DNA from: a virus
Length of the DNA: 29,894 nucleotides
Virus record (IMG/VR): IMGVR_UViG_3300048809_000020
Span: 1 to 29,894 of that record
Direction: 5' to 3' (one strand)
Shown here: positions 1 through 29,894 of the stretch, one piece after another
Position numbering within the stretch: the stretch's first letter is position 1
How the letters are laid out: every line of letters begins with the position of its first letter
Program-made: the position numbers and the translations under genes
Notes under the pieces: generated by a model
Told to the model about the DNA's origin: nothing
Database searches by the model: none
The model's input: the letters and a program-made list of their open reading frames with translations, nothing else

Positions 1-72
1 CTTCATCTGGAACTGGCGTTCCTCTTTCTTCTTGTCGAGTTCCGCGCCGATGAGCTCGCCTAAAAGACCCAC
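1..72 (-). CDS. Start of an unidentified gene, cut by the window edge
   Basis: Only the first 24 codons are present. The start is GTG at 70-72, directly after the TAA of the upstream gene (TAAGTG junction). An AGGAG ribosome binding site sits 7 nt before it, within the end of the upstream gene. The peptide begins MGLLGELIGAELDKKKEERQ and is predicted to be helical: a short hydrophobic stretch followed by a strongly charged Lys/Glu segment. The strong ribosome binding site and gapless junction argue that this is a real gene. In this position, downstream of the tail genes, it could be another internal virion or tail protein, but 24 residues do not identify it. Confidence 0.7.
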   Translation of the reverse strand, partial: MGLLGELIGAELDKKKEERQFQMK

Positions 73-339
73 TTACTTACTCCTGGATTTCCGGTACTTT
101 CGCGCCTGCTTGCGTGTCAAGACCAACTCACCCTTTTTCAACCGCGCGAGGCCAGTCTTGCGAACCTTTCCGCCGCTGTGATACTTCGGAGGATTGTCCG
201 TGCTGCTGGGTGAATCACTCGGCGTGTCGGATTTGCTTTGCGCCAATTTTCGCTTGAGCAGACCCGGCTTCCCGGAACTTTTCCCCTGGGAATAATCGGC
301 CTTGGAATCGTAATAGTCAGACGGGTTGGTGTCGGGCAT
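73..339 (-). CDS. Small basic phage protein with a GGKV...GELVLT tail motif
   Basis: An 88-aa protein. The N-terminal half is hydrophilic, low-complexity and rich in Ser, Asp, Lys and Pro. The C-terminal third carries YHSGGKVRKTGLARLKKGEL followed by VLT and a Lys/Arg-rich end. The pattern 'GGxV.xTG.a.L..GE.Vlt' is one I know from small phage proteins and from the C-termini of some tail proteins, where its exact job is not settled. The start is ATG with a perfect AGGAGG 3 nt upstream. The gene follows the 194-aa gene by only 7 nt and touches the next gene without a gap, so it belongs to the same operon. It is probably a virion or tail-associated protein; the function is unproven. Confidence 0.75.
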   Translation of the reverse strand: MPDTNPSDYYDSKADYSQGKSSGKPGLLKRKLAQSKSDTPSDSPSSTDNPPKYHSGGKVRKTGLARLKKGELVLTRKQARKYRKSRSK

Positions 340-346
340 CGACCTC

Positions 347-931
347 CTAGATAAGTGCCGACATGAACTGGGAGCCTATGAGCGTGTTGGCTAGTCCGAA
401 TTCCATGCCCTGCTGCTGAATGTTTTGCCCGCGCTGTGCTAACGCCGCATTGAGCGCCGTCTGCGTTTCCCCTGCGCCCGCCGCTGTTTCCCCGAGCCCC
501 AATTTCGCAAGCTCTCCGGCGATTCCAGCGCTTTCCTCGGCCGCCTGCGGCCGAAGCCGCTGAAGCAGTTTGGCGACGTCACCGGCCTGCGAATACTCCG
601 ACTGCGCCGTAGCCTCGTTCGTTCCACCGCTACGCGCTCCTGTCGCCGCAAGCTGCTTGCGCCGCGCCCGGTACTGCGAGAGAATGTCGGACTTCTCCGG
701 CGCGATGGCCGATTCCATCTCAGCCTTGTTCCCGCTCAGGATGCTCTGCCAGTAATCCTGCGCCGGCGCAAAGTCCTGGACACCAGCCGAGTAGTTAGCC
801 TGCCCCTGGCCGAACGTTCCCTGTCCCTGATTGCTCAGAACGCCTTCGAGCGATTGGAGAAAATTCGTGGCGGAGTTCCCGCCCGTGGCGGGCGGATCGG
901 TGATGCCGTACGAGTTCGGCGTGGCTGCCAT
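347..931 (-). CDS. Putative internal virion or tail-tip protein, alpha-helical
   Basis: A 194-aa protein rich in Ala, Gln, Gly and Glu. A Gly/Gln/Asn-rich N-terminus (about residues 1-60) precedes long predicted amphipathic helices: an Ala-Pro-Glu/Arg-rich stretch near 75-100, RSGGTNEATAQSEYSQAG near 100-117, then an Ala/Glu/Gln helix to the C-terminus. Proteins with an 'APE...QY...R..GG.N' core and a helical tail occur downstream of the nozzle gene in environmental podoviruses, where they are suspected to be ejection or tail-tip proteins; that assignment here is inference. The ATG follows the upstream stop directly (TAAATG). No strong ribosome binding site is visible, so translation is probably coupled to the preceding gene. 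Confidence 0.75.
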   Translation of the reverse strand: MAATPNSYGITDPPATGGNSATNFLQSLEGVLSNQGQGTFGQGQANYSAGVQDFAPAQDYWQSILSGNKAEMESAIAPEKSDILSQYRARRKQLAATGARSGGTNEATAQSEYSQAGDVAKLLQRLRPQAAEESAGIAGELAKLGLGETAAGAGETQTALNAALAQRGQNIQQQGMEFGLANTLIGSQFMSALI

Positions 932-1303
932 TTACTGTTTGCTCAATTCCAGATTGACGATAACCGTTCCCCCGGTGGGCGTTTGCAAATATCGCAGAGC
1001 GATGCTCACATTGTTGAAATCAGAGCGCGACGTGTCGCTCTGTCCCACGAGGCTGATACCTTTCTGAACCACGCCGCCGACCGTGCTCCCGACGTTTGAA
1101 TTGCCCATGCGAACCGTGGCTCCGGCGCTCGTTTCGGGATCGACCTGCACGGTCATTTCGCGCCACTGACGCGAGAGGGACCCGGCGACCAAGCCAAGTT
1201 TAGTCTCGATCAGCGTCGCGATGTTCTGCGCGGTGGCTGTGACCGTTACGCTGACAGCCAAGTAGTCTTGGCTGATCTGCTGGTTCTGCACTTCGTTCGC
1301 CAT
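932..1303 (-). CDS. Small hypothetical virion protein (123 aa)
   Basis: A 123-aa soluble protein with alternating hydrophobic and polar residues typical of beta strands: SVTVTATAQ near 18-26, Trp-Arg-Glu-Met-Thr-Val near 47-52, and a final strand GTVIVNLELSKQ. No signal peptide or membrane segment is present. An AGGAG lies 12 nt before the ATG, a long spacing, inside the overlapping remnant reading frame at 1308-1395. The stop touches the ATG of the next gene. I do not recognise the family. Its place among late virion genes suggests a small structural protein, for example a fibre accessory or decoration protein, but nothing in the sequence proves this. Confidence 0.7.
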   Translation of the reverse strand: MANEVQNQQISQDYLAVSVTVTATAQNIATLIETKLGLVAGSLSRQWREMTVQVDPETSAGATVRMGNSNVGSTVGGVVQKGISLVGQSDTSRSDFNNVSIALRYLQTPTGGTVIVNLELSKQ

Positions 1304-1307
1304 GAGC

Positions 1308-1395
1308 TTATTCTACTCCTGCCTTCGGCTCCTGCGCCATCAGCGGAAGCGTTCCCGCTGCGATCAGGTAACCGTCGGAGAAGGAGTTTTTTCAT
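1308..1395 (-). pseudogene. Possible frame-disrupted 28-aa micro-gene
   Basis: Between the stop of the 67-aa gene and the start of the 123-aa gene lies an ATG in an ATGA overlap with the preceding stop, followed by AAAAAA. Read straight through, this ATG enters a frame with no good protein character. One base fewer in the A-run would give MKNSFSDGYL and then IAAGTLPLMAQEPKAGVE, ending in TAA 4 nt before the next ATG. That frame has normal codon use and contains the next gene's AGGAG. Possible explanations are a real one-base change, a sequencing or assembly error in the homopolymer, or slippage on A6. The frame may also be fortuitous. Confidence 0.35.
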
Positions 1396-1595
1396 TTTGC
1401 GGATTTCAGGATCGTTCTCTGCGGCTGAGCGGGCACAATCTCAATTCGAAAACCTTTGAGCCCGCACGCTAAAACCAGCCGGGTATGTTCATCTTCAAGG
1501 CTTCGATATGCTTTCCGTAACACGGCCAACTGCTCTCTCATAGCGCTCATCTCTTCACGCTCCCGATTCCGCGCCTTTGCGCTGAGTATCAGCAT
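1392..1595 (-). CDS. Small coiled-coil protein
   Basis: A 67-aa protein starting with ATG at 1593-1595, 7 nt inside the end of the upstream secreted-protein gene. A GGGGCGGGA stretch just before it could serve as ribosome binding site. A further in-frame ATG 30 nt upstream would extend the protein but lies deeper within the neighbour and is less likely. Residues about 8-45 are rich in Arg, Glu and Leu with heptad-like spacing and should form a coiled coil. The end, about residues 47-60, is a short beta-prone stretch containing FRIEIVPAQPQ. No family is recognised. Overlap with both neighbours indicates translational coupling. Confidence 0.6.
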   Translation of the reverse strand: MLILSAKARNREREEMSAMREQLAVLRKAYRSLEDEHTRLVLACGLKGFRIEIVPAQPQRTILKSAK

Positions 1596-2359
1596 GGTCC
1601 CGCCCCGAGCAGCGTCATAGTACAAGTCTTCGCCACTGCACCAGATGCCTTTAATGCCGTTACGATCATCGATCCCGAGTTCGTGCCAACCAAAGACATC
1701 GCGGCCGTAATTCCAGAAGTGTTGGTAGGGGCAACTATGTATTCAACTTGTAGGTTCGCGCCGAGATTCCCGTTATGCTGCGTTGCATTCGCCGGGATTG
1801 AGGACGCCGAGCCTCCGATATTCCCCGCCGTGGACGTGCCCCCATAGATGCTCGATACCGATGCGATTACCACATCGGTCGCATTGATTGTGAAGGTTCC
1901 CGAAGTGACGGGACTGGATGAATATGTGGCGCTATTCGTGGCGCTTACACAGGAAGAGGATGCCGTTCCGGTTACGTCAAACCCTACGCCAGCGATGGTG
2001 TCGTTTTGGCTGTAACTCCCCGAGAGCGTGACCGTGATCGTATCCGGACTCCCGGCTTTTGCATTGCAGACATAAAAATCCTGGTGATTATCAGCACCAT
2101 TGACAATGTTGCCCGGAGCGGTCGCCGTCCAGGAATTTCCCGCTGAATCGCTGACCGAGATCGTATTGGTGAAATTCTCGTAAAAATCCGTGCTGACCAG
2201 GATTGCATCTCCGGCGCTAACGGTCAGCGTAAACGTAATGCAGCCGTTCGGGCTTGTGCAGGAGTAAAGCGTATTTCCCGCGTTGCCGTTGACATGGGCG
2301 ACGGTGATCGCACTCCAACAAGGCAGGGCGAGCGCGAGGATGAGAAGCAGGCGTTTCAT
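1589..2359 (-). CDS. Secreted beta-rich protein, probable extracellular or virion surface role
   Basis: A 256-aa protein with a clear signal peptide: MKRLLLILALALPCWSA, with likely cleavage near residue 17. The mature part is Ser/Thr/Gly/Asn-rich with repeated short strands, as in extracellular beta-sandwich or beta-helix domains. About six cysteines are spread along it, including a pair near 34-40, which would suit disulfides outside the cytoplasm. The C-terminus ends in TCTMTLLGAGPC, a terminal Cys-bracketed peptide. The start overlaps the previous stop as ATGA. This is the third of three adjacent secreted proteins. It could be a host-derived surface protein, a superinfection-exclusion factor or a virion ornament; I cannot choose between these. 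Confidence 0.8.
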   Translation of the reverse strand: MKRLLLILALALPCWSAITVAHVNGNAGNTLYSCTSPNGCITFTLTVSAGDAILVSTDFYENFTNTISVSDSAGNSWTATAPGNIVNGADNHQDFYVCNAKAGSPDTITVTLSGSYSQNDTIAGVGFDVTGTASSSCVSATNSATYSSSPVTSGTFTINATDVVIASVSSIYGGTSTAGNIGGSASSIPANATQHNGNLGANLQVEYIVAPTNTSGITAAMSLVGTNSGSMIVTALKASGAVAKTCTMTLLGAGPC

Positions 2360-2841
2360 TGTTGAACGTAAGTAATCGAGCCGCTAACCTGCCCGGACCC
2401 GCTGGAGCTATAACAGATATTGTCCGCGGCCGTATTGTCGCGCATTACCGCAGCCGCGCCATTTCCAAGCGTGAAACCACCATTCGCGGCAAGATTCGCT
2501 CCATTGGCGGCCGCCGCCGATGACGTGTTTGTCCCAAACAGGGAGCCGTGAATGGTTGTCCCGCAATTGGTTCCTGTAGCTGAGATCAAATTGATATTCT
2601 GGGCCGTCGCCGAAATGAGAAAAATCGAGCAGACATAAGTGTGGAGCGAGGTGGTGCCTGTGATGATCGTCGTCAGGCTCGACGTCGCCTCTGAGATGGG
2701 CAGGTAATTGATCGTCGCCGTCTGGCACGGATTGGCTACCAGCGCGCTGCCGGCGATCTGCGAGGTATTGATTGGCTGCTGCGCTGGCACGAGCGCCAAA
2801 ATCAGGAACAATCCGAAAATAACGAAAGCCGCACGCCGCAT
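2356..2841 (-). CDS. Secreted small protein of a phage-associated beta-sandwich type
   Basis: A 161-aa protein. The start chosen is ATG 2839-2841, with AAGGAG 6 nt upstream and a signal peptide right at the N-terminus (MRRAAFVIFGLFLILALVPA, cleavage before QQP). An in-frame ATG further upstream would run into the previous gene and bury the signal. The mature part has Cys residues at the start (NPCQTA), in the middle (YVCSIF, TNCGTT) and near the end (NICYSSSG), and closes with GSITYVQQ. I recognise this layout ('vC.i.l.sa.a....i.gtg..C...l.G...laan.Gf..g.g......CysssGs..v.G.itY.q') from uncharacterised proteins in environmental phages; their function is not known to me. Its stop overlaps the next ATG. 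Confidence 0.8.
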   Translation of the reverse strand: MRRAAFVIFGLFLILALVPAQQPINTSQIAGSALVANPCQTATINYLPISEATSSLTTIITGTTSLHTYVCSIFLISATAQNINLISATGTNCGTTIHGSLFGTNTSSAAAANGANLAANGGFTLGNGAAAVMRDNTAADNICYSSSGSGQVSGSITYVQQ

Positions 2842-2854
2842 CCTAGACTCCTTA

Positions 2855-3442
2855 TTACTGGAAGTATGCCGATACCGAAAAGGTGGTCGTACAGCCGGTC
2901 GTGGTCGCGCCCGAATCAGCGGTAGCTCCGGCATAGCCGATTCCGGTTGCAAAGTTTTCGAGAGCAATAACGCCTGGAGGAATAACTACCGTGACGCCCG
3001 CTTGGACCAGGTACGAATCGATAACCGAGGTCCCGGCCGTAGGTGTACCCGCCGTGTTGAATACCTGGAGCCAACAGGGGATAGTCCCGCTATTCCCAAG
3101 CACCAGCCCGTAAAGATTCCCAGCGCTCGCCTTGATAGACCCCGCCGCAGCCGAGGAATTGTGGTATTTCGTAAAGGCATACGTCGAAGACGTACTGGGG
3201 CCGAAACTGGTGGTTGTGGCCACCGTATTCGTCACGTAGGCATTGACACCCGGCACCAGGACCGCGCCCGGCGACGTGCCATAGTTCGCCATTGAGCCGA
3301 GCGTGCCGCCCGCCCACGTGCTTACGCTAGTGAGCCACGCCGCCGCGTTCGAGGCTTGCGGCCCCTGCGATACCGGCTGCTGCGCCCAAATGACGACGCC
3401 CGTCAAGAGCATCGCCAGTGCAATTCTGAAATGATTCTTCAT
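2855..3442 (-). CDS. Secreted beta-rich protein of phage-associated family
   Basis: A 195-aa protein with signal peptide MKNHFRIALAMLLTGVVIWA, likely cleaved before QQPVSQ. The C-terminal half carries YGLVLGNSG, LQVFNTAGTPTAGT, and a closing stretch that ends in FSVSAYFQ. This pattern (a strand giving 'l.v.n......ylqvfn....p..Gt', then 'f.tGi..a...t....tt') is familiar from small hypothetical virion-type proteins of environmental phages. The familiar versions usually lack a signal peptide, so the leader here is noteworthy. It lies 13 nt before the next secreted-protein gene. Export, or insertion in the host envelope, before virion release is the simplest reading; function unknown. Confidence 0.8.
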   Translation of the reverse strand: MKNHFRIALAMLLTGVVIWAQQPVSQGPQASNAAAWLTSVSTWAGGTLGSMANYGTSPGAVLVPGVNAYVTNTVATTTSFGPSTSSTYAFTKYHNSSAAAGSIKASAGNLYGLVLGNSGTIPCWLQVFNTAGTPTAGTSVIDSYLVQAGVTVVIPPGVIALENFATGIGYAGATADSGATTTGCTTTFSVSAYFQ

Positions 3443-3451
3443 GCTGTCTCC

Positions 3452-4006
3452 TTACGTGTTCTCATACGCTACTCCCTGCCCGCCTGCGGCTGAACTGGCC
3501 CATTGAACCGCTCCGGTCCACATCTGATCGATGTATGGCGAACTCGATCCGTCATTCGAACTGCCGCCCGCGGGCAAGATCAAGTGATAATTGGCCGCGT
3601 TTGCCGTACCCGTTCCGAACAGAATGTACAGTCGCGTAGTGCCCGTGTTCTGGATTGTCAACCGCACGCGAGCCGCATTCGCCGCGAGAGCCGTAGCGGA
3701 AGCGGTTCCAACAGTAGTCGGCCCCGCAGCGCTCGCCGTGCTGCTCTGGGTTGGCGTTACCGTCACGGACGCTGCCACTGCAAGCTTTCTTGTACCTGGC
3801 GATAACTGGACGATGAGCAATTCACCGCTAGTAGGATCTTCGCCCATGATTGGCGTACCAGTAGATACGCCAGCCTGAAATGCCGATTCATCCGTTGCCG
3901 CAGTCCCGCCGCTGCCACCATTTATCACATGGACGTCCAGGCCCCCATCGGAAGGGTTGACTGTAACTAATGCGCCAAACTTGTCCTGGATTTGTACCTG
4001 GCTCAC
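3452..4006 (-). CDS. Putative virion surface protein, beta-rich (184 aa)
   Basis: A 184-aa protein starting with GTG in a GTGA overlap with the stop of the 40-aa membrane protein gene. GGAGAG lies 7 nt before the start. The N-terminus MSQVQIQDKFGALVTVNPSD and following Gly-rich linker suggest a small folded head. The C-terminal half, about residues 100-184, reads as a beta-sandwich with RLTIQNTGTTRLYILFGTGT and a Pro-Ala-Gly-Gly-Ser loop. I associate that 'N.G...lyi.fG.....a....l.aG' style with phage head-fibre or tail-accessory proteins. There is no signal peptide, unlike the next three genes. A structural role is inferred from context and fold style. Confidence 0.75.
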   Translation of the reverse strand: MSQVQIQDKFGALVTVNPSDGGLDVHVINGGSGGTAATDESAFQAGVSTGTPIMGEDPTSGELLIVQLSPGTRKLAVAASVTVTPTQSSTASAAGPTTVGTASATALAANAARVRLTIQNTGTTRLYILFGTGTANAANYHLILPAGGSSNDGSSSPYIDQMWTGAVQWASSAAGGQGVAYENT

Positions 4007-4125
4007 CTGCCCACTCTCCAGTGGCGTACCTGCCGTTCAGCGAAATTCCTAACTCGCAGCAGACCCCGTGCGAGCACCGGCGAAGCCAGGATTACGAGGC
4101 ATGCTGTGATAATATGTTGCTCCAT
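4003..4125 (-). CDS. 40-aa single-span membrane protein
   Basis: A short gene: ATG 4123-4125 to TGA 4003-4005. The peptide is MEQHIITACLVILASPVLAR followed by a basic tail (GLLRVRNFAERQVRHWRVGR). Residues about 5-23 are hydrophobic enough for one membrane span, with Arg residues after it, suggesting N-out/C-in by the positive-inside rule. A cleavable signal ending ...SPVLA is also conceivable. The 4-nt GTGA overlap with the following gene is the main evidence that it is translated. A purine-rich ACGGGA lies about 8 nt before the ATG. It could be a small holin-type, antiholin-type or regulatory membrane peptide; no family is recognised. Confidence 0.6.
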   Translation of the reverse strand: MEQHIITACLVILASPVLARGLLRVRNFAERQVRHWRVGR

Positions 4126-4161
4126 GTCAGAATCCCGTCCCATTCGCCAAGCGCTATCAGA

Positions 4162-4515
4162 TTACTGCTGTCCGTAGTTGGGGAACAACGAGCGCATGGC
4201 GACGCCTCCCTCGTACATGTACATATAGCCGATTACGTCCCGCTTCCGATCCGGGGTGAGCGCATTCCAAACAAAGTCCGGTAGGCTGATGTAGCTCCAG
4301 CGCTCGACGCCGGTTCGCGTCTTGTACCCGATCTTGTCAATGACGCGGATCGTGGTCGCGATGGGGTCGCCCAGGAGCTTCGCCGTGTAGTAAGTCCGCG
4401 GGCCAGCCGTGAACGGATCACCCTGCACGTAATCCGTGCCCAGAACAAGCGCGGCCTCTTCAGCTACGTCAGTTGTGAAAGCAGCGGGATTGTTGTTCTG
4501 ATCGGCGCGGCTCAC
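4162..4515 (-). CDS. Conserved-looking phage protein (117 aa), function unknown
   Basis: A 117-aa soluble protein. Landmarks are NNNPAAFTTD near the start, LGTDYVQGDPFTAGPRTYYT near 26-45, AKLLGDPIATTIRVID near 45-60, RWSYISLPDFVWNAL near 72-86 and a C-terminal MYMYEGGVAMRSLFP. The many aromatic residues and the 'EGG' near the end give it a compact, well-conserved look. I have an impression of related small proteins near the lysis genes of other environmental phages but cannot name a function. The start overlaps the stop of the candidate holin gene upstream by 4 nt. The gene is probably part of a small lysis or accessory cassette. Confidence 0.7.
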   Translation of the reverse strand: MSRADQNNNPAAFTTDVAEEAALVLGTDYVQGDPFTAGPRTYYTAKLLGDPIATTIRVIDKIGYKTRTGVERWSYISLPDFVWNALTPDRKRDVIGYMYMYEGGVAMRSLFPNYGQQ

Positions 4516-4751
4516 GGGGTAGTTGACGGTTTTGGATCGGTAGCGACGCGGGCGACAGCCTCCGGCGTTTGTCCAACCGTGCCGCCAGTCACGTTGGATT
4601 GCTTCGTGACCAAGCCAAGCAATCCCAGGATGATAGCTGTCTGCACCCCGCGATCCTTGATGGCCGCCAACCAGTCGCCATGGAAGCTGGATGCCTGAAT
4701 GACGCCCAGCACCACAGAAGCAACTCCGATCAGTATCGGCTTCCAGTTCAT
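4512..4751 (-). CDS. Small membrane protein, holin-like candidate
   Basis: A 79-aa protein beginning MNWKPILIGVASVVLGVIQA with one confident membrane span (about residues 5-20) and a second hydrophobic stretch near 36-48 (VQTAIILGLLGLV). The end, KQSNVTGGTVGQTPEA, resembles the 'K..NvTGGtv' tail of small phage membrane proteins often found in lysis regions. Size and topology fit a class II type holin, but that is inference. The start is uncertain. ATG 4749-4751 has no close ribosome binding site, and the same frame stays protein-like for about 30 codons upstream (RIVLKEIPELEKITLSVP) with an AAGGAG before a TTG. A longer form starting at TTG near 4787 is possible. Confidence 0.65.
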   Translation of the reverse strand: MNWKPILIGVASVVLGVIQASSFHGDWLAAIKDRGVQTAIILGLLGLVTKQSNVTGGTVGQTPEAVARVATDPKPSTTP

Positions 4752-4843
4752 AGGAACGGACAATGTTATTTTCTCCAACTCCGGAATCTCCTTGAGAACG
4801 ATTCTGACACCTTTCAGCCGCCCGATCTCGATCCGCCGGACGG

Positions 4844-5500
4844 CTACTGAGGGAGAAGTATCCAAAAGATTTGCACTCCCATCAGGCTCTGGTTCTCGAT
4901 CTTCTGAAACGTCCCGCGCCCGGCTGGGTCGGCATAATTGTACTCCGGATTCGAGACGCCAACCGCGTTCGCTGGAACCGGAGCGACCGTGGAGTTGTTT
5001 GTGTCCGCGGAGTTGTACATGGCGAATCCACGATACGTGAGCGGCCCATTGATGCCGACGATGGCTGTTCCCACAAGGCTCACGGGAGCCGGAGGCGGCG
5101 GCGCGGGCGGGGTGAACGGAGGATAATCGGCGGGGTTCAGGCTGACGCTGATCGCGCCGACTGGCGGGTTGTTTGGATCGTACTCGGCGTATCCCGGGAA
5201 TTGGATTCCCGGAGCCACGCTGACGTTGGGCTGGCCCGCGTTCGGGACCCACGTATAGCCGTCAACCAGCCGGGACATCATCACAGCGGGCGCGGGTCCC
5301 CAGCCGAGCACCATGATCGGATAATCGACCACGAATCCCTGGGCCAAAAGCGAAAGCGCTTGGGCCTCGGTGAAAGGAGCGAACTGCGCGCCCTGAAGCG
5401 CCGGCGGTTGTGCCGCCCAATACTGCGCCGTCGTAACCGTAACGGCGGGATACGGGTTGGCTGAAAGTATGCAAGCGTCCGAGGTCTTGAGCGTAATCAC
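4844..5500 (-). CDS. Hypothetical proline-rich virion or accessory protein
   Basis: A 218-aa protein. GTG 5498-5500 is preferred over the TTG just before it because AAGGAG then stands 6 nt away. The N-terminal half (residues 1-90) is globular, with Trp and aromatic residues (AQYWAAQPP, MVLGWGPAPAVM). A middle segment (about 95-142) is rich in Pro, with a PPFTPPAPPPPAP linker. The C-terminal part (145-218) begins VSLVGTAIVGINGPLTYRGF and ends IFWILLPQ, again beta-like. The two-domain architecture with a Pro linker would suit a fibre-attached or surface-exposed protein. No signal peptide is present. I do not recognise the family. It lies 12 nt after a secreted protein gene. Confidence 0.7.
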   Translation of the reverse strand: MITLKTSDACILSANPYPAVTVTTAQYWAAQPPALQGAQFAPFTEAQALSLLAQGFVVDYPIMVLGWGPAPAVMMSRLVDGYTWVPNAGQPNVSVAPGIQFPGYAEYDPNNPPVGAISVSLNPADYPPFTPPAPPPPAPVSLVGTAIVGINGPLTYRGFAMYNSADTNNSTVAPVPANAVGVSNPEYNYADPAGRGTFQKIENQSLMGVQIFWILLPQ

Positions 5501-5512
5501 CAAAATCTCCTT

Positions 5513-6334
5513 TTAAGGCAAACATCCGGAATGGGCTTGGAAGTCGCAGTACCCAGCGGCGACTGCGATCTGAACCGGTACCGGCCGCATTGAATGCACT
5601 GGCAGGTCCAGTGATTTGGCGATAGCCAGGTTGACGGCAGTGCCCGCAAGCGTTCCGTGGGGCACGTCGTCGGGCACGAAGCTGGGGGACTCATCCGCGC
5701 GTAGACGCAACTGAACCGGCGGCACCGGAGGCGGCGGCGCATTCGGCGGAACCGATTCGAGCGTAAACGGGACCGCTGACTGCAGGGTGTAACCCCTGGG
5801 TGGCTTTTCCACCCACACATCGCAGTTCAGCGACTGCCCGGCCGCCAGACTAACGTTGAGCTGATCGCACGGATGGAACGTCGGCAGCGCGATCTGCGTG
5901 GCCTGAAGGAACGGCAGCACGCCCTGGTTTCCAAAAGCGACTCCGAACAGCAGGTAGGCCAGCGCCTTTGCGCCGATATGCACTGCGGAGCCAACCCCCG
6001 AAGCCAGCCCCACGCCTGCGGCCACCATCGTCAGGATATTCATTACCCTGCTCGCGGGCTCCTTCGCAAAGGATTGATTTACCAGCGCTTGTCCTTCGGA
6101 GCTTGACACTGTGGGCACCGTCGATAGTGCCAGATTGATCGTGCTGGTGTTGATGTTGACCGTTGCCGGTCCCTGATTGCTCACCTGAGCGCTCCCATGC
6201 AGCACCGGCAGCCGCGAGCCGTACAATTTCTTCGCCATCATCGATGAATCGATCACCAGCTTGCCGTTCACCACGGCCGTCTGCGACCAGCCCACGGAAT
6301 AGGCCAACAGGAAAATCAAAACCTTTTTGGTCAT
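5513..6334 (-). CDS. Exported protein with internal membrane segment
   Basis: A 273-aa protein with signal peptide MTKKVLIFLLAYSVGWSQ. A middle hydrophobic region (about residues 96-140, from MNILTMVAAGVGLASGVGSA to LLFGVAFGN) could form one or two membrane spans. Between them lies a Ser/Thr/Asn-rich exposed segment. After about residue 150 come C154 and C169, a Pro-rich linker (PPNAPPPPVPPVQ) and a C-terminal part with C261 and C270. The overall plan is an exported envelope protein with extracytoplasmic Cys pairs. It overlaps the stop of the cysteine-peptidase-fold gene by 4 nt (ATGA). A role in lysis, exclusion or receptor masking is possible; none is shown. Confidence 0.75.
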   Translation of the reverse strand: MTKKVLIFLLAYSVGWSQTAVVNGKLVIDSSMMAKKLYGSRLPVLHGSAQVSNQGPATVNINTSTINLALSTVPTVSSSEGQALVNQSFAKEPASRVMNILTMVAAGVGLASGVGSAVHIGAKALAYLLFGVAFGNQGVLPFLQATQIALPTFHPCDQLNVSLAAGQSLNCDVWVEKPPRGYTLQSAVPFTLESVPPNAPPPPVPPVQLRLRADESPSFVPDDVPHGTLAGTAVNLAIAKSLDLPVHSMRPVPVQIAVAAGYCDFQAHSGCLP

Positions 6335-7119
6335 ACTTTAGCAAACGCCTGCATCAATTGCGACCAATTCATGCCGTTGGGAGCCTTGTTCATCGCGCGA
6401 ATCAGGGCATCCTGGCTGACCACCACGTTCACTGCTCCGTTGTTCGCGGCGCTCATGTACTTGGCGATCGCGGCGTAGGTGATCGTGCCGGTCATGGCCC
6501 AAGTAGCGATCTTAATTCCCTCCGAGCTCGAAGCTACGCCAACAAAGAAGTGTCCGTTCTCCGGGTCCGGATCACCGGCAACGTCCCAGACGAAACCGCT
6601 CCCGGAAGGAACCGGGTTAATCCAGGCATCGGGCAGTTCGCAGCCGAAGCACAGATTCTCGAACCACCACAGCGCCGCGCGCAGCTCAACCTCGTTCGTC
6701 GGATCGACGGCTAGGCTTCCCGCAATCTTGTGCGATCCATCCGGGAGTAAACCATTCGCCTGCCAGTCCGCGAACGCGGTCTGCTCGTCGGTTCCGTTAT
6801 CCGTCGATGGATCTCCAGGAACGTATCCCGCCTCAGCGCTGTAAATCGCCTGCATCTGCGCGTCGGTGAAGATGAACGGGGTTCCTGCGGCGTTTCCCGT
6901 CAGGACACCGACCACGTGCCCCTGGCCGGCTTCTACGCAGTCGCCGAGCGCGTCATTGAGATACATCCGACCCAGGGACGCTTGAGCCCTCTGGCTGTAA
7001 TCGATATCCGGGGTTCCTGGAAATGGAGCGAGGAAATCCCGGAACCTCAGCTTGGGCGCGACCGTTGGCCGATTGCGCCCAAACCTCAGATCAGGACGTG
7101 GAAGTGTTTTCCCCGGCAT
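6331..7119 (-). CDS. Papain-like cysteine-peptidase-fold protein
   Basis: A 262-aa protein. After a Pro/Arg-rich N-terminus it has a ..MYLNDALGDCVEAGQGH.. block with Cys61 and His68, then a helical middle, a Trp-Trp/Cys-rich segment (about 151-160), GHFFVGVAS with His190, and IATWAMTGTITYAAIAKYM (about 205-222). The order 'GDC...H' then 'GH.v.v' then 'tW....~t..f...y' matches a papain-like (C1/C39-type) fold seen in uncharacterised bacterial and phage proteins, with Cys61 and His190 as the likely pair. Whether it cleaves peptide bonds is unknown; it could process virion proteins or act on the cell wall. No signal peptide is seen. The start forms a TAATG junction with the upstream gene. Confidence 0.7.
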   Translation of the reverse strand: MPGKTLPRPDLRFGRNRPTVAPKLRFRDFLAPFPGTPDIDYSQRAQASLGRMYLNDALGDCVEAGQGHVVGVLTGNAAGTPFIFTDAQMQAIYSAEAGYVPGDPSTDNGTDEQTAFADWQANGLLPDGSHKIAGSLAVDPTNEVELRAALWWFENLCFGCELPDAWINPVPSGSGFVWDVAGDPDPENGHFFVGVASSSEGIKIATWAMTGTITYAAIAKYMSAANNGAVNVVVSQDALIRAMNKAPNGMNWSQLMQAFAKV

Positions 7120-7694
7120 TAGCGCTTTTTGGAGGGGGTACCCCAGATGAACGCCAGCGAAGCAGCCACGGGCGGCGGAGGCGGCGGAGGAGCGACAGCA
7201 ATGACCGTCACGGTGTCTACGCCCGAAATCGTCTCGATGGTCACGCCGTCCGGCTCGGTGGCCGTGGCGGTCGCCGTAATCGTCGCAGCGTCGGGCGTCA
7301 CAACGGGGGTGAGCGCCGTCACGATTCCGCCATTCGCGTTATTCGGATCGGGAGCCACCGTGAACACGGTCGGGTCTGAGGAAACAAACGATAAACCTGA
7401 GAGAGTGGCGGTTGATGGCCCCCCTTGAGCGTTGAGAGGCGAAACGGTGAAATTTACCGTCTGGCCGGAATTGAGTTGTACGGACATGGAATTCTCCTTG
7501 AAAAAACGATTCGGAACTTTACTGACCGGGCTCGAAGGCTGTCCCCAGGTGAATTTTAACAAACTCGCCGGAGGTGGCTCAACCTCACCGAGAAGCGCTT
7601 GAAGCGCTCTGTGCTGCCATCGCAATTCATGCTTGAGCCGCCGGACATCCTCATAGATCTCATGAATCAACTCGTAGAGATTGTCCGATGGCAT
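7119..7694 (-). CDS. Ig-like (Big-type) protein with helical N-terminus
   Basis: A 191-aa protein. Residues 1-38 form a charged amphipathic helix (MPSDNLYELIHEIYEDVRRL). Residues 40-69 are a linker with ASLLKFTWGQPSSP. From Met70 there is a single bacterial Ig-like domain (VQLNSGQTVNFTVSP, FVSSDPTVFTVAPD, IVTALTP, then alternating Thr/Ala strands). A PPPPPPP linker and ASLAFIWGTPSKKR follow. Big-type domains are common on phage heads and tails, where they bind surfaces weakly. A strong ribosome binding site precedes Met70, so a 122-aa short form is likely made as well. The first start has only a weak site and may be the minor one. Confidence 0.75.
   Translation of the reverse strand: MPSDNLYELIHEIYEDVRRLKHELRWQHRALQALLGEVEPPPASLLKFTWGQPSSPVSKVPNRFFKENSMSVQLNSGQTVNFTVSPLNAQGGPSTATLSGLSFVSSDPTVFTVAPDPNNANGGIVTALTPVVTPDAATITATATATEPDGVTIETISGVDTVTVIAVAPPPPPPPVAASLAFIWGTPSKKR
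7485..7499 (-). promoter_or_regulatory. Internal ribosome binding site and start for short Ig-like form
   Basis: AAGGAG at 7494-7499 stands 6 nt before an in-frame ATG at 7485-7487 (Met70 of the 191-aa protein). It is much better than anything before the first ATG at 7694. It would give a 122-aa protein consisting only of the Ig-like domain and its tail. Either both forms are produced from the same frame, or the upstream segment is the remains of a separate small gene now fused in frame. Confidence 0.6.
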
Positions 7695-7706
7695 CGCTAC
7701 TCAAGT

Positions 7707-10700
7707 CTACTCCACAAAAGGACTGGCCGTCCGATACGCTTCTTCGGTCCAACCTTTTACGTGAGCATCGCAGGAAAACATCCCGAAATCCCCGCCGATC
7801 CCCTGAAGTGACCACTCGTACAGCATTCCCTTGTTCGGTGGCAGCGAAATATACTGCCGCGTCGCGCCCGCCGCAATGTTGAGGGGAATCGTGATCGTTC
7901 CCGGAAACTCCGACTGAATCACGAGATTGGCCGCCATTGCCTGCTTGGTGACGCAGTTGAGAATAATTTCGCGGCAATGACCGTATCCCGAAAATCCCAG
8001 TTCTGTCGGGTTCGCAACGAAGTCGGCGGCGAGCAGCGGGTTTTGCAAATACCCGAGATCGTATTCGACAATCGACTGAATCCCCGTCCAGGTGAAGTCC
8101 AGCGCGAAGTCGAGATAGAGCTTCGTCGGGTCGTAGGCCGGAGCCACGGGGAGAATGTTCACCGTCCCGATCACGCCCGCGGTTGGCGCGGAGAACACCG
8201 GCACGGTCCAGGAGTTCGCCAAAACTCCCGCCGTCACCGTGCCGTTCAGATTCAAGGTGAGATCGATCGCCTGCTTGAGCGACCGGATGTCGTCGAAGTT
8301 ATTTGCGCCCAGGCGCACCTGGCAATTGATGATCCCGCCGGTGTCGGCTGCGAGCGATTCAAACTGCTGAATCGTCCCATCCGCGCATCCGCACAGGATC
8401 AGATCGCTATCCTCGGCTTCGTCCTGATAATGCAGCGCCACTCCGGGGTTGTATTCGTCAAACCACCATCCCGGCTTTGTAGTGTCGAACTCGAGCGTTC
8501 TCCAGTTCGCTCCGGTGTCCTGGAAATCCATGTACAGCCAGCCGTTCTTGCAGTACCCGAAGCGCGGAGCGACGTTCACCGGCGGCGGCAGGTATCCATT
8601 GACGGCGGTTCCCGGAAGACCTTCATGGGGAAGGTACGGGTATAGATCCTCATTGCTGATGCTCTTGGCGGGTCCCAAGTCCGTCACCGCGATTCCGTTG
8701 CGGGTCCAGAAGAAAATCGCCGGGCCGATCGTGAACGCCCACGGCTGAAGCAGCCCGGCCCCCACGCTGGTTGTGGTGAAGGAATACGGACTTGCCGGGT
8801 TATTGCTGTTCGTCCCGATGATGAATTCCTCCGAAGTCATCGCGATGACGTATCCGTTGAAGATTCCCACCCCCACCCCCGCGTTGGTCGTGGGTAGGTC
8901 CACAAAATTACTGGTTCGCGCCGTGTCCGGGTTGGTTCGGTTCGAGAAATAGATCCGCGTCGGATTGAGTGGATCTCCCATCGCAAAAAAGCATTCATCG
9001 AATGGACCGGCCAGATACGGAAGCGGATTCCCAAACGTGGTCGGGGAATTGATCTGGAAAGGAACCATCGTCCCGGTGTCGAGATTGTCCTCTACCTGGA
9101 AGGCATGGGCGGTGGGCAGGCCGCGAATCACCGTCGCGACGCCGTTGACCAGTACGATCGTACCCTCGCACAGGTTCGACGGAATCGCGACCGATGTTGA
9201 AAAGACCGTCGTTCCGACCACACTGCATGTTCCCGTAATCGGCTGCTGCTGGATCGGCCAGGGTTGATTATCGCCGGGCTCGATCTGATCCCCGAGTTGG
9301 GCGTCCGCGTAATTGTCGATGAACGACCACGCGCCGCCGGCGGGATTGTTCGGCACGAAGGCCAAGTATTGCGGCGTCCCGTCCACGCTCGCGCCGACTC
9401 TCGCGAGATCCACAGTATCCACCTGAGGATCGGCCGAGTAGGCCCCGGAAACCGCGATTCCCTGGCGCTCCGGGAATTCCCCGCCCCGGTCAAGCGGGCT
9501 CCAGGTGCTCTGGGCGCCGGTGATGGTGGAGCGATACCGGAAGCAGTACTTGATCGGATTCTCAGGGTTGATGGACTGGGGAGCGTTTGGCCCGTAAGTT
9601 CCACCAAACCACCAGGAATCTACCTCTGCGTTCACGATTCCCGTGCAGGTTATTTCGATCCGAATTGCCTTGATCGTATGGAGGCCCACGGTCGAATCCG
9701 CACCCACGCGCGTCAGGTTTGAAAGCGGGATGAAGATCTCGCTCCACTGCGATGCCCCGGTGTAAAGCTGAGAAGAAGCGGGAAGTCCGATTTCAAGCTG
9801 TGCCAATTGGCCCTGAAGCGCCGCGAGCTGCGAGGCGGACGCGATATTTCCCGCACTGGCGAGCGTCGCCGCCTGACCGAGCAGGAATTGTAATTGAGCC
9901 TGCGTTCCCGAGGTCTGAACGGCGTTCAGCGCGGCAAGGATGTTGCTCTGGAGTCCCAGCGCGGCTTGCTGGAATACGTTGGAGGTGACTTCGGCGTAGT
10001 AATAGTTGTGCGCGAAGTCGTTTGTGGTCGAATCCACGTCGAGCAGAATGCGGATCAGAGATACGTTTGTCAGCACGTCAAACAACAGGCTGATGTGCAT
10101 CCAGTCGTCCTGGGTGACCGGGCGGCCGTTGATCTGCGAGAGATCGAGGGCAAGAACCGTATTCAGCGTCGCCGGTCCAACATAGGGCGCCGATGATCCG
10201 GGAACCGACGCTGCAACCGTCAGCGCGCCGCCGGGACCGGGATTCAGGGTCACCGGGTACGTTCCGTCGTATCCCGCCGATCCGGTGATCGTAATCGGCG
10301 TTCCTACCGGGATTCCCGCCAGCAGAGGAATGGAGGCTGGGTTGACGTAGATGTTCAGGGCAGTAAAGAAAGCTCCCACCTTCTGATCGGGATAGATCGA
10401 AACAGCCATGAGCGTCGGCCCCGCGCCGCCCGTGAAAGTGTTCGTGACCGTCCCGACCCCGGTGGTAACTGCGGTTCCCAGGGCATAACCGGTGACCGCA
10501 TCTCCCTGGGGGTGAGGGAGGCTCAGGTAGACTCGGGCGCAGTCGAAGAACTGTACCGTTTCCCCGGCTGAATGATTATTGACCGTGGAACACCGGAAGC
10601 TCACCGAATTGTCTTCGCCGACAGCTACCGAAAGAACCCGCACCAGTTCTGAGTTCAACATCAGCAGGGAGTTCCTGGCGAGCCCGGTGCTGTTGCTTGC

Positions 10701-11501
10701 CAGAACCACACAGCACAGCCCGCTCGTTCCGCTATCGTATTCGATGGCCGCGATGGTGGTGTCGGCGATCGCCGCTGCCGCGATCATTTCAGTGATGACC
10801 GGCCATTCAGTTCCGCTCAATCCGAGGCGCAGGCCTTTCTGAAGCCAAGACGTAGAAGCCGAAGAGGTGGACGAAAACGAGACGCAGGCCCATCCGGTCG
10901 AGCCGGAATCGTAAAGGATCTGCGAAATGATCGTGCTCGCGGGTACTCGCGCAATGGCCGTAGGAGTCCCGGCCGTACCTCCCGCCATCCAGCCTGGAGA
11001 AAGCAAAAACCCGCTCGACTCGGTATTATCCACGTTCGAGTACAGCGGCTGGATGAGATTGGCGTCAGGAGGCCCCGCTGGTGGCGCTATGCCGACGTTA
11101 AACCGCTTCCCGTCCGAGGCCCGGACCTTGGAGTACCTTTGGCTGTCGGCCGCGTACAGGAACGGCTCTACCGCCTGGGCGGGCTGGTAGGTGGCGTAGC
11201 TGATCGGGTTCCCGGAGAATCCCGTGTCTACCTCGGTGCCGTCCATGTAAAGACTCGTTCCGGCTCCGGAGAATCTTCGAGTCGGGGAGCCCTCGGCTGT
11301 GAACGTCTTGATGGAGGTAACCGGCTTCGCCGAGCCGGGGTTCAGGAACGGGGCGATGGCGGGGCGAGTGCCCAGCGTCCCTTGCTGGGTTACCCGCACG
11401 TTCGTCGCGATGCCGAGCTTGTCCTTCGGGATTGAATCCACCGCCGAATTCAGGTGGACGCCCTTGTAGGCGAATTGACCCTTCTCGCGACGGTAGTTCA
11501 C
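7707..11501 (-). CDS. Large tail protein, nozzle / tail tubular protein B-like
   Basis: A 1264-aa protein. The N-terminus (FAYKGVHLNSAVDSIPKDKL followed by G-I-A-T-N-V-R and GTLGTRPAIAPF) follows the familiar start of podoviral tail nozzle or stabilisation proteins (T7 gp12 / P22 gp10 functional class): 'G.N......i....~..a.NV....G.l..R.G'. A later block, YVIAMTSEEFIIGTNSNN then GAGLLQPWAFTIGPAIFFWT and RNGIAVTDLG, is the typical propeller signature of the same class. The middle contains long beta-rich insertions and an Ala/Gln/Leu helix (about 520-580). The length exceeds that of T7 gp12, so extra domains are present. The start is GTG in a GTGA overlap with the adaptor-like gene. Position after the adaptor supports the call. 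Confidence 0.75.
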   Translation of the reverse strand: MNYRREKGQFAYKGVHLNSAVDSIPKDKLGIATNVRVTQQGTLGTRPAIAPFLNPGSAKPVTSIKTFTAEGSPTRRFSGAGTSLYMDGTEVDTGFSGNPISYATYQPAQAVEPFLYAADSQRYSKVRASDGKRFNVGIAPPAGPPDANLIQPLYSNVDNTESSGFLLSPGWMAGGTAGTPTAIARVPASTIISQILYDSGSTGWACVSFSSTSSASTSWLQKGLRLGLSGTEWPVITEMIAAAAIADTTIAAIEYDSGTSGLCCVVLASNSTGLARNSLLMLNSELVRVLSVAVGEDNSVSFRCSTVNNHSAGETVQFFDCARVYLSLPHPQGDAVTGYALGTAVTTGVGTVTNTFTGGAGPTLMAVSIYPDQKVGAFFTALNIYVNPASIPLLAGIPVGTPITITGSAGYDGTYPVTLNPGPGGALTVAASVPGSSAPYVGPATLNTVLALDLSQINGRPVTQDDWMHISLLFDVLTNVSLIRILLDVDSTTNDFAHNYYYAEVTSNVFQQAALGLQSNILAALNAVQTSGTQAQLQFLLGQAATLASAGNIASASQLAALQGQLAQLEIGLPASSQLYTGASQWSEIFIPLSNLTRVGADSTVGLHTIKAIRIEITCTGIVNAEVDSWWFGGTYGPNAPQSINPENPIKYCFRYRSTITGAQSTWSPLDRGGEFPERQGIAVSGAYSADPQVDTVDLARVGASVDGTPQYLAFVPNNPAGGAWSFIDNYADAQLGDQIEPGDNQPWPIQQQPITGTCSVVGTTVFSTSVAIPSNLCEGTIVLVNGVATVIRGLPTAHAFQVEDNLDTGTMVPFQINSPTTFGNPLPYLAGPFDECFFAMGDPLNPTRIYFSNRTNPDTARTSNFVDLPTTNAGVGVGIFNGYVIAMTSEEFIIGTNSNNPASPYSFTTTSVGAGLLQPWAFTIGPAIFFWTRNGIAVTDLGPAKSISNEDLYPYLPHEGLPGTAVNGYLPPPVNVAPRFGYCKNGWLYMDFQDTGANWRTLEFDTTKPGWWFDEYNPGVALHYQDEAEDSDLILCGCADGTIQQFESLAADTGGIINCQVRLGANNFDDIRSLKQAIDLTLNLNGTVTAGVLANSWTVPVFSAPTAGVIGTVNILPVAPAYDPTKLYLDFALDFTWTGIQSIVEYDLGYLQNPLLAADFVANPTELGFSGYGHCREIILNCVTKQAMAANLVIQSEFPGTITIPLNIAAGATRQYISLPPNKGMLYEWSLQGIGGDFGMFSCDAHVKGWTEEAYRTASPFVE

Positions 11502-12835
11502 ACTTCCACCTTTTCCGCCTCATAAGGCTTCTCGGCGTTCTCTTCGACCGTAACGCCGAGCAAATCCTTCCAATTGATACTCTGCGCGCGTTCCCGATCC
11601 GCGTAGGCTTGCGCGACGCCGAGAAATTCCTTGTAAAGGTCCGTGGTGGCTTCCCACTCCTGCCCTTGCAGCTTAAAAGCCGCAAGGTGATAGCCGTTCC
11701 CGAGAATCGCGTCCACGATATCCCCGGCCATGTCGAAGTTCGTATTACGCGAAACCGTGCTGGCCGGTGAGTTGACCACGCAATCGAGCTCGATATCGTA
11801 GATCTGATCCGGAACTGGGGAGCACGCAACCAGGTTCCGGCCGCCGATCGCAACCACGTTCGGCGATGCTGGGGTTTGGTTCCGCCATCCTCCGGCCCAA
11901 TGATCCAGCGCGTAAAGCGTGCTCGGCAAGTATTGGAGCCCCGCGGGGTAGGTATTGAGCACGCACGGCCAGGTTTTCAGGATCTCCAGCGCCCGCCGGA
12001 AGCGCATCTGAGCGTACATTGCCCGTTTGTAGTCCCTGGATTGCGCGTCCTGATTCAGCATCGATGCCAGTATTCCCCAGGGCAGGGCGTACACCGAATC
12101 GTCCGGGAGCCCGACAAGCTGCGGCAATCCGGTGTAGGAGTAGAGATTACAGGCGGTTATCAGGATCGAAGCATACCCGGTGTTCTGCGGAGGCGGGATG
12201 AACTGCAACTGAAACGGCGGCGTCAGCGACGAACTGTACGCGCCCGGCGTGTTCGGAATCTGGGCCTGAGGCCATCCTGGAGCCCAGCCATAGGCTCCCA
12301 GTTCATCCGACCGGCTGACGAGATTCCACAGGCCGGAGGGCACGTCGAACCATTCGACGCGATGAACCTGGAGCACCCCAGAGGAGAGCGTGAGCCTTCC
12401 GGTCCCCGGAGGCGGGCCTGGAGCGTTCCCCGCGTACTCCTGAACGACCAGCCGCGTTTCTCCGAGGATCTCCTGCCTGCGCAGCGAAAACGCCGTGGTG
12501 AGAGCGTCGATCACAAACTGCTGGGTGTTGATCGGGCTGCTCTGCGTGCCATCGAATTCGAGCAGATGATAGCCGACTTGGTTCAGGATGTCGAGATCCA
12601 CCGCGTTGTACGGAATTACGCCGGTGGCGGCGAGATCGTAGAAAGCGGCATTGGGCGCGGTGACCAACTGAACGGGCGTGCGCCAGTAGTTCGTGAGGAC
12701 TTGAAATTCCCGGATCGCCTGCCGGATGTAAAGGTCAAGCTCGGGTTGGACCCAGAACGTCTGGTCGCCGAGCCTGGTTTGGAGCAGCGCGGTCAAGGTC
12801 GCGATGCTCACTGAGACGGAAGGCGGTCCGGGCAT
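11498..12835 (-). CDS. Adaptor-like tail protein (445 aa)
   Basis: The N-terminus has TLTALLQTRLGDQTFWVQPE followed by LDLYIRQAIREFQVLTNYWR, a helical pattern ('r.gd..fW...El...i.eAlr..n.ltg.w') that I know from proteins preceding the nozzle gene in environmental podoviruses. A beta-rich middle (LTLSSGVLQVHRVEWFDVP near 150) and a helical region with YALPWGILASMLNQDAQSRD (about 250-270) follow, then a C-terminal helix with QAYADRERAQS. The probable role is a head-tail adaptor or upper tail component. The ATG has an in-frame stop just upstream and only a close GAGG, so the start is less certain. It overlaps the nozzle-like gene by 4 nt, implying matched synthesis. Confidence 0.7.
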   Translation of the reverse strand: MPGPPSVSVSIATLTALLQTRLGDQTFWVQPELDLYIRQAIREFQVLTNYWRTPVQLVTAPNAAFYDLAATGVIPYNAVDLDILNQVGYHLLEFDGTQSSPINTQQFVIDALTTAFSLRRQEILGETRLVVQEYAGNAPGPPPGTGRLTLSSGVLQVHRVEWFDVPSGLWNLVSRSDELGAYGWAPGWPQAQIPNTPGAYSSSLTPPFQLQFIPPPQNTGYASILITACNLYSYTGLPQLVGLPDDSVYALPWGILASMLNQDAQSRDYKRAMYAQMRFRRALEILKTWPCVLNTYPAGLQYLPSTLYALDHWAGGWRNQTPASPNVVAIGGRNLVACSPVPDQIYDIELDCVVNSPASTVSRNTNFDMAGDIVDAILGNGYHLAAFKLQGQEWEATTDLYKEFLGVAQAYADRERAQSINWKDLLGVTVEENAEKPYEAEKVEV

Positions 12836-12916
12836 ACCTCATTCTACGCGCCTTGAAGGGCTTCCGGCGAGCCACCGGGGTGAGAATCTTTCCCGCTGGT
12901 GCAAGGTTCACTGGAA

Positions 12917-13210
12917 TTACATCGAGGTGCCGGTGCCGCGCGGGAAGCTACCGCGCTTTCCCTCGATGGCCTGAATATCCTCGGTCACCTGGAACGGGCC
13001 AGTGGGAGCGCCGGAGGTCGTCACGCCCGGCTGCTTCACCGGCGCAGAACTCATTGGACTTTGAAGCTCACCAGCCGCAGAATTTTTCAACAATTCGACT
13101 CCGTCCTTATCTCCCGGCATTTGTCCGCCCTGCCCGGGATCGGCCATCGGCCGGGAGGTCATCGGACTTGAGAAAGCGGAAGTTCCGCCGTTTCTTTCGG
13201 GTCTCCACAT
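12917..13210 (-). CDS. Small disordered Pro/Gly/Ser-rich protein
   Basis: A 97-aa low-complexity protein (Gly, Pro, Ser, Met-rich; for example SSPMTSRPMADPGQGGQMPG) with no obvious fold, membrane segment or cysteine. AGGAG stands 7 nt before the ATG. The ribosome binding site lies against the 18-bp dyad at 13221-13238. It is the last of five small genes between the two adaptor-like genes. I do not recognise it. Disordered proteins of this kind can be linkers or small virion parts, but nothing specific can be said. The 81 nt after its stop hold three short frames with no convincing start. Confidence 0.6.
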   Translation of the reverse strand: MWRPERNGGTSAFSSPMTSRPMADPGQGGQMPGDKDGVELLKNSAAGELQSPMSSAPVKQPGVTTSGAPTGPFQVTEDIQAIEGKRGSFPRGTGTSM

Positions 13211-13220
13211 GTGAGTTCTC

Positions 13221-13238
13221 CTGCTAGAATTCTATCAG
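13221..13238. repeat. Imperfect dyad around TAGAATTCTA
   Basis: An 18-bp inverted repeat with one mismatched pair: CTG-C/A-TAGAATTCTA-T/G-CAG. The perfect centre is 10 bp. On the minus strand it sits between the stop of the 70-aa membrane protein and the AGGAG of the 97-aa gene. It could fold into a short hairpin that touches the ribosome binding site or bind a dimeric protein. It contains TAGAAT, the same -10-like hexamer found at 25439-25444, but no good -35 lies 16-18 nt upstream, so I do not call a promoter. Confidence 0.4.
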
Positions 13239-13239
13239 T

Positions 13240-13452
13240 TCACTGACCGTGAGGGAAGACGCGAAAATTTCCGCCGGAGCCCACGCTGAACTGGCCCGCG
13301 ACGAACAGAAGCAGGACGATTAGCAGAATCGCCCCGCAGATCCAGAGCACCCATTGCGGGAGCGCAAACTTCGCGCAAATCCAAGAACAGCCCCAGGCCA
13401 CGAAGCAGAAGACCGCCACGTAGATCGCGTACTGAATGATCTGGACGATCAC
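13240..13452 (-). CDS. Small two-span membrane protein, holin candidate
   Basis: A 70-aa protein with two hydrophobic segments: about residues 3-26 (VQIIQYAIYVAVFCFVAWGC) and 34-54 (VLWICGAILLIVLLLFVAG), separated by a short loop with Lys. The C-terminus is short and contains Arg and His. Size, two spans and late-operon location fit a class II holin. However, small two-span phage membrane proteins of other kinds also exist, and no endolysin is next to it. The start is GTG in a GTGA overlap with the stop of the 56-aa coiled-coil gene; GAAAGGC lies about 6 nt upstream. Confidence 0.7.
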   Translation of the reverse strand: MIVQIIQYAIYVAVFCFVAWGCSWICAKFALPQWVLWICGAILLIVLLLFVAGQFSVGSGGNFRVFPHGQ

Positions 13453-13619
13453 GGCTTGCCTTTCGGAGTCGCCTTGTCCACACGGTCCTGCAGCGCGATC
13501 ACGCGCGCGGTAGCGTCATCGACCTGCTTCTGCTCCACCGGATCGGTAGTCGCCAGCAGCGCATTCACTTTGGCTTCGAGCGCAGCAACCGCGCCAAGTA
13601 GCTTTGAAGTATCCGTCAT
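13449..13619 (-). CDS. 56-aa coiled-coil protein
   Basis: A short gene: ATG 13617-13619 to TGA 13449-13451, product MTDTSKLLGAVAALEAKVNA followed by a Thr-Asp-Pro turn and a second helix (EQKQVDDATARVIALQDRVD), ending in KATPKGKP. Both helices show Leu/Val/Ala heptad spacing, giving a small helical hairpin or oligomer. GAGGTGA lies 7-9 nt before the ATG, and the stop overlaps the next start (GTGA), which together make translation likely. Codon use matches the neighbours. No membrane segment is present. It may pair with the adjacent membrane proteins, for example as a soluble regulator, but this is conjecture. Confidence 0.7.
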   Translation of the reverse strand: MTDTSKLLGAVAALEAKVNALLATTDPVEQKQVDDATARVIALQDRVDKATPKGKP

Positions 13620-13642
13620 AAAATCACCTCAGTCCAAGCGTA

Positions 13643-13951
13643 TCAAAGTTTGGAATCTCTTTCTTGCCTGCTCACGACCCCGGGAAGTGTGGCCTCTTTC
13701 ACGGCCGCCGCAATCTCGTCCGTTCGATCCTTCTCGTCTTTCTTCCCGGCCGCGAAAGATTCCCGCTTCGTGGTAGCCACCAGCGCATCCTTGATGGAGT
13801 TTGTATTCTTCTCCAGCAAGATCATGGCGTCCCGCGTGGCTTGCGCGTGACGCTCTGTCCGTCGAGCGAGCACGCCATTGTAATAGCTCAGCGCGACTCC
13901 CGGCGTGCCGGGAATCGACATGATGACCGCGACTTGGATTACATCGGTCAT
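13643..13951 (-). CDS. Membrane-anchored helical protein (102 aa)
   Basis: A 102-aa protein with an N-terminal hydrophobic stretch (about residues 4-25, VIQVAVIMSIPGTPGVALSY) followed by a long charged helix (ARRTERHAQATRDAMILLEK and onward). This anchor-plus-coiled-coil plan is common in small phage proteins and could suit an inner-membrane spanin-like or regulatory role. The proline-containing first segment may be only peripheral. The ATG is 7 nt after the stop of the preceding membrane protein gene and has no strong ribosome binding site. The C-terminal tail is strongly charged (KKDEKDRTDE). I cannot name a family. Confidence 0.65.
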   Translation of the reverse strand: MTDVIQVAVIMSIPGTPGVALSYYNGVLARRTERHAQATRDAMILLEKNTNSIKDALVATTKRESFAAGKKDEKDRTDEIAAAVKEATLPGVVSRQERDSKL

Positions 13952-13958
13952 TTCGGCG

Positions 13959-14228
13959 CTAGGCGATCTTTTCGAGCTTTGCGTCGATGCGCTCCAGTGT
14001 CCGGCCTATGACTTCGAACTTCACGTCATCCTCTGCCTGATGCACCGCAACATCCGTAGCTGTTTTTGCAATCCGCGCGGTCAGTTCCTCTTTGACTTCA
14101 GCCTGCTTCAGCAGCACCTCGGAAACGGCGGAATGGATCTTCAGCGCCATAAACCCGCCGGCAACCATGAGTATGAACTCCGCTCCGTGAAGCAATGTTT
14201 CGGGACTTAAATCAGCCTGTAGGATCAT
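13959..14228 (-). CDS. Small membrane-anchored coiled-coil protein
   Basis: An 89-aa protein: one membrane span near residues 13-30 (HGAEFILMVAGGFMALKI) followed by a coiled coil (SEVLLKQAEVKEELTARIAK to the end, finishing IDAKLEKIA). The plan resembles the small membrane proteins of phage lysis cassettes and also inner-membrane spanin subunits, but the span is not at the extreme N-terminus. It overlaps the stop of the adaptor gene by 4 nt (ATGA), so its synthesis is tied to a structural gene. It is the first of four consecutive small genes for membrane or helical proteins. Confidence 0.7.
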   Translation of the reverse strand: MILQADLSPETLLHGAEFILMVAGGFMALKIHSAVSEVLLKQAEVKEELTARIAKTATDVAVHQAEDDVKFEVIGRTLERIDAKLEKIA

Positions 14229-15211
14229 GGGATGAGGAATAACTCGTGTGATTGCAAGAAGTTAGAGTCATAAGGACCTGACAGCACCGGCCCGGTATCC
14301 TCGTTGTCTACGAGCGAGTCATTTATAGAATTATCGGTGAGCTGGTCGCGTCGCAGCAAATCCTGGTACTCCGCGTCCGCTGTTCGCATGGCGTTCAAGT
14401 GCCACTGCTTCACCTTCACGTCCACGTTGGGCTGCCCGGCGACGACCTGGTGCCCGTAGTGCCGCGCGCGCGCCATGATCGTCTCATCCGCGATCTGCTG
14501 CGGCAGCAGGTCGGTCAGCGCCACCGAATCTCCGTTCACGAACCACTCGATCACGTAACCGATCTGCGAGGTGGGCATCGGCCACACCTCGAACCGCGGC
14601 CGCATCTGAGTATCGCCGGGGATCACGACGTAATCGTGCGTCGCTAGAATAATCGGCCAGGAGTACGAGGTTCGCTGAGGATCGATGCGATCCAGCTCCT
14701 CCTTGGTCCGGTACAGGTTCCGCCGCCGGAATCGGTACGAGTTGATCGGATCGGTCCAGGATAGCCACCGCTTGAAGTCGTCCGAGGGCGCCGGAGCGTA
14801 GTTCTGGAAGATGTAGTACGATCCTCCCGAAGCGCTCTGCTCGGTGTAAGGCCGGTCGAGCGTGATCGTACTGACCCCATCGTAGGCGATGATGTTGTAG
14901 ATCGGGCCGCCCGTCACGCGGAACTGGCGCTGCGTCAGCGATCCCAGTGGCGGCTGCGTGATGGCCTGGGCCAACCAGTACGGAGAGGCTACGGCATCGG
15001 CCACCACCTGATTACTCAGAAATGTGACGGTGACGGTTCCGGAGTTGATCGGCGACGGCGAAAGCCATACGCCATTCTGCCGGTTGAAACTCCAGTCGCG
15101 GGCCTTCCGGATATCCCGGTAAGCCCGCATAACAAGAGTCTGCGTGGAAATCGGATCAATCTGCGGGAGCCAAGCTTTGAGTTCTTGCGCGAGCTGAGCT
15201 AATAAACTCAT
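14225..15211 (-). CDS. Head-tail adaptor-like protein (328 aa)
   Basis: A 328-aa protein. The N-terminal helices (LAQELKAWLPQIDPISTQTL, then VMRAYRDIRKARDWSFNRQ) match the start of podoviral head-tail adaptors ('l..~a~~~i...~~W.f', T7 gp11 / P22 gp4 functional class). The middle is beta-rich: TVTVTFLSNQVVAD, FRVTGGPIYNIIAYDG and STITLDRPYTEQS. The later part has RPRFEVWPMPTSQIGYVIEW and a helical DLLPQQIADETIMARARHYG, typical of adaptor C-terminal packing. It would form a ring under the portal. Position after the capsid genes is right. The ATG has GAGG only 1-2 nt upstream, so initiation may rely on coupling. The fold call is from pattern, not from a search. Confidence 0.7.
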   Translation of the reverse strand: MSLLAQLAQELKAWLPQIDPISTQTLVMRAYRDIRKARDWSFNRQNGVWLSPSPINSGTVTVTFLSNQVVADAVASPYWLAQAITQPPLGSLTQRQFRVTGGPIYNIIAYDGVSTITLDRPYTEQSASGGSYYIFQNYAPAPSDDFKRWLSWTDPINSYRFRRRNLYRTKEELDRIDPQRTSYSWPIILATHDYVVIPGDTQMRPRFEVWPMPTSQIGYVIEWFVNGDSVALTDLLPQQIADETIMARARHYGHQVVAGQPNVDVKVKQWHLNAMRTADAEYQDLLRRDQLTDNSINDSLVDNEDTGPVLSGPYDSNFLQSHELFLIP

Positions 15212-15222
15212 GCCTCATCGTA

Positions 15223-15588
15223 TCAGGCCGCTCGGGTGATGATTTGGAGGTTCGCGTATTCCGCCGAGAGATTCGTGCTCGCAGCGGCCTCCGTACCGGA
15301 GGTCTGCGATTGCCCGCCAATCGTCGCGGTCTTTAGCGCGCGCCACTCAAGCGCCCACTTCGCGGCCGAGATCCGAACCGGAACCACCTCGAAGTTCCCG
15401 GTGTATGTTCCCATGAACGAAATCGCCAGAATCTCATCGACGCCAAGCAGGATCGACGGAAAGCTATCGCCACCACTCGGGGGGTTCCCCGCCGTGACCT
15501 GCGTGTAGCTCGCCGGACCCTGCCACTTAATCAAGCCTTCGGGCAGGGTCGGCGGAGCGAGTTTTTGAGCGTATGCGCTGATTGGCAT
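15223..15588 (-). CDS. Small head-associated protein (121 aa)
   Basis: A 121-aa protein starting at the ATG of a TAATG junction with the upstream gene. A longer in-frame start 39 nt upstream would overlap that gene and is not favoured. The N-terminus is Pro-rich (LAPPTLPEGLIKWQGP). The rest looks like a small beta barrel, with FPSILLGVDEILAISFMGTY, FEVVPVRISAAKWALEWRAL and ANLQIITRAA. Location between the putative head-decoration gene and the adaptor suggests a head-completion or decoration protein. I do not recognise the family. AGGTGG a few bases upstream can serve as ribosome binding site. Confidence 0.65.
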   Translation of the reverse strand: MPISAYAQKLAPPTLPEGLIKWQGPASYTQVTAGNPPSGGDSFPSILLGVDEILAISFMGTYTGNFEVVPVRISAAKWALEWRALKTATIGGQSQTSGTEAAASTNLSAEYANLQIITRAA

Positions 15589-16214
15589 TACACCACCTCG
15601 TTCATTCTGCGAACCAGGATCAAGCAAAGCGCCGCAGAGGTCGGAGCGCCGATCGCGGTACCGATCGCGGCCTTCAGCGTCGCGTAGGTCGGACTGCCGC
15701 TCTGCGTCGGGTCGTCAACCAGCCCGGACCCCGAAGCGATGATGAGCATGTCGCCATCGGCCGGCGTCGCCGCCGTCAGCGTCCCGGTCAACCCGGTACA
15801 CTTGCCCGATACCTGAATCCAACCATACTGTCCCTTGGTCACCGCATTGAGGCAGAACCCCGCGAACCGGCCCGTGCGCAGCGCCGAGTTCATGTCGCAG
15901 GTGACGATGTAGGACTCAAACGCCGCGCTCGCCTGGTCCCATGCCCAGGCGGTCGGCAATCCCACTGCTGGGGCAGTCGTTCCGTTGTAGAACTGAACGT
16001 ACTGATACTCGCCTCCGTAGAGGGTCCCTACACCGGAATCGTACTGGACGCCCAGCGAGGACCCGTCGAGGATCATGCGCGCGCCGAGCTGCGCCGCGTA
16101 CTGCGTGGTCGAGCCCGAAGCCGTTGGCGTGGACTGCGCCGGATATGCGTCGTTGACATCGTTGAATGCCAGCCGCGTCGATCGCGAAATCTGTTGCTCT
16201 CTGTGATTCGGCAT
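15588..16214 (-). CDS. Putative capsid decoration or head surface protein
   Basis: A 208-aa protein directly after the major capsid gene. The N-terminus (REQQISRSTRLAFNDV) is helical. The body is beta-rich with LGARMILDGSSLGVQYDSGV, YGGEYQYVQFYNGTTAPAVG, FAGFCLNAVTKGQYGWIQVS followed by GKCTGL, and a C-terminal LCLILVRRMNE. The 'a.G.....g.YGWiQv.G' element is familiar from small phage head proteins found next to capsid genes, some of which decorate the shell; in this case that is inferred from position. Ribosome binding site AAGGAG, 9 nt before the ATG, is strong, consistent with high expression. Confidence 0.7.
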   Translation of the reverse strand: MPNHREQQISRSTRLAFNDVNDAYPAQSTPTASGSTTQYAAQLGARMILDGSSLGVQYDSGVGTLYGGEYQYVQFYNGTTAPAVGLPTAWAWDQASAAFESYIVTCDMNSALRTGRFAGFCLNAVTKGQYGWIQVSGKCTGLTGTLTAATPADGDMLIIASGSGLVDDPTQSGSPTYATLKAAIGTAIGAPTSAALCLILVRRMNEVV

Positions 16215-16247
16215 TGTCTATATCTCCTTTGTTGTCAGCGACTTACT

Positions 16248-17405
16248 TCAAGCTCCTATACCATAGAACTGCTTCTGATGGCGCGCAGAAGTGAAGACGA
16301 GGTTCACGGCGGCATGGGTTCTGGCAACCACCTTGGTTGAATCGGCGGCCGGATAGAAGCCCCATAGCCCGAACTGGTACCGCGGGCTGGTGGACAGCCG
16401 GAACTGAATCTTGCTGGTGTTGAACCACACGAACACCTCGCCGACCGTGGCGGTTGCGCCGGCGGCGGGAAGGTTCGATTTGCTCGAAACACCCGAGGGC
16501 ACGGTGAAGGTGCTGGTCAGGTAGTTCCCGAGCGATCCGTTGGCGCCGTAGGCGAGCGACGGGAAATAATCGTCGGGGAAAATGATCGCGTCGTTCATTG
16601 CGACGCCCGAGACACCCCAGATGGCGTCCTGCTTGGTCGCCAGCTCGCCGCGCTGCAAGGGCTGGATCTTTTCCTTGATGTAGGCGAACGCCCGCTTGGT
16701 CGTTACTCCCAGGTCGGGCCGCTCCCGGCCGATCGACGCATCCCAGTACCCCTCTTCGAGCACCGAGTAGGTCAGAGCGCCGGCCGCCGAAACGTTTCCG
16801 GTGGTGGTGGTCGAGTCGCCGCAGTATCGCGGGATGGAGTTGAACGTCGAGCCGATGGCTCCATTCCGAGCCTGGCCGCCGTAGGACGTGAAGATCGAGC
16901 CGTCCCAGCCCGGCGTGATGCCGTCGTTGATGGCCTCGGGCCAGCCGTTGATGTCGTAAGGCCGGTTCCCTACGATGCCCGATCCGGTGGGCTGCCCGTG
17001 CAGCGACATGGCGATCGCGACATCCGCGCAGATCGAGTTCATCATGTTCGCCATGTTCAAATTGAGCAGCGAGAACACCGCATTGGGTCCGACGTTCAGC
17101 ACGTCGATGTTCTCCATGTACTCCGGATAGATCGACACGTAGTACTTCGGGTCGAACCGGGTACCGGCGATGGTCTGCACCTTCTCCAGGTTGAACTGGG
17201 CGCCGAGGCCATACGAGTTCGTGATGAGCGGAGCGTACAAGAACGTCTGCTGCATCGTGGAACCGCCGCCGAACGTCGCCAGACAGTGATCGCGGATGTA
17301 TGCGAGGAACGCTACATCGTTGAAGAAATTGTCTTGAACTGTTCGCGGCCAGATCTCGTATACTGTGGTGGCGCTAAGTTCGTCTAACCCCGGATCATAA
17401 CTCAT
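16248..17405 (-). CDS. Major capsid protein
   Basis: A 385-aa protein preceded by the scaffold gene and a strong AGGAG 6 nt from the ATG. The N-terminal region (VYEIWPRTVQDNFFNDVAFL, AYIRDHCLATFGGGSTMQQT) reads as an N-arm plus the first capsid helix and strand. A central spine-like helix (NLNMANMMNSICADVAIAMS, about 115-135) precedes IGSTFNSIPRY and a long beta/alpha domain. KRAFAYIKEKIQPLQRGELA and AMNDAIIFPDDYFPSLAYGA lie in the second half. The end (RYQFGLWGFYPAADSTKVVA and KQFYGIGA) is typical of HK97-fold capsid proteins in podovirus-like clusters. No prohead-protease gene is seen next to it, so a separate scaffold is likely used. Confidence 0.85.
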   Translation of the reverse strand: MSYDPGLDELSATTVYEIWPRTVQDNFFNDVAFLAYIRDHCLATFGGGSTMQQTFLYAPLITNSYGLGAQFNLEKVQTIAGTRFDPKYYVSIYPEYMENIDVLNVGPNAVFSLLNLNMANMMNSICADVAIAMSLHGQPTGSGIVGNRPYDINGWPEAINDGITPGWDGSIFTSYGGQARNGAIGSTFNSIPRYCGDSTTTTGNVSAAGALTYSVLEEGYWDASIGRERPDLGVTTKRAFAYIKEKIQPLQRGELATKQDAIWGVSGVAMNDAIIFPDDYFPSLAYGANGSLGNYLTSTFTVPSGVSSKSNLPAAGATATVGEVFVWFNTSKIQFRLSTSPRYQFGLWGFYPAADSTKVVARTHAAVNLVFTSARHQKQFYGIGA

Positions 17406-17426
17406 TGAAGTCTCCTACCTTGGTTT

Positions 17427-18314
17427 TTAGTGACTCGCTTCTCGATTCCCGCCAGCGCGGTACTTTCCCGAAGCGAACGCAGCGACCGCATTCGCAACCG
17501 CCTGGGCTCCGTTCATATCCCTGTTGTGCGGGGCGGTAAGCCCCTTTTCTTTGCTGTTCGCCATCGTGAACAGCGGACCCATCGGAAGATCCGTGCGGAT
17601 TCCGTTGACCTGCTGCCCGCTGTACTTCTTTTCCAATTCTTCCGTGGCCTTCGCCGCGCCTTCCGCGCGGTACTTGTCGGCCTTGATCTCTTCGCGCTTC
17701 GCCGTAGCGCCGTACTTGTCGTCCCACACCTGCGTCATGGTGCGGCGCTGTTTCACCGCGTCATCGAGCAATTCCTTCATCACCAGTGGCTTGTCCGGGA
17801 ACAGTTCGGAGTGCTGCCGGGCCACGTCCATCATCTCGACCTGAAGATTCACGTTGTCGCGGAACAGGTTCTCCACGAGATCAACGCGCTTGATGATGTC
17901 CGGGCCGGGCCCGGGTTGCGGATCTTCTCTCTTCTGCGGGATCACGGGGTCTCCTTCGCCAAACAATTCCTTGTCGAGAGGAACGCCGTAAAGTTCCGCT
18001 GCGGTCTTGGCCTTCGCGCGCACGGTGGCGAGCGCGGCTTCGGCTTGTTCGCGGCTCTTCAGACCAGCGATGTACTGGTCGTTGATGGCCTGTTTTTGGA
18101 TCTCGAACGCATCCAGTTGTTCCTGGAGGGTCTTTTTGGCGGCATCGAGCTCCGCCTTGCCGGAGTTCATCTTTCGGTCGTAATCGCTTTGCCGCAAATA
18201 CCCCTGGAGTCGCTCTTCAAGCGCTGCGGCTGCCTTCGGATTCTTGGCGATCTCTTCCGCTACGGTCTTATCGACCCCAACGGCTGCGAGTTCGTCTACG
18301 AGTTGAAATGCCAT
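17427..18314 (-). CDS. Capsid scaffolding protein
   Basis: A 295-aa acidic and basic, strongly helical protein directly upstream of the capsid gene, the normal place for a scaffold. N-terminal helices (FQLVDELAAVGVDKTVAEEI) precede a long coiled coil (about 50-105, AELDAAKKTLQEQLDAFEIQ and on). A Pro/Gly-rich hinge (QKREDPQPGPGPD, about 127-139) follows, then helices (VENLFRDNVNLQVEMMDVAR). The C-terminal region is Ala/Lys/Glu-rich and ends KYRAGGNREASH, a basic tail of the kind that contacts capsid subunits. AAGGA lies about 12 nt before the ATG, a long spacing. The intervening 21 nt before the capsid gene carry that gene's ribosome binding site. Confidence 0.8.
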   Translation of the reverse strand: MAFQLVDELAAVGVDKTVAEEIAKNPKAAAALEERLQGYLRQSDYDRKMNSGKAELDAAKKTLQEQLDAFEIQKQAINDQYIAGLKSREQAEAALATVRAKAKTAAELYGVPLDKELFGEGDPVIPQKREDPQPGPGPDIIKRVDLVENLFRDNVNLQVEMMDVARQHSELFPDKPLVMKELLDDAVKQRRTMTQVWDDKYGATAKREEIKADKYRAEGAAKATEELEKKYSGQQVNGIRTDLPMGPLFTMANSKEKGLTAPHNRDMNGAQAVANAVAAFASGKYRAGGNREASH

Positions 18315-18362
18315 GTTTTTAGGTTTCCTTCCCTTTCGGGCTGCGGAACATCAGACTGGGCC

Positions 18363-18683
18363 TCATCCCATGTCTCCGGTGGGGGGTTGGCTTTCCGATG
18401 GTGAAGAACCAATGATTTTAACCAGCAACTGCGTGAGGCCCCGCTTCAGCGTCAGGATGTCCTGAGACACCGCCGGGTATTGCCTCGCCATTCCGTCAAG
18501 CTGCGAGCTGAGATTGCGCACCTGCATTCCAGCTTGCTGCTGCTGCTGGATGCGCAGTTTGTCGGCGCTGTCAGTCTTCGGAGCCTCTGCCTGAACGCCC
18601 AGAACGTCCGCGTAGGGACCCATCTCCGTACCGGAGGAGGATGGCTGGCCGCCAGGATTCGGGAATGATTGCGGGCTGGTCAT
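18363..18683 (-). CDS. Small helical head-module protein (106 aa)
   Basis: A 106-aa protein with a disordered Pro/Ser/Gly-rich start (SFPNPGGQPSSSG) and a helical middle with a Gln run (LRIQQQQQAGMQVRNLSSQL), then a second helix (YPAVSQDILTLKRGLTQLLV) and a Ser/Pro tail. Similar small proteins ('...P.G..~......~qi..l..~f....~...~k~~l~~~~~~i') sit before the scaffold gene in environmental podoviruses; their role is not known to me. The ATG is 5 nt after the stop of the 34-aa basic gene with no strong ribosome binding site, so coupling is likely. Possibly a scaffold partner or minor head protein. Confidence 0.7.
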   Translation of the reverse strand: MTSPQSFPNPGGQPSSSGTEMGPYADVLGVQAEAPKTDSADKLRIQQQQQAGMQVRNLSSQLDGMARQYPAVSQDILTLKRGLTQLLVKIIGSSPSESQPPTGDMG

Positions 18684-18688
18684 TGCGA

Positions 18689-18793
18689 TTACTTGCGAAC
18701 CGCCTTCCGCGCCGACTTCATCGGCGTGGTCAGCTTGGCCTTCCCGGACGCTTTGGTGGGCTTCTTTCCGTAATGTGCGTACTGGTTAGCCAT
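18689..18793 (-). CDS. 34-aa Lys-rich micro-protein
   Basis: A short gene with an excellent AAGGAG 6 nt before ATG 18791-18793. The product is MANQYAHYGKKPTKASGKAK then LTTPMKSARKAVRK: eleven or so Lys/Arg in 34 residues and almost no acidic residue. Such a peptide should bind nucleic acid or an acidic protein surface and could be a virion DNA-associated peptide. The gene is preceded by two hairpins at 18813-18894 and followed 5 nt later by the 106-aa gene. The clean ribosome binding site and its place at the head of the capsid genes make it credible despite its length. Confidence 0.65.
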   Translation of the reverse strand: MANQYAHYGKKPTKASGKAKLTTPMKSARKAVRK

Positions 18794-18812
18794 TTGAATC
18801 TCCTTTTTTAGT

Positions 18813-18838
18813 GGGGCAGCCTTCAACGGGCCTGCCCC
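18813..18838 (-). other. Strong RNA hairpin just upstream of the 34-aa gene
   Basis: In the minus-strand transcript GGGGCAG pairs with CTGCCCC (7 bp), extended by CC/GG with a single bulged G, around a 7-nt loop. It is followed by ACTAAAAAAGGAG, the ribosome binding site of the micro-gene, and not by a U-tract, so it is not an intrinsic terminator on this strand. It could protect a processed 5' end, pause transcription or keep the ribosome binding site single-stranded. Confidence 0.6.
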
Positions 18839-18846
18839 GCGTGTAC

Positions 18847-18894
18847 CCTGACTTTGCGAGGGGAACCTTGCGGTTCGATCTACGCGGAGTCAGG
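18847..18894 (-). other. Long irregular RNA hairpin with GNRA loop
   Basis: In the minus-strand transcript CCTGACT pairs with AGTCAGG (7 bp). After a 2x2 internal loop GCG pairs with CGC. After a further internal loop GAACC pairs with GGTTC, closed by a GCAA tetraloop (GNRA class). The whole element is 48 nt, directly after the stop of the 23-aa gene and 8 nt before the next hairpin. Stacked stems, purine-rich internal loops and a GNRA cap are typical of structured RNA. Possible roles are an RNase III site, a translation or mRNA-stability element, or a protein-binding site. Confidence 0.55.
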
Positions 18895-18899
18895 ATGGA

Positions 18900-18971
18900 T
18901 TACTTCTTGCCGCGCTTTTTCCCGCCGTGCTTTTTCCGGCGCATCGAAACCTGCTCGTAAGTGCTGAACAT
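18900..18971 (-). CDS. 23-aa basic micro-protein
   Basis: ATG 18969-18971 to TAA 18900-18902. The product is MFSTYEQVSMRRKKHGGKKR then GKK: eleven basic residues in the last fourteen. It is preceded by GGAGAAAGGA, with AAGGA about 12 nt before the ATG, a loose spacing. It is the first frame after the terminator at 19000-19038, and similar in composition to the 34-aa product that follows. Alone, so short a frame would be weak evidence; the purine-rich leader and paired basic micro-gene raise it. A nucleic-acid-binding peptide is the natural guess. Confidence 0.45.
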   Translation of the reverse strand: MFSTYEQVSMRRKKHGGKKRGKK

Positions 18972-18999
18972 TTCGGTGTCTTTTCCTTTCTCCGCAAAT

Positions 19000-19038
19000 A
19001 AAAAAACGGCTCCACCGGGGGTTACCCGATAGCGCCGT
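19000..19038 (-). terminator. Intrinsic (rho-independent) terminator
   Basis: In the minus-strand transcript ACGGC pairs with GCCGT and the stem continues through a G/A mismatch to ATCGGG/CCCGGT (one or two G-U pairs) around a UAACC loop: about 13 pairs, then TTTTTTT. It is the best terminator in the window. It would end transcripts from the packaging operon, and also those from the promoter only 30-odd nt upstream, unless it is bypassed. The capsid genes lie downstream. Confidence 0.8.
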
Positions 19039-19071
19039 CCAATTTCGCGGTACGCTCTTTTTCTACTTGAG

Positions 19072-19101
19072 ATTAGACTCTTTTTTGCATAGCCTTGTCA
19101 A
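19072..19101 (-). promoter_or_regulatory. Sigma70-like promoter before the head genes
   Basis: -35 TTGACA (perfect) at 19096-19101, 18-nt spacer containing an AAAAAA run, -10 TCTAAT (5 of 6) at 19072-19077. The start of transcription is expected near 19065. The -35 begins 7 nt after the stop of the 59-aa gene, outside coding sequence. It is the best vegetative-type promoter I find in the window and faces the scaffold and capsid genes, with the intrinsic terminator lying in between. Confidence 0.7.
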
Positions 19102-19108
19102 GTGGAGG

Positions 19109-19288
19109 TCAGTCCACTCGCAGTGGCGGTTTATCCGCCGGCAGTTTTTCAATCCATTTGTGCGTCCCGCTCGGCGAGCCTTGACTGGTGTTTATGCGCC
19201 ATTCCCCATTCCGCTTTTCACGCGCGACGACCTTGATCGCAGCCGCCAGCTTCGCGTTGGGAACCGTGACCGTCTTCTCATCCGTCAT
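19109..19288 (-). CDS. Small hypothetical protein after portal (59 aa)
   Basis: A 59-aa protein starting at ATG 19286-19288, 4 nt inside the end of the portal gene (ATGA). The much longer open frame upstream lies within portal and is not favoured. The product starts MTDEKTVTVPNAKLAAAIKV and contains VAREKRNGEWRINTSQGSPS and HKWIEKLPADKPP. It looks like a small alpha/beta domain with a basic centre. No membrane segment. I do not recognise it. It is the last gene of the packaging operon; the promoter and terminator described here follow directly, so it probably marks the end of that transcription unit. Confidence 0.65.
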   Translation of the reverse strand: MTDEKTVTVPNAKLAAAIKVVAREKRNGEWRINTSQGSPSGTHKWIEKLPADKPPLRVD

Positions 19289-21330
19289 CGGCTCGTTACG
19301 GTCGTAGATCGCGTCCCTTGATCTTTTTGTTTGACCTGCGGCGGCTTGGCATTCGTGGGAGGACGCCCGCGCCCTTGACCCTGCGGTGAGCCGATTTGCA
19401 GATCCTCGGCGAGCGCGTGCTTCATTTCCTGCTCCACCATGAACTTGTCGGGCTCGCTGATGGCGGGTTCGCCGTCTCGCATCTCGGGCAGATCGCCCAT
19501 ATTCAATCCAAGCCCCGTTCCGATGGTGTGATCGCTCACCATGATACCGGCCTTCTTGGCCTGGAGCAGTGTCAGGTTCCGGCCAATACGCGATACCTGG
19601 GCCTGCGAGTACGGCTCGATGTCGTAGCTCAACTGCTCGATCATCCACCGCGCCCGCTCCCATTTGCTGTAAATCGAGTCCTGCTGAGGGTCCTCGTGCG
19701 GGAGATGCGAGGGAATCAGTTCACCTGGGCTGAAGTCGAACATCTGCTTCACGGCGCCATCCTGACCAAGTTCCTGGAATACCTTCCCGGAGGTCCAAAA
19801 TTGAATCGCCATCGGGTAGAACAGTTCATCGAACTGCTGGCAGGCGATTTCACCGCCGCGCGAAATATCCTGAACCACCGGACCAGCCTGTTCGAGGATC
19901 TTTTCAATCGAATCTGCGCTCGGCACCTGCTTGGCCTTGGCGACCGCCATCAGATCCTTCACTACCGACATTTCATCGATCTCGTTCTTCAGCAGTCCCA
20001 GGACCTGAATGATCCACTGTGGAACGTCCCAGAACGCCACAGGCAGCAGCGGCTGAACCGGATCGCCCATTCCCAGAGCCGCCTGGACCGTCTGCCCTGG
20101 GATGCGCGTGTTGATGCGCGCCATCGCGGTCGGGTCCAGAACGTTGGGATCGTACTTCAACGGCGGTTGCAGGCGCACTAGAACGCTGTCCACCACGGCC
20201 CGCCACATCTGGTTCTCGGCCTTCTGAATCCTCCAGGTATCGTGAATGATCGAAGTGCCGAGAAAATCCCACGGATAATCGTCGAAGCGCAACTGGACGC
20301 GCGGGACGCGGCCGTGCAGATAAGGCGATGTTCCGTCCTTCAAGATGCAGGTGTCCGTCCAGATCGCCCGCCGGCGCAGCGGGAACAGGCGGCAGTCCTC
20401 TTCGGCCGCGCGCTTCATCACCATGCGCCCCTGCGAGTCCCGGTACCCGGTCGGGATGTCCTGCCCAAGATACGGGACTCTGTACTCCCAGCTTGTGCCG
20501 GGGTCGCCCATCGGGATCACCTTGCCGGTGTTGTTGATGCTCATGTCCATGATGTAGGTCGTGTAGACATCCACCATGGGCATTTCTTTTCCAACCGACC
20601 GCTGAGGCGTATCGAGCACTCCGACGACACCATTAGACTGCGAAGACGATCGCTTGAGCTTGTCCCACGTCCGCGCCATCCAGCCGGGGAAAGATCGCGA
20701 AGGTTCGATCAAATGCTGAAAGGCCGGGTAATTCGCCACGACCAGATGCAGCGGAACCTCTTCCGGGATCGTAACCGCGTAGGCTTTCTGAATGTCGTTG
20801 TCTTCGGTAATCATCACCGGCATCACCGACGATGGGCCTCCGACCTTGCAGGAAATCTCGCCGCGCCCGTATCCGTAGAAATTAGGGTCCCACCACGGTT
20901 CCAGATATCCCGTTCCCAACCCGGAAGCATACTGGCAAGCTTCCCGGTACTTTCGATCCTGAGCGGTCTTGCGCCACCAGATCTTCTTCATCTGGTTCAG
21001 CCGCCAGATGGAATTCTGCGCCGCCTGGTTGTGCGTCACCGCTTCCCCGGTCGGCCTCAGGTTCGAGATGGTCGCCACTAGATCCCGGAAATTGCGCTTG
21101 ATGCGGTTGATCGAAACTGTCGAGTATCCCGATACCTTGAGCGGGGTCGTGTCAAAGCTCAGGATGTCGTAGGCCCTGGGGATATCCTGCCAGGCCGCCT
21201 GCGATTCGAGGAACGCCTTGCCGGTGTCGCGCAGCTCCTTCAGGCGCCCGAGAGTCAGCTCCTGGATGCCCTTTGCTCCCGCGAGCTGCTCCAGATACGA
21301 CGGGATCTTGTACTCGCTCAGCCCCGGCAT
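19285..21330 (-). CDS. Portal protein
   Basis: A 681-aa protein, in the size range of podoviral portals. The N-terminal part carries RLKELRDTGKAFLESQAAWQ, then ISNLRPTGEAVTHNQAAQNS ('lRP' near residue 90), and DRKYREACQYASGLGTGYLE followed by PWWD, the pattern 'a...a...GtGyl...~D'. The middle has DDYPWDFLGTSIIHDTWRIQ, the typical 'p..~~G.S.i......q...n' helix of portals. The C-terminal half is helical (LLKNEIDEMSVVKDLMAVAK) with a Gln/Pro/Gly-rich tail (GSPQGQGRGRPPTNAKPPQ). Twelve copies would form the DNA channel and dock the terminase. AGGAGG stands 8 nt before the ATG. Gene order large terminase, two small genes, portal supports the call. Confidence 0.85.
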   Translation of the reverse strand: MPGLSEYKIPSYLEQLAGAKGIQELTLGRLKELRDTGKAFLESQAAWQDIPRAYDILSFDTTPLKVSGYSTVSINRIKRNFRDLVATISNLRPTGEAVTHNQAAQNSIWRLNQMKKIWWRKTAQDRKYREACQYASGLGTGYLEPWWDPNFYGYGRGEISCKVGGPSSVMPVMITEDNDIQKAYAVTIPEEVPLHLVVANYPAFQHLIEPSRSFPGWMARTWDKLKRSSSQSNGVVGVLDTPQRSVGKEMPMVDVYTTYIMDMSINNTGKVIPMGDPGTSWEYRVPYLGQDIPTGYRDSQGRMVMKRAAEEDCRLFPLRRRAIWTDTCILKDGTSPYLHGRVPRVQLRFDDYPWDFLGTSIIHDTWRIQKAENQMWRAVVDSVLVRLQPPLKYDPNVLDPTAMARINTRIPGQTVQAALGMGDPVQPLLPVAFWDVPQWIIQVLGLLKNEIDEMSVVKDLMAVAKAKQVPSADSIEKILEQAGPVVQDISRGGEIACQQFDELFYPMAIQFWTSGKVFQELGQDGAVKQMFDFSPGELIPSHLPHEDPQQDSIYSKWERARWMIEQLSYDIEPYSQAQVSRIGRNLTLLQAKKAGIMVSDHTIGTGLGLNMGDLPEMRDGEPAISEPDKFMVEQEMKHALAEDLQIGSPQGQGRGRPPTNAKPPQVKQKDQGTRSTTVTSR

Positions 21331-21333
21331 CTA

Positions 21334-21522
21334 CTAGACCTCCTGAATTTTCTCTAACCCCTTGGCTAGATGATTGCGGGGATGCTTGCCGCGGTCCCAT
21401 TTCACCACTACCCTCGTTGGGGTAATCTTCTTAATGGTCCCATCCCCCAGTGCGTCTCGATATTCCTGGCGTCCCTCGGATAGGCGAACACGATCCCCGA
21501 CAATGGCCTCGCCGTGGTTCAC
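21334..21522 (-). CDS. KOW/SH3-like small protein
   Basis: A 62-aa protein with GTG start in a GTGA overlap with the zinc-ribbon gene. It reads as a single small beta barrel: AIVGDRVRLSEGRQEYRDAL then GDGTIKKITPTRVVVKWDRG and a Lys/Arg/Glu end. 'GDrVrl.......~G~I..I..~rv.VkWd.G' is the general pattern of KOW/SH3-type barrels that bind RNA, DNA or proteins. I infer a small binding adaptor made together with terminase and portal. The last codons contain the ribosome binding site (AGGAGG) of the portal gene. Confidence 0.6.
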   Translation of the reverse strand: MNHGEAIVGDRVRLSEGRQEYRDALGDGTIKKITPTRVVVKWDRGKHPRNHLAKGLEKIQEV

Positions 21523-22121
21523 TTCCGCATCCGCCCGCCATCCCGGTTCCTGCCGTCTTCGCGGTTGCTGGCGTCACGCGACAGCGCATCAAAGAAAAAG
21601 GCTCCCTGGTACTTCTCTCGCGGCCTATTGTCATTCTCGCGCATCGCGAACCTTGCGAAATCCCGCTGCGACTCGCGCATGGGAGGAACGAATCTTCTTT
21701 CCCCGTCCTTCCCGATGATGTAGCCGCCCTGCTGCATGACCTGCCGAAGCTCCGCGCGGTTGTGCCTGGTCACGATCTCGCTCTGCATTTCCTTGCCAAT
21801 CCGGGCTCGCTCCCACTTCTCGCGATGCTCCCGGTCGATCTCGCGCTCCACCTGCCGCTTCTGCCATGTTTCCCGAAGCTCTATCCTCTCACATCCCTCC
21901 GGGATAAGCGCATCCTTCTGACCTGGAAGACCATAGGTCCCGTCCGGGCGCTTGTACACCACCAGCGTTTCGAGATAGTCCCGTGGTGAAAAAGCCACGT
22001 AAATGCGTGGTGATTCTGCACCACACTCCGGGCACGGCTGCGGTTTTTCGCAGTCGTCCATCTTGGCGAACTTCTCGAACCGACCGTGTTCCTGGCAGTC
22101 AAAGTCGTAAAGAATTGGCAT
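21519..22121 (-). CDS. Zinc-ribbon protein (FmdB-like N-terminus)
   Basis: A 200-aa protein starting in a TGATG junction with the large terminase. The first 40 residues are an FmdB-type regulatory zinc ribbon: MPILYDFDCQEHGRFEKFAK, with Cys9, His12, Cys30 and Cys33 (CPECG) as likely ligands. His12 replaces the usual second Cys. The rest (about 75-200) is a long charged helix with many Arg, Glu and Gln (QKRQVEREIDREHREKWERA) and a basic, disordered end. FmdB ribbons occur in small phage proteins near the terminase, where they may bind DNA or the packaging motor. Coupling to terminase suggests a packaging accessory role. Confidence 0.75.
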   Translation of the reverse strand: MPILYDFDCQEHGRFEKFAKMDDCEKPQPCPECGAESPRIYVAFSPRDYLETLVVYKRPDGTYGLPGQKDALIPEGCERIELRETWQKRQVEREIDREHREKWERARIGKEMQSEIVTRHNRAELRQVMQQGGYIIGKDGERRFVPPMRESQRDFARFAMRENDNRPREKYQGAFFFDALSRDASNREDGRNRDGGRMRK

Positions 22122-24373
22122 CAGCCTTCGTCCTCCCAGCTCGCGCCCATTGCTCCCGGATGAACACTCACGGCTGCGCCCGCGAACGTCTCCCTGAGCG
22201 CCGGCGCGCCGCCATTCGCTAGTTGCTGCGGGCTCACGGTCGGAGGCGCGTAATCGTCTCCACCGAGTACTTCACGATACATGGGCGACGCCTCCTGCTC
22301 CCGCTGCTTCCGCAAATAGCTGATCGACTGCGCTTTACCGCTGATCTCCATTATGTGCAGCGACACCCAGATTATGCCCAGGGCCATGTAGCGATCGTCG
22401 TGCTGGCCGGATTCGGCGCGCGCCGCCTGCATCCCTTCGTCTCTGTGTAGCGCCTGCATTTCTTCAACGAACCGGGGTGAGTTGATATCGATCTCGCCGT
22501 CTCGCAGGGCCTTAATCGTGTAATCGATCACCATCGCGCGGCTCCAGCGATTCGTAACGAAACCCAGCCGCGTAGCGGTCGAAGGGTCGATCTTCTTTCG
22601 ATCCGTCCGCACCCAGTTGTGGAAGTTCGCCCAGCCCCGCTTTCGCAGTTCGAGCTGCGTAATTTCGCCGTTGAAATTGACCTCAATCGCCATTCTCGGC
22701 TGTTGATGACTCGCGCCCTGGTAAAACAACCCAACACAGTGACAAATGGACACGAAATCGGCCGCATTTATATACTCGCTGGCAAATTCGCACACCTGAA
22801 TATCGTTGTGCTCGAATGTTCCTTTACACAGTCCTTCGAGTACGGTGCGATCCTGGCCCACTCCGTCTCCCGTATCCACTCCGAAGCCGTAGGTTTCTCC
22901 GTATCGCGGCCACTGGAATACCATCAATTTCCCGGTCGGGTCGCCCGTCTGCCAACCGGGCCACTTGAGCGGCACCATCTGATACGGCCCCACGTCGATT
23001 ATTTTCCTGGTGGTGTCGCGATCATGCTCGTCGGCTTGTAATCGGGCCGGCAAAAGATGGATCGGCCCGCGGAATCCGAATACCCCTAGCGGCTCCTGGC
23101 AGTGCGTGTTGTAGGAGGAAAGCGTATCCACGTCGAACACGCTCTCGCCCGATGCGATGAACGATTCGAGATCGTCCGATGCAAATTCCCGAAGGAAGCG
23201 CGCCGTGTCTTTCTTTGAGGCGTAGTCTTCCTTGGTGATCTGCCAGAACCACATCTGCTCAAGCGGCATCTCCCAGTTCTCGGGATAGTGTCGTCGCAGC
23301 AGCTTGTCGGCCCGCACGAACTTTTTAGCGCGGCTTGCGTGTCCGATCGTCTCGCCGTTGGGATGCCAGCCCCGTTCCTTGAGTTTTAGCCGGACGGCCT
23401 CGTGGACCGCTGCCGGGTCCTCCGTGCTCATCTCCAGCTTGAAGGATCTTTTGAGCTGCGTCGGAGTCGGATAGAAGTTGAACGCCACAAACCACGGCAG
23501 GAACCCCGGCCTGAACTTGGCTTCGCCCTGCCAGTAGTGGCTCTTGCAGCGATTCCAGGTCTTGTACCACCAGCCGTAAGGCCCTTCACCGGTAGACTCC
23601 AGGATCACGATCTTGCTGGGATCTTCGTGAACCGCAGGCACCAGACCGGCGTCGATTAAGTCTTCTGCATTCAAATACGAAGCGACCTCCGAGAGGTGGA
23701 CGCAATCTGGGGTATTTCCGCGCCCGATGTCGTATTTCTGGGCGCCGTGCTGAACAATCAGCTTCGAATTGAGTTCCCCGAACTCCATGCGGGTTCCCAT
23801 CCGGTCCCGCGTCATCTCAGGCTTGAGCCAGTAGGGAATCCAGTCGTAAAGCTGCTTGTACTTGTCCACCATGTCCTTCGACCGCTCTTTGTCGGAGGAA
23901 CCCGTCAAGGCGATGACATTGGGGAAGAACAGGGTCCGGTGCCCGATCACAACCTGGGAGTCCGTGGTGATTCCGCACTGGCGGCCCTTCAGCCACATCA
24001 TCATGATCGCCCAGCCCATGTCTTCGAGCTCTGAGCGCGCGTCGTTCACCACGAGCTGCGCGATGTTCGGCGAATAGTGAATCACTTCGCTTTTGGCTAA
24101 GATCTTGGCGTAGCGCGTCGCAAAGTACAAGTAATCGACCTGGCTCAGGTACTTCTCGTTCTCAATCCACTTGACCTCTTCCCGGGTAAAGAGCATTCGG
24201 GGAGTACTTGGGGTGTAGGGCGGCTCACCGTACTGTTCCTTGTACCGCTGAAGCTTGTCGTCAAAGTGCGCGGCCGCTTCGTCGCAGGCTTCGACGGAAT
24301 GGTAGACCAGCTCGTAGCCGAGGTCTTCTTCCGCGACCTTCAGCCCTAACTCTACGCTCTTGCGGCTGTACAT
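22121..24373 (-). CDS. Terminase large subunit
   Basis: A 750-aa packaging motor and nuclease. Walker A-like KGRQCGITT at 129-137 fits the 'K.RQ.G.ST' form of phage terminases. PDCVHLSEVA (222-231) occupies the Walker B position with Ser-Glu in place of Asp-Glu. ILESTGEG (257-264) is the coupling motif. The C-terminal RNase H-like nuclease starts at GFGVDTGDGVGQD (Asp500, Asp508), with IEVNFNG (Glu564) and a late HDDRYMALGI (Asp659/660) as further acidic residues. The protein cuts genome concatemers and pumps DNA through the portal. At 750 residues it is longer than many terminases, with an extra charged N-terminal segment of about 60 residues and a disordered C-terminus. It starts 9 nt after the small-terminase candidate. 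Confidence 0.9.
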   Translation of the reverse strand: MYSRKSVELGLKVAEEDLGYELVYHSVEACDEAAAHFDDKLQRYKEQYGEPPYTPSTPRMLFTREEVKWIENEKYLSQVDYLYFATRYAKILAKSEVIHYSPNIAQLVVNDARSELEDMGWAIMMMWLKGRQCGITTDSQVVIGHRTLFFPNVIALTGSSDKERSKDMVDKYKQLYDWIPYWLKPEMTRDRMGTRMEFGELNSKLIVQHGAQKYDIGRGNTPDCVHLSEVASYLNAEDLIDAGLVPAVHEDPSKIVILESTGEGPYGWWYKTWNRCKSHYWQGEAKFRPGFLPWFVAFNFYPTPTQLKRSFKLEMSTEDPAAVHEAVRLKLKERGWHPNGETIGHASRAKKFVRADKLLRRHYPENWEMPLEQMWFWQITKEDYASKKDTARFLREFASDDLESFIASGESVFDVDTLSSYNTHCQEPLGVFGFRGPIHLLPARLQADEHDRDTTRKIIDVGPYQMVPLKWPGWQTGDPTGKLMVFQWPRYGETYGFGVDTGDGVGQDRTVLEGLCKGTFEHNDIQVCEFASEYINAADFVSICHCVGLFYQGASHQQPRMAIEVNFNGEITQLELRKRGWANFHNWVRTDRKKIDPSTATRLGFVTNRWSRAMVIDYTIKALRDGEIDINSPRFVEEMQALHRDEGMQAARAESGQHDDRYMALGIIWVSLHIMEISGKAQSISYLRKQREQEASPMYREVLGGDDYAPPTVSPQQLANGGAPALRETFAGAAVSVHPGAMGASWEDEG

Positions 24374-24382
24374 GAGCCCAGT

Positions 24383-25030
24383 TTAGCTGCTCTCAACCTT
24401 GGCAGGAATAGCCCGAAGCTTCGCGGCCATGTTCCTGATCCCGGTTTCAAATGATGGCAGTTCGATTCCGGCCGATTCCGCAAAGGATTCGGACTTGGCG
24501 ACCGCGTTGTTCTGGTTGGTCACCGAAACATTCACCCCGCCGCCGCGCTTCTTTGCGCCCGCCACTTCCATGAACAGGCTCCGGTCGTTGTGCCCGAAGG
24601 CGGGCATCGAGGCGCTTTCGGCCATCGCCAGGGCCACTTCATGCGCCCGCCCTGCGATCACCGCGCCAATCTGGATCTGGGCCACGTCGAAGTGATACCG
24701 GTGCAGGACGCGCGCGCAAGCCCCAAAGACGACGGATCTGTTCACCCCGGCGCGCTCGCAGACCAGATCGAGAGACGGCGTATCGCCCTTTCCAGGGATA
24801 TGAGTCTTTCCCTTGAAGACCTTGTCGGCGACCTTGATGAACTTCACCATGTCATCTTCCCCGCGAAGAAGTTCTACCATGCGCCGCCGGGAGTCTGCGA
24901 CCGATTCCAAATCCGTCTTGATGAGCTTCACCAGGCCGTCGATCGATCCATCGAACGTCGCCGGAGGCGGGGGAAGCATCACCTCCTTGTGTTCGGGGAT
25001 TTTCTGGATTTCCTTCGGTTTGCGCTTCAT
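24383..25030 (-). CDS. Probable terminase small subunit
   Basis: A 215-aa protein immediately before the large terminase, overlapping the preceding gene by ATGA. It has a Lys-rich start, a helix (GLVKLIKTDLESVADSRRRM), a possible DNA-binding segment (PSLDLVCERAGVNRSVVFGA, about 85-104), helices that could oligomerise (QIQIGAVIAGRAHEVALAMA), and a 'GRSLF' like NDRSLFMEVAGAKKRGGGVN followed by VSVTNQNN. The 'a....~~~~R~lF~~~~G~~~~~G~~v~v~~~nn' end is the layout I know from small terminase-like proteins of environmental phages. It should recognise the packaging site. Identification rests on position and layout, not on a named motif. Confidence 0.7.
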   Translation of the reverse strand: MKRKPKEIQKIPEHKEVMLPPPPATFDGSIDGLVKLIKTDLESVADSRRRMVELLRGEDDMVKFIKVADKVFKGKTHIPGKGDTPSLDLVCERAGVNRSVVFGACARVLHRYHFDVAQIQIGAVIAGRAHEVALAMAESASMPAFGHNDRSLFMEVAGAKKRGGGVNVSVTNQNNAVAKSESFAESAGIELPSFETGIRNMAAKLRAIPAKVESS

Positions 25031-25407
25031 GCGATTCCTTGGCGCTTCAGAATCCTCAGCACCGTCCCAGGGTTCCAGTTTTCCTTCTGGTACCGGGTCA
25101 TGAAGCCGTGCCGCTCCATTCCCTCCGCGATCAGCCGGAAGGAAATTCCCTTCTTTCTCTGTTGGATCATGAACTCCAGCGCCTCTTTTTCCTTCGGGTA
25201 GTTCGGATGTTCGGCGAACGGAATCATTCCCTCCCGCCCTTTGTACTTGGCGCGGGCCTCGCGCATCCGCGCCATCGCCATGCGATTGCCTTCCCGGAGC
25301 GTGATGTTCACCACCTCATCGACCAGCTTGTTCACTTTGTCGGTGAGCTGCTTTCGAAGTTCGTCCACGAATTCGATGTTGCCACATCCCGCAACGATGT
25401 GCAACAC
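25027..25407 (-). CDS. Small HTH protein resembling a recombinase C-terminal helix
   Basis: A 126-aa protein, GTG start at 25405-25407 (a later GTG at 25366-25368 is an alternative). The N-terminal half is a helical, charged region (DELRKQLTDKVNKLVDEVVN). The C-terminal half, EALEFMIQQRKKGISFRLIA then EGMERHGF, WNPGTVLRILKRQG, strongly resembles the helix-turn-helix at the end of the large serine recombinase 'Recombinase' region ('G.s~r.IA..L~..G~.t..g..W.p.tV.riL'). No catalytic resolvase domain is present, so it is not a recombinase, but probably a sequence-specific DNA-binding protein. As first gene of the packaging operon it may recognise the packaging site, or regulate the promoter just upstream. 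Confidence 0.7.
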   Translation of the reverse strand: MLHIVAGCGNIEFVDELRKQLTDKVNKLVDEVVNITLREGNRMAMARMREARAKYKGREGMIPFAEHPNYPKEKEALEFMIQQRKKGISFRLIAEGMERHGFMTRYQKENWNPGTVLRILKRQGIA

Positions 25408-25414
25408 TGTCGCT

Positions 25415-25708
25415 ATGAGATTCCTTAGCTTCCTGTTGATTCTAGTGAGCCTCTTGGCTCAGGACAAACCCAAAGAGACTCCCGAAAAGGCTCCAAAAAT
25501 CTCGACCGAGCAGCGCGCGGTATTCTGGAGAGCCCAGGCTGAGTTCAGCAATGCCCAGGCCCAGGCCGCCGTCGCCAAGGCAAAACTCGATGCGGCGATC
25601 GAAGACATCCGCAAAACCTGTGACGCCATCCCGCAATTCGGGCCGGACGGAGAACCGCAATGCCCATCGTCCGCAGTAAAACCCGCCACTCCTCCGCCGG
25701 TGAAGTAG
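25415..25708 (+). CDS. Small secreted helical protein
   Basis: A 97-aa protein; start ATG 25415-25417 is chosen because the signal peptide MRFLSFLLILVSLLAQ begins there. Open frame further upstream lies over the opposite gene. The mature part is charged, then a long Ala/Gln-rich helix (QAEFSNAQAQAAVAKAKLDA), two Cys near the end (RKTCDAIP and PQCPSS) and a Pro-rich tail. I know this 'signal peptide, Ala/Gln helix, late Cys' plan from small secreted proteins of Acidobacteriota and their phages; function unknown. It starts 7 nt from the divergent packaging operon start and covers that operon's promoter. It overlaps the next gene by 49 nt. Confidence 0.7.
   Translation: MRFLSFLLILVSLLAQDKPKETPEKAPKISTEQRAVFWRAQAEFSNAQAQAAVAKAKLDAAIEDIRKTCDAIPQFGPDGEPQCPSSAVKPATPPPVK
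25439..25467 (-). promoter_or_regulatory. Promoter of packaging operon with built-in operator
   Basis: On the minus strand, -35 TTGTCC at 25462-25467 (4 of 6), 17-nt spacer, -10 TAGAAT at 25439-25444 (5 of 6). Transcription should start near 25432, giving about 25 nt of leader before the GTG at 25407. Sixteen of the 17 spacer bases (25446-25461) are a perfect inverted repeat, TGAGCC-TCTT-GGCTCA. A dimeric repressor or a DNA-distorting activator bound there would control the promoter. The whole element lies inside the signal-peptide codons of the opposite gene. Confidence 0.55.
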
Positions 25709-26025
25709 TGGCGTCGCTCGGAAACAAGAGCTTCCAGGGACACGGCCTCCACCCGGAGGTCGCCCGGAGACTCGATGATCTGGTCAAGGGGATATCCTCC
25801 AACTCGACGCAGATCGATGCGCTCCAGAAAAGCGCCGTTACACCCGCGCAGGTTCAAGAAACCGCCGCGGCCGCCGCCAATTCCGCAGTATCGAGCGCGC
25901 TCCTGGCCAGTGGTCCGGGTCCTGGAACCTATACGATTGGAGCCAAACTCACGCCCGGCGGGAAGAATGGGACCATCACGATCGACTCGCAGGGGCGGAT
26001 CACGCAGATCCAGCAAGCCTCTTAG
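25660..26025 (+). CDS. Tail-fibre-like small protein
   Basis: A 121-aa protein with GGACGGAGAA about 5 nt before the ATG, out of frame with the end of the secreted-protein gene it overlaps. It begins MPIVRSKTRHSSAGEVVASL, has a helical middle (PAQVQETAAAAANSAVSSAL, about 63-82), and ends with a beta module GTYTIGAKLTPGGKNGTITI then DSQGRITQIQQ. That end matches the phage tail-fibre pattern 'GtYt.g.kltpgG.nGtItvd.qGrIt.i..a'. The long N-terminal helix and single beta module suggest a small trimeric fibre or fibre-attachment part. It is on the opposite strand from all other tail genes here. Confidence 0.75.
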   Translation: MPIVRSKTRHSSAGEVVASLGNKSFQGHGLHPEVARRLDDLVKGISSNSTQIDALQKSAVTPAQVQETAAAAANSAVSSALLASGPGPGTYTIGAKLTPGGKNGTITIDSQGRITQIQQAS

Positions 26026-26028
26026 CTT

Positions 26029-26057
26029 GGCCCAATGAAACCGTCGAAATTGGTGCC
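26029..26057. other. Hairpin between convergent genes, weak terminator candidate
   Basis: GGCCCAAT and ATTGGTGCC can pair (8 bp with one bulged base, 12-nt loop) in the 38-nt gap between the plus-strand tail-fibre-like gene and the end of the giant minus-strand gene. Neither side has a T-run, so it is at best a poor bidirectional terminator. Its position between convergent genes is the main reason to list it. Confidence 0.3.
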
Positions 26058-26063
26058 CATAGT

Positions 26064-29000
26064 TTACGGCACCCCCACCACTTGCATCAAGCTCGACGTA
26101 ATGAGTCCAGCCGCGTTCTTGCGATCCACGATGTAGTACATCTCGTGCTGCGAGAGCCCAGGGATGTCGATCTCGCAGGTAGTCGAGCATGCCGTCCACG
26201 TTTGCGTTTCGCTCAGGTATGCGAATGGCGCCGATCCAGGTTGCGGCGGAAGCGCTCCGGTCGATGTAGCCGTCGCGCATACTTCCTGCCGAGACGTGCA
26301 GTAGAGGCTTGGGTTATAGCCGAATCTGATCCGGAACGATACGCCGCTGACACCACCGAGCTTAACCGGAACCGCAACGAAGGTCGAGCGATTAACGGAG
26401 TCCGTAGCTGGCCATGGCGGTAGCTGAATCGCTACGATGTCAGTCCTGACGCCTTCTTTCCAACTCACATCTCCGAAGATCCAGGAGCCGTCCACGATGC
26501 CGTTCCAGTTCCAGTAATTATTGGTCTGTCCCGGCCCGTTGAAAGCATACCCCAACGGCCTCCACAGCGCCGCGTTCGGATCGTTCTGGTTCCAGGAGTA
26601 CTGAGTGACCTGCGCTGCATACGGCGGAGCTGCGGCGAGGCAAGGTGCGTTGCGGTCGGGTGCGTGATAGAAGCAATTTACACCGGTGTCCGCGTTCGGA
26701 ACGCTCACGTAACGATTCCCGGCAGACGATCCACTGCGGCATTCCCCGGCATTGTAGGCGTAGCAGAATGTGTAGGGAGTGGAATCGCTGATGACCGAAC
26801 CCGGTCCACTGATGTCCTGCAGGAGGAACCGTCCCGCCCATGCCGTCCATCCAAGCGTCTTGGGCGATGCAGTGTCGATGCATGCACCTCCGGGGGTCGC
26901 CGCTGGACAGGTGATAAGGTAGGTGTTTGTGGTGCCGGCCTGGAGCGTCAGCGTGTGATACCAGACAATACAATCAAGACCCGCACACCCGCCAGCTGTC
27001 CCGAAAGGTCGTCCATCATATCCAAGCGTGGGCGGATTCGCGAGATAAGACTGACTACTCGGATGCGACTGGACATAAGTCAGGGACGGCCATCCGGCAC
27101 CCGCGAAGGGATACACCTCATTCATTCCATAAGTGAAGCCCGTTGGAATGATTGACGGGAGCGATCCCTGCCGAGCGCCATAAGCAATACCCCCTTGGTA
27201 CGAGGCTGCCACGTACTGAATCAGGTTCGTACCGGTTCCATCGGATTGTCCAAGGAATTGATGGCCGCCATCGATGCCTGGAGGATCAGGATAGGATACA
27301 CTCGGAGCACTTTCCTGAAACCAGTACACGTTCCCATCACATTGCCCCGTCGCCTGCATTACGGGCGTCCACGCGCCACCGCCTCCCGTACCGTGCGCCA
27401 CGGGAGCCGAGGCGCAGCCTTGGCTCTGTCCGCGCGCGACGACCAGCGTAATCGGCGAACATCCGGAACCGGTCTTCGTCAGGATTAAGAATTGTTCGCC
27501 GAACAGGGATGACCCGTCGATGAAGTTATCGCCTGGCTGCATGCCTTGAAGCTGAGCATAGCCAACCGTACAAGAACTGGGCCACATGGCCGTGTCTCCA
27601 CCGTCTATGGTCCAACTGGAATACGTTCCGCTTCCAAGAACGCTGGTTACGTTTATAACGAGCGTTGTGCTGGAATAACTTGTGACTGTTCCGTCCATGA
27701 AGTTGGAGCCGCTGATCGCTATTACCGGATGGCCAGCGCTCCACGAGAGACCCGATGCTACCGTAAATGTTTTACTGCCTGTGCCTATGGTCACGGAACT
27801 GCTTGAAGTTGTCGCATAACTAGCGCCACCGGTACTCGGGGCGACATTCTGCGGTTCGGTTGCGACGATCATCTGAATGCAGTTGTGCCCCGTGACGCCA
27901 TATGGGTTCGCGGGGCACGTGGTCGTGGTTGGGTCCGTCGCGACATTTGCGGTCAGCGCCGTCGTGCCCGTCTCGCCCGAAATCGAGTTGATCGCAAGCT
28001 GATAAAGCCCTACTCCGGTGGACGACTGAATGTTCAGCGGATCGTTGAAGATCTCCCCCCATCCAGCCGCCGTTTTCGCGTTGAACAGACCGTGCTGGCC
28101 ACCCCACCGCTGGCCCGCCCCGGCCCAAGACGACGTGCAAGCCGTGATCTGATTCGGCGCACTCAGCGCCACATTGAACCAGCAGGAATAACCGATGGAT
28201 TGCTGCCCACCATTCACTGTGATGCCGACGTAGTTACCCGAGAGCGAACCGAAAGAAACGACTGGAAAGTAAGTCTTGTTGAATCCCGCTCCCACGACCG
28301 ACGCGATCTGACTGAGAAGGTCATTCCCTGTGCCCGATGTGATCGAAGTGCAGGAGTAATTCGGCGATGTGGGTGCCGTCGTATAATTCGGAATCAGCGT
28401 CGCATACTTGCCGACGCTCGAATTGTACGTACACTGGTAGACCTGCGGAACCGTGCCCGATCCCGCGTAATACTGAATGTCTGGATTGGTTGCGTTGAAC
28501 GTACCGGTCGTCCCGTTGCCGATTGTGTTGTTTCCGAAGGCGAGCAGTCGGATTTCCCCCGTCGCTGGAATCAATAGGTAGAGCGTAGGATTCCCAAAGA
28601 TGTCCAGAAATTGACATTCCCGACCGATTTGCGCTGGGCTGAGAGGCGTCATGCCATCGGCCGCATAGTTGACGGTAACGGTCGCAACGGAACATAAATT
28701 CGCGCCGGTCCCGTCGCCGACAGAGAAGTTTGCCGAAACCGCGCTCGTATAGGTTGCGTTCTGGAGATACGCAGTTCCGGACCCGGAATTCCAGATCATA
28801 ACTCCGAAGTTCGGCATCGTGAACGCGGTCGATCCCATTGCGGCGCTGTTCGAATGTGCATAGGAGGTAGCGGTGCAATTCGAAAAAGTGGAACTGGAGA
28901 GAGTCCTGCAGTAAACCGTCTCTGGAGAGCTATCCTGGAACGAAACCGCATACTTGTCGTACCCGTACGGGCTGACGCTGCCCCCGTTGAGTTGCCGGAT

Positions 29001-29894
29001 GAAGCCCGTCGCGCTGGTGACTGTGAATGTCGTAGCGCCGGGTGCGATGCCGCCGTTCAGGGTAGTTGAGAATCCAGTGAACGAACCTAGGTTCGCAGAC
29101 AGCGTCAGCGTATTATCATTCACGAGCGCCGAAATCATGCAGTCGTTCGACGTGCAAGTGGACGACGATCCCGCGATCAGGATGTGATTGTTTGCGACCG
29201 TCGATAGAGGGAATCCGGTCTGCTGAATTCCGAGATTCGAGACCAGCGTGGCCGTAGAGTTGGTAACGCTGATGGTTCCCGAAAGGCTGGTGTATTCCTC
29301 TGCCGTGATCTTGGGATTGCCCCACGGACCGAAAGGCGGCTGATAAGTGAACTGCCCGGACGTGGGTGTACCACTCGGAGTCGGCGGCATCACGACGGCC
29401 GCCGCAGACCCGGAGCCGTTTGGCAGCGATACGTTCAGCATGGTCGAGCCCGTGAAGCAGGACTGGCCGTGGTTGATCGTGATACATGCCGAGATCTGGC
29501 CGCCGGCACCCGAAGCGTAGGCCGATCCAATGCTGATCTGAATGTCGTCGCACGTGTTGCTGCCACCAAAACCTGGCTGAATACTGCAATCGACCGGCAG
29601 AAACAACGCATTCGATGAACCAGTGCAAGATGCGCTCGCATATCCTGCCGAGCCCAGGATATTGCCCGGCGTCGTCCAGCAACTTCCCAAATCCGTTACG
29701 TAATATGCCGGGAAAGAATATTCCGCGTTCGAGGAATGGCCAGGCCCTGTCACGCGTCGGATCATCATTCCAGTAATCGGATCGATATACTGATCTCCCT
29801 GATTTGTCCAGTCGAAGACGGGCCACGGATAATTACCCCAATTCGTGGGGTTCGCTGGAGTAAGCCACGCGGAACTATTCCCGAGCGCCGGTAT
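26064..29894 (-). CDS. Giant Cys-rich tail/adhesin-like protein, 5' end outside window
   Basis: At least 1276 residues; the frame continues past the right edge. The 42 codons beyond the first ATG (29768) are clearly coding (WGNYPWPVFDWTNQGDQYID then PITG). The protein is Ser/Thr/Gly/Asn-rich, with a dozen or more Cys, suited to disulfides outside the cell. Near 27600-27825 is VTIGTGSKTFTVASGLSWSA then GTVTSYSSTTLVINV, a phage tail-fibre beta module I recognise. APGATTFTVTSATGF is a similar short module near 29000. The C-terminus has RFGYNPSLYCTSRQEVC and TACSTTCEIDIPGLSQHEMY, a style I know from large extracellular proteins of Acidobacteriota. Receptor binding or an envelope adhesin is likely. 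No catalytic motif is seen. Confidence 0.75.
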   Translation of the reverse strand: MPALGNSSAWLTPANPTNWGNYPWPVFDWTNQGDQYIDPITGMMIRRVTGPGHSSNAEYSFPAYYVTDLGSCWTTPGNILGSAGYASASCTGSSNALFLPVDCSIQPGFGGSNTCDDIQISIGSAYASGAGGQISACITINHGQSCFTGSTMLNVSLPNGSGSAAAVVMPPTPSGTPTSGQFTYQPPFGPWGNPKITAEEYTSLSGTISVTNSTATLVSNLGIQQTGFPLSTVANNHILIAGSSSTCTSNDCMISALVNDNTLTLSANLGSFTGFSTTLNGGIAPGATTFTVTSATGFIRQLNGGSVSPYGYDKYAVSFQDSSPETVYCRTLSSSTFSNCTATSYAHSNSAAMGSTAFTMPNFGVMIWNSGSGTAYLQNATYTSAVSANFSVGDGTGANLCSVATVTVNYAADGMTPLSPAQIGRECQFLDIFGNPTLYLLIPATGEIRLLAFGNNTIGNGTTGTFNATNPDIQYYAGSGTVPQVYQCTYNSSVGKYATLIPNYTTAPTSPNYSCTSITSGTGNDLLSQIASVVGAGFNKTYFPVVSFGSLSGNYVGITVNGGQQSIGYSCWFNVALSAPNQITACTSSWAGAGQRWGGQHGLFNAKTAAGWGEIFNDPLNIQSSTGVGLYQLAINSISGETGTTALTANVATDPTTTTCPANPYGVTGHNCIQMIVATEPQNVAPSTGGASYATTSSSSVTIGTGSKTFTVASGLSWSAGHPVIAISGSNFMDGTVTSYSSTTLVINVTSVLGSGTYSSWTIDGGDTAMWPSSCTVGYAQLQGMQPGDNFIDGSSLFGEQFLILTKTGSGCSPITLVVARGQSQGCASAPVAHGTGGGGAWTPVMQATGQCDGNVYWFQESAPSVSYPDPPGIDGGHQFLGQSDGTGTNLIQYVAASYQGGIAYGARQGSLPSIIPTGFTYGMNEVYPFAGAGWPSLTYVQSHPSSQSYLANPPTLGYDGRPFGTAGGCAGLDCIVWYHTLTLQAGTTNTYLITCPAATPGGACIDTASPKTLGWTAWAGRFLLQDISGPGSVISDSTPYTFCYAYNAGECRSGSSAGNRYVSVPNADTGVNCFYHAPDRNAPCLAAAPPYAAQVTQYSWNQNDPNAALWRPLGYAFNGPGQTNNYWNWNGIVDGSWIFGDVSWKEGVRTDIVAIQLPPWPATDSVNRSTFVAVPVKLGGVSGVSFRIRFGYNPSLYCTSRQEVCATATSTGALPPQPGSAPFAYLSETQTWTACSTTCEIDIPGLSQHEMYYIVDRKNAAGLITSSLMQVVGVP

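Follow-up and report, generated by a model that had tools for sequence, protein, structure and literature searches.

Outside the lambdoid phages and a handful of other models, the control of late genes is, to our knowledge, poorly known. In phages of the lambda type (lambda, 21, 82 and the Stx phages) the late promoter pR', which is of the sigma-70 type, is followed by a short leader and by an intrinsic terminator, tR', that has to be passed before the late genes are transcribed. The site of the lambda Q protein, qut, lies partly within the spacer of the promoter (PMC6266700). In phage HK022, put, an RNA of about 70 nt with two stem-loops, acts on far terminators (PMC9378689). The N protein, which belongs to the N/nut system, is characterized by arginine-rich RNA binding.

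The DNA considered here is a virus contig of 29,894 bases (IMG/VR record IMGVR_UViG_3300048809_000020), the whole of which is referred to as the window. All relevant genes are on its minus strand, in the order terminase, portal, a 59-codon gene, a promoter-terminator unit, tiny genes, scaffold and capsid (Table 1). As in the lambda-type phages, the late genes are preceded by a sigma-70 type promoter and, no more than about 200 nt further on, by an intrinsic terminator. Unlike in these phages, the unit lies between the portal and the capsid genes, and RNA reading through the terminator enters a tiny basic gene directly. From sequence comparison we give a little better than an even chance to the reading that the unit, in a family of phages of soil Acidobacteriota, is the late promoter of the capsid operon with a leader attenuator, which antitermination or regulated read-through would release. 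Searches of NCBIfam and Pfam with the region 19109-19312 yielded zero matches, family searches with the probable scaffold protein gave nothing significant, and a DNA-level search of phage records with the window revealed no similarity.

Table 1. Features of the promoter-terminator unit and of its neighbourhood in the window
Feature	Position	Strand	Basis or remark
Terminase large subunit (upstream operon)	22121..24373	-	phrog_2, E 9e-11
Portal protein (upstream operon)	19285..21330	-	phrog_156, E 1e-10; 30% to Tunturi_1 portal
59-codon gene, no assigned function	19109..19288	-	Starts inside portal stop codon; ends 7 nt before -35
-35 hexamer TTGACA	19096..19101	-	Read directly; TTGACA in 32 of 34 modules (a count partly selected, the modules having been collected by looking for TTGAC), TTGACT in 2
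-10 hexamer TCTAAT	19072..19077	-	18-nt spacer; TAnnnT in most relatives
Leader, predicted start to hairpin foot	19039..19066	-	GCGnA motif in all close relatives (alignment A6)
5' arm CCGCGAA of putative enclosing stem	19044..19050	-	MFE fold; permutation p = 0.003 for the close group (group chosen after viewing the sequences)
Intrinsic terminator, 13-pair hairpin and T7	19000..19038	-	Terminator scan, folding; compensatory changes in relatives
3' arm TTTGCGG of putative enclosing stem	18992..18998	-	MFE fold; directly before ribosome site
Extended Shine-Dalgarno AGAAAGGA	18984..18991	-	Sequence; AAAGGA kept in close relatives
First tiny gene MFSTYEQVSMRRKKHGGKKRGKK	18900..18971	-	Sequence; first gene past terminator
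Conserved structured stretch between tiny genes	18794..18899	-	Fold z -3.2 (18790-18905); conserved in alignment A1
Second tiny basic gene MANQYAHYGKKPTKASGKAKLTTPMKSARKAVRK	18689..18793	-	Sequence
106-codon gene, no assigned function	18363..18683	-	
Probable scaffold protein	17427..18314	-	By position
Major capsid protein	16248..17405	-	phrog_9953 major head protein, E 1e-5; 31% to annotated Tunturi_1 major head protein

The initial annotation had proposed a promoter TTGACA-18-TCTAAT with a start near 19065. This promoter is read on the minus strand, and its position predicts a transcription start at about 19066-19064. The two hexamers match the consensus in 11 of 12 positions, the exception being position 2 of the -10 hexamer, which is a C instead of the usually critical A. 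Because the automatic scan requires an A at exactly this position, it reported the terminator of the window and missed the promoter. It should be noted that the promoter scan of the window revealed no excess of promoters.

The terminator hairpin was likewise described correctly: ACGGC-G-CTATCGGG / CCCGGTGG-A-GCCGT at 19038-19006 forms 13 pairs around a G/A mismatch and is followed by seven T that end at 19000. The segment 18996-19045 folds with -23.5 kcal/mol (z -4.0 versus dinucleotide shuffles) and the 69-nt transcript with -25.3 kcal/mol (z -2.5). The predicted RNA from promoter to terminator is about 59-65 nt long, start site and terminator efficiency being predictions here and throughout. 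Among relatives both sides of the stem have changed with pairing kept. A search of Rfam 15 with the unit gave no match at the gathering score; a match to the DUF2815 RNA stayed below threshold (25 bits versus 41 required).

Relatives were found via protein searches with capsid, portal and terminase and via one DNA pattern. The unit is present between the portal and the scaffold/capsid genes in about 34 lineages, a number that does not count independent events since several modules are mutually related, and the capsid identity ranges from 92% down to 33%. The common order is portal, small gene, promoter, terminator, tiny basic gene, scaffold and capsid; thus the scaffold and capsid genes lie past the terminator not only in the window, for which the initial annotation had noted it, but widely. 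A gene similar in size to the 59-codon gene is found between portal and promoter also in L010, L013, L027 and L031. The close relatives, with capsid identities of 82-92% and on independent contigs (L007/L010, L011, L012/L013, L014-L019 and L020), all have TTGACA, a -10 hexamer at a distance of 17-18 bases, and a hairpin with a T-run. Four other IMG/VR contigs and one contig from a metagenome-assembled genome (MAG) binned as Bryobacterales are identical to the window at the unit, and L027 (terminase 33%) and L031 (capsid 34%) have kept the full order with unrelated sequence. The promoter-terminator anatomy is conserved.

From the 36 modules a set of 34 was obtained by omitting a near-duplicate and a module that has no TTGAC. 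In this set the information content per position is 2 bits in the -35 hexamer (1.7 bits at its last base) versus 0.14 bit in the spacer, and the distance between the hexamers is 18 in 22 modules, 17 in 8 and 16 in 4. TTGACA is exact in 19 of the 21 modules that also match the downstream pattern of the blind scan; L093 is the sole pattern match with a tiny basic gene in which TTGAC is missing. Free variation of the hexamers among close relatives, which the initial annotation had named as evidence that would speak against it, is not what is found, the -35 being constant and the spacer not. For example, L011 and L020 are identical in 104 of 104 positions from the -10 hexamer to the start codon, their spacers agree at only 4 of 17, and their -35 hexamer (TGCTTGACAGG) is intact inside an otherwise diverged block of about 50 nt with identical flanks. 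The picture is the same for L013 versus L047 (spacer 4 of 14 identical versus 88 of 92 after it). The block itself (L011 4235-4285, L020 3484-3534; about 50 bases) looks replaced, as if by recombination or free drift.

A terminator was found in 30 of the 36 modules, 54-139 nt past the predicted start, with stems of approximately -19 to -43 kcal/mol and with T-runs; the finder overlooked that of L031, which is plain on visual inspection. The sequences of the stems differ among lineages and the pairing stays. The leader before the terminator has 17-38 nt in the close group and 65-89 nt in other lineages. Six modules (L077, L080, L083, L094, L095 and L104) have kept the promoter and have no terminator, as is also the case for L028 and L056, from which it follows that the terminator is dispensable. 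In four full genomes of 57-59 kb, strong pairs of a promoter and a near terminator were found only at the capsid-operon site, where they were detected in two of the four, the -10 hexamer at this site being under the score cut in the other two; the genome-wide terminator scan is too permissive for ranking sites.

Relatives in culture are Tunturi_1 and Tunturi_2, phages of Tunturiibacter (PP887698, PP885685), with 31% for the capsid, 30% for the portal and 26% for the terminase. Their terminase, portal and capsid genes are homologous to those of the window and in the same order, and tiny Lys-rich genes are found between portal and scaffold. Unlike the window, they lack the combination of a TTGACA promoter and a following terminator, and an HNH gene lies in between. 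The reverse order, terminator before promoter, is seen only in Tunturi_1, where the promoter is weak. In the text of the paper on the Tunturi phages the words promoter and terminator are absent (PMC11924767), and our literature search on late-gene control in Acidobacteriota phages found nothing. The kinship with the Tunturi phages and the one Bryobacterales MAG point to Acidobacteriota as the host group, which is not proven for the window phage. This host group, the tiny Arg/Lys-rich genes and the possible read-through structure around the terminator are features that the initial annotation did not contain.

How far does the likeness to pR'/tR' go, which the initial annotation had already pointed out? 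As a way of working the comparison stands, the order being conserved; as membership in the Q system it does not. In 16 phage genomes there was no match above cut-off to the Q families PF03589 or PF06530 (the Q82 family PF06323 was outside the search), and NusG paralogues (PF02357) were absent from the same number of phage genomes. The spacer between -35 and -10 is without the conservation expected of a Q-binding site (0.14 bit per position; 4 of 17 in L011/L020), and a sigma-dependent, -10-like pause element is not enriched in the initial transcribed region (13 of 34 modules versus 12.2 in shuffles). Lacking Q of two families, NusG, a spacer site and pause enrichment, the locus finds no support as a Q system. 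When the complete genome of the window phage was compared with ten relatives, no candidate antiterminator came to light, the early genes being hardly shared. With put of HK022 the unit has in common that a promoter-proximal phage RNA precedes a terminator and that no protein factor is known, but the leaders of the close group, with 17-38 nt, are too short for a put-like fold.

The likeness to N/nut resides in the basic peptides beside the leader RNA, which recall the arginine-rich RNA binding of N. An Arg/Lys-rich peptide of 13-25 residues is encoded at the place of the first tiny gene in 36 of 36 modules, each module having been delimited at the start codon of such a peptide. Close relatives, and likewise L027, L031 and L032, also have a second small basic gene. 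In Pfam and NCBIfam the tiny peptides have no match, and tblastn of one of them against phage records gave none; they form a small protein family new to these two collections. Its approximate pattern is M-x-F-G/E-x-V-A-N-R-R-G-R/K...KKR, with one or two members per phage in the gap between portal and scaffold (window, L010-L122 and L124). The stretch between the two tiny genes, in which CTCCGCGTAGA...GCGGGG is kept in relatives, is possibly a structured RNA as judged from folding; a match in Rfam was not obtained. It is a difference from N/nut that tiny basic peptides are encoded also by Tunturi_1, L028, L056, L094 and L104, which lack the terminator; this argues against antitermination as their sole role. 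A boxA-like sequence in the leader is not recurrent (3 of 34 modules).

Many lineages have a leader whose sequence complements the segment immediately past the T-run, and the terminator may be the tip of a longer stem in read-through RNA. In three groups, picked by us after viewing the sequences, the pairing of a leader with its own post-terminator segment beats pairing across lineages (p 0.0016, 0.003 and 0.022 in a permutation test that preserves the make-up of the segments). This preference suggests a functional read-through RNA, although two other tests are unsupportive: the energy of the duplex of leader and post-terminator segment is not different from that with shuffled segments (mean z -0.02), and the enclosing pairs in the predicted folds, 338 versus 310 in shuffles, are not significantly above expectation. 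The total fold energy of the read-through RNA is below that of shuffles in most lineages, and in L063, L065, L074 and L076 several pairs of the enclosing stem show changes on both sides by eye. RNAalifold did not find the stem in alignment A5, in which by eye the arms are off by one register in approximately half of the rows. The enclosing stem is likely but not established by these predictions; if real, it could be selected for only in RNA that extends past the terminator. A second hairpin, GAGTAnCGATAG-stem-GGTCGG-GAAAGGAG, is well supported; it stands directly before the tiny gene's ribosome site in L062-L122 (e.g., L062 850-907, L066, L074-L076, L094, L115 and others), with four pairs changed on both sides and none broken. 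L090 seemingly has two copies of it.

In the attenuator reading, host RNA polymerase with the main sigma factor would start near 19065 and by default stop at the hairpin near 19000, leaving a transcript of roughly 60-65 nt. At a late stage of infection the hairpin would be passed, probably in a regulated manner, and the tiny basic genes, scaffold, capsid and tail genes would be transcribed. In the read-through RNA the leader would pair with the segment past the T-run, and the terminator would become the tip of a longer stem that extends to where ribosomes bind ahead of the first tiny gene. A trans-acting factor or an RNA element might mediate the read-through. Controlled read-through would best explain why so many lineages have kept a terminator past a strong promoter. 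Against the attenuator reading count the modules that have a promoter and no terminator, the enclosing stem not exceeding shuffles in two tests, the -10 hexamer without A at position 2 in the window lineage, Tunturi_1 being without the unit, and the fact that no antiterminator gene was recognised in the searches for Q and NusG and in the early-gene comparison. A special form of it, which we regard as doubtful, is that the leader RNA itself or a tiny Arg/Lys-rich peptide drives read-through in a positive loop of the Tat or N kind, confined to about 200 bp and without a relative of Q, N or NusG.

In our ranking the main rival of antitermination is a fixed leak, in which a constant share of polymerases passes the terminator without any factor and the hairpin, which would also end the terminase-portal transcripts, sets the level of capsid mRNA. 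That known antiterminators were not found in the searches for Q and NusG fits this, as does the loss of the terminator with retention of the promoter in some lineages, as if dosage alone were tuned. However, stems of -19 to -43 kcal/mol with T-runs exceed what mild attenuation needs, for which a weaker promoter would be equivalent, and the leader is nearly unchanged where the spacer has been replaced; we consider a fixed leak to be rather unlikely, if the most serious of the alternatives. Less probable than this is that the hairpin serves chiefly to end the terminase-portal mRNA at its 3' side and to protect the capsid mRNA at its 5' side, and that new transcripts are terminated there only incidentally. 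The hairpin does sit between the two halves of the operon, and folding predicts extensive structure in the read-through RNA as far as the ribosome site, but the order promoter, then terminator has been kept, whereas such a function would be better served by the reverse order of Tunturi_1.

Late-promoter leader RNAs can function elsewhere as small RNAs, and the initial annotation had offered a free small RNA as an alternative. Such an RNA of about 54-139 nt, acting in trans on phage or host mRNAs, would be in keeping with the compact unit framed by promoter and terminator and with the conservation of the leader among near relatives. Yet the complementarity of the leader to the phage genome (10-12 nt) does not exceed that of shuffled leaders, there is no Rfam match, and length and sequence vary widely among lineages, which leaves this explanation with little support and makes it quite improbable. 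Finally, promoter-like and terminator-like sequences could co-occur by chance, and indeed the -10 hexamer of the window is off consensus at a critical base and the window scan gave no excess of promoters. The recurrence of the unit at the same position in the roughly 34 partly related lineages, with the -35 constant and the spacer free to vary, refutes this explanation, to which we assign a practically negligible probability. That an entire phage family has kept the unit, with no recognised antiterminator, points to a late-gene control that has not been described, and at less than 250 bp the template is short and well bounded.

Insertions adjoin the unit in several lineages: in L042/L043 after the small gene, in L032 at 1310-1900 and in L124 at 5009-5605. 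The gene inserted in Tunturi_1 is annotated as an HNH endonuclease, and by eye endonuclease-like stretches are found on the opposite strand in L032 and L042/L043. The contig PLDF01000311.1 (58,988 bases; L033 and L151-L153), which was binned with a Bryobacterales MAG, is apparently not host DNA but a full phage genome in circularly permuted form, and it carries a serine recombinase gene.
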